A stretch of DNA of 64,000 nt from Nitzschia sp. pyKryTriq1 (lineage: Eukaryota > Bacillariophyta > Bacillariophyceae > Bacillariales > Bacillariaceae). The position numbers and the translations under genes are program-made. Positions within the stretch are counted from its first letter, which is position 1. Every line of letters begins with the position of its first letter. This document shows positions 1 through 64,000 of this stretch, piece after piece. Under the pieces are notes generated by a model. That model saw only the letters and a list, made by a program, of their open reading frames with translations. It was not told the DNA's origin and searched no databases. The DNA lies in the NCBI GenBank assembly GCA_956465555.1, contig OY101125.1, forward strand, positions 870,501 to 934,500, given 5' to 3'.

Positions 1-585
1 CATCTTCTTCCAAACGTCAATATCACCTGTTGTAGTATTGCTGATGGATGAGCCATCCAGCAACACGACTTCGTATTTGCTATCCAGAGTTGCCTGAATA
101 GAACGTCGCGACACCATGTCTTCACTCGCACCACCATCATGCAGCGATGATGCGACAATTTCATTGGCACAAACTAAAATCGGCTGGAATTCCTGAAGAT
201 AGCCTTCTACCAGAATTTTCCCGACACCATCTGTGCAATCGAAGGAAAGGATCCTGGCACCACTGCACGAAACACCGTTTCGAGAACACACTCGGTGACG
301 AAAGGCACGTTGAATCTTTCCCATGAACTTCTTCGTAGAAGCATCCACGTTCTCATTAATGATAGTGGTTCTTGTTGCCCACGGCGTGGCGAGGACGACA
401 AAGGACCCCAGTAGCACCAAAAGGGCTACACCCCTGCAAATACGATGATTATTCCTCGGCAGTGGATTTTCGGGCGAAGTCGTGGTGGTGGTCTTGACGA
501 TACATGGCTCTGTCTGCTCGAGCGGTGCTATCATGGGCTCCATTTCGCCGGGATCTTCTCCTGGGTCCTTGAAGCGGGCCCTCAT
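1..585 (-). CDS. partial hypothetical protein with N-terminal membrane anchor
   Basis: The minus strand is open from an ATG at 585 to the window edge, about 195 codons without a stop, so this is the 5' part of a longer gene whose 3' end lies outside. The protein starts MRARFKDPGEDPGE, has an acidic, Thr-rich stretch, then one hydrophobic segment at about residues 53-70 (GVALLVLLGSFVVLATPW) preceded by basic residues, as in a type II signal anchor. The part after it (ILSFDCTDGVGKILVEGYL, then VCANEIVASSLHDGG) looks globular and would be lumenal. I do not recognise the family. No intron is evident in the visible part. Confidence 0.6.
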   Translation of the reverse strand, partial: MRARFKDPGEDPGEMEPMIAPLEQTEPCIVKTTTTTSPENPLPRNNHRICRGVALLVLLGSFVVLATPWATRTTIINENVDASTKKFMGKIQRAFRHRVCSRNGVSCSGARILSFDCTDGVGKILVEGYLQEFQPILVCANEIVASSLHDGGASEDMVSRRSIQATLDSKYEVVLLDGSSISNTTTGDIDVWKKM

Positions 586-1712
586 AGTGTAAGATGCAGC
601 AGCTGCATTAAAATAATAAATAATACAAATGCTGCAGTAAAGACAATTATTTTTGTCTTTCACTCGCGACGATCGACAACAAGCAAGATCACGAAAGACA
701 ACGCCGGGCCGCTATTGCCGGAACTCTCTGGTTGATAGTGTCATTTGCATCTCTATGTAAAATATTACGAGTAGACTACTGCCGGTACGGTACCGGTACC
801 GTAGAGCACTTGTACTGTAGTCTACAGACGAATACTTGTGGTGGGAATCTATCGAACGTTGTTGTTGTTGTTGTGTGCGTTGCTTGTTTTGCAGTGGCCA
901 TTTTCCATTTGTACCTTCTTCGTCTTCTCGATGTGAGATATATCCGGTACTACGTACCGGTACGGTGTACCGTACCGGTACCTGGTACAAGTACAGTGCT
1001 TGTACTGCTCGTACCGCACCGCGCCACCAAGCCAAGATGGGATCGATCAAGTCAACTCAGCAGTCAAGTCACGGATTCCTACTGTTACCCCTTAATAAAA
1101 AGAGTCTCAACGGAATCATATTTGAAAGAGAAAAAATGAGAAACATGCAAGACTTCGGTACTGCCAAATTCTGCTCTGACAAGCAGAGCATCAACTCACA
1201 AGTCAACCTTTCATCCTGAAGTTAAAGGCTGGAAGCACTGATCCCCTTCCTTGGTCGTTTACCTCTCAGATCCCTGGTACCGGTAGTACCATTATCATGA
1301 ATCATCAATCATCAGGTAACGTACCGGTAGGGGTTGATAAGATCGTCCTTCCGTCGCGCGCTGCGCTCCTTTGCGCCTCAGGGGTCAGAGGTCAGGCATG
1401 TACCGGTACTACCGGTACGTACTCCTACTGACAGTGTGTCCTTCTACCGAACGGTACCAGTACCTGGTACCTGGTACCGTACTTGTACACATCCAATGCA
1501 CGCACACTGTTCCGTCGCTGGTAGAGGCGTTTGCCACAATCTTTACCATGGCCATGACCATGCATGGACATGTTGTTGAGTTGAGTTCCGCGACGTGACC
1601 GACAGACAGCATAGACTACTTCTCTCTACCGGTGGTAGCTCCACTTCAATCTGTGGACACCAGATTCTCTTCAATCATACAAGGCTAGACGATAAAATTC
1701 AACAGTTGAAGG
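586..1712. repeat. intergenic region with GTACCGGTAC-type clusters
   Basis: No convincing gene lies here. The palindromic word family built on GGTACC/ACCGGT is dense at about 783-803, 955-1000, 1272-1330, 1400-1425 and 1453-1488, with mirrored runs such as ggtaccggtacc. Open frames across it are short, lie on both strands and encode repeated Tyr-Arg-Thr-Gly or Val-Pro-Val steps, which is what the repeat gives when translated. The interval also holds the promoter of the downstream gene and, on the left, that of the minus-strand partial gene. Confidence 0.6.
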
Positions 1713-4700
1713 ATGTCTTCATCTCTCATTACTGCCGAAATGAAACGCCAGCTCGTACGGCCGAGCTCGCACATTCCCTGGAGCGTTGATGTGGTCCGGT
1801 TGGTTCCCAAAAGAGTGGCGGAACTCATCCCCAAAGTAGTCGCGAGCTGTGCCGCCGTGGGATGGTCAGCCATCACGACGGGTGATGGCTATGTCCACGT
1901 GTGGCGGTCCAAAACAATTGGGATGTCTGAGACGCTCGAACCGCCGAAGTCTTGCGTCAAGCTCTTTTTGCCCGATCTCCTGCTCGGAGACGGGGACGAC
2001 CGCAAAATTCACCTGGCGCTCTGTGCAAGCAGTACTGGGACTGGGGGTAGAGGAGGTGACACCTCGGGTGACTCGACTGGCGTTGTGGATGCAGTGAACT
2101 TGTACGCCTGGCATGCCGGGTGGTTGTACCTGCGAAAACTGACCTCCAAGGATCTGGTCCAGTCCGCTTCGTCTCGAGCCACTATTCGAGCTCACACTAC
2201 AAAGACTCGTGTCGATCTGGAAGAAGGCGGTGGGGATCGAAAACCTGAAGAGGTCACGACGTTGACCGCATCCCCGGGATTGCTCGTTTTGGGGACGTCT
2301 ATCGGGAACCTGTACTGGGTCACTTTGACACCTGTTCCCGTGGGTTTGCATGTTCAGAAGGTCGCCCCGCAAACCGGATGGCTATCACGAGCCATTTTTG
2401 GGAATGATACTTCCAGTAGTGCAGGAGTGGAATCTCCGTGCCACGTCTTGCCACTTTCGGCCACTGAATTTATCTCGCTCTCCAAAGAGGGCGGGCGCCT
2501 TGTTCGCTGGAAGGTGACAGTCACTGCTGGAACGGCCCACCATGCGACCTTTGAACCTGGTCCGAAGAATGCATTGGCCATCAGCCCATCGAAATTGTAT
2601 GATTCAGTCATTTTACAAGCTGCTCTAGCTGCTGATCTCCAATCCATGCACTGTGTTGTCAGTGGAACTTGGCGCGGTGAAACCAAAATGTACTGGGTCC
2701 AAGCAGGTCTAGATGGAAAAGTGATGCGAACTATATGGATCTCTCGATTTGCAGAACTCTTGCAGGTTGACGTCGTTGGTATTATTACAACAGAAAATGG
2801 AAGCGCCTATGCTGCTTTCTTCCAGCCAAGCCTCGGTTCGCCTACGATCATGGCACTTTTGCCAGACGATGAAATCATTCAAGAAGTCGACTTGCCTGCA
2901 TCATCTGCACCGTCATTACTTGCCAATATGTTGGAAAGGGATTCAATGACACACGGATGCGCCGTGATGACCTCCAATGGTCTTGGGTTGAGGGTCCGAT
3001 ATCTACCACGTGATTTACCCCCCACTGCGAAAAAAGCACGATATTCCTCATCCCAAGGCATTGCCGCACCCGTGAACTCCACCTTGGTTTCGCATTTGCG
3101 ATCCTCATTTTGGCAAGCTTATCAAGACCCAGAAACGCATCGTCCAATGCCACCATCGTTGCGAGCAGCCAGCCCGGGTGTCCTCGAACAGGCGATTGTA
3201 TCCTTTGCTACCGAACTCCAACACAAGGGAGATGCCGCATCGGCTCAAAATCCCATGGAATGGCACCGAGCCCTAATCAAATTTTTACAAGAACGTGGCC
3301 TCTATCGAAGTATTTCACACGAAGGCCGATGGCAGCTCTTGAGCATTGGTCAAGAACTCTCCGCCTTTGGCTTTGTTACTCAATTTAAGCATGGAATGTA
3401 CGCTTCTGGAAGTTCGGAATGCAAGTCATACGAGTTGGCGGACTGGTTACTGGAGCTACAAGAAACTAATCCACTTGAGTGGAATGTGCTTTTAGGGGGT
3501 CTCTTGGATACGGCCATGGCGTACCGAGAGGAATCAGCCTCGCCACTGTACGATCTCCTGAATGACGTGATCCCTCCAAGACCACTTTGGTTGAGCCACA
3601 AATCTTTGCAGATAGTTTTGCTTCGTCAGTTGGAAGACTGGAAACGAAGTCCTGCAAATGTGGAAAGACTTCATGCTGAGCCTATCGTCAAGGCAGCTCT
3701 GCTTTCCTATTACGATCACCATCCCATCAAGGGGGACTATGCAAGAGTGCAAAAACTAGGCATTGGCCTCTTGCGGGCCTTGGGTCCCAACAGCAGCAAC
3801 GAAGAATATCCTTTGGAAGAGTTGGCGTTCGATCTATCCATCCAGTACAACTACTTTGCTGGTCTCTGTCAGATGTCTGTGGACCACGAAAAGAAACGGG
3901 ATGCAGCTACGTTTTCGTTGGATCCGCACTTTGAAACCATTACGGGCAAGGAGATTCTGTCTGGATACTCCTTTGCGCAATTCGTCCTGCAATGGCACAC
4001 AGATAATGGACTTTATGGCCATGCTATCAACTACGGACGACACGCGCCGAATGAGCTTGCCTTGCTGATGAACAAGGACGAACGCTTGCGCAAATACAAG
4101 TGGATTCCCGCTATACGTCAATCCTATTTTGACCAAGCGACCGAGTCTTGTTTGGGGAATAGTGAATGGGGTCAAGGGTCTTTGAAGTCCACCCAATGGG
4201 CCTTGAGTATGGCGAAACTGACGAACCAACTTTCCGCAACTCACAACAAGGAACGCCAGCAAGTCATCGATCGTAAATTGGATCTTGTTAGCGCGCAACA
4301 AATGCTGCAAGAAGAAGATATTGCAAGTACAGGTGAAGTTTCACAACAAACCCCGGAAGAACTTGTACTTCTGGCCTTGCAGCGATTGCCAAGAGCCACT
4401 TCCTTGGACGATCGAGTACGATTTGCCACGATTGCCCTGGCCGTCTGCAATGCGATTGAGGACACTGGGGCCTCAATTGACTATACGGCACAGGTGTGGG
4501 CGGAAGCGTTGCGATTGGATGAGGCTCAATGGATGACTTGGCTCAAGACCGAGAGTGACTTGACTAGCTCCACTTTGAGGGATCGCATGATGGAAGGGAC
4601 GATATTTGGGGCTTTGTTGTCTGAATGCCGCAAAGAAGAGACCATGTCCTCGGTGACCTATGGTCGTCACATTGAATCGGCCGTCATTGAGAAAATTGGG

Positions 4701-4802
4701 GGAGGTGTCAGCAAGTTGGAATTTTCTCGATTGTTGCGATCAGTCACATCCTCGCCCGCTGATTCCATTCAAGCACAATCTTTGGTGGTGGCGTCGTACT
4801 AG
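1713..4802 (+). CDS. NUP133: nucleoporin Nup133-like
   Basis: Single-exon gene for 1029 residues; the ATG at 1713 is the first in frame. Nup133 is a scaffold subunit of the Y-shaped (Nup107-160) complex of the nuclear pore. The N-terminal half (about residues 30-470) is beta-rich with repeated short strands, fitting the Nup133 propeller; from about 490 on it is helical. The best family match is near residues 680-850: LSIQYNYFAGLCQMS, then GYSFAQFVLQWHTDNGLYGHA and a run ending in WIPAIRQSYFDQATESCL, which parallels the Nup133 C-terminal block in which an F-V-x-W-Y helix is followed by a leucine-rich lysine-containing repeat. Length fits the family (about 1000-1150). The identity rests on this pattern, not on a search. 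Confidence 0.75.
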   Translation: MSSSLITAEMKRQLVRPSSHIPWSVDVVRLVPKRVAELIPKVVASCAAVGWSAITTGDGYVHVWRSKTIGMSETLEPPKSCVKLFLPDLLLGDGDDRKIHLALCASSTGTGGRGGDTSGDSTGVVDAVNLYAWHAGWLYLRKLTSKDLVQSASSRATIRAHTTKTRVDLEEGGGDRKPEEVTTLTASPGLLVLGTSIGNLYWVTLTPVPVGLHVQKVAPQTGWLSRAIFGNDTSSSAGVESPCHVLPLSATEFISLSKEGGRLVRWKVTVTAGTAHHATFEPGPKNALAISPSKLYDSVILQAALAADLQSMHCVVSGTWRGETKMYWVQAGLDGKVMRTIWISRFAELLQVDVVGIITTENGSAYAAFFQPSLGSPTIMALLPDDEIIQEVDLPASSAPSLLANMLERDSMTHGCAVMTSNGLGLRVRYLPRDLPPTAKKARYSSSQGIAAPVNSTLVSHLRSSFWQAYQDPETHRPMPPSLRAASPGVLEQAIVSFATELQHKGDAASAQNPMEWHRALIKFLQERGLYRSISHEGRWQLLSIGQELSAFGFVTQFKHGMYASGSSECKSYELADWLLELQETNPLEWNVLLGGLLDTAMAYREESASPLYDLLNDVIPPRPLWLSHKSLQIVLLRQLEDWKRSPANVERLHAEPIVKAALLSYYDHHPIKGDYARVQKLGIGLLRALGPNSSNEEYPLEELAFDLSIQYNYFAGLCQMSVDHEKKRDAATFSLDPHFETITGKEILSGYSFAQFVLQWHTDNGLYGHAINYGRHAPNELALLMNKDERLRKYKWIPAIRQSYFDQATESCLGNSEWGQGSLKSTQWALSMAKLTNQLSATHNKERQQVIDRKLDLVSAQQMLQEEDIASTGEVSQQTPEELVLLALQRLPRATSLDDRVRFATIALAVCNAIEDTGASIDYTAQVWAEALRLDEAQWMTWLKTESDLTSSTLRDRMMEGTIFGALLSECRKEETMSSVTYGRHIESAVIEKIGGGVSKLEFSRLLRSVTSSPADSIQAQSLVVASY

Positions 4803-5414
4803 AGCTGCTGCTGGCTCGTCCAGGTAATAGTACTGTACTTGATTTACAAGAACATTTGCTCTATGATGACTGATGCTAGTAAAACAAAGTAGGAGTAGTA
4901 GATATTCTCACTTACGATTAGCCACCAACACATAGGGAGGAGATGACAAGTACAGCACTGTACCTGGTGCTTGTACGAGTACGGTAACATCGGCGGGTCG
5001 ATAGTGTCACAGTCTGTCCTCCCATCCTGCGCCCAGGCTGATACATACAATACCGTTACAGTACAGTGCAGCGTAGAGAATAAACGAGCGTACGAAATAT
5101 GGTACCTGGTACCTGATGGTACCAGGTACTGTACATACCGGTATTACAGCAGCACAGCGTAGAGCCTCATCATTTTTGGCGCGAACCCCAACCACAGCGG
5201 CATTGCAAAAGATGGGCGCTGGGCGGTTGCTGGCTAGTTTTGAGTTTGTCGCTTGTCGCGCTTTCCAATATCACTACACTATCCAGTATTGTGCATTGAC
5301 GACTTCCGTTCTCAACCCTCCCCACCCCTTGCCCATCCCTTCTCCACGGCAACCGACGCCAAACCCGACAATACCGTATCGTCTGTTACATACTGTACCG
5401 TACAAGTACTCGCA
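4803..5414. repeat. intergenic region with GGTACC motifs
   Basis: This gap holds the 3' end of the nucleoporin gene and the 5' leader of the histone chaperone gene. GTAC-rich words cluster at about 4950-4985 and 5095-5150 (tacctggtacc, ggtaccaggtac). The frame of the downstream protein stays open back to about 5253 but without an ATG before 5415, so this part is taken as untranslated. Confidence 0.5.
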
Positions 5415-7304
5415 ATGTGCCCGAGCATCCCTGCTTCGGTAAAGAGAACCGAGACGCCTGCTTCCATGCCGCAGGACGACGCCAAGTCGTCGAGAGCAAT
5501 GCCACCGGGCAGCTCCCCTTTGGATCTCGCAGAATGCTCCGCGTCCGCACTCGCAGATTATTTGATGCAGCACCGTTTTTCAGGGAACACCTCCAAGTCC
5601 GTGGAATTCTTGCAACAAGCTGTCAAGGCCCTTCAATCCGCTGACGCGAAGTCCGCGGCTGCAGCGCCTCAGGCAGTACCAATACCAGCCACGAAATCTT
5701 CCTCTACCGGTGCCGGTATGGAAAACTTGGGAGATCCACTTCTGGCGACTCCGCTCGAAACATCCTTGCTGAATCCCCGTGGCGGAAAATGCTCGATTCA
5801 ACTCTACCAGAATGGATATTTGGTGGCCACTCAGCTCAAAGATCCGTCGGTGCAACTCGTCTTGCCAGCTTCCGCCATCTCCCACATGATCTTCTTCGCC
5901 AAGGCGGAAGACTACAAGCTTTTACAATCAAGTACCCCCAAGAAACAACCCAATGCGCATTTGGTCTTATTGAAACTTCACGACTCTGCAAATGTTGAAT
6001 TTCAAAACAAAAAAGTGCAGGGCCAAATTTGTTTCGCCCTTTCTTGGGTCAAAGGAGTAGGGCCGACGGGACCCGAAACGACTACCAGCAGTACTGAAAA
6101 TAACAATGTCGAAAGTGGTGGTGGATGGTTGCACGCCACACAGGCCTGGCGAACGGTTCTAGAGACATGTTTGGGGGGTTTGAACAATCCTACTTTGGTC
6201 ACGGCTCAAGTCCAGCCCCAGCAAACCAGTGACGGCTCGGCTCCCTTTTTCTCCTTTCAAGCTCCTGACCAGTCGACTACGACGGGTGGCATGCCCTTTG
6301 TCAAATGTTACCTGGGAGTTCAAGATGGAGTCTTGTATCCGCTCCGTGAAGGGCTCTTATTTTACAAGTACGTACCGAATTGTTGGATTCTCTGTTGGAA
6401 AAGGTCACCGAGAAAGCAAGGTTGGATGGCTCACACTTCATCTTGTCTACTTTTGTTGAACACTACTCGCACGTATATACATACTTGTCATCACAACAAT
6501 GAAAAATTATTGTTCAGGCCGCCCCGATTCTTGCCCCGCAGTGATTTGGTCAGCATTGCCTGTGGTCGAGGAAGTGGGGGGCAATCCAGCTCACGATATG
6601 TCGACATGGTTGTCCAACTACAACAATCACAAAATAGTACTTCTAGTAATGATGCGCCGGTCGAATATACCAACATTCAACGAGAAGAACTGGGAGTGTT
6701 GAATGAGTATATTCATCAGGTTTTGATTCCTGCCATGCAAGCGGACGCCGCCAAGGAAGGGGCTACTGATGTTCGAGCAAATAATAAGGAAGGCAGTCGC
6801 GGAGGCAAGAAAGATGGCGATGATGGCCATGGTGACGACGGCTCCTCCACAGAAGACGACGACGAGGATCATGCTACCGAAATGGAAGAGGATACGGACG
6901 ACGAAGACGAAAATTTTGTAGACGGGGATGAAGAATCAGATGCCCATGTTGACGAAGGAGACGACGACGACGATGATTCGGATGACGACGACGATGACGA
7001 TGGAGACGAGGACGATGATTTTGAGATAGTGGATGACGATTTCGCCAAAGAACTGACAAATAAGGCGAAGAAAGGGGGAATGGTGGTTCATGATGAACCT
7101 AGGGCAAGTCGAAGTAGCAAGCGCAAGGGGTCGCCAACCTCTACCGTGAAAGTGGAAGCAGTTGTCGAAGCCTCCGATGAGGATGCAATTGTGGCGGATG
7201 ACGATGATTTTGAGGTGGTTCAAGCGGCCTCTTCGACGGAAAGCGAAGCAGATGACGGCTCCGCTGCCTCGGGTTCTCCAGCCAAGAAAAATCGTCATCA
7301 CTAG
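5415..7304 (+). CDS. Rtt106/Pob3-like histone chaperone with acidic tail
   Basis: Two exons, 5415-6367 and 6518-7304, give 579 residues. The intron 6368-6517 (150 nt) begins gtacgt and ends ttcag; splicing joins FYK to PPRFLPRSDLVSI, which restores the expected block. Residues about 100-390 carry two PH-like modules of the Rtt106/SSRP1-middle type (LVLPASAISHMIFF, then FVKCYLGVQDGVLYPLREGLLFYK split by the intron). The last 190 residues are a long Asp/Glu tail with basic ends, typical of histone H3-H4 chaperones. It lacks an HMG box, so Rtt106 or a Pob3-like protein is likelier than SSRP1. The intron is a multiple of three and has no stop, so retention would insert 50 residues in frame. Start chosen at the first ATG; an alternative ATG is at 5466-5470. 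Confidence 0.75.
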   Translation: MCPSIPASVKRTETPASMPQDDAKSSRAMPPGSSPLDLAECSASALADYLMQHRFSGNTSKSVEFLQQAVKALQSADAKSAAAAPQAVPIPATKSSSTGAGMENLGDPLLATPLETSLLNPRGGKCSIQLYQNGYLVATQLKDPSVQLVLPASAISHMIFFAKAEDYKLLQSSTPKKQPNAHLVLLKLHDSANVEFQNKKVQGQICFALSWVKGVGPTGPETTTSSTENNNVESGGGWLHATQAWRTVLETCLGGLNNPTLVTAQVQPQQTSDGSAPFFSFQAPDQSTTTGGMPFVKCYLGVQDGVLYPLREGLLFYKYVPNCWILCWKRSPRKQGWMAHTSSCLLLLNTTRTYIHTCHHNNEKLLFRPPRFLPRSDLVSIACGRGSGGQSSSRYVDMVVQLQQSQNSTSSNDAPVEYTNIQREELGVLNEYIHQVLIPAMQADAAKEGATDVRANNKEGSRGGKKDGDDGHGDDGSSTEDDDEDHATEMEEDTDDEDENFVDGDEESDAHVDEGDDDDDDSDDDDDDDGDEDDDFEIVDDDFAKELTNKAKKGGMVVHDEPRASRSSKRKGSPTSTVKVEAVVEASDEDAIVADDDDFEVVQAASSTESEADDGSAASGSPAKKNRHH

Positions 7305-7612
7305 TATTCGTAGTTCTACCTGTATATAAACAGTAGAGCATTTGCATTTGAACAAATTGATGGAACGAAAACGCAGGAGATGATTTGTGGGCAGTTCCAA
7401 ATGTCCCATAAAAATTTCTAGAGATAAGTGCATCCTCTATCTTGCATAGTTTTTGTGAGTTGAGAGAGACCAGAGCCCAAGCTCGAAACTTGATCCATAC
7501 AGTCCAAGCCACAGCCGAGATCCGCCCAACGACAGTCGCGTCTCATTATCGGAGGGACGCTTGCCTGCTGATGTGCAAGGAAATTTGGTGGTCGTCAAAC
7601 AATGAGAATGAC
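7305..7612. other. convergent 3' intergenic gap
   Basis: About 300 bases between two genes that end towards each other. I see only untranslated 3' sequence; no RNA gene, repeat or convincing open frame. Confidence 0.4.
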
Positions 7613-8363
7613 CTACTTCTTCGCCTCACGATACTTTGCTAGATTGGCTTCAAACTCGACTCGTCCTAGCCGTTCAATAGTCGAATCCAAACTGCGGTTG
7701 GCCGCTGCATAGAGATCGGCCTCAGGTTTCACGTAGTGTTGCCATTCGTCGCCTTCCAAAAACTCGTGCATACCTGCTGTTAGTAGATTCGTGGGTTCGA
7801 TAAAAAAACATTCTTTCTTGTAGCCGCCACCGTCGTAGCCGCCGCTGCCCTTGATGTTGAGGAACAAGACGTCTGCGATTCTAAATCGGAGCAACATCAT
7901 GAGAACGATAGGTGACTCGTCCATGCGCTCAGTGATTCCAATAAAGTCGTAATCGCCTTGAATTTGATTGCTTGTAGCGACAGGGTCATGTTGATCCTTT
8001 CGATAGCCCGTCGTACTCAACCAAGAGAGATAGTGATGGTCTGAGTGGACGCCATTTCGCAAAGAGTGTTTTAAAGTCTCATCCGAAACTTCTATCCGCT
8101 TTCTACTCACTTCGAAATGAAAGAATTCCGATAGGTAGCGAGCGTTGGGCTCCCGCCCGCACCACAGTCCAAAGAAAGGACTCTGCGCGTTTGCGTTGAT
8201 CGTACTTGTACATGCGAGGACCCGCCCATACGTGCAAGTTACGGGTCCGACATTCTTTCTGTTGTAGTTTACCAACTAAAATAACATTGCGAACAACTCT
8301 CAAGTGCAAACGTTCTGCAGATAAATCTCACCTTCTCGATGAATTATTGACGACTCCTTCCAT
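7613..8363 (-). CDS. short sulfotransferase-like protein
   Basis: A minus-strand frame of about 215 codons (8258-7613) matches the C-terminal half of algal sulfotransferase-family proteins: YLSEFFHFEVSR, then SLRNGVHSDHHYLSW, DYDFIGITERMDESPIVL, KGSGGYDGG and ANRSLDSTIERLG. These enzymes use PAPS, but the N-terminal IPKTAGTS-like phosphate-binding loop is absent. The frame has no ATG at its left end. A possible model uses an ATG at 8363, a 32-nt exon to 8332 and a 73-nt intron (gtgaga...caacag), giving 225 residues in phase; this splice is a guess. Either the gene is truncated and inactive, or it is a short variant. It is divergent from the epimerase gene 230 bp away. Confidence 0.55.
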
Positions 8364-8426
8364 TGTGGACTAACTCGACTCGACTAAATCGATTCGCATC
8401 GCACGCGCGATTTTTTTACACGGACA

Positions 8427-8471
8427 GAGCGAGATGCGAGCGAGATGCGAGCGAGATGCGAGAGAGATGCG
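8427..8471. repeat. 11-bp tandem repeat in a divergent promoter
   Basis: Four copies of an 11-bp unit containing gagatgcga start at about 8431, 8442, 8453 and 8464, the last with one change. They sit in the 230 bp shared by the sulfotransferase-like gene (-) and the epimerase (+), just upstream of the epimerase start. Function unknown; the position suits a regulatory or slippage-prone leader element. Confidence 0.6.
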
Positions 8472-8591
8472 ATAAAATGCGATGATAGAGAGCGCAATAG
8501 AGCGACCAAACGAACAAACAAACAACAAGCATTCTTCACAACTTTTGAAAAACGTCGAACTACTTTGGATCTGTTTCTCAGCGCAAGCAAA

Positions 8592-9764
8592 ATGTCAAAG
8601 ACATGCTTAGTGACTGGTGCGACAGGATTTGTGGGCCTGAACTTGATGGAGGCTCTTGTGCGGGCGGGGGGATGGCGAGTATTGGCGGTTGCTCGTCCAG
8701 GATCCAAACGAGTCCAAGAAATTTACGAGTACCTACCGTCAGAGGTTTCTTCTCGAATCGAAATTGTGGAAGCCGATTTGAATCAGGGCAAAAGTCTGGA
8801 AAGTTCTCTTTCGCACATCCCCGACCTCAATGTCATTTTTCATCTCATGCACGCGAAAGAAACGACGGTCCACCCTGGTCGAGTATGGGCTCCAATGGGA
8901 CACACACCTGAGGGTGGAGAGGAGCACATACGCTTAAATCTGGAGGCTATGGATCGAGTATTGGAAATTGCATCCGACAAGCAAGTTGATAGAGTCGTAT
9001 ACTGCAGCTCGTGGTCTTCGTATGGGATCCAACCTCCCGGAACCATGGTGGATGAATTCAACACACCACGACTAGCCAGTCAGCCGATTCCTCTTGGGTT
9101 TTTTGGAACCAGAGGCCGCCCCATACCTTACATGATTGCCAAGTACGAGTGTGAGCTTCGTCTGAAGGAAGCAATTAGCTCAAACCGAATAAAAGGGGGA
9201 GTGATTATTCAACCCTGTTCCATCTTTGGCCCATACTCTACAGACGCCTGGTCGAGCTTTTTCGGTCGACTATTGCAGTCGAATGGCGAAATCCCTGGGT
9301 TACCAGGTAGCAGCTCATTTGTCGAAGCCCGTGACCTGGCTCAAGCGTTTGTCGCTGCAGCAGCCAATGGCGATGGAAAAGGCGAATGCTATGTTATCGG
9401 TGGTACCAACGCCACCAACCTGACGATGATGCAAACAATGGCCGACTTGGTGGGCGTACCAGGCCCGAAATCCGCCACAAATACAAGAATATTGATGGGA
9501 CTAGCTCGATGGAATGAGCTTTGCTTACATTTGCTGCCTGGATGGTTGCTTCCGTTCTTCCAGGTCCAGGCAAACGCAATTGGTTGCCCGCTCTTAGTGG
9601 CAAAGCTTTGCCAGTCTCAAGGGACGCATAGTCGTCTCGCCCAAGAAATCTTGGGGTACCGACCACGTCCATTATTTGATATACTCAAGGGAAATTACGA
9701 TTGGTTGGTTCGAATAGGGGACTTGCCATCTTCGGACAACGGTATTGACAGTAAACAAGTTTGA
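8592..9764 (+). CDS. NAD(P)-dependent epimerase/dehydratase (extended SDR)
   Basis: 390 residues, no intron. The N-terminus MSKTCLVTGATGFVG holds the glycine-rich dinucleotide loop (residues 9-15). YMIAK at 180-184 is the catalytic Tyr-x-x-x-Lys, with a Ser-rich strand (YCSSWSSYG) near 136. This is the pattern of dihydroflavonol reductase, cinnamoyl-CoA reductase and 3-beta-hydroxysteroid dehydrogenase-like enzymes; the substrate cannot be told. The frame continues upstream to 8445, but that part is encoded by the 11-bp repeat and a basic low-complexity leader, so the ATG at 8592 directly before the Rossmann strand is chosen. No targeting sequence, so probably cytosolic. Confidence 0.85.
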   Translation: MSKTCLVTGATGFVGLNLMEALVRAGGWRVLAVARPGSKRVQEIYEYLPSEVSSRIEIVEADLNQGKSLESSLSHIPDLNVIFHLMHAKETTVHPGRVWAPMGHTPEGGEEHIRLNLEAMDRVLEIASDKQVDRVVYCSSWSSYGIQPPGTMVDEFNTPRLASQPIPLGFFGTRGRPIPYMIAKYECELRLKEAISSNRIKGGVIIQPCSIFGPYSTDAWSSFFGRLLQSNGEIPGLPGSSSFVEARDLAQAFVAAAANGDGKGECYVIGGTNATNLTMMQTMADLVGVPGPKSATNTRILMGLARWNELCLHLLPGWLLPFFQVQANAIGCPLLVAKLCQSQGTHSRLAQEILGYRPRPLFDILKGNYDWLVRIGDLPSSDNGIDSKQV

Positions 9765-9805
9765 ATGACAACGGTATATCTTAGCTAGTTGGTATTATTA
9801 GTCTT

Positions 9806-10588
9806 TTAACTACGAAGCTGTCGATCATGATTTTCCTTGTGGACGTTTCTGGAGAGTTTCACAGCTGTCATGGCATCCAAGGCAATAGTTTGACTCGCTT
9901 TCGAAGTGGCGGCCCCGGCTGCTCCAAGGGCTGACTTCACGGCTTGTTCTTGAATTCCGCCCTCGATGCCACTCAACAGAAGTGCTGGAGCAGCCATACA
10001 TGCTACCTTGGCATCTGTCATCATCATCATGCTCATGAACTCAAGTCCGTATCGCACATGTTCCGGTCTATAACACAGAAATCGGGGTTCCGACTCCAAG
10101 TATTTTGTTCCGAACTCGCTGATGACCCATTCCGCTGTTTCCTGTACCATTCCCGGCTGTAGTCGCAAAAGCTGCGGGCATCGTGTCACAAAATTACCAG
10201 GAGATGCACATCCCAGCCCCTGTAGTCCCTTTAGTGTTTCCTCCCAGAGCTGGCCGTGTTCCCACTCTGACGTATTTTGCTCGCTTTCTTTAGCGGTGTA
10301 TTCAAGTGAAGCGTCTCGAGAGGAGAGATCAAGAACCGGCCGAGAGTTGGCTTCTTCTAAAGTCTCCCAAGAAAGTTTGACAAGTGCTGTTTCAACATCG
10401 TACGTCGTTATGTCGCCCTTACTGTGATCTTCACTGCCAGAAAATTGAGCAGTGGTCGAAGAGTGGATGTGCCTCGATGGAAATACCCACCATTGGGAAT
10501 CGGGTTGAAAGCCTACCACCGGCTGGCACACAATTCTCACCAAGAGAAACTGCGCCAGCACAGCCTCCTTGAGTACGACATGCCGCAT
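9806..10588 (-). CDS. organelle-targeted helical-repeat protein, possibly mTERF-like
   Basis: 260 residues from an ATG at 10588. The first 26 residues form a hydrophobic signal (LKEAVLAQFLLVRIVCQPVVG) followed by FQPD; a Phe straight after the cleavage point resembles the diatom plastid ASAFAP motif, so plastid import through the ER is likely. The rest has short helical units with the spacing of mTERF repeats (LQGLGCASPGNFVTRCPQLL, then VISEFGTKYLESEPRFL, then ACMAAPALLLSGIEG). mTERF proteins bind organelle nucleic acid. Only about three units are visible, so the family call is weak. It converges on the epimerase gene with 41 bp between stops. Confidence 0.5.
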   Translation of the reverse strand: MRHVVLKEAVLAQFLLVRIVCQPVVGFQPDSQWWVFPSRHIHSSTTAQFSGSEDHSKGDITTYDVETALVKLSWETLEEANSRPVLDLSSRDASLEYTAKESEQNTSEWEHGQLWEETLKGLQGLGCASPGNFVTRCPQLLRLQPGMVQETAEWVISEFGTKYLESEPRFLCYRPEHVRYGLEFMSMMMMTDAKVACMAAPALLLSGIEGGIQEQAVKSALGAAGAATSKASQTIALDAMTAVKLSRNVHKENHDRQLRS

Positions 10589-11045
10589 GCTCCTGTTTAT
10601 CTATGTGGTTTCTTGGTGGCTTCAAAATAGAAAATACGATACTCGTGTTTGTTAACGGGGGCGGAGAAGTATTTCCAAACTGTCGGTAAGATACAATATC
10701 TCTTGTTGTTGTTGCTGCTGCTGCTATTAGCTACAGTGGCTGCTGTTATTGAGATGCTCATATTAGTCGTACCTAATACTAACAGAGGTTGGTCGTCGTC
10801 GACTACGAATAAAGATGGCGCGCTTCCGAAAATATAGCGGGAAGAATTCAGATGACGTAAGCGAGAATTTTTTGAGAATGTTCACAATACTGTGTAACAA
10901 ACTAAACAAGGGCAAACTTCCGATGATATCTTTTGCACTTTTGACATGGCATGTACATCATTCCGATGATGATTCTTCGTAAGGCAACGAATCTTGTCAT
11001 GCAACAACATGCGACATAATATCAGAAAGGACGGTTACCGAAATC
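10589..11045. other. intergenic region, divergent promoters
   Basis: About 450 bp between two genes transcribed away from each other. It has a short TTG/CTG triplet run at about 10702-10728 and A+T-rich stretches; no gene is seen. Confidence 0.4.
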
Positions 11046-12474
11046 ATGCCAAAGACTCTGATTTCCGTCGACCCCAAGAAGAGACCTTGGGAGCAGGAGA
11101 TTCCTCTGCACAACCGCTGGCACCCTGACATCCCTCCTGTCGCCTCTGTCAAGGAAGGGGATGTTTTCCGTGTCGAGTGCGTCGACTGGACTGGTGGTCA
11201 AATTAAAAACGACGACTCCAGTGATGATGTCAAGAATGTTGATCTTTCCCAAGTCCACTATCTCAGTGGACCCATTGAAATCGAGGGAGCTCAACCTGGC
11301 GACTTGCTCAAGGTAGAGTTCTTGAATTTAGGAACGCTGGAAGGCGACGAGTGGGGATTTACTGGATCTTTCGCCAAAGAAAATGGCGGTGGGTTCCTGA
11401 CTGATCACTTCCCCTGCGCCAGCAAGGCATGCTGGGATCTCGAAGGTATCTACTGTTCTTCACGGTGAGTTTCGCAAAAGAAAACATTATGGATGAGCTC
11501 AGATTTTCTCGTCGTATCTGCTCCTCACAAGTATCCGTCGTTGTCGTAGGCATATTCCTGGGGTTCGGTTTGCTGGCTTGATTCACCCTGGCCTAATCGG
11601 AACGGCACCCTCCGCTGACCTACTCAAAATGTGGAATGATCGCGAGGCAACTCTCGTGGCCGAGGAAGGAACCGAGAAGGAGAAGACCTTGTGTGGAAAT
11701 CTGCACACGCGTCCTTTGGCTTGTCTGCCAGAAGCAAAAGGAGCCATGCTGGGGAAACTTGGACATTTCAAGAAAAAGATGGAGGATGAAGCTTGGATGG
11801 CTATCGCCAAGGAGGCCGCTCGAACTGTTCCAGGTCGAGAGAATGGTGGGAATTGTGATATCAAGAACCTTTCCCGCGGATGCACGGTGTACTTTCCGGT
11901 GTTCGTTCCAGGAGCGAACTTAAGCATGGGCGACATGCACTTTTCCCAGGGAGATGGTGAAGTTTCATTTTGTGGTGCAATTGAAATGAGCGGCTTCTTG
12001 GATTTGAAATGTTCGGTTATCAAGGGCGGCATGAAGATGCTTCCGGTTGTCGGACCCTCGCCACTCTGCGTCAATCCCATATTTGAAATTGGGCCTCTCG
12101 AACCTCGATTCTCTGAATGGCTCGTCTTTGAAGGTGTATCTGTGGACGAACAGGGCCACCAGCACTACTTGGATGCCACAATCGCCTACAAGCGAGCTGT
12201 ACTCAACTGTATCAAGTACTTGTCACAGTTTGGATACACCGAAGAGCAAGTGTACCTCATGCTCTCCTGTGTACCTTGTGAGGGTCGCATTTCGGGCATT
12301 GTCGACGTTCCAAACGCTGTCGCAACTTTGGCGATTCCTCTTTCCATCTTTGACAAGGATGTTAGACCTCCCAGCACCTTAGAGGGATTAGCTTCTGGTA
12401 TCAAAGTACGAAACATTTGCATGTCAACGGAAGGGGGGGCTGTGCCTTATGATCCTCGCCTTGACGAAGAATAG
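11046..12474 (+). CDS. fmdA: formamidase (acetamidase/formamidase family)
   Basis: Two exons, 11046-11464 and 11550-12474, give 447 residues. The 85-nt intron runs gtgagt to cgtag and joins CSSR to HIPGVRFAGLIHPGLIG in phase. Formamidase hydrolyses formamide to formate and ammonium, a nitrogen-salvage step. Family landmarks are the opening with PWEQEIPLHNRWHPDIPP, the block LSGPIEIEGAQPGDLLKVE, the exon-2 start RFAGLIHPGLIGTAPS, LSRGCTVYFPVFVPGANLSM followed by GDMHFSQGDGEVSFCGAIEM, and the C-terminal MLSCVPCEGRISGIVDVPNA. All are intact and the length is normal for the long eukaryotic form. No signal peptide is seen. Confidence 0.92.
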
Positions 12475-13115
12475 AGGGTCTGAGGACGATGGGAAAGCAT
12501 GCAGCAACTAGAGCTAGACTTCAGTTCCGTGGCGGCGACCAGGGACCAACGAGCGTAACTTTCATTTTTATATAGTTTAAATTATATGTCGTATGTGCAT
12601 GTGCAAACGCAGTGCAGTACCTCTACTACTTTAAAAAGAAAGCAGAAAGAAACTACGGTACATGGTTTACCACCGCTAGTCTACCTGTAGTACTGTTCAC
12701 CGGGAAAAGCAGCATAGGAAAGAAGATCACGTTGATCATCGATGAATCATCAATCATCATCAATCAATCTCAATCGCCCGATTTCCGTTTGTCGGTTTTT
12801 ACTGTGTCCGTACGCCGCCCGTCGAAGATACGAAGATCCATCGTCGCGCGGTCCTTCCGCGCGGGCCCTCGTCGCCTACGCAGGTGACAGTACCAGGTAG
12901 AGTACCGGTATTACTGTACTTCACAGTACTTGGGTACTGCGCTTCGACGCGTCGCAGCCATTTAAAAAAATAAACTAATATCTTTTGATTTTGATGCTCG
13001 TTTGCTGGGCGTTTTCTGTTTTCTCCCTTACTCGTATTCTCTTCTCTATCGATACCCCAGAACTCCAACTCCTATCACGAACTATCACTCCGTTTTGCCA
13101 GTTTGTCTCCGCAAC
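12475..13115. repeat. intergenic region with one GTAC-rich cluster
   Basis: Holds the 3' end of the formamidase gene and the promoter of the methyltransferase gene. A short GTAC-rich cluster lies at about 12886-12935. The frame of the downstream gene reaches back to 13002 without an ATG. Confidence 0.4.
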
Positions 13116-14378
13116 ATGATTTTATCTCGAATATTGTGTCTTTGCCTTGGGCTTCATTCTATTGTTGTCGATGGCTTCCATGTTTCGTCCCGGCACTCGA
13201 AGAATCATCATCCTCGGCAACGACATCAGTGGGACCTTTTTGTAGCCGCCGAAGATGTGGATCTCATAGTGGACAGTGAGGACGGTGACGAGGATCTCGG
13301 TGTTCCTGATGCCTCTTCCCTGCGATCAATGACCTTTTCTAACCTTAGAAAGGATCAAGGACCTCAATTACTGTGTAATTTCCTAATGGAATTGGGCGCC
13401 TGCAGCACAAGCATTACGGATGCTGACTTGGGGACTGACGGGGAGACTCCTATTTTCGACGAATTCGATTCGTCCAGTATGACCCGCACCGCGGTAACCG
13501 TGCATGTGTGGGATCGTTGTGATGTATCGGCCCATTTCCCTGCCTCAACGAATTTCAACTGGATCATGGAGCTTGTCCTAGATGCCTTTCCAGACTTGCC
13601 CAACTATGAAGTTGCGCAAGTTGAGAACAAAGATTGGATGCTGCACGTTCAGAAAGCTTGGAAACCGATTGTATTACCTCCCTTTGTATTGAGGTTTCCA
13701 TGGCATACAGACGATATGGTCCAAGAAGCTTGGGCGGCATCAGACAGTGTCGCTGCGGAGTCAAACTTCGTCGATTTGAAACTGCAAGGGGGTATCGCCT
13801 TTGGTACCGGGGAACATCCTACTACACAGCTATGTATGGATTGGATCGCCAAAGTGCTTTCTTCTGGTGAAATACCCATCAAACGGGTTATCGACTATGG
13901 TGCAGGATCGGGTGTGTTGGGCATGGCCGCCTGCAAGCTAGACCCATCGGTGACCGCTGTGGGAGTGGACATCGATGTAGATGCCGTCCATATTGCCAAT
14001 GCCAACGCCGAAGAGAACAAGGTTACCATGACAAACTACTTGAGTGATTTGGTAAAGACGACCGACGATGAATCCCGAAGTGTCCTGCTCAAGGCATACA
14101 GCAGCAAGCAAGGTGATGTTGCCCAAGTCTTGCCCAACGATTTGAATGGCCCTATATTCGACGTGTGCGTCGCCAACATTCTCGCGGCACCTTTGGTGCG
14201 ACTTGCGCCTATCTTGGCTGGATTGCTACGGCCTGGCGGGAAACTTGGTTTGAGTGGAATTATGGCAAGTCAAGATGAAATGATTTTGGAAGCCTATGCT
14301 CCCCTTTTTGATGACGTACAAGTCGAACAAGTGCTAGGGGGGTGGATTCTAGTGACGGGAACACGCAAGCAAGAGTAA
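13116..14378 (+). CDS. prmA: ribosomal protein L11 methyltransferase (PrmA), probably plastid
   Basis: 420 residues, no intron. PrmA methylates ribosomal protein L11 using S-adenosylmethionine. The SAM-binding motif is VIDYGAGSGVLGMAACKLDP followed by VGVDIDVDAV; the FGTGEHPTTQLCM block and the NILAAPLVRLAPILAGLL block (here in VANILA) are PrmA signatures. The N-terminus has a hydrophobic signal (ILSRILCLCLGLHSIVVDG) directly followed by FHVSS, matching the Phe rule of diatom plastid presequences, so the target is likely the plastid ribosome. Residues about 40-200 are an acidic linker and an L11-recognition-like region. Start taken at the first ATG, right before the signal. Confidence 0.85.
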   Translation: MILSRILCLCLGLHSIVVDGFHVSSRHSKNHHPRQRHQWDLFVAAEDVDLIVDSEDGDEDLGVPDASSLRSMTFSNLRKDQGPQLLCNFLMELGACSTSITDADLGTDGETPIFDEFDSSSMTRTAVTVHVWDRCDVSAHFPASTNFNWIMELVLDAFPDLPNYEVAQVENKDWMLHVQKAWKPIVLPPFVLRFPWHTDDMVQEAWAASDSVAAESNFVDLKLQGGIAFGTGEHPTTQLCMDWIAKVLSSGEIPIKRVIDYGAGSGVLGMAACKLDPSVTAVGVDIDVDAVHIANANAEENKVTMTNYLSDLVKTTDDESRSVLLKAYSSKQGDVAQVLPNDLNGPIFDVCVANILAAPLVRLAPILAGLLRPGGKLGLSGIMASQDEMILEAYAPLFDDVQVEQVLGGWILVTGTRKQE

Positions 14379-14460
14379 TCACGAAAAAAGCAACTTCAAG
14401 GTTTATTGCTAGCAAAGAATACGATACAGGGAATGGCATTGGGTTTCTCTTTTTTTTCTT

Positions 14461-15622
14461 CTAGATTTCCAAAACACAGTCGGTGGGTGTTTCGTCCATG
14501 GGAACTTCATGGATGGTTTCCGGTGGCGGCGTTGGACGATGGCGACCAAACGAAGCTCGGGGGCGAGGGATACTTTTGGATGCCATGCGACTGAGACGAC
14601 GGATGACAGTAGATCGTTGGCGGTCATTGGATCGCGCTGTACCGCTGTATGGATTCTTCCCGGTTGCCGCGGCCATTGTCAGTCCAAGGGCAACGTTCAT
14701 CTTGGTATAATCCGTTAGAGGAGCCTTTTGAATGGTTTGGATACTGTCATTTCTGCGAGCCCCACGCGCAGAACTTTTGTCAACAGTCTTGTTAGAAATA
14801 GTGGGTGTTACGTCCTTGTCACGGGGAGCAGGAGGAGGCTTCTTGTTTTGACGACCTCTGCGACCTTTCCCTCCGCCGTTCGTGGACTGCTTACGCAATG
14901 GAAGGCCAGAAATGAATGACAACTTCGACCGGTGGGCCCGATCGAGCTGCTTTTGAATCGAACTCGCCGTTCTCAAAAAATTCTTGATAAGAGAAACGAG
15001 ATTCGAATCGTTGGTTCCATCGACCTTCTGGCTACGACACAAAACGATTTCCATGTCCTGTGTCTTCGTTGGATCCAAGGCCACTGTTTCATTTTGCAAG
15101 ACACGAGAATTTTCCCAAAGAACTTAATGGTGTGAGAATGTTGATCGAATGAAAAATCTAGGAACAAGCTTGTTGAATGCATAGAGTATCTAATAACTTA
15201 CGCGTGCAACTGTTAGTGAGTTGGGTCAGATAGTTCAATTCCAGTGCTTTGCGCATAACGGCCGTAGACGATGGTAAACATTTCATGATACAAGTGTCTG
15301 AACAAGAAGTGAGTAAGCGTCACTAAGCATTGTTTCTTCGGACGAAACTCAACCCCAATCCCAACTTACACAGGAAGAACGCCTTTGAGTCCCATGGAAC
15401 TTCGATGACAACGACAAAACCACCACACTGGAAACTGCAAATACCACGGTCGTTCAGTGACAAGGCTGCTCCCCACTCTTTACCAATGGATGCCAGATAT
15501 CGATTAATAGCATCGCGATATTTCTGGGATATGATCGAACAAGAAGACTCGCTCTCCAAGACACAGGATCGTCTCTTGCGTGGAGGCACGGCAGGCTGCG
15601 TCTGGGATCCATCCGTCGTCAT
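14461..15622 (-). CDS. CesT/type III chaperone-like diatom protein, three exons
   Basis: Exons 15622-15370, 15297-15202 and 15122-14461 give 336 residues. Introns are 72 nt (gtaagt...ttcag) and 79 nt (gtaagt...taag), both in phase 1. The N-terminal part reads YRDAINRYLASIGKEWG, LNDRGICSFQCGGFVVVIEVP, then ALELNYLTQLTNSCTLLWE. This order (helix, acidic strand pair, short strands, a Leu-Asn helix) recalls small CesT-fold secretion chaperones, and I have seen the pattern in diatom proteins; the match is by shape only. The C-terminal half is basic and disordered with LTDYTKMNVALGLTMAAATGKNPYSG. Two starts are possible, 15622 (used) and 15706. Confidence 0.6.
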
Positions 15623-15914
15623 TGCGATACCGTGTGTGCTGATGCGTTTCGTTGCAAGTCCGGTCGCAGCAAACTCAAAAAAGAAATTATGAGAGAGCCA
15701 CCTCATCTTCAATTCGAGGAGAATCTGCCCGTGGACATGCTGAAACCTTGTGAATGATCAAGGTCAAGCAACAATAAAGTATCGGTTTTCTTTGTCATGT
15801 TGGAGTGATGTTTTTGGAGTTTTCGAGGAGGAGCTGTCGCGCAATTATGATCAAAATTCGCCATTCGCCGCTCATCGCGCGCGCGAGTGCGCGAATGAGG
15901 CGGGGTTCGAGGTT

Positions 15915-15985
15915 CGCTACCGGTCTACCACCGGTACTGGTACTGCGTACAGTCTACTGTACAAGTACAGTACAGTAGACCTTGA
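15915..15985. repeat. GTAC/CCGGTA cluster
   Basis: A dense run of ccggt, ggtac and gtac words (ctaccggtctaccaccggtactggtact, then tgtacaagtacagtaca) between the CesT-like gene and the transposon remnant. It belongs to the intergenic palindrome family found throughout the window. Confidence 0.6.
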
Positions 15986-16072
15986 ACAGGGTCCTGTTAA
16001 TACAAGTAGATGTAGGTACATCTGCATAGTTATCGCGTTTCTCGGCGTTGAATTTGACATCACCTCGACCCT

Positions 16073-16315
16073 ATGAAACACGCTGCAGAACTGGCCCGCT
16101 GGTCTTCACACTGGTCTTCACACTCCTTGCAGGTGGGCGCTTGCGTCATCCTACACATAAGCGGATTCACCGAGCCACAAATCAAATTTCTCCTACGCTG
16201 GAAATCTGACTCCTTCATGGAGTACCTCCGCAACGTGTTCGAGGAAGACTTGCTGTTCAATTCTACTAGAGATCGAACCACATGGGGTGTTATGGCGCAG
16301 AGCAATTGGTTGTAA
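16073..16315 (+). mobile_element. fossil fragment of a tyrosine recombinase element
   Basis: A short frame carries SHSLQVGACVILHISGF followed by EPQIKFLLRWKSDSFMEYL. This is the C-terminal catalytic block of the tyrosine recombinases of Crypton-like or DIRS-like elements common in diatoms. Only this small part of the protein remains, with no flanking repeats or other element parts seen, so it is a broken, old copy. Which of the two element classes it came from cannot be told. Confidence 0.55.
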
Positions 16316-16828
16316 ATGCCTTTGGGGGCTAGAGGTGGGGATATCCCCTTTTAGCATAAAGCGTAACCCCCCGTCGAACCCAACATTCAAGTCCTATTGA
16401 TCAAACCTAGCATTGAATCCTATTGATCGAACCAGGAACGGGTTCTTTCGTAACCCCTCTATCGAACCAAGTAACCCCTCTATCGAACCAAGTTACGGGC
16501 TAGCTGCCCATACCTTCAGGTACCCATTATACATTCACTAATGACCACCGGTAAACGCGTCTCGGTGCTACATAGAGTAGAGTACTTGTACCGGCACAAG
16601 TACTTATCGTTGACAACCGATACCGTAGGCTATCTCACTCTGCTCTACGAATGCCACTGTCTTCATTGTACATTAGTTGCTTTTTCTAATCCCCGGCAAC
16701 GGGTGTATGGCAAGTGCGTTGTTTAGCTCATAGAGACAGTATCACATCAGCAAAACAACAACAATTATTATCACGAGTAAAATTTATAATGAAGAATATG
16801 AATGCACCGTCTAGCTACTTGTACGAAG
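16316..16828. repeat. intergenic region with a 21-bp tandem duplication
   Basis: A 21-bp unit, taacccctctatcgaaccaag, occurs twice head to tail at 16451-16492; looser copies of its gatcgaacc core lie at 16400-16440. Short GTAC words lie near 16580-16610. No gene is seen. Confidence 0.55.
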
Positions 16829-19393
16829 TCACATGAGGCGCTGCCCAGTAGTGTCATCAAACGAATGGTGCCCCCCCTGCTGCTGCAGTCGGTCCAACCA
16901 CTCTTCGAAGAACGGAGTCTCTCCAAACACGGAAGTTGTTAGTTTGTCGAGCCAGAAGTCTGCCTTGAAGTAAGAGCTAGCCGATTGCATGGACGCGACA
17001 TCTTTTGTAGAGTATGTTCCACGTCGATGTGCCGCATATGCACGCAATTTGGACAACGCCGAAAGGATCTCTCCCATCTCCTCGGGGCTGAAGCGCGGCT
17101 TTGATTCGTCACCGACCCGATGCTCCAACGCCTCTATCGACTTGATTATTTCCAGCATGGACCTATCCTTTCCTGAAATATCACTGAGTCGATTCGCCGT
17201 CTCACTGAATGATCGAATTAGGCTATCATGAGTCCCGGTTGTGTCAGAAATGAAGGTCGACGAGTCTACCGCGGCGTCAGCTTTGGATATGCTTTTCGAA
17301 AGGTGGCGGCGCGATTTTTTTGAGGCGCCATTCTTCACGAAGACCATTCTTCGGAAGGAGATTGTCCGCTTCGGTTTGCAAGTATCTGCTGACTCTCCCT
17401 CCACTTGCAGCTTTGGTGCAGAAGTGTGTATTAAACCTTGGCTAGTTTTGCTCTGCCGTGGTGACGAATCAGGCACCGATCTATGGGGTGCAATAACTTC
17501 AATTTCTTGAACATCACCTGCTGCATCGAGAAAATCCGGATCATCGGCACTGTCACTGTTCTTGATATTCACGACGATTTCTGTATCATCTTTTGCCTCA
17601 GACTTGGCTGAATTCCACCAATTGAATGTTCTTAATCTCCCCGCACTCTGCGATCGGTTTGTAGCATAGGCCTCTTTTGGTTCACTTCTTTGGTTTGAAG
17701 TTTGACTTCGCCGGCTCGATGAATTTGTTCTACTCGTATTTTTCTTTTCGACGTAGCGACTAGGACGAAGGATTCCATTTCCTGTGCTGGTCTTGGTCGA
17801 ACTTCCTTGAGCGTCAACAGGGGAGGCAGAATTCAATTTTCGCTTTGGAGATAAGCTCCTGGACGAAGCCGTTGCTGTTTTTTGCGGTTGTCTGGGAAAA
17901 GGTGAACGAGATCTTGAAGGCGGTCGTACGCGTGACTGTGGCTGGTGAGTAGCATTCATTTTCGGTCCTTTTCGAACCATCGATGGGGATCGAGATCGAA
18001 GATTGCTTCTTTCGCCCCTTTGACTTGAGGATGACGAAAACGGAGCAGGTGATCGTCCGCGTCTGATCGAAGGGGTGTGTGAATTGGTACTTTTCTGAGG
18101 TACATCCTTCGAAGGAGACCGAGATCGAGTGTTGATTTTCAGACTTGAGCGGCGATTCGTTGATGAAAATGAAAGTGAAGGTCGTAAAAAAGAAGGAGTT
18201 CGAGGTCGAGAGGGAGTTTTTGCATCGTCTGCTCTACTCGAAGCGCGATGCGGAGAAGGTGATCGCCCGCGTTGACCTGGCGGGGATGGAGCGGCGGCGG
18301 TATTCTTACCGCGACGTACCAAGGAAGGAGACCATCCTCGTCGCGAAGACGGACCGACGCTATTTCTGCCTTGTCGTTCAAGAGAAGGGGTTTGTGGTCG
18401 AGATACTGTTCTAGTCTCCCGTCGACTTGACTGCGAAAAGGGAGAAGGAGATCTTCCTCGTCGCGTAGGCGAGGACGTTGCGGTACTGGTACTCTTCCTC
18501 TCTTGTCGAAGCGAAGATGGGTACCACGATGGCGATACTGTTCTTGTTGTTCGTCGACTTGAGTGCGAAAAGGGGGAAGGAGATCTTCCTCGTCGCGCAG
18601 GTGAGGGCATAGCGGTACCAGTACTCGTCGTCCCTTGTCGAAAGGAAAATGGGGACCCCGCGTGAGATACTGTTCCTGTTGCTCGTTGACCTGAGCGCGA
18701 AAAGGGAGAAGGAGACCTTGCGACCACGTTCCTGCCTTGTCGACCCAACGACGAAGGCCGAGACGGATTTTCTGTTCTTGGTTCAGGGGAACGAGACGGC
18801 GGAAGTGAGGATGCGGCTTGCATCTCACCTTGTCTCAGTGTCGACGAAGTAGGCCCCCGCTCTTCTCTGATTAAATTGTTAGGTGAAGATGCACTTCCAA
18901 CTCGCCTAGTACGCAAGGACTGCGACCCCGGAGATGAGGATTTCCCATCTTCTTTTTTCGATGTCCTCGATCTTGATTGCAAGTTCGTATTATCGTTCGT
19001 GTTTCTAGTTCGCTGGAGATCCAATACTGAATAGTTAGTTCTGCGCTCAGTCTCGTCCATGGAAGTTGTTGTGTTGTTGCTGTCTCCTAGAGAAGGCGGT
19101 AGGGGTACTTTGAACGTGGTGCGTTTTGTCCGCTGAGAAAACGATTCAGATTGTTCTTGAAGCTGCTTTTTCCCCAACGAAGGAGAATGATCCCGACTTT
19201 GTTCACTCGTCCCGAGTCCATTTCCTTTGTGGTTGCTCGAAGTTCTCGTTGGAGATCTTCCTACAGGCTCTCTACTAGATTTCGCCGCCGATGATGGAGC
19301 GTTTACTAGTAGTAGCCCCCCTATGCGTATTCTCTCGACTAGGTCACTCCCATGAAGTCGCCCTTGATTGTTGGTGCTTGATCCAGACACCAT
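16829..19393 (-). CDS. Ser/Arg-rich repeat protein of unknown function
   Basis: 854 residues from an ATG at 19393, no intron. Most of it is disordered and rich in Ser, Arg and Pro. Residues about 190-410 hold several copies of a degenerate unit of about 40 residues, RRGRSPSPFSxSSRRxTRTVS followed by SxxRQxRxS; looser RSPSP motifs continue to about 560. The last 170 residues look structured: a basic stretch (KRTISFRRMVFVKNG), then helices (MLEIIKSIEALEHRVG, MGEILSALSKLRAYAAHRR) and FFEEWLDRLQQQ. RS/SP runs suggest SR-kinase or proline-directed phosphorylation and a link to splicing or cytoskeleton, but no RRM or other known domain is present. Function unknown. Confidence 0.65.
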   Translation of the reverse strand: MVSGSSTNNQGRLHGSDLVERIRIGGLLLVNAPSSAAKSSREPVGRSPTRTSSNHKGNGLGTSEQSRDHSPSLGKKQLQEQSESFSQRTKRTTFKVPLPPSLGDSNNTTTSMDETERRTNYSVLDLQRTRNTNDNTNLQSRSRTSKKEDGKSSSPGSQSLRTRRVGSASSPNNLIREERGPTSSTLRQGEMQAASSLPPSRSPEPRTENPSRPSSLGRQGRNVVARSPSPFSRSGQRATGTVSHAGSPFSFRQGTTSTGTAMPSPARRGRSPSPFSHSSRRTTRTVSPSWYPSSLRQERKSTSTATSSPTRRGRSPSPFSQSSRRETRTVSRPQTPSLERQGRNSVGPSSRRGWSPSLVRRGKNTAAAPSPPGQRGRSPSPHRASSRADDAKTPSRPRTPSFLRPSLSFSSTNRRSSLKINTRSRSPSKDVPQKSTNSHTPSIRRGRSPAPFSSSSSQRGERSNLRSRSPSMVRKGPKMNATHQPQSRVRPPSRSRSPFPRQPQKTATASSRSLSPKRKLNSASPVDAQGSSTKTSTGNGILRPSRYVEKKNTSRTNSSSRRSQTSNQRSEPKEAYATNRSQSAGRLRTFNWWNSAKSEAKDDTEIVVNIKNSDSADDPDFLDAAGDVQEIEVIAPHRSVPDSSPRQSKTSQGLIHTSAPKLQVEGESADTCKPKRTISFRRMVFVKNGASKKSRRHLSKSISKADAAVDSSTFISDTTGTHDSLIRSFSETANRLSDISGKDRSMLEIIKSIEALEHRVGDESKPRFSPEEMGEILSALSKLRAYAAHRRGTYSTKDVASMQSASSYFKADFWLDKLTTSVFGETPFFEEWLDRLQQQGGHHSFDDTTGQRLM

Positions 19394-20577
19394 GGTAACG
19401 GTTTATTTGTTTTTGAGATGCTTGCTTGCTTCCCAGTCTGCTATATCTCGTTGTGGATCTCTACTCTCTAGAGTATTCATCATTTCGCCATTTCTCGGAG
19501 GACGATGCAAGTAAAACAAGTAGTATCCATACCACCAATATCACCAAAAGATGTTGTTCCCCGAAACACATATTCCAACGCACCAAAAGATGAGGGTTTT
19601 ATATACATATATGAATATTGTATAAATGTTTATTTAGTGCGTTGGTTTTGGTTATTTAGGCAATTGTCGGGTAAACAGACGTTTCTGAAATCGCCGCCTG
19701 GCGGGCCGCTCCACGCAATAAAGATGATCGAATGAATCAATCGATCGATTCATTTGAAGATTACTGTACCGGTATCTCGCGGCGGCGGCGGCGGCGACGC
19801 TTTGCTCCGAGCCCTATTTGAATCTTCAGTAATCGGTCAACCCCGTGGCCGACCCGTACCGGTAGTAAAACCAACATCAACCCCAGAATCAAACACACCA
19901 GCACCATAATCAACCAAACCAGAATCAAAATCAAAGAGATGGGTTCTAACCGGACCCGAATACCCCCCGACGCTCCAGGAGAGCGCTGCTAGGGCCGGGT
20001 TGAGGACGTAACACATCCTCTGCCGGTAATAAATAGAATTCAATTTTTTTTAAGACGGTAGAAGCAAGTCAGCAATTGCAACAACAGGAGTTGAAATTGT
20101 GTGCCTTGAGATAGCTCTGTCCTCTTGTATCATGTTCATTCGTTGGTCGACAGTGGAAGGATCCTGTCGGAGGACAGAATATCTGACCGTCCGTCCTTCA
20201 TCCTTTCAAACTCTGCAACCCCCGCGACGACAAGCGACGACGTTGAGCCGGCTGCAACGCGCGTATTGTACCGAAAACAAGGAAGCATTTTGATGTGTGA
20301 TCAAGTTGATGAATCATCATCATCTGATGAAGCATAGAGACCAAAGAGAAGCACAATTCGCAATTGACGAAGACTGAAGACCACGAGATCCATTATCTAT
20401 TTGAGAGTGACGCATATGATTTATTGTGAACACCAGCAATAGCTCTCGTGCCAGTCTAGTACGTGTAGCGATCAGAACTACCAGTACCGCGGGATCAAAC
20501 CACCCCTGCGTAGCTGCACAGAGAAACATAGCATCATACGAAACAAGGCGTAGCGATATAAACGTATACGAAACGAG
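19394..20577. other. divergent intergenic region
   Basis: About 1.2 kb between two genes read away from each other. It contains an A+T-rich stretch near 19600-19640, a GGC/CGG triplet run at about 19779-19797 and isolated GTACCGG words near 19767 and 19856. Short open frames look random. No gene or RNA is supported. Confidence 0.4.
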
Positions 20578-21561
20578 ATGCCTTCTAAGAGTGACAAGCG
20601 AAGAGAGGATCGCGATCAAGATCGAGACGAGGGTGCATCGTCATACTCGTCGTCCTCATCATCGTCGGAGGAAGATTCCTCACGGCGGCGGGAACACAAG
20701 AAACGCAAACGAAGGCACCGGGATGATCGAAAGAAGAAAAACACGAAGAAAGAGAGAAAACGCTCAAGTCGTCACGGAAGCAACAGCGAGGATGAGGACA
20801 ACAGCAACAACAACAGCAAGATCAGCCCCTCGAGCCACGACGTAGAAGAACGTTCAAGTCGGAAGAAGCGGAGCCGTGACGATCACTCGGTATCCTCGTC
20901 TGGTAGCAGCGAAGACAGTGATGATCATTCGTCGGATAACCGCAGGAGCAAGAAGAAGAAAATGAAGAAACACGAGGACCACAAGAGAAGCAAAAAGAGA
21001 AAAAAAGACAAGAAAAAGAAAAAGACACGCAAATCGTCCAAGGAAAGCTCCGATAAAAAGAAGAATGAGGATGATGGTGCCCCCTACTTCGGAAAGTATG
21101 GCGTGTTAAAGGCAAGTGATTACCTCAAACAGCAGCGAAGTTTTACAGTGTGGCTCGAAGAAGTCAAGGGAATAATGTCTTTTTCCGGACCAAAGTGGGA
21201 ACTCCAGAATTACTTCAAGGATTACATGGAAGACTTCAACACAGCAACACTACCACACATCAAATATTACGATTACGACAAGTGGGAAATGCAAGAATAC
21301 CAAAAGAACAAAGCAGAAAATACCGCGTCAAACAAGTCGACGGCTCGGCGAGACGAGGCACTCCACATGCAAAGTCTTCAAGAAAAAGCTGAGGAGAAAC
21401 GCCAGCAAGAATTAGAACTAGTCAGAAACATGATGAGCCAGGAAAAAAGAGAGGAAATGAAACGAAAGGCGGAGCTCCAAGCAGAGATGGCACATGCGTA
21501 CAAAGTTGGAGACCAACAAACTTATTTGCGGCTGAAGAGCCGACTAGAACCAGAACGATAA
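20578..21561 (+). CDS. SCI1-like FGKYG-domain nuclear protein
   Basis: 327 residues, no intron. The first 155 residues are a Ser/Asp/Lys/Arg-rich disordered region with strongly basic KK runs, as in nuclear speckle proteins. The conserved domain starts near 160: PYFGKYGVLKASDYLKQQRS, then FTVWLEEVKG, EDFNTATLPHIKYYDYDKWE. The same order (FGKYG, F-x-x-WL-x-EVK, EDxNTAT-P-x-KYY) defines the eukaryotic family that includes plant style cell-cycle inhibitor 1. A charged coiled coil (about 245-325) with QEKREEMKRKAELQ ends the protein. In plants the protein is nuclear and acts on cell proliferation; its role in algae is unknown. Confidence 0.7.
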   Translation: MPSKSDKRREDRDQDRDEGASSYSSSSSSSEEDSSRRREHKKRKRRHRDDRKKKNTKKERKRSSRHGSNSEDEDNSNNNSKISPSSHDVEERSSRKKRSRDDHSVSSSGSSEDSDDHSSDNRRSKKKKMKKHEDHKRSKKRKKDKKKKKTRKSSKESSDKKKNEDDGAPYFGKYGVLKASDYLKQQRSFTVWLEEVKGIMSFSGPKWELQNYFKDYMEDFNTATLPHIKYYDYDKWEMQEYQKNKAENTASNKSTARRDEALHMQSLQEKAEEKRQQELELVRNMMSQEKREEMKRKAELQAEMAHAYKVGDQQTYLRLKSRLEPER

Positions 21562-21641
21562 TTCCATGACGCTTATTGTAGATAAACGCTAAAAAAGTAT
21601 GGATATCACCGAAAGCTGAACACAGACGGCAGAGTTTAGAC

Positions 21642-23771
21642 TTAACGACGCCGCTTTCGTTTCTTCGAGTTTCCATCGCTGTGCTCGTCGCTTGAACTTG
21701 TCGCGTTGTCGCCAGAGGAGATTCTGGATGCCAAATGTTGTTGGACTACGGTTTCAATGATATTGGATAAATCTCCTGATTCAAAGGGCATGTCCTGAGA
21801 CGCCTTGGGTGGCATGGGAGGACTCGCGGAGTAGGCGTTGCTGACGGCAAAGACTCGTTTAATCCATGCAGCCATTTCATCACTGTCGCCCTGTGGTGGC
21901 CGTCTATCGAGTAGCATATCCCACTCTGCGGCATTTCGTCGAGCCTGTGGATTTTCATTCATATCCAAATTCTCAGAGCCAACTGAGTTCGTTCCTCTCG
22001 ATTCAACACCCCCAGGCAGGCTCGTTGCATCAGAAGTCAGTCCAATATATTTGCTGGAAGCTTGAAGAGCACTGACAAGCGAACTGTTTTGTGACGACGA
22101 AGTAGGGGTATTGTAGTGAGAATGGCGGATGCGAAAATTCCTTCTGGCAACAGGAATCTTGCACTCCACGCAGTATAGAAAGTTTGATCCGACATCTCTA
22201 CATGTTTGGTGGGAGCATATGAGAGCGTCGCCATGCTTGATATTCTCGGGAATAATGAAAAAGGCATTCTATAAAGTCCAGGAGGAGGAGAATGGGAGGA
22301 GTTGAGCACCCAGAATTCGTTTACTATCATGGTAGACATACACACAGTAGTAGATTCACTCCTCGTCTTACATCAGCGTTGTGGTCAGGTGGCATTCCTC
22401 TCGCTTTGCAGGGCACAATCATGAGTTTTTTTTGCTGAGGCGGGTCAGATCTTGCAGGACCTACTACGTTCGTTCCAAAAGACCGAACCATTCCAAGAAC
22501 ATCCTCTTTGTGGGGCGGGTAAGTACTAGTAGTAGCGGCGGTAACCATTGGGCATTGGTGTGCTAGGGGTACTGTCGGTACAACTTGTCCGAACATGGGA
22601 GTGAAAATTTCAATGGGACCAGAAGATAGCACCGGGGCACCAACATTGGCCGAGGGCTCCGCTTCATCGTGTCGATCATGGGTTCTTGGCTGTGAGGAGG
22701 CTGCTGACGCAGCAGTTTGCACCTCTTGCAGTCGCTCGTAAATATCACTGCCGACGGTGGGCAGCGGGGCCTCCTCAAAGTGGTGATGGCGTATCCGGAA
22801 ATTGCGTTTGGCAACAGCGACCTTGCACTGTGTACACAAGGAAATCCAGCACGTGAGGAACAAAAGAAAGAATGTATGTGAAGATAGTAGAACTGATGCA
22901 TAGAAACGTACATATGCACACCAGCAGAATTTTATTCCACTAGCTCGGCATGCTGGTTGCGAACAGTACAATTCTTCGCCATGTTTGACGTTAGCGTTAA
23001 TGGTGAAATGTGCGCTCTGGAGTTGAGTTGGCAGGAGTGAAACAACAGTGCGTTAGAGAGGATCGACGAAAGTCTGGCCTTTGCTGGCTGCTCTATAGTG
23101 GTGTGCCAGGATGATGTGCACATCGAGTCGATAAACCTTAAAAGGCAACTCGCCTTAAAGTCATGGTCGGGAGGCATTCCTCGTGCACGGCATGGAATCC
23201 GTTCGGGACTGCTGCAGGTAGGTGCACGAGAGTTCTTGATGATTGAGTGACCGTTTCTTGATAGCTGTGCCTCTTCATTGCTCGCGCGAGACTGGTTCGG
23301 ATTTTGCGCCGCACCTATTGTTATCCGAGGGAATGCCTTTTGTGTTGGCGGTGGTACTGGCGCGCTGGGATGAGTCATAACATCAATAATTCCATTTGGT
23401 TGGAACCCAGACATGAGAAGATTTGCAGCAGCAAGAAATTGGAGTCGCTGTGCCGGAAATAGCGTGTTTTGCTGTTGTTGTTGTTGTTGTTGCTGATGCT
23501 GGTGTTGTTGATTTTGGATCTCCAGACCATGTAAGACCAGTTGAGCCGCCAGAGTGGATATAGTTTGTCGCCGCAACGATGACATATCAGTAACGGTACT
23601 ATTATCCATTGCTGGCTGCATTTGGGAAAATGAGATCGGCACGTCTAATAACGCACGGGGCTGGGCAGTGTCCTCTTCTGCTCTTCTTGATTGTGATACC
23701 GATACTTGACGGCGGGATGCATTGTTATTTGGCGTCAGGCTCCCTTCAGACTCGCTTTCGTGTTGGTCCAT
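21642..23771 (-). CDS. nuclear protein with two RGMPPDH/Cys-rich domains
   Basis: Four exons, 23771-23154, 23016-22912, 22827-22372 and 22268-21642, all phase 0, give 601 residues. Introns are 137, 84 and 103 nt; the first has a GC donor (AAG then gcgagt). The protein has a poly-Gln tract near residue 95 and ends KKRKRRR, a likely nuclear signal. A domain occurs twice: PCRARGMPPDH, about 10 residues later FTINANVKHGEELYCS, CRASGIKFCWCAYCKVAVAK and RNFRIRHHH; the second copy reads PCKARGMPPDH, FFIIPENIKHGDALICS, CRDVGSNFLYCVECKIPVAR and RNFRIRHSH. Its spaced Cys and His suggest zinc binding. I know this pattern only from diatom proteins of unknown role. Intron position after PPDHxx is conserved in both copies. 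Confidence 0.75.
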
Positions 23772-25606
23772 GGTGCTTTTTGGTGTTGGGTTATTTTGAG
23801 GTTGTGCGTTATGTTGAAGAAGAGTGTAGTGATCTCGGGATTAAAAAAAGAGCGTTTTTGTGCTCCTCGAGGTACAAAAAGTCGCATCGAGAGAATAATT
23901 ATTCACCTCCACAGAATAGTACAGTGCAGTACTAGTACGGTACATGCAACATAAATAGAAGACGCTGTTCGAAATCGGAAGAAAGTGGTGACGGATCGAT
24001 GTGTGCAGCAGTGATATTTAGGTCGGAGTTTTTCCACTCCTATTAAAAAATTGCCTCTACGGTAGCCCACATATGTATTCCACGTTGTTCGAAGGTCGCA
24101 TGCAACCGGCATCACTTTTGGCCAGCTACCGGTAGTGGTGCATGTGCAAGCCACATCACTAAAATCAGGTTTCCTGTACTCATGGGATACGAAATAGGTA
24201 ATAGGAAGGATAAAAACAGAACCCTGACAAATACCTAATAAACAAGGGAGAGAACAGCGAAAATTCCTCGGGAGCATGATTCGCCATCATTCTTCGCTGG
24301 ACGACGTATGTATGCAGTATGCAGCAGTGCGATGGTGTACCCTTTTTGTTATCACTGTGGGCACAAAAGAGATACGAGTAATAAACAGCTGCGCCAATAC
24401 TGCTGGAATTCGTTCACTATCTGCTTCAAACCAAAAATAAGCACTTGTATTTAACATAATTATATCAAGTGGTTGCTCCGACCTGTTCTCTGTGTTCGTG
24501 AGGAACAGTTGCCTTCTTTCTCGTTCATAAATCTTTTAGCCGCCAGCGGCATTTCTTCCCATGATGACGTACAGTGCCAGTGTTTTACTGGTTTCGGCGT
24601 TGCAAAACGACCCAATCTTACGTACATACTTTCGACAGGCCGAATGAATCGACCCCTTCGGACTATCCAGCCCCTTTCGTACCGGTACCAACATGGTTGC
24701 ATCATCCCTGAAAATAAACGAAGTCATCGAACTATGACTTTGATCCAGACTTATGGATCAAAAGATGCGAAGATGGACACTACGACTATATAGCGCAAAA
24801 CGACGGTCACGAAGCAGCCGCCGCAAAAACGGTCATCGTCGCCGCGGTCATCGGTCATCGGACAGCGATGACTCCTCTTCTGTGTGCTTGAGCGGTGACT
24901 CCTCGGAGTCCTTGTCATATGATAGCGACGACTCCTCGTCCTCTTCCTCCTCCGACTCCACCGCGTCTCGCCTGCGCGCTTCGGGCTTTCTTGGGACTGG
25001 TGATAAGTCCAAGGCCTCTAGAGATGTAGACCAGTTGTTGCTGCAGTCATGTAGTGAAAGCAGGATGGTCCCAGTTCATCTTCAGTGTAACTGTAGTGGA
25101 AAGACTACTATTGGGCTTTAGCAGTTCTGGATATAGATAGCTGCTTGGGCCCGAGTCATTTCGTCAATCCCGAACTCCTTGGTCATGCACGTTCTAGTTT
25201 CTCTCGACCGGTGAGCTTTGGTTCGTGTGAGTCGTCTTCCCATCTGAACTGACGTTCGATGTGGTCTACAGTGTCCGAGAGAGTTGAGGGTTTGTTGGCG
25301 CCTGCGCGCGGGGAAAGACCAAGACTCGACTCATCTGATCATCGGACTGTTGGACGGACAGACAGAATGCTTGACTCCACTCTGATCGTCGCAGCACTCC
25401 ATGGCTCTAAAAAAAATTCATTCGTCAGTCTCACGATGCGGAGTGCCGACGACGACTCCTCCTCCTCTCACAACTACTTTCCACCATCCATCAGCAAGTA
25501 AATATAAATTGGACACCACAACCAGATCAGCACTACCGATAGACACCTTTTCATAGAATCGATATCACAGACAGATCCTGTGGTACAAAAGTGCATTCGA
25601 CAAGCC
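23772..25606. other. long divergent intergenic region
   Basis: 1.8 kb without a firmly supported gene. GTAC words lie near 23920-23942 and 24126-24135. A frame at 24753-25121, listed separately, is the only protein-like stretch. The right part is the promoter and leader of the ZNF598-like gene. Confidence 0.4.
24753..25121 (+). CDS. doubtful small Ser/Asp-rich ORF
   Basis: 122 codons from ATG. It encodes a basic Arg/Ser start (RRSRSSRRKNGHRRRGHR) and a Ser/Asp run (SSDSDDSSSVCLSGDSSES, then DDSSSSSSSDSTAS), followed by about 50 unremarkable residues. Such composition is common in diatom nuclear proteins and could be a small gene, an exon or a copied fragment of one. No domain is present and no splice partner was found, so it may not be translated. 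Confidence 0.25.
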   Translation: MDQKMRRWTLRLYSAKRRSRSSRRKNGHRRRGHRSSDSDDSSSVCLSGDSSESLSYDSDDSSSSSSSDSTASRLRASGFLGTGDKSKASRDVDQLLLQSCSESRMVPVHLQCNCSGKTTIGL

Positions 25607-28114
25607 ATGTCTGCATTGGAAGGCGTCGCCGATGACGCGAAACCCACGACGATTCTGACCGCCGCCGAAGTGGCCGCGGCGACGGACAATCACACGCACT
25701 GCTTGGTGTGCTATTCCGATTTGACCACACGTGGCAAGACACCTTGTGAGCATGACGACATTTGTGGCGTCTGCCACTTGAGGTTGCGGTTCTTGCACGG
25801 AGACAAGAAGTGCCCGATCTGCAAGTCGGAAAACGAGCGACTGATTGTGGACGCCGATCCCACCAAGCGGTTCGCCGAGTATCCGATGTGGGGCGACGAG
25901 ATCGGCGCGGAATTCACTCACCGAAAGGATGTGGGAATGTTCTTTGAAACGGTCTACTATGAGCACGAGGTGCTGCCTCTTTTTGGGTACGGCTGTCAGA
26001 AATGCGACTGGACGGCCGAACAGGAAATGGACTCTCAATCCAAGAAGCACACGCCGCTACGGTGGCTTCAAGATCACTTGCGGACCCAGCATCGGCTTAC
26101 CTTGTGCACCTTGTGTGTCGATCACAAACGTGATTTCGTTGCGCAGCTTCCCCGGTGGACACCCTCGCAGCTTCAAAAGCACTTACGGCAGGGCGACGGT
26201 CCCATGTCGGGCTTCATCGGCCATCCTGTCTGCGAGTTTTGCAAACCCAAACGCTTTTATGATCTGGCCTTTCTGCATCAACACTTGCACAAGGAACACT
26301 ACAAATGTCATGTTTGTGAAAAGCAGGGGCTAGACAATCAATTTTTCAAAAACTACAAGAGCCTCGAAAAGCATTTCGACCAGCAGCACTTTCTGTGTCA
26401 TGACGTCCAATGTCTGGGAGCAAGGTTTGTGGTGTTTGACAATGAACTTGATCTGCGAGGGCATGAATTATCCGTGCATGGAGGAACATCAACTGGCTCG
26501 ACCAAAATCAACTTGGAGTTTCGAACGCGACGACCCGGGTACGATGGTAGTGGCCTGGAGGACCAGCAAGCCCAGCCGAGCGAATCCGATTTCAACTATG
26601 GATTGGATGGGCAAGCCTTTGTACCACAGGCGGTGCCGACTTCTGGCGGGGGAGGAAGTAGGCCTCAAAATTCTGCAGAAGTGCAGCTTCATCCGCTGCA
26701 TTTGCAGCGAACCGAAGAATTTCGTGCTCAAGCAGCCGTCATTCGAGAGCAGCAATCGTTGGTATCGCAAGGGGAAGCGTTTCCCACGCTACAAGCAGCC
26801 AATGCAGGATCTTCAGCTGCACCACTGGTGGGATGGGCAGGTGCAGGTACGCTACAAAGAGTACATCGCCCGAAGACACAAGCCGGAAAAGTAACAGAGG
26901 AAGACTTTCCGACGCTGGGTCCGGCACCTTCGGCGAAGTCAACTGCCCAGAAGAAAGCCATAAAGGGTACACTGGCAGCCACCCAGCTCCAGTTTGCAGC
27001 AATGACGAATACCTCTACCGGTACCGCAAGACCCGCTGCCGCCGGGTGGGGCAGCGCCCCAACACCTGCTCAGACTAGTAATTTTCTTGCACCGCCGGGT
27101 GGAGCCGCAATGTCCCTGTCCACATATCGGCAAGCAAATTTGGCCGCCGACAATTTCCCAGCGTTGGGAGTATCTGCAAATGCTCGGCCGACGTACGTGG
27201 CAGCACACAATTTGGCCAAGAAAACCCAGCAGCAGCAACAACAGAGTGCACCATCATTGAACAGTGCGATCGATTTCCCCACGGTCGCCGCTGCCAACAA
27301 ACCACAAGGCAACCAGACCAACTCAGTACGAAGTCGTGTCATGGGAAATCTGGAACAAAAGGCTCCCACACAACAAGCCATATCTAATTTGTTACAAGCC
27401 CCATCGATATCGGCGGTGTCGGCCAAGGCGACGGTCGAAGAAATCAAAGCATCGCTTGGACCAAACAAATTCAAACAGCTCAAACGACTCACCAAAGACT
27501 TTGCTGAAAGTAGTCTCTCCCCTGAGGGCTATGTCGATCAATCCGCAGCCCTGTTCGATCGGGGCTATGCTGATCCAGACTTTTGGTCCTTCTTACCGTC
27601 GCTGTTGGAATCCTGCCCGAATTCCCAAGCTTCTGAACATGCCCTGCAATACATGAACAGCGTCCGGCGACAACAATTTGCGGAAAAGAAACCGGCGGCC
27701 ACGCGACCCAATCTTGCCGTCGCTGGCACTTCATCATGGGGTGGAAGTGGCCCTGCTATCAGCAGGGTCGCGCAACCCCCCACTGTGAGGTCGTCGCCAG
27801 CAACTAGGACCAACAACTTCCCTGCCATGCCTGCCCGCCTAGCTCCTGCTGGAATGGGTTCCAAGAAGAAGAATGCATGGGGTGGTACCGGAGCCGCTAC
27901 TGTGGTCCGAGCCAAGGCCTCACCAGGGTCCGTGGCGGTGGCAGCCGCCAATCAAGGCCCACAGGGAGGGAGTGCGACGAAATTCATGGCCAAGCAAAGC
28001 AAGCAACAGGCGGCGGCCAATCAGAACAACGGCTCTAAATCCAACGGAGGCAACAGTCAAAAGAAAAAGAAACAAAAGGATGAGCTTAGCGCTCTTGCGT
28101 TTGGAGGGAAGTAG
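25607..28114 (+). CDS. ZNF598: ZNF598/Hel2-type RING E3 ubiquitin ligase
   Basis: 835 residues, single exon. ZNF598/Hel2 senses collided ribosomes and ubiquitinates 40S proteins to start ribosome-associated quality control. The RING lies at about residues 31-73 (CLVCYSDLTTRGKTPCEHDD, ICGVCHLRLRFL, KKCPICK). A row of C2H2 fingers follows (CQKCDWT; CTLCVDHKRDFV; VCEFCKPKRFYD; HKEHYKCHVCEK; QQHFLCHDVQCLGARFVVF), the order seen in the family, up to about 300. The C-terminal half is disordered and carries at least four Phe-Pro motifs (EDFPTLGPAP, DNFPALGVSA, IDFPTVA, NNFPAMPA). It ends in a Lys-rich tail. The first in-frame ATG is at 25607. Confidence 0.88.
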   Translation: MSALEGVADDAKPTTILTAAEVAAATDNHTHCLVCYSDLTTRGKTPCEHDDICGVCHLRLRFLHGDKKCPICKSENERLIVDADPTKRFAEYPMWGDEIGAEFTHRKDVGMFFETVYYEHEVLPLFGYGCQKCDWTAEQEMDSQSKKHTPLRWLQDHLRTQHRLTLCTLCVDHKRDFVAQLPRWTPSQLQKHLRQGDGPMSGFIGHPVCEFCKPKRFYDLAFLHQHLHKEHYKCHVCEKQGLDNQFFKNYKSLEKHFDQQHFLCHDVQCLGARFVVFDNELDLRGHELSVHGGTSTGSTKINLEFRTRRPGYDGSGLEDQQAQPSESDFNYGLDGQAFVPQAVPTSGGGGSRPQNSAEVQLHPLHLQRTEEFRAQAAVIREQQSLVSQGEAFPTLQAANAGSSAAPLVGWAGAGTLQRVHRPKTQAGKVTEEDFPTLGPAPSAKSTAQKKAIKGTLAATQLQFAAMTNTSTGTARPAAAGWGSAPTPAQTSNFLAPPGGAAMSLSTYRQANLAADNFPALGVSANARPTYVAAHNLAKKTQQQQQQSAPSLNSAIDFPTVAAANKPQGNQTNSVRSRVMGNLEQKAPTQQAISNLLQAPSISAVSAKATVEEIKASLGPNKFKQLKRLTKDFAESSLSPEGYVDQSAALFDRGYADPDFWSFLPSLLESCPNSQASEHALQYMNSVRRQQFAEKKPAATRPNLAVAGTSSWGGSGPAISRVAQPPTVRSSPATRTNNFPAMPARLAPAGMGSKKKNAWGGTGAATVVRAKASPGSVAVAAANQGPQGGSATKFMAKQSKQQAAANQNNGSKSNGGNSQKKKKQKDELSALAFGGK

Positions 28115-28379
28115 GTGATCGACTGCTAGTGGCGAGAGTCGTGTCTGAGATGTCCGCGTTCTTGTAGTAGACTACTACGGAGTAGATTACTATTCAAAAT
28201 ACGACCCTTCGTTGTTGTTTTCCTTACTAACAACCACTAATGTGTACGATGTTCGTCGGGACTTTATACTACCGGGTACGCATACGTACTGAGAAGAAAG
28301 AGATCGTAGCGACTAAAAACCTCTAATGGAGACATTTTCACGGCTTCAAAAACTGAGCATATCTCTACGAACCACTCAT
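28115..28379. other. convergent 3' gap
   Basis: 265 bp between two convergent stops. It holds short mirrored gtagtag/ctactac runs at about 28165-28190; nothing else is seen. Confidence 0.35.
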
Positions 28380-29090
28380 TTAAAAGACGGCTTCGTCTCC
28401 GTCGCCTCCATCACTCTCATCATCACTGGCGTAATAGTTTGTCGTGTAATCGGCGACCTCTTCTTCATCTTCCTCCTCGATTTCTGCTGTGTCACTGAGT
28501 TCCCCCTCCTCTCCTTCCTCCCCAGTTGCTTTCTTTCGTTGCTCCTCCGCTGCCAGTTCTTCCAGCGTCAACGCTCGCTTCGGAGACCCATCCTCGCCTA
28601 ATTCACCAACTTTGTGAGAAGAAGCCAAGGGCAAAGCAACAAGCTTGTCAGGCAAAAGTTCTTCGGGAAGGTACCGCGGATCGGCAGTCTTGCCGATGCT
28701 CTCCGCTACATGGACATCTGGTTCCAAAGGGCGCGGACGTTTGTTGTATCGAACCACGTCAACTTCTTGCGACGGTCGGACATAGAAAGGAGAATCCTGG
28801 AAGCGATGATGCATTTCGCGGCTCTTGTTGATCAGATAAATGTTGGGAGCCGTGGCTCGTTTGGATGAGGACTGGGCTGGTTGCAACGACGAAGGCGTTG
28901 GATCATGACCCTTCTGGCCGCTCGAATGCCATTCAAAGTCCGGGAATAGTAGAGGCTTGGTAATGTCTTGCAAGCTGCGCAGATTCCCGGCATCTAGACC
29001 AGCTTCTTGAGCTGATCGCTGCAACAAGAGCCGTGCTCCCGAGGGCGGAGCTCGCCCCCCACGGCCGCGGCCTCTACCTCTGCCTGACAT
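28380..29090 (-). CDS. RPC31: RNA polymerase III subunit RPC7/Rpc31
   Basis: 236 residues from the ATG at 29090, which precedes the Gly-Arg start MSGRGRGRGRGGRAPP. RPC7 (yeast Rpc31) is part of the three-protein subcomplex of RNA polymerase III needed for initiation on tRNA and 5S genes. Conserved landmarks are the N-terminal RG tract, LLFPDFEWHSSG, MHHRFQDSPFYVRPSQEVDV and VVRYNKRP in the middle, RYLPEELLPD, and the long acidic tail ending near DYTTNYYASDDESD. Length and architecture fit the family. An in-frame TTG upstream at 29108 is not used. Confidence 0.8.
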   Translation of the reverse strand: MSGRGRGRGRGGRAPPSGARLLLQRSAQEAGLDAGNLRSLQDITKPLLFPDFEWHSSGQKGHDPTPSSLQPAQSSSKRATAPNIYLINKSREMHHRFQDSPFYVRPSQEVDVVRYNKRPRPLEPDVHVAESIGKTADPRYLPEELLPDKLVALPLASSHKVGELGEDGSPKRALTLEELAAEEQRKKATGEEGEEGELSDTAEIEEEDEEEVADYTTNYYASDDESDGGDGDEAVF

Positions 29091-29917
29091 GATAATTTCA
29101 GTGAGCAACGATTGGGCTATGTTTCCATAATTGAAGCTGAACGCGGGCTCTTGCGAATGGTTACGATTTTCTGGTATCTCCTATTGACGTCTGCCAACAC
29201 AGTAAAGCCATTCGGCCGACATCCCATTGCCAAGATGAGATGATGATGAGATGTCGCCACAAAACAAGCGACAAAAAGCGATGTGATTTTCGACGTTCAA
29301 TATTTTTCTTGTACGTATGGTCTTGGTCAATTCGTCTGTCCATATTCCTACTTGATGAATATATACCGTTAAAAGATATCCTTGGCGAAAATTATAATGG
29401 GATGATTCGGAAAAGAGTAAAATGTTGACAATTGTTGAGTATGAATTATTCGATATTCCATGTCGCTTGCAGTCGATTGATCGACGACGACTCGACCGAA
29501 TCGACCCAAACATGCAGCTAGCTCTTTCCTTTTCGAGCCTCCAACGGAACAGGATTTCGTACCCATGTTAGCTATGTATCCTACTCGAGAGAGGGAGAGT
29601 CCACGGAATACACACAATAGATCAGATAGCACGGATTCTAAAAGGTGTAGATGGTTGAATTCTTTTGCTCACTCTACTAGGAGTACGTATGTAAGTATCT
29701 ACTGTCTTGGATTGTTTCCGGAACGAATGAATGAATGAATGAATCAATCAATCACCTCTCACAATTGACGCTTTCATGTTTCAGCTCAGCCCCGTTCAAA
29801 TGGAATTCGACCTCGTTGAGTTGATGTGATCTCCACTGCGTTCCCCGTCATGTTCGACTTTAATTCATCATATATCCATCCCAACTTCAAAAAATCCAGG
29901 ATTAGCCCAAAACCCTC
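29091..29917. other. intergenic region with a GAAT microsatellite
   Basis: About 830 bp upstream of the RPC7 gene and downstream of the next minus-strand gene. It includes a (gaat)n run followed by (caat)n at about 29724-29753. Open frames here are short and not protein-like. Confidence 0.45.
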
Positions 29918-30388
29918 TCATCCTAGCCAAACTAAAACTTCGTTATCCTTTCCTCGTCTTGTCTTTATCCGTAGTTTATTCACTTTTTTCGTATCAGTGG
30001 CGGATAAACCACGGCGTTCCCTCCATTCTGCATTCTTATTCTTCAAAGTTTTGGCCTGCTTTTCGACGTGCTGAAGATGTGCTTTCAAATCGCCCTGCCT
30101 CCGCTCTCCTACGGCCGCTCCCAATTGCTTCAGAGTCAGCTCCTTCCTAGAAGCCAGTGCTCTCCATATTCTAACCCGCGTGGTGTCTTGTTCATCTTCA
30201 GATGGTGGGGTTATTTCGTTCTCATCAGCAAGTGAAAATAACAATCTCCGACGACAATAACTGCTAGTAAATGGAACTAGGAGGAAAGCAGCAACCCGAG
30301 AACGGTAACAGATGGACATATTGGCTGCGGAAGATGTCAAGGAACATGCTAGGATCATGATATCAATAATGAAACGAGACAGTCTCAT
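29918..30388 (-). CDS. small organelle- or ER-targeted protein of unknown function
   Basis: 156 residues from the ATG at 30388. The first 25 residues (MRLSRFIIDIMILACSLTSSAA) look like a signal peptide; a second hydrophobic stretch (VAAFLLVPFTSSY) follows, as in a two-part organelle presequence. The mature part is helical and charged: IWRALASRKELTLKQLGAAVG, then LKAHLQHVEKQAKTLKNKN, EWRERRGL, and a basic end RIKTRRGKDNEVLVWLG. I do not recognise the family; the tail looks like a small RNA-binding domain. The frame stays open up to 30538 and an earlier ATG exists at 30511, but the later one fits a signal peptide. Confidence 0.5.
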   Translation of the reverse strand: MRLSRFIIDIMILACSLTSSAANMSICYRSRVAAFLLVPFTSSYCRRRLLFSLADENEITPPSEDEQDTTRVRIWRALASRKELTLKQLGAAVGERRQGDLKAHLQHVEKQAKTLKNKNAEWRERRGLSATDTKKVNKLRIKTRRGKDNEVLVWLG

Positions 30389-31428
30389 TGCTGCAAGAAA
30401 AACTCGTGTCCAAGGATTTTCCGCCTTTTGGAATTTGGATATGCTGGTTCCTTCTGCTTCACAGCACCTGCTCCCTATTTGTCCTTGAGCTTCCAAACTT
30501 GGACCTTTCATGTACTGTATGAACGACGTCCAATTCAAATTCTGGAAAAGTGCATGGCCATACCTTGCTATTCGAATGGAGAACTTATCATCATTGTCGT
30601 CGTCTTTGGGTCGTAGTATTCTGTCGCTTGAGGTCGCGTGGTCGAAGAAAGTAGTGTAGTCTCTATGTACTAAAATCTGTACCTACTGTATCTTATGGCT
30701 GTGTAAAATAGCCTAACAACGTCCGGGTCTTTTGATCATAAATCGACATCATGCATTCGACTTTTACGAATGAATAGTCAAACCCGTCATGGTCAACTGA
30801 AGTTACGTTCGTACCGCGGTACCGGCTTCTAATCGGGTATGTAGTTCGTAGGTACGTCCACCCGTATTATTTACGAATGGAGACTACCGCTACTATACTC
30901 TCTAGAGTAGAGTAGAGATAGATAGATAGATAGATAGAGAAATAGAGAGAGAGAGAGAGAGAGAGAGAGACACTAGAGAGACTACCGGTACCTATATAAT
31001 GCTGTGCGGTAAGAGTTATCCGGGAGTGCCAATACAGTAGAGAGCAGTCTTCGCCCTGATGATTTCTGCTACCGCTTCTTTGTCGTCAGATTCTTTTCTT
31101 GAAGAATTCATGCTCGTCTAAGAGGGCAATGCTGATGATAACTCCTTCCGAAACTATAAGAAGTAGATCTCGGAATTTTCGTACACTGTTTTTTAAAAAG
31201 GGGACAGCGCTATAGCGTTAAATGTATCCTACCTGTGCAGTACGACTAATTTTAAAAAACAAAGAGCACGGGCGTCGTCCCATGAATAATTTTTTTCTAT
31301 CATATCTTACTTATTCTCAAGCACTACGTCGTAAGACGCGCCATAAAAGATGACCGCATTCACAGGTGCCCACCAGTCGTCAGCCATGCAAACGCCAACA
31401 ACTGGATTGTAGGTCGGCAAGAAAAGAC
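30389..31428. repeat. intergenic region with GATA/GA microsatellite
   Basis: A (gata)n run at about 30917-30938 passes into a (ga)n run to about 30970, flanked by GTACCGG words (30820-30828 and 30984-30990). The rest is A+T-rich. No gene is seen. Confidence 0.6.
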
Positions 31429-32051
31429 TTAAAGTTCCTTCTCGTACCCGTCGACTTCCTTGTTTCCGAGGAAAGAAAGGAAAACGTTGTAACCGATTTG
31501 GATAGTGTTGATGTAGAGAAGTCGCTGAGAGGGAGGGACGAAGGCAAAGTTCTGAAAGATGGAATAATGTGAGATTTTGTCGTTGAAGAAAATATGAAAT
31601 TTCCGAATAGTTTACTTACGATTGTGTGAGCTGGAACCCAAACAGCCCATGATCCCATGACTGCGGTCTTAAGATCGGCCTTGATCTTGTTGACGTAAGT
31701 GTCAAACGATTTTCCTTCCATTACATTCAAGTATCCAAAGAACATGAGGCCAAAGATTGGGTTCCAGATGGTCTGATCAATGGCAACCTTCGTCGCAACC
31801 GTAAGCGGAGCTGTTCCCGGCAACTTGGAGTCCAACATTCCATAAAAGTAGTGCCCGGTGGTTCCGTGCAACAAGAACCCGAAGGATCCCAAACGGATGG
31901 TACGCATGACATCGTATGGCTTGTCACCTGGCTCAATGAAGGATTGAGCCAAAATATCACCAGCGGTGAAACCGGTCAACGAAGTCAAAGCCTTGGTCAA
32001 CAAGGGTTGTGCCTCCAACAAGGCATTGTAACGAGCCCAAAGTCCAGCCAT
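31429..32051 (-). CDS. MPV17: Mpv17/PMP22 family membrane protein
   Basis: Exons 32051-31620 and 31551-31429 give 184 residues; the 68-nt intron (gtaagt...tgttcag-like end, ctttcag) joins WVPAHTI to NFAFVPPSQRLLYINTIQ in phase 0. Mpv17/PMP22 proteins are four-helix membrane proteins of mitochondria, peroxisomes or plastids. Signatures are the start MAGLWARYNALLEAQPLLTK, LTGFTAGDILAQSF, AIDQTIWNPIFGLMFF and the final NFxFVPPxQR block. The length is canonical. The frame extends upstream to 32228 through another ATG (32222) with a hydrophobic stretch, MSGRCSSIVLCIIMVSTHSF, so a longer form with a signal is possible; the conserved start is preferred. Confidence 0.88.
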
Positions 32052-33530
32052 TTTGTTTGATTTTTTGGATTCTGGAAATTTCGCAACGGCAAAATGGCAA
32101 ACAACGAAAAGAATGGTTAGATTCTGTTTTCGTCGAAATCGCGTTGACGCGGCAGGCGAGAAAAACGAATGTGTGGACACCATAATTATGCACAGAACGA
32201 TAGAAGAACAACGCCCCGACATACTCAAAGTGGTGGCACTGAGCAGTTAACTCTAGCGTTCCAGAGTAAGAGGCTATCATCATGATGTTTGAAACCGGAA
32301 ATTACCCACTGGTACGTGATCGTACTCGAGAGTACGTCCAACAAGTACCAGATAGAAAATCTCAACAGAAACCAACGATGACCCCCTGTCGCAAGTAGGA
32401 ACGCACTGGCACATTATACCGGTACAAACACGAAACTGTGGACACGAAACAAAACGACAGCACATAAATGCGACAGCGGTCACAAGGCATGAACCGACAG
32501 CGGACGAATTTATGGCAGAAATCATCGACAGATCCTTTTCCTTGTAAAACTGCCCCCCTCCTCTTCATAGCAAAGGATATGAAGAAATAGTAATCGTTCT
32601 GAATGAATCCTTTAGATGCAAGAGAAACGCAGGGGGCTCGAAGAATCTTGCTCGCTTTCATTGCAAAAAAGGATTCCACGCGTCTTCTGCTGTGCGGTTC
32701 GCATTGTTGCCGTGTCACGGTCGTCGATGACACCCGACGCCGCGGTTCACCTTGTCATCCCGGCTTCAGCATACGAGCAGCATATAGCACTTACATTTAA
32801 TAGTAAGAGTAAGAGTGAAAAGAGATATAACCTCGAGAAAGAATGAGCTGATGAGCAGTGCGTCTTGAGGGTTATTGGGCGCGGCGGTTTAGACTACCGG
32901 TACAAGGTAAGTTCCGTCGAAGGATACCAAAAAGCGGAAGTTGTTGACTGCGCGCAGTTTGGTCGTTGGAGAAGAAAACAAAAACAGGTCGTCGTCATCT
33001 TGGTCATCATCGAGCGGCGTCAACCCGAAAGATCGCGTCGCCGCATCTTCCATCTTCTTGAAGTTCGTTCTGGCGCTTACGTTTGCTGCCAGTAGCAACA
33101 CGTAAGCATAAACGGACGGCTTCGAGCAGTCTTGGTCTACTGTAGGGATGCCGCGACGGATGCCGGCAAGACGAAACAAATAGGGTCCGACTAGTCGATT
33201 AACAACAAGAAACAAGACACGGTCAACCCACATACCGGTACCTACAAGTACAATAAGAAGAAGAAGCAACGCATGAGTAGTTAGTAGATCCGCGGTTCGC
33301 AAGAAGAAGAATCATCGCGAAACAAAAGAGCGAGGCATATTTGTTTTCTCCGGTCAGAATGTGGCGCGGGGTTTCTCGAATGGCACACTACTACTACTAC
33401 TGTACGTACTTGCGCTTTAGGCGGCTTTTGGCTCTTTCGGCGGTTTTTGGCTCTTTCTGCTGTTTGCTTGTCGTGCCTCTTTCCTCTTGACTCTTGACCC
33501 ACCCCCACCACCAAAACACAGAAAAAGACA
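32052..33530. other. divergent intergenic region
   Basis: About 1.5 kb between divergent genes. GTAC words lie near 32310-32350, 32416-32425, 32896-32903 and 33232-33250. Short frames on both strands look random. The right end is the leader of the RSRSIDD-repeat gene. Confidence 0.4.
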
Positions 33531-35348
33531 ATGGCAATCCACAACATGGAAAACAACAAAACGAAACATTCCAAGAGAAATGGACGGGAAGAAGACGGTG
33601 GTGGAGGAAGAGGAAGAGAGGAGGAGGAGTTAATTGACAGATTTGTATCCAGAGATGCTCGAGAAAATGGCTGCGTCGACTTGATGACCAAGCTCAGAAT
33701 TGGGGCAGCCATAGGGGAGCTGCAGAAACACTCCGCGACGAGGGGTTGCGTAAAGACATCTACCAACGCCATGTTGTCTGTATCGTGTCATTCTCCGTCG
33801 GCCTCAATTGCTTCTTCCTTTTCGGAAAAAGTACCTCTCCGTGACGCATCGGCTCCATCGACAGCCAGCAGCCACAACGGAGGACCCGTCAGGTCTGTGA
33901 GAAGGAGCCGCTCCATTGATGACGGCCTTGCCAAGCAAATAAGCACCAGCCTGCACGGCATCAAGTCTAAACCTCGCCATTTCCTTGGGGATCAAGGCAA
34001 TATGGCGCTAAAGGGGGAGGGAGAAAATGACCACGCTGCTATTACTAATACTAGTAGTACTAGGGTGGGCACCAAGAATTCATCGGAACCAGACCGAGGT
34101 AGCGGTCAGTCACGTTCTTTGAGAAGAAGCCGTTCTATTGATGACGCAATTGCCAAGCAGATGAGCGCCAGCTTGCACGGCCAGCACGCGCCTAAATCTC
34201 GTCGACATTGCCTAGGAGATCAAGGGGATGTGGCCCTAAAGGGAGGGAGTGCTAACAGCAGGAGCACCAAAAAGGCGTTATCGGATCTAGACCGAGGTAG
34301 TGGTCATTCACGATCTTTGAGAACAAGTTCGCAGCACAATGGGGGGAAAATAAAAGATTCCGCAACAGACGCACAAACTGGACGCGGAAGGCGTAACGAC
34401 AGACGAGGCGCCGGTCACTCAGCAGAAGAACATTCCGAGGATAGAAGCGAACGCCGAAGGACCAAATCCTTGGGTCCCCGTGAAAAGCTCCGCGAGTGTC
34501 GTCATGAACGAAGCAACTCTCTCGAAGAGATAATTCCAAAGAAAATCAAGGGAGGCCCTTCTTCACGCAACGACAACGAGGACGACCAAACCGTACAATC
34601 GACCAAGAGCGCGGGGTCCAATCGCCGTAGAGAGCTTGTCAGGTCGCGCTCGGCCAAGGGGAGCGAGTTGACTGCACGGACAAGCCTCCCACCATGTCCC
34701 AACGATGATGACGACCAGTCAAGTGCCGGTCCCTCGCTCCGGGCAGGTGCTCGATTGCGACCGTCTTCGCACTTGAAGATATCTTTGATGCGCGAGCTTG
34801 GCATTCTCGAGGCCAGACACAGGAAGATAGAGCCATCAACGGCAACCCAAGCACCAACTCGGCCTCGTTCCTTTGACAGTCTGATCGGACCAAACACCGG
34901 GGCTGCCGCCGCAAACAACCGTGCCGCTGTCCGCTCCAACCTACTGTCGAAATATAATAGCAAGGCTTCCGAGGGGAGGAGGTCTCAAGAAATCAAGAAC
35001 AGGCGAAGATCTTCTTCAATGGACAAAATTGCTAATGGCCTACGGATGATCGGAAGCGACGCAAGCCTTTCGAGTTCTGAAAGTGACATTGAAAGCGAAG
35101 AGGAACAACAAGATCCAGCACCAGCAGCAAGGAAAAACCAAAACTCAGCCTTCATCATTAATAGCGAAGGCATCAAAATCAAGGCATCGTCTGATTTGAA
35201 AGGTGCCGAGATGCGGCGTTCAGATATACGAAATTCTCTGTTTAACTGTTTGGAGGACGACGATGCAGACGACAACTTTTTGAACTTTGTCAAAGGCGGG
35301 GCATCAAGGCGGAATCATCTTGTTGGGGAGAGGACCACCACGAAATAG
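33531..35348 (+). CDS. RSRSIDD-repeat disordered protein
   Basis: 605 residues from an ATG at 33531, no intron. It is hydrophilic and rich in Ser, Arg and Asp. A unit of about 45 residues occurs twice (coded at about 33890-34020 and 34105-34245): RSxRRSRSIDDxxAKQxS, then SLHG, and LGDQGxxALKG about 15 residues on; a third start (GSGHSRSLRTSS) is incomplete. Later come RRTKSLGPREK, RSNSLEEIIPKK and RRRSSSMDKIANGL, so RxxSxxx sites for basophilic kinases recur along the protein. The C-terminus (RNSLFNCLEDDDADDNFLNF) is acidic. No known domain; function unknown. Confidence 0.65.
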   Translation: MAIHNMENNKTKHSKRNGREEDGGGGRGREEEELIDRFVSRDARENGCVDLMTKLRIGAAIGELQKHSATRGCVKTSTNAMLSVSCHSPSASIASSFSEKVPLRDASAPSTASSHNGGPVRSVRRSRSIDDGLAKQISTSLHGIKSKPRHFLGDQGNMALKGEGENDHAAITNTSSTRVGTKNSSEPDRGSGQSRSLRRSRSIDDAIAKQMSASLHGQHAPKSRRHCLGDQGDVALKGGSANSRSTKKALSDLDRGSGHSRSLRTSSQHNGGKIKDSATDAQTGRGRRNDRRGAGHSAEEHSEDRSERRRTKSLGPREKLRECRHERSNSLEEIIPKKIKGGPSSRNDNEDDQTVQSTKSAGSNRRRELVRSRSAKGSELTARTSLPPCPNDDDDQSSAGPSLRAGARLRPSSHLKISLMRELGILEARHRKIEPSTATQAPTRPRSFDSLIGPNTGAAAANNRAAVRSNLLSKYNSKASEGRRSQEIKNRRRSSSMDKIANGLRMIGSDASLSSSESDIESEEEQQDPAPAARKNQNSAFIINSEGIKIKASSDLKGAEMRRSDIRNSLFNCLEDDDADDNFLNFVKGGASRRNHLVGERTTTK

Positions 35349-36051
35349 GACTTTGATTCCGTGTCTATATTATTAGTAGTATATTAGTATCAGAACGTGA
35401 AAATTCAAAAGGGTGACCATGGGTACGGGGTACTCGTCGTACTTGTATGCTTTCGTAACGCTTATAGTACTTTAATAGATTATGGCTACGTACACGTACC
35501 AGGTAGTCCCGGGGTATCGAGGTAGTGCTAAAGTAGCCAACATACCGGTAGGTACGGTTACTCTACTATTGTGCCGGTACGTACCGTGTACCGGTAGCTT
35601 GGTGAGGTGCGGTGACATACTGTAGCTTTCCTTACTGGAACACGTGGAATGACGACAGGACGACTTTCCTCGGAGGAAGGAACGTAGAACGGACGGACTA
35701 GGTCGGCTGAACGGTCTGGCATGCTGTCCTACTGCCGCCACGAGAAGTTCGACCGCATTCGACGTTCGGCTCGAATAATACACACTTGCTTTCTCGGCCT
35801 CTCGCCGCACGCCGCACATGCATGCAAGATAAAATAGCATCATCTCTTTGTTCGAAGAGCCAATAGGTGTGCTTTCTGTTATCTCATACTTCAGAGCTTA
35901 GGAGGCAAATAGAAGTGGCTTGTCCCCGACGTCGACTCGAGAGGAAGTGAATTGAATGAAAATTACAAACGTTCATTTCAGGAAACTACAGTGAAGCAGA
36001 AGCGCCAACGGCAATCCCAGCTAGCGCATTCACAAGTCCAGCAACACAAAA
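35349..36051. repeat. intergenic region with GTACCGG cluster
   Basis: A GTAC-rich cluster covers about 35485-35595 (acgtaccaggtag, cataccggtaggtacgg, gccggtacgtaccgtgtaccgg). The right part is the promoter of UPF1. No gene is seen. Confidence 0.5.
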
Positions 36052-39000
36052 ATGACGGTGGCCACAGAACCCCCGCCGCCCAACCCGAGTTTTGTGGACG
36101 ACGACGATGAAGAAGAGGATGGCAACGACGACGAAGAGGAAGAAGGTTCTGTCTCGGACGTTTCCGGAGACGAAGAAGCCGAATCTAGCGAAGATGATGA
36201 TGAAGAAGAAGAGGACGACGATCAAGATTTGCTCTATACCATGGATCATTACGATGAAGAAAACCTACCTGAGTATGCCTGCCGCTATTGCGGAATCCAC
36301 GACCCGGCCTGTGTAGCGCATTGCGTAGAGACCAAAAAGTGGTTTTGCAACGCCGTGATGGGAAGCGGAGGGAGCCACTTGGTTCACCATTTGGTGCGAT
36401 CTCGATCTCACCAAGTTCAGTTGCACCCTGAGTCTCCTTTGGGGGATACCGTCCTGGAGTGCTACAACTGTGCCAGTAAGAATGCTTTTGTTCTTGGTTT
36501 TGTACCTGCTTCTTCTAGCAGTGTGGTGGTTTTGCTTTGTCGCGTCTGTGTTGAGACTGTTCCAGCTCTCAAGGACATGGACTGGGAATTGGCGCAGTGG
36601 CATCCTCTCATTCAGGATCGCAAGTTTCTTCCCTGGCTCGTCAAGGTGCCAAGTGATAAGTTGCTCTTGAGAGCCCGAGAAATATCGCAAGCCCAGATGA
36701 CCAAGTTGGAGGAGCTCTGGAAGAATGAACCAGAGGCCAGGTTTGCCGACTTGGATCGTCCTGACATTCTTGAAGATGAAGAAATGTCGCCCACATTGTT
36801 GCAGTACGAAGACGGCTTTCACTATCAGAACGTGCTAGCGCCATTGGTAAAGATTGAGGCTGATTATGACCGCCAAATTAAGGAGAGCCTGACGGAAGAA
36901 TCCATTTCGGTGCGTTGGGATAAGTCTTTGAGCGGAAAAAACGTTGCTTCCTTTACCTTTCATCGCATGGCTGTCGAGCAATCTCGCATCATGGTAGGCG
37001 ACGAACTTCGACTGAAATTAGGAGATGGGGCTTCCTATCTCTACGGAAAACCCTGGGAAGGGGTGGGATACGTCAAGGGTATTGTGGATGGTGAGGTGGA
37101 GCTCGAGCTTCGCAGCTCCGGCAATGTTCCCGATTCCATCCATGACGACTATATTGTGGAATATATCTGGAAGAGTACCTCATACGACCGTATGCAGAAT
37201 GCACTCAAACCATTTGCGATCGATGACACCAGTGTGACTGGATACATCTACCATCGGTTGTTGGGGCACCCCGTAGAGGAACAACGCATTGCGACTGCTC
37301 GCATCCCCAGCAACGATAGTGACTATGGAGTACCCGGCCTTCCGCCCCTAAATGAATCTCAGATCGAGGCTGTTGCAGCCGTCTTACAGCGACCGATGAG
37401 TTTGATCCAAGGTCCTCCCGGAACAGGAAAGACGGTCACCTCGGCGACTTTGGTGTACCATCTTACCAAGCAAAACATGGGACAAGTTTTGGTGACGGCG
37501 CCGTCGAATGTTGCCGTCGATCAATTGACGGAAAAGATTGCTGCCACTGGTCTTCGTGTCGTTCGATTGGCGTCTAAGACACGTGAAGCCAGCACGAGCT
37601 CGGTCGATAATCTTTGTCTGCATGTGATGGTCCCGCAGGCCGCCGGGGATGAGTTCAAGAAACTTCAGCGTTTGAAGGATGAAATCGGTGAATTGTCTGA
37701 ACGCGACCAGAAGAAGTATCGATCCCTGAGAAATCGCACTGAGCGAGAAATTTTGCAAGCCGCCGATGTCATCTGCTGTACTTGCGTCGGAGCTGGTGAC
37801 CCTCGCCTCAAGAATTTTCGATTCCGTCAAGTTCTAATCGATGAAGCAACTCAAGCCATTGAAGCAGAGGCATTGATTCCCATTGCCATGGGAGCCAAAC
37901 AGGTAATCTTCGTTGGTGATCACTGTCAGCTCGGGCCTGTGGTGATGTGCAAGGCAGCGGCGAAGGCTGGCCTTACGCAGAGTATGTTTGAGCGCTTAGT
38001 CCTGATCGGAACTCGTCCCATTCGCCTCCAAGTCCAGTATCGTATGCACCCTGCGCTATCGGAGTTTCCCTCCAACATGTTTTACGAAGGAAGTTTACAG
38101 AACGGAGTCACGGAAGCCGATCGTCAGCTATTGAACATGCCAGGGTTTGCTGGAAAAGAGGATTTTCCATGGCCTGTACCAAGCAAGCCCATGTTTTTCT
38201 ACTCCATCACAGGAATGGAAGAGATTTCTGCGTCTGGAACTTCGTATTTGAACCGAACCGAAGCTTCTTACGTCGAAAAGGTTGTAACCCACCTCTTGCG
38301 TATGGGAGTCACTCCTGCTCAGATTGGTGTGATCACTCCCTACGATGGGCAAAAGAAGTACGTTTCGGAGTACATGCGTCGTTCAGGTGCACTTGCCAGT
38401 GCATTGTACGAAGCGATTGAGGTTGCTTCCGTCGACGCCTTTCAAGGACGAGAGAAAGACTTCATTCTGGTCTCCTGTGTACGTTCCAGTGAGACCCAAG
38501 GCATTGGTTTCCTTTCGGATCCTCGCCGTCTGAATGTCGCATTGACCCGCGCCCGTCTAGGTATCATCGTGTTGGGAAATCCGCGTGTTTTGAGCAAGAA
38601 TGCTTTGTGGGCCGCGCTACTTCTGCACTTCAAGGAGTATGATTGCTTGGTCGAGGGCCCCCTCAATAACTTGCAGCCGAGCTACATGACTTTCGCTCGT
38701 CCCCGCCGGAATCCAGCAAGTGATTCTCGTTATGCTTTCACGGCTTTGGCACGTGGTGGATGGGATGGACGTTGGGATGATCGTCGTTCTCGCAATGATG
38801 AAGCGGCCGCTCCAGGCTTTCGCACAGTTGGTCGCCGTGGTCGCGGCAAAGAGCAGCAAAACGATTCTCGTTTCGATGCTCGCTACAATGACTCTGGCTA
38901 CGATCCAGAGCCTTCTAGCAATCTCGCGACCGGCACAAATGGCTTGCCAATCCCCAACTTTGCACCTCTCCCGAGTTATGCCGGTGGGGATGACGCAAGT

Positions 39001-39189
39001 AGTGTAGGGGGCGACAGCTCCTTTGGAGGATCTCAGTTTGGAGGAAGCCGTGCTGGACTTTGGTCACAAAATGGCCGTGCTCCTGCTGCAGCCAGTGACA
39101 AAGATCGTGGGCCTGGTTTGGGCTTTTTTATTGGAGGAGGGAACTATCTTGGAAATGATGCTAGTGCGTCGGATGGCAGGAAATTCTAG
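36052..39189 (+). CDS. UPF1: UPF1 RNA helicase (nonsense-mediated decay)
   Basis: 1045 residues, single exon. UPF1 is the ATP-dependent RNA helicase at the centre of nonsense-mediated mRNA decay. An acidic N-terminus (DDDEEE runs) precedes the Cys-His domain that binds UPF2, from residue 77 ([44 protein letters not shown]). The beta-barrel 1B region lies near 270-400. Superfamily-1 motifs are all present: GPPGTGKT (454-461), DEAT (597-600), QYRMHP (662-667), [12 protein letters not shown] and LNVALTRAR. The C-terminus is Arg/Gly/Ser-rich with [12 protein letters not shown] and a single SQ (GLWSQNG); it is much shorter than the phosphorylated SQ tail of animals. Start at the first ATG. Confidence 0.95.
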
Positions 39190-39482
39190 CTCGAATTGAT
39201 TTCAACCATCGCCATTCGATGAAATTCAACCCAGTCTAGTCTCATGACTGGAAAGGAACAACATGAATCCATTTCCATCGAGCTCTTGGAGTGATAACTC
39301 GATGCACGTTGCGGAATTACTACTGGAATAGGCGGATCGGACCCTAAATCATTTTCAATCGCGAGCGTCCCACGAGCCATGCCATTTTTGGCTGGTGATT
39401 GGCTGATGAGTAGCGTTTGTTGAAGATGTGGTGTGCCGCCGGCTCGAGCGAAAGTTGAGCGGGCAAGTTTGACCAGTGACAT
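39186..39482 (-). CDS. possible small protein overlapping the UPF1 3' end
   Basis: 98 codons from a true ATG at 39482 to a stop that overlaps the UPF1 stop by four bases on the other strand. The start [20 protein letters not shown] is amphipathic with Arg/Lys and no acidic residues, like a mitochondrial presequence. The rest ([20 protein letters not shown], then [18 protein letters not shown]) is not low complexity. I know no homologue, and a frame of this size can arise by chance. Confidence 0.35.
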
Positions 39483-39669
39483 TATATTGTTTTGCTCTAG
39501 AGTATAAATTCCTGTTGCGTTGCTTTCTTATGCTATTATTGATAGATTCGTCCAAACGCCGGAACATTTATTGCCATTGCCGCCATCTGACTTCCAGCCA
39601 GGACAAATTGAACCGCCAGATACTACTATTATTTGTCACATTGCAAGAGTGTCAGATATTGTGTAAAAC

Positions 39670-40395
39670 CTATCCTGATGCTTGCTGTCTCTTTTTCAGG
39701 ATTTTTTGCAGCTCTGTCAGCTCTTTTTCCTCCACGACTTCCTCCACAATCTCATTTCCATCCTCGTCCTCGTACACAACTTCTTCGATTATCTCTTCAT
39801 CAATGATCTCCTCATTATTTTCTGGACTTGCGTGAGGTTCCACGCGTTTGCCATCACCTTTGACTATAGTAGTCTTTTCACCTTTGTTGCCAGTTGATCG
39901 TAATTTGACTTGCATCCAACTAGGTTGGCTCCAGGCCTTATCTTTGTCTCGTTCATATTGGCTGGTCGGATTCAAGCCGCTCTGGCCAGATATGCCCGAC
40001 GAACCACCGCCTCCTCCTTTAGAATACTGCCCGGGCCAATAGCCAGGGGGCATTTCTCCCTTGAACTGCCGTCCTTCCAATGGCACCCCTGAAGCGTTGA
40101 CCCACTCTTTCTTTTCATTTCGTTTGTATCCCTGGGAGACCCACTCCTCTTCTTCCTTCTTGGTTCGTGGTCCGTCCGATGCGGGGTTCCAGTTGGGGAA
40201 TCCTTCACCGCCATATTTCTGATATAAATCCTCTCTGGCAGCCAACTCAGCAAATTTCTGCGCCTCCTCATAGTCAGCCTGTCGCTTGGCTTCGTCTTCT
40301 TCCAAAAATAAAGTCCCATGGGGAGTAATTTCCAACCACCATTCTGGAAGACGTCCAGCTCCCCGAGGGAGCTTGTCTTTCTTGCCTTTGCCCAT
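39670..40395 (-). CDS. conserved hydrophilic protein of unknown function
   Basis: 241 residues from the ATG at 40395. It opens MGKGKKDKLPRGAGRLPEWW and LEITPHGTLFLEEDEAKRQ, contains QKYGGEGFPNWNPASDGP and RQFKGEMPPGYWPGQYSKGG, a Gly run, and ends with an acidic stretch (EEIIDEEIIEEVVYEDEDG) and a helix LTELQKILKKRQQ. Trp/Pro-Gly spacing in the centre looks conserved rather than random. It is probably cytosolic or nuclear, as there is no signal. I cannot assign a family. Confidence 0.6.
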   Translation of the reverse strand: MGKGKKDKLPRGAGRLPEWWLEITPHGTLFLEEDEAKRQADYEEAQKFAELAAREDLYQKYGGEGFPNWNPASDGPRTKKEEEEWVSQGYKRNEKKEWVNASGVPLEGRQFKGEMPPGYWPGQYSKGGGGGSSGISGQSGLNPTSQYERDKDKAWSQPSWMQVKLRSTGNKGEKTTIVKGDGKRVEPHASPENNEEIIDEEIIEEVVYEDEDGNEIVEEVVEEKELTELQKILKKRQQASG

Positions 40396-41149
40396 TTTGA
40401 ATTTAATAATAAGGTACTGGTATCTGTATTTTAAAAACAAGATTTTCCACGATCAAGAAACAACGGCAGCATGTACTTATAATGGAGGGTTTCACGTTTA
40501 TTACTTTGGGCATCGACTAGATAGAGAGCAGAGAGCTACTGATCGACCGCCCAGACGAGAGAGAGAGAGGACGCATGCAGAAAGATCGAATCAATCGCTT
40601 GCGTCTCGCTTCGAGATGGGTCATCCTTTTCGTGCCGCAAAAAAACACATCTTCCCAAGATTTGGTGCGGTCTTTTTTGGTGACCCTCATATGAAAAATT
40701 GTCGAGCCAGATAGAAGACCCGACGTGACAGTCTAGCACCATGTACTAAAGTAGTCTCGATATATCGTATCTCGCGAAGAACGGCCCGGTACATACCGGT
40801 ATGCCCCGTACCGCGGTACAGTACCCCCGGAGTATACCCTTCCCTGGTAGACTGTACGCGGGGTGTGGCTGTGTACACGTGTACTGTACGTACGTGAACC
40901 GGTTCGTAATACACCATATTAGACCACACCCTTGCTTATTACTTGCTTTCTCAGCTTGACAATGACCCAACGTCTTTGTCGTCCAAGATCCAAACATACC
41001 CAATTTTCATTGTGGGAATGAAACTGCGAACAAGTCTATTGACAATGAGAACAATGAGCTGTTTTTTATACTATCACTGAACGGCTGGTGAGCTAGTCAT
41101 CACGATTCGAGATCATGGTTGAATCATCATCGTTCTCGCCGATCCGCCG
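40396..41149. repeat. divergent intergenic region with GTACCGG cluster
   Basis: GTAC words are dense at about 40786-40905 (acataccggtatgcc, gtaccgcggtacagtac, acgtgtactgtacgtacgtg). No gene is supported. Confidence 0.5.
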
Positions 41150-42883
41150 ATGGCACAAAAACTTTGCTGTTCGAAAACACGCGAAGTAAGCAAAACAATG
41201 AACGTGGGTCATCCTTTCCGTCGTTCCAGATCGAAATCAATTGGTGGTGCCAATCAAGCTCCACGAAAGGCTACCCTCACTGGGATGTATCCACCAGTAC
41301 TAGATGATGAGAACCATATTTTTGAAAGCGAAGCAAAGGTCTTTCATGAGCCCCGCTTGGATCGTCATGATGACAATGCGGCGATCGAAATCCTCTTGGC
41401 AGAATCCAAACTACCGAATATAGGAGCTCACACCAAGACCTTGGAGACAGTACATCGTGTTACGGAAGGGCGGAAGCCTGGCTCTTTCTTGAACCGCCTT
41501 TTTAGAGGATCGCTTCGCAGGCCTTTGGCCGGCAACCCCCCTACTATCCGTACTATTCCAGAAGGCCGCTCGGTGGATCTTGATTGCGATGAATGGAACC
41601 ATCCCCCAAATCCCCCTTCCATCGACCAGCAAGCGCCGTCGCTCCATGATTTAAGTACCACTGTGAAGATGTCCAATCACCGAGTACGATCTGCTGATCA
41701 TGACTTTGACACCTTTTCTTGCATGAGCGATTTAAGTGGGTCCAAGGCGACCACCATCTACACTCCTCCCCCTAGTACTCGTCGTCCACTGAGAGATCCT
41801 TTGAAACTGGATCGGCATGAATCGCTTGGGATGACCTCTATCCAGGACGTGCGTAACACATTGAAGGTTATGGAGCGACAATTAGACAAAGCAGCACACA
41901 ATGGCGAGCGAGTCTCGCGTCAGAAAGTGATGAACGCATTGTTCACCGTTGCGGACTCTCTAGAAGACTTGGAGGAACGAGAACTGCTTCGAAAGGACCT
42001 AGAGCGGCACATGAAAGCCACCTCATCGCAAATCCACATTAACAGTACCACACGGTATGCAAAGGAGGAGAATCCTTATTCGGACTATGAAGACAAAGAA
42101 AATGCCCAGAAGCGTGCCACTATCAGCACTCCATCCTCCTCTAGCCAAAATACGACCAGTGCAAATGACAGCCCCTCGCCCTTCAATATATTTACTTCTG
42201 TGGGAAAGATGTTCAGTATTTCTGATGACGATAAGAAGGCGGTGGACAATGCTTTGGATGACTTGCTTTGGACTGAATTCGTCGCCAAAAGAAAGGACGT
42301 CGAAGAATCGGGCGGGCAAAAAGTTGGTGTGCTTGGCCAGAAATCCCGAAATGTGATGAAAACTATTGTCCCGCGCAAGACAGTTTTGGAAGTAAAGGAA
42401 ACACCTGCGCATAGTAAAGCACTCTCGGGGAAAGAGAACGGACGAATTCATCCGTCGAAATCTAGAGCTGCAGAATCGAACACTTTCCAGCCATTTGCGC
42501 TTCCCTGGTGGGGAGCTACGATGCCGGCACCAAGAGCGGATAAACATGGTGAAGTTTTTTCCTCGTCGTCCTCTTCATCGTGGGACGAAGACGAAGATTT
42601 GAAGATTGATCACCGAGAGCTCGACGAATATGGTGATGATGACGACGACGACGACGACGACGAAGACACAACCGACTCCGAAGAAAATCTCGAATATCTC
42701 CCTGATAGCATCACTGTGCGGAAACCAGGGCACAGCCGAGAAGAATCCAAACAACAACGGCCGCCCTATGCCTTCTCGCGTAACAAAAGCTTCGTCGCAG
42801 CTGCCACGCCAGTTCATACTCGGTATCCTGTACGCATGGTAGACACCGAAAGCCGAATGGGGTTTGAAATGGGCAGCCCATAA
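41150..42883 (+). CDS. hypothetical protein with central helical region and acidic tail
   Basis: 577 residues from the ATG at 41150; a second ATG at 41198 (MNVGHPFRRSRSKSIGG) is also possible. The N-terminal 220 residues are mostly disordered, with a basic FLNRLFRGSLRRPLAGN patch. A helical region near 225-290 reads SIQDVRNTLKVMERQLDKAA, RQKVMNALFTVADSLEDLEE, LLRKDLERHM. A further helix pair lies near 345-385 (FNIFTSVGKMFSISDDDKKA, ALDDLLWTEFVAKR). The tail has an Asp run and a Ser run, then RNKSFVAAATP. Not recognised; a cytoskeletal or regulatory role is possible but not shown. Confidence 0.6.
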   Translation: MAQKLCCSKTREVSKTMNVGHPFRRSRSKSIGGANQAPRKATLTGMYPPVLDDENHIFESEAKVFHEPRLDRHDDNAAIEILLAESKLPNIGAHTKTLETVHRVTEGRKPGSFLNRLFRGSLRRPLAGNPPTIRTIPEGRSVDLDCDEWNHPPNPPSIDQQAPSLHDLSTTVKMSNHRVRSADHDFDTFSCMSDLSGSKATTIYTPPPSTRRPLRDPLKLDRHESLGMTSIQDVRNTLKVMERQLDKAAHNGERVSRQKVMNALFTVADSLEDLEERELLRKDLERHMKATSSQIHINSTTRYAKEENPYSDYEDKENAQKRATISTPSSSSQNTTSANDSPSPFNIFTSVGKMFSISDDDKKAVDNALDDLLWTEFVAKRKDVEESGGQKVGVLGQKSRNVMKTIVPRKTVLEVKETPAHSKALSGKENGRIHPSKSRAAESNTFQPFALPWWGATMPAPRADKHGEVFSSSSSSSWDEDEDLKIDHRELDEYGDDDDDDDDDEDTTDSEENLEYLPDSITVRKPGHSREESKQQRPPYAFSRNKSFVAAATPVHTRYPVRMVDTESRMGFEMGSP

Positions 42884-43058
42884 GCCTGACTACACGAATA
42901 AAGGTATGGTGTGGCGAGAATACCGACTGTGGGCTGCTGCTGTCCTAAAGAGGTGTAGCTGTATGTTTCATATTGCACAATCAAATATTATGAATATTTA
43001 GAAGAGTTCCCTACGGTGCACCCCTGTCTTCAGTAATTAGTTCTGTAGCTCGCACACT

Positions 43059-44449
43059 CTAAGCCCCTCTTACAGTCGTCTCTTGAACCTGCCTTTGCCT
43101 TTTATCGCCGGGCTCTTTTCCATCTTTGGGGTCCTCCTTTGGGGGGGGACCTGGTGGTCCTGGTGCAGTTGGTGTAGTCTCAGTTGGTGGAGTTCCACTT
43201 GGGGCAGCGACCGGAGAGTCATAGTACGGATAGTCATAGTCCGGAAGGTCATAGTCCGGCCCCCCAAGCTTGGGGCCGTCCTTCTTTCCCTGTAGTACAG
43301 CAAAATGGATGAATGGTGAGAGATCGGCTCCCCTCAGATTTCAATATTTGGACCTAATACACGTACACTTTTTTCTTTCTTCCCGTCTTTCTTTGCCCCC
43401 TTATCGCTCCCTCCACCATCTTTTTTCCCTCCCTTATCGCTCCCTCCGCCGTCTTTCTTTCCTCCTTTATCGCTACCACCGCCACCGTCTTTCTTTCCTC
43501 CCTTCTCACTCTCGTAGTCGCCACCGCCACCATCCTTCTTTCCTCCCTTCTCACTACCACCACCTCCTTTCTCACTTTTGCATTTCTTTCCTGTCTTGCT
43601 TCCACCCCCTTCTTTCTTGCCACTCTTGGCACCATCCTTCTTCCCGCCCTTGTATGTTCCATTATCATACCCGCCAGAACCGCCCTGGTGGTCGAATGAT
43701 GGGTGAGAAAACGCTTCGCTTTTGATACTCCTATACCTCTCGTGTGTTCTCACCTCTGCCTTGTATCTCAAAGTTCGTCCCTTCTTGTCCTCGCCCTCTT
43801 TTTCGTCTCCGTTCTTGTCGTCACCGTTCTTGTCATCACCGTTCTTGTCGTCACCGTTCTTGTCGTCCTCTTTCTTGTCATCTCCGGCGTCATCGTCGTC
43901 ATCGCCCGCATCTGGAGGATAATAATTAAGTTCATCGGGATCATCCATGGAGTAGACGTTGCCTTCTCCCTTCGTTTTCTTGGCGTCCTTCTTTCCCTTC
44001 TTTCCGCCCTTGGTCCCTTTTCCTTTTTTGTTCTTCTTGCCACTCTTGTTCTCGTCGCATACACCCTCGTCGTCGTCGTCGTCGTCGTCGCCGTAGTCAC
44101 CATCGCCCACAGGAGGGTTTACAGGGGGTGTCTCGGGATCTTTCGGGTCTTTGTCAGCATCCTTTTCATCATCTTTGTCGTCATCTTTGTTGTCATCTTT
44201 GTTGTCATCTTTGTCATCCATGTCAGGCCTCTGGTCTTTCTGCTGCCTTGTCCCGGAGTTGGCTACAGTGTAAGTATTGGTCCGATCCAAGTTGCTGAGG
44301 AAGTTGTTGTTCAATTCCGAAAGTTCCCTCTCTCCTGTTTCGCTTGAACGATGCCGGAGACCCTTAGGTCCTCTGCTACCTGCAGTTACCAGCGATAGAA
44401 CGGCAACCAGCCGCCATAGTCGCAAGTAATGATGCCTTGATTGGTTCAT
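43059..44449 (-). CDS. secreted Lys/Gly/Asp-rich repeat protein, possible cell-wall/silica protein
   Basis: Three exons, 44449-43754, 43684-43367 and 43289-43059, all phase 0, give 414 residues. Introns are 69 nt (gtgaga...accag) and 77 nt (gtacgt...ctacag). After a likely signal peptide (LRLWRLVAVLSLVTAGS) come: an acidic KDDNKDDDKDDEK block; a Lys cluster (KKNKKGKGTKGGKKGKKDAK); four KNGDD repeats; at least five GGKKDGGGSDK-type repeats; and a last exon with PDYDLPDYDYPYYDSP and a Pro/Thr stretch. Alternating lysine clusters, acid blocks and Tyr/Pro tails are features of silica-associated and cell-wall proteins of diatoms (silaffin- and cingulin-like), but there is no sequence identity claim. 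The 69-nt intron is in frame and stop-free. Confidence 0.65.
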
Positions 44450-45628
44450 GGTGTAAAGATGATGTACTCGTAGGTTATTGCTAGAGTACAATCAAAATGC
44501 TGAATGTGTAACACGATAATATAAAGCAACACAAAGCACGAAGTGTGCGATTGTTTGAACGATGTTGCCAGTTGCCACACCAAAACACAACAACATCATG
44601 CCGATCCAGCGGCCACTCACTCTTGGATAACTTTTTCGAAAGCAACTTTGAATTGCCATTCTTGCATTCGTTCAATCAAATTGTGGCGGCCTTTTCGATT
44701 CATAAATTCAATGTCATGTTGAAAGCCGATGCAGAAATTCTATTTAGATGACTTTTTATAGCCCTGGAGGTGGCTGATCGTGTCGTAGGCACGCCAGTCC
44801 ACCACTGTCCCTAAGTATCGAAATTCCAAAGTGCCTGTTGGAACCAGTTTCCCGCTCCTGCAACCACTTTCAAATGATTTTTGCGCGCCACTTCGATAGT
44901 CGTGGACTCCAAGTAGTCGATTCAGCGAGCTCCCTACTAGGAAATGCTCGTTTTAGCTCGAAAGGACCAGCAGGTGTTCTTCAGAGAACACCGATCTAAC
45001 TGGCTTGAAGAATATAAAAGAATTCCTTGAATAATGTCAAAGACATTTGCATTATAAGTCATAAAATGTCCAGAGAATGATTGACATTCATTTCACATTA
45101 TTATATGACATGTCTTACGACACATGGTGTTATGAAGGTTGTTACGTGAAACGTGGGAATTCCTGACCAACGAACGAAGAACGAGAACCCAAACCGAAGC
45201 CCGCCCGGTCGGTGCGGTGCTTCAACAACAAAAACAAAGGAGCAGTTTTTCCGCGAGTTCTTATTCATGCCTCGTGGACTGTACTCGTACCGGCAGTAAA
45301 TACGTGTACTGACTGTAGCTACATACAGTAAGACGGGACCGCGCAGCGCTCATCAACCAGCACCACCAAACTCTTTTGCCCTTCTTCTCCAACAAAACAG
45401 AGGGAGAAGTACCGGTATCTCGGCTCCTGCCTGCTAAGGAGCCAACCTTGGTGTCATTCATTTTCTCCTTGTCTTCATCGGAAGCAGATACCCGTATCGT
45501 ATCTGATTGCAGCAGGAATCGGCATTCATCCCATCGAAATTTGCTTGATCTGGATTCTGGAGTTTGTCCGAGAAAATTTGCAGAAGAGGCGAATTATCAG
45601 AGAGTTGGTACTTGTCCTGTACTGTAGG
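44450..45628. other. divergent intergenic region
   Basis: About 1.2 kb between divergent genes. An A+T-rich stretch lies at about 44990-45130. GTAC words are sparse (45285-45300, 45408-45420). The frame of the next gene is open from 45545 but the first ATG is at 45629. No gene or RNA is seen. Confidence 0.4.
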
Positions 45629-46210
45629 ATGCCCAACCAGGAAAATAATAACGCGAATGGCGCTGTTGGGGGGCGGCAGCATGATGCAAGTCAGTCACAT
45701 GATTCAAGGGTGGAAGAAAATGCCCTGCAGCAGCCATCAACCAGCATCAGAGCACTGGGAATGGCCGCGCAGTATTTCCCCCTGCAGCAACCAAGTTCGC
45801 ACCAGCAGTCTCCGTCGCACGGCAACGACACAGGCACAGCTAATACGGCTGCTACCGATCAGAGTACAGAATCATTGGAACAGCAACGACGTTTGCTTGC
45901 ACGGATAGAGAGAGAAAACTTTCTCCTCTTCATTAAGATCTTGTTCAAAATCTTGGATGAGAATCCAACTGCAAAATCGCGAGCTCAACGTATCGTCATG
46001 GAATGTCGCCGGCGGAACCAACAGGGCGACCCGAATTACGATCCGCTCATGGATGGCGTCGAACGTCATTTGCGTGTCTTTGTAGGGGAGGCTAATTGGA
46101 GAAAGTCGCACATGCTCCTTCACCATTACATTGTAAACAAAAGAGGACGACCTGATGGAGCCTCCCCTACCAACCGGGGGCGCCCGGGTGCCATTTTAGT
46201 TGGCGAATAA
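45629..46210 (+). CDS. KIX-like diatom protein of unknown function
   Basis: 193 residues from the ATG at 45629. The N-terminal 100 residues are Gln/Ser/Asn-rich and disordered. The C-terminal domain is compact: LARIERENFLLFIKILFKIL, ENPTAKSRAQRIVMECRRRN, GDPNYDPLMDGVERHLRVFV, GEANWRKSHMLLHHYI. Three helices with conserved basic and aromatic residues (FIKxLFK, ECxRRNxxGDPxYxPL, VGExxW) recall KIX-fold co-activator domains, and I have seen this pattern only in diatoms. The polar Gln-rich N-terminus fits a transcription co-regulator. The assignment is by pattern; no function is known. Confidence 0.6.
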   Translation: MPNQENNNANGAVGGRQHDASQSHDSRVEENALQQPSTSIRALGMAAQYFPLQQPSSHQQSPSHGNDTGTANTAATDQSTESLEQQRRLLARIERENFLLFIKILFKILDENPTAKSRAQRIVMECRRRNQQGDPNYDPLMDGVERHLRVFVGEANWRKSHMLLHHYIVNKRGRPDGASPTNRGRPGAILVGE

Positions 46211-46370
46211 TAGACGGTGTTGGTTGAATACTGTCGCACAACCACCACGATTGTACATCAGTTGCTCCGCGCAACCGGGGTCGATTCGACAGTTTTTAAT
46301 GCCTTTAATAGATACATAGGAATAGGAATAGATTTTCATTTACATGGACCTTTTGATTTCATTTGAAGGG

Positions 46371-47858
46371 TCAAGGTTGCCCATACGGTGTATGGATTGG
46401 TTGATAGCCGCGAGAATTAGCGTGACTACAATGTCCCAAAAAGTACTCTCGCATAAAGGATGCGTTTCCTGTGCCATTTCTCCCCCAGGAAATCTCCAGA
46501 TCTCGTCGGTAAAGAAACCATTCGTGGTGGGCTCGGCGACACAGCCGCATTTCGATAATGTCCCGTCCGTGAGGCGAACAAGTCCAAGGCTTGAAGCAAA
46601 TCGTGTAATGGAACGTCACAATATCACTAATCTTTCGATTTCGGCAATCCTCGCATTCCTGAAAGTTCATGCAATGACGTGACGTCCAGCAGCAAGAACA
46701 AAACAGGCATCAGCAAACATGCACTTTCCATTCGAAGATCTAAATGGGTACACAACTCTTTCTTACCTCTTGGTTCGTTCTACATCGGCCCTGTGCCACA
46801 TCTTGAATAGCTTCATCGGTCGTGGGATTGTCTGCCATATTGTTGTAGACACAGCGATTCAGTTCTACCGCTTGATTGGGGTGGAGATATTCGTAGTACC
46901 ACGGTAGCAGTCCTTGAATGGTCATCCCCCCATGGAATGGCCCCACCTTCCCGCCCCATCCTCGACCTTTTCTATCATCTCGGTAATCGCCTTCCCGCAC
47001 AATACGGATAAACTCGTTGTAGGTATCCAAGCTCGGCTTGATCATGAAAAATCCTCCCTGAAAGGGTTTATCGGGTCGCCGCGGTGCTACTACGTTGTAG
47101 TCTTTGGTAAACATCAACGAAATTTCTTCGGGGATGGGTTTGTCTGGCCACATGAGAAAGGATTCGAGCTGCTCCTTGTTCTGGGATGCTTGCTGTTTTG
47201 GATGCAGCATCAAATCTATCGCCGGGTCCATGGGCTGCATTACAAGGACATCCAAATCCAAGTGGATGACCACAGGATGCTGCGTTAAACGAAAGGCTTC
47301 CAACTTGATGAGCTCTTTCTCGCCACAGCATCCATTATTGACAATTCGCTCTCTCAAGACGTCTCCTTTGATATCACTGACGTTGATGGGAGTCGGGCGT
47401 TCCAAGAGTTCAAAGCCCAAGTCCACAAGGGGAAGGGAGCATTCCAAAGCATCGGGATGATGCAAAATGTACATTTTATAATCGTACTTGCCTCCTTTCG
47501 GGCCATGAATGGAAGTCAGATCGATCGAATATTTGAGCACAGCCGCGCCTTCCGTGAATTTATCAGACCCACAAGCAGTGATTGTCGACGCGATGCCAAT
47601 CGTAATGACAGCTCCATCCTCCATCATGGTGTTAACACCATGCCCACTCACACCCGCACCAAACAACGGTCCTCTCACGTGATGATGATTCGTATTAGCA
47701 CCAATGGCGGACCAAAGCAATACAACGTAAAGAGACAAAATGATGCTCAAGAGAATCGAGAGTTTTCGGGTCGTGCAGCTCAAAATGATCCATCGGGGCG
47801 GGCGACGACGGCGCTCCTCCCTTATTTTTGGAGCTTGCTGTTGGGATCGACGACTCAT
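46371..47858 (-). CDS. Golgi-type glycosyltransferase (type II membrane protein)
   Basis: Exons 47858-46767 and 46658-46371 give 459 residues; the 108-nt intron (gtaaga...tttcag) is phase 0 and joins RTNQE to ECEDCRNRK. The N-terminus is short and basic, then one membrane span at about 32-52 (LSILLSIILSLYVVLLWSAI), the layout of Golgi transferases. The catalytic part reads like GT8/glycogenin-like nucleotide-sugar enzymes: KYSIDLTSIHGPKGG, IKLEAFRLTQHPVVIHLDLD then VLVMQPMD (the DLD is the metal-binding DxD), FQGGFFMIKPSLDTYNEF, and GPFHGGMTIQGLLPWYY. Exon 2 adds a Cys-rich tail (CEDCR, HYTICFKPWTC, RLCRRAHHEWF), seen in related algal proteins. Start at 47858; the donor sugar is unknown. Confidence 0.8.
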
Positions 47859-49166
47859 CGCATTTTGCAGGGAAAGCTTGGACACGAAATTTGTTTATCG
47901 ATCTACTCCACAGTACAGTCGGTACCTTCCTTTGGGGCCAACATTAACATTGTCGATTGTCGAGACGGTTTCAAAATACGAGTAAGAGTACATACCTAGA
48001 CATCAAGAAGAAGAGAGGAAAGAAACAACACCATGGACCGCATGGACTGTTTGTTGGCAACAAGTTTTCGTCGTCACGGTGTTTGAGTTTATATCATACC
48101 GGTACTGTGCAAGTGCTGTACCAGTACAGTACCGGTACCGGTACCGGTACGGTACTTGTAGGCGGACGACGGACGACGACGAGGAGCTGTCGTGAATGAA
48201 TTGGATTCGTGATGTACAGAAACAGTCCCAAATGGAAATCCAATCGAATGAGTCTGCGATAGAACCGGAAAGCTATCTTGGAAGCCAGGCTCCAGCAGAT
48301 CTTGGTTTTGGCGCGAGAGACAAGGGACGAATGTTCGTTGTTGCTCGGGACGAGAAGTGGAACAATCATTGGAGAGCTCACCACTTTTCACAGAATCGAT
48401 CATCGTTGAAAGCATTGATACTGACGACGGAGTCGCGAACAAGTCGATGTCCCGGATGATGTCCAGTTTGTAGTAACCCGCCCACCCTCCCACTGGTTTG
48501 GCCCGACAGATTCGGTCGAACCAGTCGTGAAGGGAGCGGAGAACATAGTAGTTCCACCCCCTTAGGCCAATACACCAATACGTATCACGAAAGGACCCGC
48601 CGGAAGCACGGCGAGCTGACGCAGTCGTTGACAGACGACAGATTCTCTCACCGTCTGTCTGTCTCCCAGCTCACGGGCGGATTATTTACATTTTAGATTT
48701 ATTGAGATGATAAAAAATAATGATGAATCACAGCATCAGAGTAGCGCGACGGCCGAAGCAATAGGTGGTGTCTTCGCGAGCTAGCGGTGATGCCATAAGT
48801 ATTGGAAACATTATTGCATGCATGATGTGCGAGATGGTGTCTCAAACCAGATGATATAAATAAGCCTCTTGAACCCGGCAAGATTAAATACTTTTTGATT
48901 TATGAAACACATCAATCATTCCCGATTTAGCGTCTCATAGTAGAAAATCAGAACACCAAGACTCATTCTTCTCAGAGAACATCTCCTCGCTCGATCCATG
49001 CCAGAACCTCTCGGCGGCTTTCTGACACCCGTCGCCGCGTACCGATACTCAATACCGGTAACTGTACCTGTAACCTGCAATATATGTTCATAATTTCTTA
49101 TTTTCAATCAATTTGCATCGCAAACCAACCCACACTCACACCACCAACAAAAACTAAAGAATAATA
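47859..49166. repeat. divergent intergenic region with (GGTACC)n run
   Basis: A near-perfect alternation of accggtaccggtaccggtac lies at 48130-48156 inside a wider GTAC cluster (48098-48160). To its right, a minus-strand open frame without ATG (about 48674-48240) is protein-like and is listed separately. GTAC words recur near 49050-49075. Confidence 0.6.
48240..48674 (-). other. protein-like open frame without start codon
   Basis: The minus strand is open from about 48674 for more than 140 codons. It reads ASGGSFRDTYWCIGLRGWNY, YVLRSLHDWFDRICRAKPVG, GWAGYYKLDIIRDIDLFATP, SSVSMLSTMIDSVKSGEL. The amino-acid mix, with many aromatic residues and no low complexity, is unlike the random frames nearby. 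There is no ATG before the conserved-looking part and the frame then runs into the GTAC repeat, so it is an exon of an unseen gene, a gene fragment or chance. Family not recognised. Confidence 0.3.
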
Positions 49167-49427
49167 ATGACTTGGACCCAAGAAGAAATCGAAGCGTTCA
49201 AGGCACGACGTGCCCAAGGAGAGGGAAACCTCGGCAAGGTCGACGACTTTGTGAATCCCGAGCAAGACAAGGCAAGCCCCAGAAGATCCTCCACCGACAG
49301 CCCTCGCAAGTGGAAGCCTACACCGACTGACGAGAACCGACGCTCCGACGAATGGCTTGGTAGCCCCACCAAAGCCAAGCGATCATGGAAGGTCAAATCT
49401 ACCAAGCCTGTCGTGCCGGAGCTATAA
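49167..49427 (+). CDS. small hydrophilic protein, first of a tandem pair
   Basis: 86 residues from the ATG at 49167, no intron, no signal. It reads TWTQEEIEAFKARRAQGEGN, LGKVDDFVNPEQ, SPRKWKPTPTDENRRSDEW, then KRSWKVKSTKPVVPEL. The whole length matches the gene at 50449 on the same strand about 1 kb away (roughly 60% identical by eye), so the two arose by tandem duplication. A short N-terminal helix is followed by an extended Trp/Pro/Arg-rich part; SPRK and RRSDEW may be phosphorylation sites. Function unknown. Confidence 0.75.
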   Translation: MTWTQEEIEAFKARRAQGEGNLGKVDDFVNPEQDKASPRRSSTDSPRKWKPTPTDENRRSDEWLGSPTKAKRSWKVKSTKPVVPEL

Positions 49428-50448
49428 AGAATTTGCCGTCTTTGGAACCTGGGGATGTCTTCTAGACCGGAAAAGGGGTATGAATGCGTCATGTATTTTT
49501 GCCTAAGCTTATTAGTGCTACATGTTTATACAAATAGCACAACCACTACTAGCACATGCTGCCACGACGGTAGGCTACGCTTGGTTTGCCTGGTACTCGT
49601 GTAGAGAGGAGAGGAGCAGATAATCCTTCTTCGAACACTACTACGCGGGATGCTGGATTACTCTCTACTTGCTCGACTTCTGTGTAAATATCGTAGATAG
49701 GAACACAAAAACAGAACGGAAAGTGACGGCCATTGTCTCCCGCCCTGGGTACACAGACGGATAGTTGGGGGGCTGTACTCTACTAGTTTTAAAGTATTCG
49801 CTCCTCGGCTACTATTATTCTCAATTAGACGTTTCGCAACCACGGCATACAAACAAGTCGTCACCCCGATCCCGGCTACCGGTACTAATACTATTGATCA
49901 AAGTCTACATAGTTGGTTCGTACGAGTAGTCTGTAGTACCTGGTAGACGAACCTCCTTTCCCTTTTAGGGATTTATTGATTTTACTAGTACTCGTAGGGG
50001 GGGGGGGGAAAGCTGCCCCAGTTAGTGGACTACGGGTAGCTGTGATGGTGGCATTACTCGTACCTGGTACAAGTACTGGTAATGTACCGGTACCGGTACC
50101 GGTACAGTACCGTGTACGAGTACCGGTGTAGTCTACGCGAAAGCCCGACCGGCGGGCACGACTCAAATCCGCCCACGCTACGCTCTACGTATGAATACTG
50201 TACCCTACGATACAGTACGTGTACTGTACCAGTACCGGTACCGTGCATACGGTACGCGGGGCAGCAGCTTCCGTTCCGTGGGGGGGGGCGTTCTCTCCCG
50301 GATCAACAAAATAAAAAGTATCTTTGTCGTTTGTCGTTGAGGTGGACGACTTGTTGACGCCTCCGTTGTTTCCTATTGCCACAAATCAACTGAAAAACGA
50401 AGCATCCTTCACCGTGCTGGTACAGAAACTGCAACAAGAAGAGCAACC
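49428..50448. repeat. intergenic region with strong GTACCGG clusters and a poly-G run
   Basis: Lies between the tandem paralogues. A poly-G run sits at 49996-50008. GTAC words are very dense at 50058-50128 (aatgtaccggtaccggtaccggtacag is broken by single bases) and 50195-50255. This is the richest cluster in the window. No gene is seen. Confidence 0.65.
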
Positions 50449-50736
50449 ATGGTTTGGAGCCAAGAAGAAATCGATGCTTTTAAGGCACGGCGTGCTTCCC
50501 AAGAGGGGAATGTTGGAAAGGTGGACGAGTGGGTGTCCCCTAGTCAAGTTCCCACCAACGGAAGTCCCTCCAGATCTCCGACCGGTCGGAAATGGAAACC
50601 TACACCAACGGATGAAAATCGTCGCTCGGATGAATGGATCGGTACAGGAAGCCCCACTGGAAAAACGAGATCCTGGAAGGTCAAGTCATCCCCCCCGAAA
50701 CCAGTCGTCCCAGATTTGGATCATGATGAAGAATAA
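50449..50736 (+). CDS. small hydrophilic protein, second of a tandem pair
   Basis: 95 residues from the ATG at 50449. It reads VWSQEEIDAFKARRASQEGN, VGKVDEWVSPSQ, GRKWKPTPTDENRRSDEWIG, then TRSWKVKSSPPKPVVPDLDH and a short acidic end. It differs from its neighbour at 49167 by a longer central linker and an extra C-terminal DHDEE. Identical KWKPTPTDENRRSDEW in both shows the selected core. The differences in DNA, with the reading frame kept in both, indicate that both copies are under selection. Confidence 0.75.
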   Translation: MVWSQEEIDAFKARRASQEGNVGKVDEWVSPSQVPTNGSPSRSPTGRKWKPTPTDENRRSDEWIGTGSPTGKTRSWKVKSSPPKPVVPDLDHDEE

Positions 50737-51674
50737 AAAGCGGCGACATTGGGATTTGGGATGAGACACAATGGACGTGAACATCAAAGGAAAAACAAAG
50801 CAATGGTTTGTGTAGTACAACACCAACGATGAGTATAACCAATACTAGATACGAGAAATGATGCTGCTGTGCATTACTGTTTCAGGAGATGATCTCCCAG
50901 GAAGAAGAAAGCCACTACTCGTCGCTTGCTAGCTAGTACTAGTATTGTTGTTATGGGCGAGAACCATCGTTGCCGGCTGTAGAAAAACGATGAAAATGAT
51001 CACGGGTGGAGGACAGCACGCACCTGAAACGTAGTAGGCTAGGAATAATTCGTTCTTCTTCTACGAATAACTCGTCGAAGGACGAGTACTTGGAAGTAGT
51101 AGTAGTAGTCTGCCCCGCCGGCAGTAGCTACTAGCTACTAGCTGGTACCACTACTAGGACAAGCAGCAAGCAGCAGGATCAGTCGGCAGGAGGAGTGTAA
51201 GTAGTAGTAATCTACTACTACTACGAATACTACTATCGTTCCGGCGCAAGAGAGATTCCTCATTGCTCTCGACCGTCAAGGTAGCAGCTAAATTAGACAG
51301 AGCACTTTTTCGCTGCTTTACGATATATTCTAGTACTAGTACAGGAGTAGCTAGTAGTAGAGTGGGGAGACGACGACTGGTGACTCCTCCTCGCCTACGT
51401 ACTACTAGACGTCTATCTCTACGGAACCACTGCATTGCTTGGTTCCAAAAGTACCCACATTGCTCCTGGTGGGAAGCCCATGAGATCTTCGTCTTGTTTA
51501 GTCTTCTTGTTACCAGCAAACACTGGCGCTCTTTCTTGAATCGCCGCCATCAATCGAGCAACGAGGTCAACTTTCGAGCCGTTCTGCATTTTATTACGGA
51601 TCCGTAGCTCGTCCCGAAACCCGGAGGTTACCCATATTGTGTGCCATCGGATTGGTTTATTTTAAATTGGATTA
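50737..51674. other. intergenic region with AGT/ACT triplet runs
   Basis: Short runs of (agt)n, (act)n and tagctactagc occur at about 50930-50945, 51097-51160, 51198-51235 and 51325-51360, partly as inverted copies of each other. Open frames here are short and unconvincing. No gene is seen. Confidence 0.4.
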
Positions 51675-52592
51675 TATCTCTTTATGGGATGTGAATCAGA
51701 CCCTGATTCACATCAGTCTATCTTCGGCACATAGCTAGCCACCAATCAAAAATTAGTCATCTCTAAACCAATCACATCATTCGATGCGGAATATTCGAAA
51801 GTTTACGAAGACGCCTCTTGGAATTTTCTTCCGACGACTTTCCCCCCCACTAAAGTAGTAAGAGTACAGGCAAAATGCGCGCGCAAGGCACCCCTGATTC
51901 ACATTTCACTCAAACTGAACAAGACCCATCATCGCATACCATCACTACTTTCAAAGCCGCTGGCCCTGGATAATTTGCGAGAACAGTTGCACATCGTCAG
52001 TGCCTCAGAACAAATGTTCGACAAAGAAAGGTATAACGATTATGTTCAGACATTGGAAGATCGTCTTTTCCTGACATCTGGGTCTATTGTTACTCCCCGT
52101 CGTTTGCAAAAGTTTAGGCAACGTGCAGTAGAGTACAAGTTATGTTCTATTGATAAAGATGGAAAAGTCAGACTGAATCCCTCTTTTTATTGCGGTTCGC
52201 GCTGGGATCGAGATATCTGCGGGTGGGATGTACTTATTGATGAAAGCAAGGACGCGTGTTTAAAGGCATGGTTCCTTATTTTTAAAAACCGTGCAATCTC
52301 GTATCGCACGGTCGAACTGGATGAATTGACGGGAGGTCCTGGTGTGGAGTATGACCTCTCCACTGATAACAAAGGTCCTCCGCTTGTTACAGGAGACCAA
52401 TCTAGTAGGGTTGGTCCAAGAATGCCGGAGGCATCCACTACACTACCGCTACCCATCCCAACCGTCATGCAGGCTCCAGCGCACCTTCGGTGCTACTTGT
52501 TTATCGATTACTATGTTTTGGTTGGTGGCTAGCTAGATGCTGAAGATAGTAAGATATGGATCACGGTCTGATCCATATCCCATAAAGAGATA
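51675..52592. mobile_element. 918-bp element with 77-bp terminal inverted repeats
   Basis: Positions 51675-51751 and the reverse complement of 52515-52592 align without gaps over about 77 bases with roughly 12-14 differences, starting tatctctttatgggat and ending ctagccaccaatcaaaa. Each arm also folds on itself: left gtgaatcag/ctgattcac, right atggatca/tgatccat. This is the build of a non-autonomous DNA transposon or foldback element. No transposase is recognised and no clear target duplication is seen. The frame at 51975-52532 lies inside and its stop falls in the right arm. Confidence 0.7.
51975..52532 (+). CDS. open frame inside the inverted-repeat element
   Basis: About 185 codons open without an ATG at the left end; a separate ATG frame at 51874 stops just before it. 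The product is not low complexity: HIVSASEQMFDKERYNDYVQ, TLEDRLFLTSGSIVTPRRLQ, KFRQRAVEYKLCSIDKDGKV, CGWDVLIDESKDACLKAWF, with a Pro/Ser-rich end. It could be a captured host gene fragment or the remains of an element protein. Not recognised, and it may be an inactive copy or an exon of a spliced gene. Confidence 0.35.
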   Translation: MREQLHIVSASEQMFDKERYNDYVQTLEDRLFLTSGSIVTPRRLQKFRQRAVEYKLCSIDKDGKVRLNPSFYCGSRWDRDICGWDVLIDESKDACLKAWFLIFKNRAISYRTVELDELTGGPGVEYDLSTDNKGPPLVTGDQSSRVGPRMPEASTTLPLPIPTVMQAPAHLRCYLFIDYYVLVGG

Positions 52593-53206
52593 GATAAAAA
52601 ATAATCGCAGTTCCGCCGGAATGAAACGTGAAGAATAATTCTACCAGGATCCACGAATGTTGAAATTATTATAGCCCCTTTGTTATTGCCCCCAATGTAA
52701 GTTTTCCGGTACCCCCCCGGATGACTAATAAAGTACCAGGTACTGGTACTGTACAGCACTGTCCCGGTAGTCGCTACCCGTCGTTTGAGTAATGATAACG
52801 GTATGTACGTACTGTACTGTACCATAGCTTACGCCCCGACCGTACTCGTACAAGTACAAGTACTGTAGTCGGGAAAGGCAGCGCGAAACCTCAACGGCTG
52901 TGCTAAAAGTGCGAAGCCAGCCTATCTGTATTCACTATAATATTTACCGTTCCCGCACTCGACACTGCTTGCACCAACCGGTCCGCACCGCCGGTATTAT
53001 TACAGGTTACCTTCTTGTAAAATACATTGTCCGTCTGACTTTAAAACTTGGACACTGTTGCAGTTGCTATTGATAACAATTGCGATCAATACCCATTTGG
53101 TCTCGATAAGGTGCCTCTACTCCTTCTAAGAGAGTACACAAGAAACAGGAGCTCGTTGAAGGGGGCACCTCATCTTTCCGCCCAAAATACGAAGTATATC
53201 AGAACA
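52593..53206. repeat. intergenic region with GTAC cluster
   Basis: GTAC words are dense at about 52733-52868 (aaagtaccaggtactggtactgtacag, then acgtactgtactgtacc and cgtacaagtacaagtac). The frame of the downstream gene is open from 53048 but has no ATG before 53207. Confidence 0.5.
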
Positions 53207-56095
53207 ATGGAGGCAAAGGCGGATTCCGATTGGGGCCATCGGTCGTTGCCGACCGTTATGATTCCTGACGAGATGAAGCATCACCAGGTCATCAAGGGGG
53301 AAGTACGCCACTTTGTTTCGGCCTCGCCTCGCTCTCAACATAAAAGGAGAAATAGTATGGGGAACATGAATTATAAGGAAAGGGACAGAGGGGGTGAGTC
53401 GCGATGGCAGAATTCCAGCAGTGAATTGACGGCAGTGCACGATGATTCTCCCGTGTTTCGCGGGGGGCACAGTCCGAGTATGGCCCGGACAAGCCTTCGA
53501 AAGCACCCGCTTCCGCCTCCGGGGCCCGGCAAGAACCGAGTGGACGGCAGTAGAAGTCCCAAGAAAAAGAGCGGCAGAAACGTAGCAAATTCAGTGCTTT
53601 CGAGTAGTGCTCATGAGCTCCGTACGAATGCAGAGTTGGATATTTTGGGGGCGCAAGGCGGCAAGGGCAGCATTAAGAACAAACAGTCTACCAAGAAACA
53701 GTGGTCTTCTAGCAGCAACCATGACTCGTCCACGAGAAAAACCAAGCCTCTTAACGACGGGTTGCCAGTGCCAAAATCCAGCAATTCGGGTCTCTTTGAT
53801 GGTGATTCCTTCATGGGGACCATGCCCCTAGGAGGTATGGAAGAAACTTTCGAATATAAGAATAATCGCAACGAAGAGCATTCTAGTGGTACTGCACCGA
53901 CCATTGTGTCCCGAGGTCCATGGTCTCCATCAAAACAACCCATTAAGAGTGCCATGCGACGGAAAAGAGGAGACAGTTTCAACAAAGAATCTAGTTTCAG
54001 TTCGATCAGTATGCCTGCCGCACATGATGATCCAAATCCCGACCGTGACTCGGTCACAGCCACCATGGAGTCTTCCGGATCGACAATGGCCTCCTTGGCG
54101 CCCCTGGTACCCACTCTGTCGGGGTCCGACAATCGATGGGCTTCCAATTCTCCAGGACAGCCCGCAATGCCCATGTCCCCAGCAGCCCGGGCACCCGTAA
54201 GACCTGGACGGACGGTTTCCGAAGATTCCTTATCCTTATCGGCAGGCCCACCTCCTTTGATGGATGATTCCGATGACGTGGTGGAAAGCAACGACGAAGC
54301 TGATAGCAGCGTGGCGTCCGGTAGCAGCTCCGTTAATGGAAGGATACAGTTGAAAACTTCCGAGGAAAAGGCCAGCAGTCCAGAAAATGACAACAGGACT
54401 GTCGCGCACGCACCAAAGACATCGTCGAGTCGACCCCAAACAAATAATAATGTACTGGCTATCCCTCCAAGCGCCGGGGACTTGGATCTCATCACTTCGG
54501 AGCATACAGCGAAAACAGCTCCTCTAGCCAAAGTAGATGCGAGTGCAAGGCGACGCGGCTCCACCGGCGCCTTGGCACAAAAGTGGGAGCAACAGTTTCC
54601 CCACAAGACCCCCATATTGCCTTCGTCTGCCCCCACGACACCCACAAATGGTGCCCGCAAGAGGTTCAATCATCGACGCCGCGGGTCCTTTGGAATATAT
54701 TCTAATGTCGTTGACGATGATCACGAGGCAGCTCAGCGGAAGCCTACTAGCATGGAAATGGCGAAAGAAAGTGGTGAGGATGAGTACGATCTTTTCTTGG
54801 AGTCAGGCGCGACTGGAGATTTTGCCTCGTGGCTAGAAGAACAAAAGCGGGAAAAGGATGCCACTGCTGCCATTTCGCCTACTTTCCCCCCACAAGATTC
54901 TCGACCACCGAGAGCAAGACGTGGATCGACAGGGGCCCTAGCACAGCGATGGGAGGAAGAGCTCTTGCCGACGTTGAAATCCACCATCCCTCCGATATCG
55001 CCGATGCAGGTCGCCAAACGCAGAGAATCAGGCTCCAGGCGACGGAGTTCAATGGGTGCTCTGGTAGAGAAGTGGGAACAGCTACTTACTCCTCCAGTAT
55101 CACCGAAAAAGCCGATTGAAATGGCGGGGGAACCCAAGATCGCGATCGACCTTTCGTCCACGGAACCACCTGCTGAAAACTTGATCCAGACGGAGGGTTC
55201 TCTAGTCGCCACTAGAGGTGATGTTGTAGTCAAAGAACAGCATTCTCCTAAGATAAATGCTGCTGTCTCCGATGTCGAACAGGTATATGGTGTGATTGGA
55301 TCTATGGACATAAATGATGAAGTGCCGCTGCCGCCATTGCCGAAAAAGCAGAAACGAAGAGGGTCGACAGGAACTTTGGAAAAGAAGAATAAGAAAAGTA
55401 ACGAGGATGGATCGGCCCCGACGTCGCCAGCCTCGGTGAAACGGCACAAGCGGAGAGGATCGACTGGTCGGATGAGCGAGTCTAGATCTGATAAAAGGAT
55501 TCATGTGCACCGTGAGAAAACGCACAAGTCTCTAAAGACGAAGGCTTTGAGTGAAGAATCCAGGCTTGAGATGGGAGACGGTCATGCCAGCACTTCCCCG
55601 ACATCTGAACAATCGGCCGGCGAGGCATCAGGCGAGGAGTTGTCGAAGAGGACGATTGATATGGATATTCTTACTCTGAATCCGACTCCGAATCAAGTTA
55701 AAAAGAAGAAGAAAAGCTCCAAATTGGACGACCTGGACAGTTCCAAGCGGAGCTGTAGTTCAGGAACCAACAAGATCAAGACAAAGAAGCCTTTGGTCGA
55801 GTCCCCCAAATCGAAAATTCCGAAGCCAAAAAAACATTTACCTGGATCGAAAGTGGTCGACATTTTGAAGGTCTCATCTTCGTCGGAGAGTGGGACCAAG
55901 AAGAAAAAGTCACAATCTATTGGTAATTTGAAGGTGAAGAAGAAAGATGGAACATCCGGTAGGAGAAAGAGCCAATCTGATGGTATTGTCATCTCTGCGG
56001 CCGACAGTGCAAGAATCAAGGAGAAGAAGATGAAATCGCGCGACGCACTCGGAGATGACAAAAAAAGAAGAACTTCGCTCAATAACGCAGGCTAA
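53207..56095 (+). CDS. RRGSTGALxxKWE-repeat disordered protein
   Basis: 962 residues from the ATG at 53207, no intron. Almost wholly disordered and Ser/Lys/Pro-rich. A short motif recurs at least six times: RRRGSTGALAQKWEQQFP, RRRGSFGIYSN, ARRGSTGALAQRWEEELLP, SRRRSSMGALVEKWEQLLTP, KRRGSTGTLEKKNKK and KRRGSTGRMSES. Each begins RRxS, the consensus of PKA-type kinases, and the first ones continue with an amphipathic helix ending in W-E. Long Lys-rich stretches follow (KKKKSSKLDDLDSSKRSCSS) and RRKSQSDGIVIS near the end. Possibly a kinase-controlled scaffold or microtubule-binding protein; no known domain. Confidence 0.65.
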   Translation: MEAKADSDWGHRSLPTVMIPDEMKHHQVIKGEVRHFVSASPRSQHKRRNSMGNMNYKERDRGGESRWQNSSSELTAVHDDSPVFRGGHSPSMARTSLRKHPLPPPGPGKNRVDGSRSPKKKSGRNVANSVLSSSAHELRTNAELDILGAQGGKGSIKNKQSTKKQWSSSSNHDSSTRKTKPLNDGLPVPKSSNSGLFDGDSFMGTMPLGGMEETFEYKNNRNEEHSSGTAPTIVSRGPWSPSKQPIKSAMRRKRGDSFNKESSFSSISMPAAHDDPNPDRDSVTATMESSGSTMASLAPLVPTLSGSDNRWASNSPGQPAMPMSPAARAPVRPGRTVSEDSLSLSAGPPPLMDDSDDVVESNDEADSSVASGSSSVNGRIQLKTSEEKASSPENDNRTVAHAPKTSSSRPQTNNNVLAIPPSAGDLDLITSEHTAKTAPLAKVDASARRRGSTGALAQKWEQQFPHKTPILPSSAPTTPTNGARKRFNHRRRGSFGIYSNVVDDDHEAAQRKPTSMEMAKESGEDEYDLFLESGATGDFASWLEEQKREKDATAAISPTFPPQDSRPPRARRGSTGALAQRWEEELLPTLKSTIPPISPMQVAKRRESGSRRRSSMGALVEKWEQLLTPPVSPKKPIEMAGEPKIAIDLSSTEPPAENLIQTEGSLVATRGDVVVKEQHSPKINAAVSDVEQVYGVIGSMDINDEVPLPPLPKKQKRRGSTGTLEKKNKKSNEDGSAPTSPASVKRHKRRGSTGRMSESRSDKRIHVHREKTHKSLKTKALSEESRLEMGDGHASTSPTSEQSAGEASGEELSKRTIDMDILTLNPTPNQVKKKKKSSKLDDLDSSKRSCSSGTNKIKTKKPLVESPKSKIPKPKKHLPGSKVVDILKVSSSSESGTKKKKSQSIGNLKVKKKDGTSGRRKSQSDGIVISAADSARIKEKKMKSRDALGDDKKRRTSLNNAG

Positions 56096-57039
56096 ACTAG
56101 TTTCAAAAGCTCGAAGGAAATCAAATTTTCTTGGCTTGTTAAGAGCTCCACCGCCGCCAGCGATATGCTTCGCTCTCTTTAGTCTCTGGTGTGCCCCCTG
56201 CATCGCGAAAGAAGATCGATGCTACTCCTAATACAAATACCTTTTAAAGCTGACTACTAGAGCCCAACAAAGCAAAAATCTCAAAGTTTGCTCCTGACTC
56301 ACCATTTATATTCAAAGGCATCACGACCCCTCGGCTTCCGCAATACTGCCTGCTATTCTTTCTTTTCTAAACTTTGATTCCGGCCCATATGAAGTATCGC
56401 CAGAGATATCACTGACGGAGAAGCCGTAGGTACTGTGAAGGAGCTAGCTGAGACTTGAAGTTTCTTATTCCTGGTCAGCTTCCTGTGGGATGATGATGAT
56501 TTGTCCATCATAAATCTATTGAGTTTGCACCCTTGCAATGATCGGGAGATGTGCCTGGGGTGGCTTGCATCTTGCATCAGTGCGGGCGGAAGATCGACAT
56601 CGTGCTGGTGCTTTGCGAAGAACGAGTTCAAAGGATGATCTACTGGATTATGAAACTTAAAATTGAAAATACTAGAACCCTCATTATTTTTTCACGTCCG
56701 GCAGGCGACCGATTTGACGGATATAGGGCCAGACGGACAGTACCAAGCGTACGTGCGGTACCGGTAGCACGAGCGACTATTATTGAAAGAAGTGACGAAC
56801 TTGACTCATCATTCATTCGACGTGCGTGGTGGTTTTCCACAAAGAAGAATCATCATCATCATCAGTCGCACGACTCACGATTGGGATAATCATGATCGAG
56901 ATGCATCATGCATCTTTGGACTTGTGTAGACTACATACCATAATACGGGTATCGACTATGTTTCTGGTGAGATCGACCACCTAAATGAGTCTTTATTCTC
57001 GGACATAAAAGTAAATCTTGACATTCAGTATATTTAATA
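56096..57039. other. intergenic region
   Basis: About 940 bp between two plus-strand genes. One GTACCGGTA word lies at 56757-56765. A minus-strand frame at 56353-56631 is short and not protein-like. The promoter of the ABC1 kinase gene lies at the right end. Confidence 0.4.
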
Positions 57040-59037
57040 ATGTTGCGAGCGGGAGGAGCTGCTCGTCGGATAGCCCGCAGAGCTGCCTTGGGTGTTGGAG
57101 CGGCATCGGCCGCGTCGGGAGTGGCAGCGACTGCTTATGCCTGTTCTGAACAAGGATTGGGCTTCCGGCGGGAGCTCCAGTTTTGGAGCGTAGTATCGCC
57201 TATTGTATTCGATTACTGGTGGCATGCTGCTTCCTCTAGTCCTTTTGTCAAGTATCAAAAGCTCGTTCATCCTTCTACCGAAACGAGTGAGGAAGACGTG
57301 GAAGTTGCCGGAGGAGAGACGACGACGACGACGAATGGCACAGCGGCGCGAGACAACAAATATAAAGAACTCCATGAGCGAAATGCGCCACGAATATTTC
57401 ACGTCATGCTTGATCTTGGGGGTCTTTACATCAAATTAGGTCAGGTCCTGTCAGTGACGGCTCTCCCAATCCCCGACCAATACCGCGATTTGTTTCGGAC
57501 TCTGCAGTCCTCCGTACCCGGTCATGCCGAATTCGAAGCGGTTGTCAAGCCTACTCTTGAGCAGGAACTTGGAAAACCATTAGAAGAAATTTTTGAAAAT
57601 GTGGAGGAGATTCCTTGTGGAGCGGCCTCAATAGGCCAGGCTCATAGAGCTATTTTACGAGAGACGGGGGAAGAAGTTATAATAAAAGTCCAGTATCCTG
57701 ATGCAAGGTGGCAAGTTCCCGCAGACATACAGTGTGTCGGCGACTTCATGCAACTGTGTGTGTATTTCAACTTAATAGATGAAAGCGCCTCGAAGCTATC
57801 CTACGAAGAATTTTCGCGACAGTTTCTCTCTGAGCTGGAATACGATAAGGAGCGACAGAATTTGGAGGAGGTTTACGAGAGTTCCCTAGATCCCAGCGCG
57901 CCTTATATTGAGCATGGAGTTGTTGTTCCACGTGTTTTCCCTGAACTTTGTACGAATCAAGTCATCACAATGACATACCTACCGGGCCCAAAGTTTGAAG
58001 AAGAAGCCAAACGACAACTCGAGATGGTAGGCATCAGCACGAAGCGCAGCATGCGAGACGTTGTACGAGAAGCTACCAAGGATGCCAACGGAACCAGTTC
58101 AGTGAACTCTGGATCTGTTGGTGCTCAGAACACGCCGGTTATTCTCAGTACTGCGGCCGAAGGCCCGACACAATGGCAACTAAAGCTGGCTCAGATTGTT
58201 GGCAAGTGGATTGGTGTTGATTCTGTTTTGGTCATGCTCCGAGTAGCTCGCAAACTGCTACTGTGGTCAAAATCCGCTGCCGTTTCTAGCATAAACGCTG
58301 CTTCTACGCTTTCTTTGGTCCCCTCCGACTGGGAAGCATGGGCAAAGGAACATGAAAATGCGGCCCTTCAGGTCGCTCGCCTCGATTGGACGCAACAGGC
58401 AGTGTATGCTCTCCTAGACGTTCACGGCTACCAGATACTCAATAGAGGGTACGTCTTTCGTCATCGTAGCATGATTATTTGTACGTACCATCGATTTAAC
58501 TCATTTCACTCCCCCCTTTAAAGGTTGTTCAACGCGGACCCGCACCCTGGGAATCTATTGATTGTACAGGATCAAGTGAACCAGTCGTCGAAGCCCTCAG
58601 AGCCAAAAATTGGGCTGATCGATTTTGGACAGTGCAAGCGCTTGACCATGGAAGAAAGGGTCAACGTGGCGAAGCTTTTGTTGAGTGTTGCAGATAATGC
58701 ACCTGATGACCAGATAGCCGGGTACTTTCGAGATTTGGGGATCCAAACCAAGAATGATTCCACACGCTTTCTTGCTGAGTTTGCTCGTCTCATGTTTGGA
58801 TCCTTCAAACCTGAACATTTGAACCATTCATGGCATAAGGAACTCCACAAAGAAGACAGGGTGACGTATTTCCCCAATGAATTGTCCATGGTATATCGAA
58901 CTTCGTTGCTACTCCGAGGACTAGCTATGTCCTTACAGTTAAATGTGTCAGTTGGGGAGCAGTGGCGGCACCATGCGCAATCGGCAATTGAAAAAAACAA
59001 CACAATTGACGAGAGCGCAGTACATTGTATGCACTAA
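57040..59037 (+). CDS. ABC1/ADCK/UbiB-family atypical kinase
   Basis: Exons 57040-58448 and 58524-59037 give 640 residues; the 75-nt intron (gtacgt...taaag) joins LNRG to [10 protein letters not shown]. Proteins of this family (yeast Coq8, human ADCK, plant ABC1K) have a protein-kinase-like fold and support quinone or lipid metabolism in mitochondria and plastids. Motifs are [10 protein letters not shown] (the KxGQ element, near residue 130), [12 protein letters not shown] (the Ala-rich loop), VIIKVQYP (lysine), [23 protein letters not shown] and [12 protein letters not shown] (metal-binding DFG). The basic, Arg/Ala-rich N-terminus ([20 protein letters not shown]) suits a mitochondrial signal. 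A non-conserved insert of about 100 residues lies before the intron. Confidence 0.9.
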
Positions 59038-59149
59038 TAAATAGGAACAAGAAGTAGAATATAATTTGAAATGCATTTATAAAAGATAGGTATGTGGAGT
59101 GGAGTCCATGATTTTCAGTATGCGCAGTGGTAGAAAATACACGCTTTTC

Positions 59150-62100
59150 CTATATGGGGGTAGCATTTCCGTAGGTGTAGCCATTCACTGGTGTGCCGAA
59201 AGGTGACTGGGATGAAGCAGGAAAGTCGCTCATGGTCGGAGTGGCTGCACCAGCTGGTCCCGTGATCGGACTGTGAGAAATAGGACAAAATAACTCGGAG
59301 CTTCGTGCAGGCAATTTGATAGGACTCGGGTGATCGGGCTGTGTTTGGGAATCGAGGCCAGCAGTATTCTTCTTTCGTTCCAAGTATCTTCCTGCTGCAT
59401 TCTGCTGTCGCCATGGCAAAGTTTTCTGTGAAAATCTGCTCTTGACAGATTGGTATTTTTCGACTGTGCTCGAGTCTTCATTGACAGAGGTGGGCTCTTT
59501 CTCCTCTACTACTGGAGTTGACTTGCGCCACGCTGGCGGCAGCTTCGATGAAGAGCCATTTTCTGTTGGTGGCTCCTCTCTCATTGGACTCGATGGAACA
59601 CCAGTTTGTGGCTGCAGACACTCAAAATAGGACAACCCTTTCCCAGGCTCAAGCACAATTTTTCGATCGAGTAGCCTAGGGCTTGGACTTAAGCATTCGG
59701 TCTCGACACTTGCACCATCGACGACGACGTACAATGGATGGTCGCCATCTGAAGGCACTCGTTGAAACGTCCCTACTCTAGTGCTTGTCGCCGATGGATC
59801 GTCCATGATGGGTCGTTTTTCGTCCAAAATCGCTGAGGAACTTCTCGATTTGAAGAATCGAAGAGATGAAGTGAAGTCACCGACTGTTTGCGCCTCCTTC
59901 ACTTTATCAGACTGCCCCAAAGGTTCATCATTATCACGATTTTCCTTTGGAGAATCTCCAGATTGTCCCATGCTCGAAGAAGAAATCTGAAGCTTAAATA
60001 GTGGTTGAGGGGTCAGAGTTTTCGTTTGTTGAGATGACACCGGGTCGTCCAGGACATTCGAGCTTTTGGGCGCAACAGTTGACCCGAAGACCTTCTGTCT
60101 ATCTACAATTGACTTGAATTGTGCTTCTGGTGGTAATGAAGCACGTGTCACCTCAATCGCGGCCTTGGGCTCTGTAGGTGTAGAAAGCGTCTTCATGGGC
60201 ATTTTCCCTTCTTGATCCATTTGGGCTTGGGCCGGGGCAGGTGGTTTGTTCAATACATTGCTTTCATTCAGAGCGCTTGCTAAGGTTTTTGAGGCGCTCG
60301 GAACCATCGAGGGTTTTGGTGCTGAAGCATTCTCAATGTCTGAAGAAAGTGAGCGCCTCGATGCCAACTGATCGTTTACACATGTTGAGCTCGTTGGCTG
60401 TAGAAAGCTTGATTCAAGCGATTTCTTCCGATCAGCCAAAGTCATCAATCGCCCGTTGATAGAAAGGACCGTAAGATCATTGTCTTCTTCATATTTTTTA
60501 CCTATTGCTACCACTGTTGTGAGATTGTTGGTGTCTGCATTCAAAGTTCCAGAAGCATTGCCTTTCTTTCCTCCAGTTGGCTCTGTATCATCGACTTTGC
60601 ATCCAAATGCCTTCATGCGATCTGCGAATGACAACGGCTGATCTGCAACTGCAAGACTTTGAGCGGCATCAGGTGGCATCTGTTCAGATTTCATGCCATC
60701 CTTTTCTTGTATTACGAGTTTGGGGTTGAGCACTTTTGAGAGCCGCGCGACTGGGTTGCGGTTGGACGACGTGGAATCATTAGTATCGGCGGGCAACAAA
60801 TCTGTAGATTCCGACGGCTCTTGAACGTTGGACATGAATACTTTCTTTCGATCCGCAATGGATACGAGCGTCTCATCTGCACTTAATGTTACACAAGACG
60901 GTCGAGATTTTGCATATGTCATGATGGCATTTGTGCCTTCATGGGGATTCTGCTCTTCGTCAGCTTTTCGCGCTTTAAAGGACTGTTTTCGAGGTACTGG
61001 GAAATCCGACTTGACAGAATGTAGCCCAGACTGTGTGCATTTGGGTTCTTTCTTTTCATGCAAAGCAGGACGGAAGCTGCTTGCGTGTGTCTTAAGATTC
61101 TCAGCAGCTTTCTTGTATAGATTTGTTGGAGAGGTCCTTGTAGACTGCTGAACAGAGTTTGACGTCGCGACTTGGTCTGTACTCTCGATACTATTTCTGA
61201 GAGCCTTTACTCTTCCTCCCTGAACATCAGACTTTCTGTTTCTCAAAGATGTTCTCTTGAGAGCGAGTTGTTCGTCGCCGATGGCCGTTGAATCATCCCC
61301 AGGAGGACCCAAAGTGCAAATTCCTTGCTGTCTCGCCGGCGGACCAGTTTGCCGAATGATGGAAATTCGTTTCCCACCTATTGTTTTGCCCTCGATTGCA
61401 ACCACCCCTTTTGAGGTGTCCGACAGACGTAGGGATTTGCTTCGTGACAGCCCCTTATCGTTGCGTTGACTTCCAACGCTATCGCGATGCGCTCTATCAC
61501 TGGAATCGAAAGAATCGCTTGACAAGAATGCTGCCTTCCGTTGGGCCAGTGTTGGCATGCTTGATAATTCTGGCTTAGTCGCCATGCCTCTTGGCGGCTC
61601 AAGTTCTTCCTCAGACGATCGGCTCCAACGATCCAACGTCGAGGATTTCTTGAATGGCGCCGCACCACCTGGTGCCGTATTTCTTGCCATTTTAGAATGA
61701 CCAGACGACGTAGCAATGCGTCGGTCCACTGACCATGATCTACGATGGTGAATTAAAATGGTGTTGGCGTTGGGATGAGAAGCCTTTGTAATGATGTGGG
61801 ATCTGGCTTGAACACTTGACGTGGGGGCGCTTGCAGTAGCAGACGAATCCAACTGTTCTCCTTTGCCAGGCCCAAGGCAACTCGATTTGCCTTGAAAGCC
61901 GGGTTGAAACTTTTTAATCCTGTCTTGCACAGAAGAATCTTTGTCGTCATTGAGACATGCTTTAAGAGTCGATATATTTTTGTCGTTTGGCTTGACCTGC
62001 TCGTCCTTCTTGGGCTTGGCAACATTGATCTGACCGTCGCTGGTGGACTTGACAACATCCTTGCAATAATTGCCTGTTTGGGACTTGTAAGGTTCAACTT

Positions 62101-63043
62101 TCCTCACTTTATGGACTTCGGATTTATCACCACTTTCCGATTTCATTTCTTTCTCAGATGCAGTTTGAGGACTTGTTGGCCTACCGGTACTGTTTTGCTT
62201 CGAGCGCGTCTTGTAGAAGGCCAGACGATCCTTGAACGATGGGATGTCAGAATCGATTTCGAGTTTCACCAAGTCGGCGTCAATCACCTCCAGCGCCGCC
62301 TCCTCTCTGGGCTCCTCATCAACTCTTTTGATGTCTTCTGCCTCAGTTCGGTCAAGTTCAAGGATTTTCGGTGACGTCTGTACTTGGTACCCATCATCTT
62401 GACGTACAAATTTTGTGGCTTCACCGGAGAGGTCTAGTTGAGTGTACTCAGTTGGCGGCTCACTGAACGAAAAAGTCTGACTATTGATCGAGATGACATC
62501 TTCAGCTGCTTCAGAGTCGAAACTTTGGCTGATCATTTGCGTAAGAGAAAAGTCTTTTGGCTTTCGATTCGTTTCTTTCTTGGGTGTTCTTTTCACCATC
62601 ACTTTGGGGTTGGCTTGTCTCGAATGGCTCGAATCCCGTAGTTCTGCCTTGACAGAGGTCAGCTTTGAAGAGCCAATTGGTGGAAGAGGAGGAAAACCAT
62701 TGTCCTTGCTCTTGATTTCTTCCCTCGAGGTCTTCGTGTCAAAGCCCCACATAGTATCATCGTTGTCGTCTCTACTTTCAAGGTTCCACGCATCACCAGT
62801 ATCTCCCGTATTTGTGTCGCTTTCAGTCTTTTCACTTTCGTTAGAGTAGCTGGGACCATCCAAAGCCTGATGTTCGAATTCGTTTCTCATTGCGAGCTTG
62901 CCAAGTTTGGGCTTCTTCCAAAAGGATGAAAACAACCCCTTCTTCTCACCAGAGCCAGGAGACTTGCCGCCGTCGATTAGCTTGAACAACTCATTGGTCA
63001 TGCCGGGAGATGCCCTGGGGCTCTCGAGCTTGACGTGCGCCAT
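59150..63043 (-). CDS. ADRKKxF-repeat disordered protein
   Basis: 1297 residues from the ATG at 63043, no intron. Mostly disordered, Ser/Lys-rich. A short helical motif recurs about seven times with different spacing: FKDRLAFYKTRS, VQDRIKKFQPGF, LAQRKAAFLSSD, IADRKKVFMSN, FADRMKAFGCKV, LADRKKSLESSF and IVDRQKVFGSTV, that is a hydrophobic residue, then A/x-D-R-[KM]-K-x-F. RRSWSVDRRIA and RSKSLRLSD add basophilic kinase sites. The N-terminus holds FSSFWKKPKLGKL, and the C-terminus repeats GNATPI-like Thr/Pro. Such DRxxxF linear motifs often act as binding sites for a partner; the partner is unknown. Confidence 0.65.
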   Translation of the reverse strand: MAHVKLESPRASPGMTNELFKLIDGGKSPGSGEKKGLFSSFWKKPKLGKLAMRNEFEHQALDGPSYSNESEKTESDTNTGDTGDAWNLESRDDNDDTMWGFDTKTSREEIKSKDNGFPPLPPIGSSKLTSVKAELRDSSHSRQANPKVMVKRTPKKETNRKPKDFSLTQMISQSFDSEAAEDVISINSQTFSFSEPPTEYTQLDLSGEATKFVRQDDGYQVQTSPKILELDRTEAEDIKRVDEEPREEAALEVIDADLVKLEIDSDIPSFKDRLAFYKTRSKQNSTGRPTSPQTASEKEMKSESGDKSEVHKVRKVEPYKSQTGNYCKDVVKSTSDGQINVAKPKKDEQVKPNDKNISTLKACLNDDKDSSVQDRIKKFQPGFQGKSSCLGPGKGEQLDSSATASAPTSSVQARSHIITKASHPNANTILIHHRRSWSVDRRIATSSGHSKMARNTAPGGAAPFKKSSTLDRWSRSSEEELEPPRGMATKPELSSMPTLAQRKAAFLSSDSFDSSDRAHRDSVGSQRNDKGLSRSKSLRLSDTSKGVVAIEGKTIGGKRISIIRQTGPPARQQGICTLGPPGDDSTAIGDEQLALKRTSLRNRKSDVQGGRVKALRNSIESTDQVATSNSVQQSTRTSPTNLYKKAAENLKTHASSFRPALHEKKEPKCTQSGLHSVKSDFPVPRKQSFKARKADEEQNPHEGTNAIMTYAKSRPSCVTLSADETLVSIADRKKVFMSNVQEPSESTDLLPADTNDSTSSNRNPVARLSKVLNPKLVIQEKDGMKSEQMPPDAAQSLAVADQPLSFADRMKAFGCKVDDTEPTGGKKGNASGTLNADTNNLTTVVAIGKKYEEDNDLTVLSINGRLMTLADRKKSLESSFLQPTSSTCVNDQLASRRSLSSDIENASAPKPSMVPSASKTLASALNESNVLNKPPAPAQAQMDQEGKMPMKTLSTPTEPKAAIEVTRASLPPEAQFKSIVDRQKVFGSTVAPKSSNVLDDPVSSQQTKTLTPQPLFKLQISSSSMGQSGDSPKENRDNDEPLGQSDKVKEAQTVGDFTSSLRFFKSRSSSAILDEKRPIMDDPSATSTRVGTFQRVPSDGDHPLYVVVDGASVETECLSPSPRLLDRKIVLEPGKGLSYFECLQPQTGVPSSPMREEPPTENGSSSKLPPAWRKSTPVVEEKEPTSVNEDSSTVEKYQSVKSRFSQKTLPWRQQNAAGRYLERKKNTAGLDSQTQPDHPSPIKLPARSSELFCPISHSPITGPAGAATPTMSDFPASSQSPFGTPVNGYTYGNATPI

Positions 63044-64000
63044 CTTGAGACTCACTTAATCGATCTTCTTGTGTTAAAGCAAAATACAAGCGAGGTGGTA
63101 TGTCTGAATACTGTACTGTACCTACTTGTGCAAGAATGAAGAGAATGTTACAAGTATCATAGATTACTGATTATTGACTGTTTGGTTTCGATCGCTGCAT
63201 GGCTCATTATTGATTTTATTGTTGCAGTTCGTGGGAAGTCCAGAAAATGTGAGAGGCTGGCAGGCGGCAGAAACGTTTGCACTTGATCATTACACTTATA
63301 AAAAGTCATATATGTAGATACATCTACCGACGAGCCGGGCGGTCATGTGCTTCGCCTGTCGGGATACAATAAATATGTATTTACATAAGCTTTTTCAGTA
63401 CATGCACACAAGGGTGCGTTTTCATCAATAGACATACGTACGTTCGCTTAGAGATGGGCGCGGTAGCATGCAGGATGTATGTACGGTATGTACCGGTATG
63501 TACGTACCGGTATGTAGATGTGCGGGCGCTCCCCCACAGCACAGACACCCGCCACTCGCAACTCGCATGGGGAAGAACGAGAGCTACAGGTACCGGTACC
63601 AGGTACTGTACCAGTACGGTACCAGTCAAAAATCGCTTTCGGGACTTATCACCGCTTTCGGGACTTACGTGCGACACATTTGTTTCGGGGCCCTGAAAAC
63701 CATCAGAATCAAGCCTGGTGTTCCGACCAACACGTCAAACCCTTCGTAGAAACACACAGATGGACCAATCAACTTGCTTCAATCGTTTACAACTTGAACT
63801 CATGCCAGAATTCATCGGAGAAGTTAAAGGAGGCTTCGTTTGAAAATGAAATGTGTCGAGACACATTCCCATTGCAAATGTTCGCATGAAAATGGATCGT
63901 ATAAGTAGAAAAGGGAGTAGTATTGTTATAGTGTTTTCAACTGTGACGTCACTTGGGGCAATTACGGGCTTTTTCTAGGCCTCTAGATGGTGGCAGGATG
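63044..64000. repeat. right-end intergenic region with GTACCGG cluster
   Basis: The 5' flank of the ADRKKxF gene and the window edge. GTAC words are dense at 63478-63520 (gtacggtatgtaccggtatgt) and 63589-63625 (caggtaccggtaccaggtac). No gene is supported; frames are short. Confidence 0.5.

Follow-up and report, generated by a model that had tools for sequence, protein, structure and literature searches.

Silaffins, cingulins and silacidins, the diatom proteins with which the locus described here was compared, are reported to enter the endoplasmic reticulum (ER) by means of a signal peptide. Pentalysine clusters target silaffins to silica, cleavage at RXL sites is presumed, and silaffins are zwitterionic through their amines and phosphates (PMC5501833, PMC9650480, PMC4557024). 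The silicon-responsive genes described for Thalassiosira pseudonana are as a rule repeat-based and phylogenetically restricted (PMC5501833), and lineage-specific repeat proteins like the one analysed here are an already known kind in diatoms. The screen for silaffin-like proteins (SFLPs, or KXXK proteins) from the same work was used as a frame in the current study, together with the targeting work (PMC9650480, PMC4557024). As defined there, a pentalysine cluster consists of five non-consecutive lysines in 12–14 residues, and such clusters were reported in eight of the ten new members (PMC5501833).

The gene lies on the minus strand of a 64,000-nt stretch (the window) of contig OY101125.1 of Nitzschia sp. 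pyKryTriq1, with its ATG at 44449–44447 and its stop codon, TAG, at 43061–43059. The two-exon span 43059..44449 proposed in the initial annotation was exact. Exon 1 (43367..44449, 1083 nt, residues 1–361) starts at the first in-frame ATG and is open throughout, and exon 2 (43059..43289, 231 nt) encodes residues 362–437 and the stop codon. We infer from the sequence that a 77-nt intron (43290..43366, GTACGT...CTACAG) is removed between them. The frame is also kept by other GT-AG pairs; this intron was preferred because its sites are consensus-like and because the GKKDG unit resumes past the junction (DGKKEKS ahead of it, GKKDGPK after it). Without splicing, the frame would stop ten residues beyond exon 1 (371 aa) and only the tail would be lost. 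The predicted spliced product has 437 aa, 46.7 kDa and a pI of 5.4.

The genome has eight matches to the Pfam family of silicon transporters (seven of them at 873–885 bits) and 72 to the FCP family, and is thereby identified as that of a diatom. The best PDB match of one FCP was 7vd6_21, of Chaetoceros gracilis, and was not identical. A stretch of about 42 kb on one contig (G000:C1:275839-317295) contains four of the eight silicon transporters, and a divergent copy (G000:C13:1242726-1244183) scored 451 bits, compared with 873–885 bits. In the window, a UPF1-type RNA helicase (UPF1_Zn_bind, E 3.3e-64) is encoded at 36025–39189 on the plus strand. A 384-aa ORF at 46740–47894 on the minus strand, which has a DLDVLV motif and a single hydrophobic stretch at its N-terminal end, resembled a Golgi glycosyltransferase by eye; no Pfam match above cut-off was obtained for this ORF.

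The 437-aa chain is of low complexity almost throughout, and is composed mainly of Gly (17.4%), Asp (16.2%) and Lys (16.0%), followed by Pro (6.6%), Glu (6.2%), Ser (5.9%) and Tyr (3.7%), with a single Trp (0.2%). Past residue 23, positive and negative residues make up 20.5% and 23.7%, and there are 98 Asp/Glu compared with 43 Ser/Thr. The signal-peptide-like start (44381..44449, residues 1–23) is followed by a linker with an RXL match (REL, 44321..44329, residues 41–43), an acidic block with KDDN repeats (44138..44224, residues 76–104, +7/−17), a Pro linker, a run of seven Asp (44069..44089, residues 121–127) and a lysine cluster (43967..44050, residues 134–161, +14/−1). These are followed by an acidic block with KNGDD repeats (43787..43909, residues 181–221, +7/−21) and, after a linker, by a K/G/D array (residues 267–369, +32/−17), a Tyr/Asp/Pro segment (43209..43265, residues 370–388), a Pro/Thr-rich segment (43140..43208, residues 389–411) and a charged end. 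Most of the array is encoded by exon 1 (43367..43651, residues 267–361); the exon 2 part (43266..43289, residues 362–369), GKKDGPKL, prolongs it past the splice, and DYDLPDYDYPYYDSP is also encoded on exon 2. KNGDD occurs three times and KNGDE once, KGGKKDG five times and GGKKDGGGSDK twice in exact form, and the Asp runs comprise D7 and D5. The initial annotation had listed a signal-like start, blocks of acidic residues, clusters of lysine, repeats of KNGDD and GGKKDGGGSDK, and a Tyr/Pro tail on exon 2, and all of these were found.

Lysine pairs were in excess at spacings of +3 (25, mean of shuffles 11.5) and +4 (26, mean 11.7), each count being reached by 0 of 500 shuffles, and 1 of 1000 shuffles was as strongly charge-segregated; part of this is caused by the repeats themselves. 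Lysine–acid pairing was rejected as a special feature of this chain: 81% of the lysines have an acid within three residues, shuffles gave 80%, and 503 of 1000 reached the observed value. The corresponding proportion was 9–49% in eight other ORFs of this genome with lysine repeats, described below.

The repeat copies were compared with each other by codon position, the differences being pairwise counts that are not independent. For KGGKKDG (five copies, nine codons) the differences at positions 1/2/3 numbered 4/8/46 (46 of 58 at the third position), for KNGDD (four copies) 0/0/9, and for KDDN (four copies) 4/0/6 (6 of 10). PDYDx (three copies) showed the opposite trend, with 4/3/0 and none of seven differences at the third position. 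In an extended KxxKKxG set of eight copies, which includes the first five KGGKKDG, 111 of 130 differences fell at the third position. The third-position bias in three of the four repeat sets favours selection on the protein. It speaks against a fast-evolving low-complexity gene that is under little selection, has grown by simple-repeat slippage and has no specific function, a reading that we consider very improbable. The 437-codon frame is also intact across the plausible splice, and GC3 of the exons (0.55 and 0.48) is inside or near the range of seven other ORFs in the window (0.46–0.54). For slippage, the seven codons of the Asp7 run are all GAC, and this run could have originated in that way; the PDYDx copies, lacking the bias, point in the same direction.

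The absence of relatives in the searches performed would likewise suit slippage. At E values up to 10, exon 1 matched only itself in the whole genome, and no relatives of either exon were found by tblastn among viral, bacterial and archaeal contigs, a comparison that carries little weight for diatoms, or for the product in Pfam and NCBIfam. Exon 2 matched itself and, weakly, a single 1138-aa frame of the genome in two stretches (E 0.75 and 0.84), which were dismissed as chance. KGGKKDG, GGKKDGGG, KNGDDKNGDD and GKGGKKGG were not found in the main texts of the full-text papers searched.

The N-terminus was scored with a von Heijne matrix for eukaryotes, for which the usual cut-off is 3.5. The score of 7.61, for a cut between VTA and GS, was the highest among the 73 ORFs of the window that start with ATG and have at least 100 aa, and was reached by 12 of 2000 shuffles of the N-terminal start; 11 of the 73 exceeded 3.5, so the matrix is not specific. 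As positive controls, two FCP starts scored 4.18 and 8.26, and six starts of the lysine-repeat loci of this genome scored 3.81–8.75 (that of L037 lies in a separate upstream ORF). In diatom plastid signals, Phe is expected after the cleavage site. No Phe follows the predicted cut, and the predicted start is therefore unlike a diatom plastid signal.

Six Arg and zero acidic residues precede position 37, and the hydrophobic moment rises to 0.44 in residues 16–33. Both would fit a mitochondrial presequence or the lack of any signal, in which case the product would be an intracellular (e.g. nuclear or nucleolar) charged low-complexity protein; lysine-rich repeats are also present in a histone-H2A-like ORF of this genome (L046). 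However, the hydrophobic core of the start, LVAVLSLV, is uncharged (mean of 3.1 on the Kyte-Doolittle scale) and is followed by a good cleavage site, and over this core the hydrophobic moment is low (0.06–0.20, windows starting at 7–13). An intracellular location is thus judged improbable, and the signal-like start is taken as supportive, not decisive, evidence for secretion.

Formally, the 437-aa protein would pass the published silaffin-like screen, barely so for the KXXK spacing and with a signal peptide that is predicted. A single close pair of K[SG][SG]K motifs (within six residues) was found, KGGK 267–270 and KSGK 275–278 with four residues between them; other neighbouring pairs are at least seven residues apart. 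At least five lysines in 14 residues occur at several places, as in pentalysine clusters, and strictly non-adjacent sets (135–147 and 350–363) are obtained only if lysines are chosen among KK pairs. RXL is represented by REL and by RTL (43769..43777, residues 225–227), a three-letter motif with one free position and hence weak evidence.

These features were also counted in a background of 156,133 bases, a non-random set consisting of the window and of loci from HSP70, silicon transporter and FCP searches, with six loci covering this gene excluded. Among its 110 ORFs of at least 150 aa, spurious ones counted, the present ORF had the highest share of K+D+G (52%, runner-up 32%) and was alone in having at least two K[SG][SG]K. 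Five or more lysines in 14 residues were found in 11 of the 110, showing that this feature is not specific, and a lysine cluster together with a matrix score above 3.5 in two.

In the genome, all five matches to KGGKKDG (control 0) and all three to the DDK..DDK pattern of the KNGDD repeat (control 1) belong to this gene. The sister motif GKGGKKGG had 11 matches at five other places (control 0), all of which are K/G/S-repeat ORFs (L052, L053, L055, L057 and L065). Signal-like starts were scored in L052, L053 and L057, and one is visible, unscored, in L065; in L055 none was located. DNA of the K[SG][SG]K[SG][SG]K type gave 57 matches in the genome, compared with 22 for the reversed pattern, and these were grouped by us into 27 places, 13 of which were read. 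Six have a lysine-repeat ORF in the manner of silaffins or cingulins (L035, L037, L052, L053, L054 and L055), five have no long ORF with at least two such motifs (L029, L030, L033, L034 and L036), and two are not wall-like, a 565-aa ORF (L032) and L046. The latter (G000:C5, near 1398160) is histone-H2A-like by eye, with the tail GGKGGKGGKGGK; KXXK alone is no marker of wall proteins.

Several of the lysine-repeat loci have features of their own. L052 (G000:C12:1288500-1292500) is a 714-aa ORF that begins in a signal-like manner and contains Asp6, units of KGGKKGG and of Tyr/Asp, and a Pro/Thr stretch; the next ORF, in another frame, has two Fasciclin stretches (PF02469, E 4.6e-54), and the two are perhaps one spliced gene. 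L053 (G000:C9:2018500-2022500) is an 827-aa cingulin-like ORF in which 60 K[SG][SG]K alternate with DYPYP-type stretches, and it has two Asp8 runs and RRL sites. L054 (G000:C5:1704500-1708000), a 316-aa ORF, has six Asp runs of at least five residues, KSSKSSK clusters and Pro/Thr repeats, and the same stretch contains an ORF that by eye resembles a Copia-type reverse transcriptase. L065 (G000:C17:364900-367900) and L057 are lysine-repeat ORFs with signal-like starts and RXL, and are candidates for the same set of wall proteins.

The present gene shares KGGKK units with L057, L052, L053, L055 and L065, the end of L057 (KGGKKGGDGGKGAKKGG) being close to KGGKKDGGGSDKGAKKDG of this gene; with L052 and L053 it also has Asp runs and Tyr/Asp/Pro stretches in common. 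We suggest that KGGKK could serve as an inexpensive marker when the genome of this diatom is scanned for wall candidates with lysine repeats. Ser, at 5.9% of the present product, makes up 15–24% of these five and 15.0–27.5% of seven of the eight lysine-repeat ORFs (L035, L037, L052–L055, L057 and L065). The eighth, L035, is intermediate (Ser 7.3%, lysine near acid 49%), and the gap between this protein and the other ORFs is therefore a matter of degree. When five blocks of the product were aligned locally with the eight ORFs (40 alignments), the best was reached by 2 of 150 shuffles; alignments no better than composition-matched shuffles do not demonstrate common descent with these ORFs. The initial annotation had regarded the order of blocks as unfamiliar. 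The underlying theme recurs in the same genome (L052, L053 and L054), so that the order seen here is a variation of it.

On balance we favour, by a little, a protein in the style of silaffins or cingulins: secreted, disordered and polyampholytic, most likely located in or on the biosilica, and with anions that are largely encoded Asp/Glu and not phosphate on Ser/Thr. A silica or wall protein had been proposed at the outset. This proposal agrees with the diatom genome, the signal-like start, the lysine clusters, RXL, and the occurrence of GKGGKKGG at five K/G/S-repeat loci; it is weakened by a matrix cut-off that 11 of 73 ORFs pass, by homology that does not go beyond composition, and by KXXK spacing found in one pair. 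The low Ser content and the presence of K[SG][SG]K-type DNA in the non-wall-like L032 and L046 were also counted against a biosilica protein.

Residues 1–23 would lead such a protein into the ER and then be cleaved off, and further cleavage at the RXL sites is possible. The lysine clusters may aid sorting to the silica deposition vesicle, where lysine amines, perhaps modified, would pair with the encoded Asp/Glu carboxylates and with long-chain polyamines. The resulting charged matrix could offer a surface for silicic acid condensation, to which the Tyr/Pro tail might, speculatively, add cohesion. In favour of this mechanism, silica nucleation was reported to be about 18 times faster on surfaces with amine and carboxylate than with carboxylate alone; against it, the same source describes a polyamine-acetate system that gave no silica precipitate (PMC11733937). 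Residues 1–187 of CinW2 are likewise described as targeting the wall without need of the lysine-enriched regions, although these are active alone (PMC9650480).

Much of the negative charge of silaffins and silacidins comes from phosphate. If the present protein is a wall protein, its Ser-poor, Asp-bearing lysine repeats would allow an unmodified recombinant test of the replacement of phosphate by carboxylate in biological silica formation. A stronger form of the idea, in which Asp/Glu of the repeat replace phosphoserine and make a silaffin analogue with its own anions, zwitterionic and silica-active without a kinase, and hence a phosphorylation-independent branch of diatom silica proteins, is doubtful in our view.

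The composition would also suit any other secreted polyampholyte, such as a mucilage, adhesion-trail or outer organic-casing protein whose Lys/Asp blocks bind anionic polysaccharide or calcium and which never enters the silica deposition vesicle. A composition screen for Tyr/Lys-rich adhesion proteins of Amphora yielded proteins of similar appearance. However, AC3362, described as the sole protein of that screen that could be localised, was associated with biosilica and absent from trails (PMC4220933), and RXL and lysine clusters suit silica proteins; a role in mucilage or adhesion is accordingly rated unlikely.

A protein in or on the biosilica, the reading favoured here, can be compared with five described systems. 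With the SFLPs or KXXK proteins of T. pseudonana, as presented in PMC5501833, the protein has in common a signal-like start, K[SG][SG]K, lysine clusters, RXL, a short Pro/Thr stretch and lineage-specific repeats; it differs in having one KXXK pair that follows the spacing rule, and lysines whose surroundings are Asp/Glu and Gly to a greater extent than Ser. Silaffin Sil1p of Cylindrotheca fusiformis resembles it in its signal sequence (here signal-like), the RXL after it and an acidic part ahead of basic repeats (PMC4557024). Whereas the basic Ser/Lys repeats of Sil1p each end in RRXL, here the repeats have few Ser, neither of the two R.L matches in the protein falls in the 267–369 array, and acidic and basic blocks alternate twice. 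Cingulins share lysine-enriched regions and a Tyr-rich segment (PMC4557024, PMC9650480), but their KXXK stretches alternate with Tyr/Trp-rich regions, while here the single Tyr/Asp/Pro segment (370–388) is terminal and Trp occurs once. Silacidins also have acidic repeats in a precursor, which here has a signal-like start; they are Ser-rich phosphopeptides with Ser/Asp/Glu-rich repeats released at RXL (PMC4557024, PMC11733937), in contrast to the acidic blocks 76–104 and 181–221, which have no Ser and no RXL and whose repeats consist of K/N/G/D. AC3362 of Amphora coffeaeformis is lysine-rich and modular, contains Tyr and Pro and is described as having no homologues by plain BLAST, like the present protein; its contents of Tyr (8.0%) and Pro (14.3%) are higher, and it is biosilica-associated where the present protein is only proposed to be so, the likeness being one of description and not of sequence (PMC4220933). 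Judged by its architecture, the protein is best called a silaffin-like candidate with an unusually Asp-rich and Ser-poor repeat.
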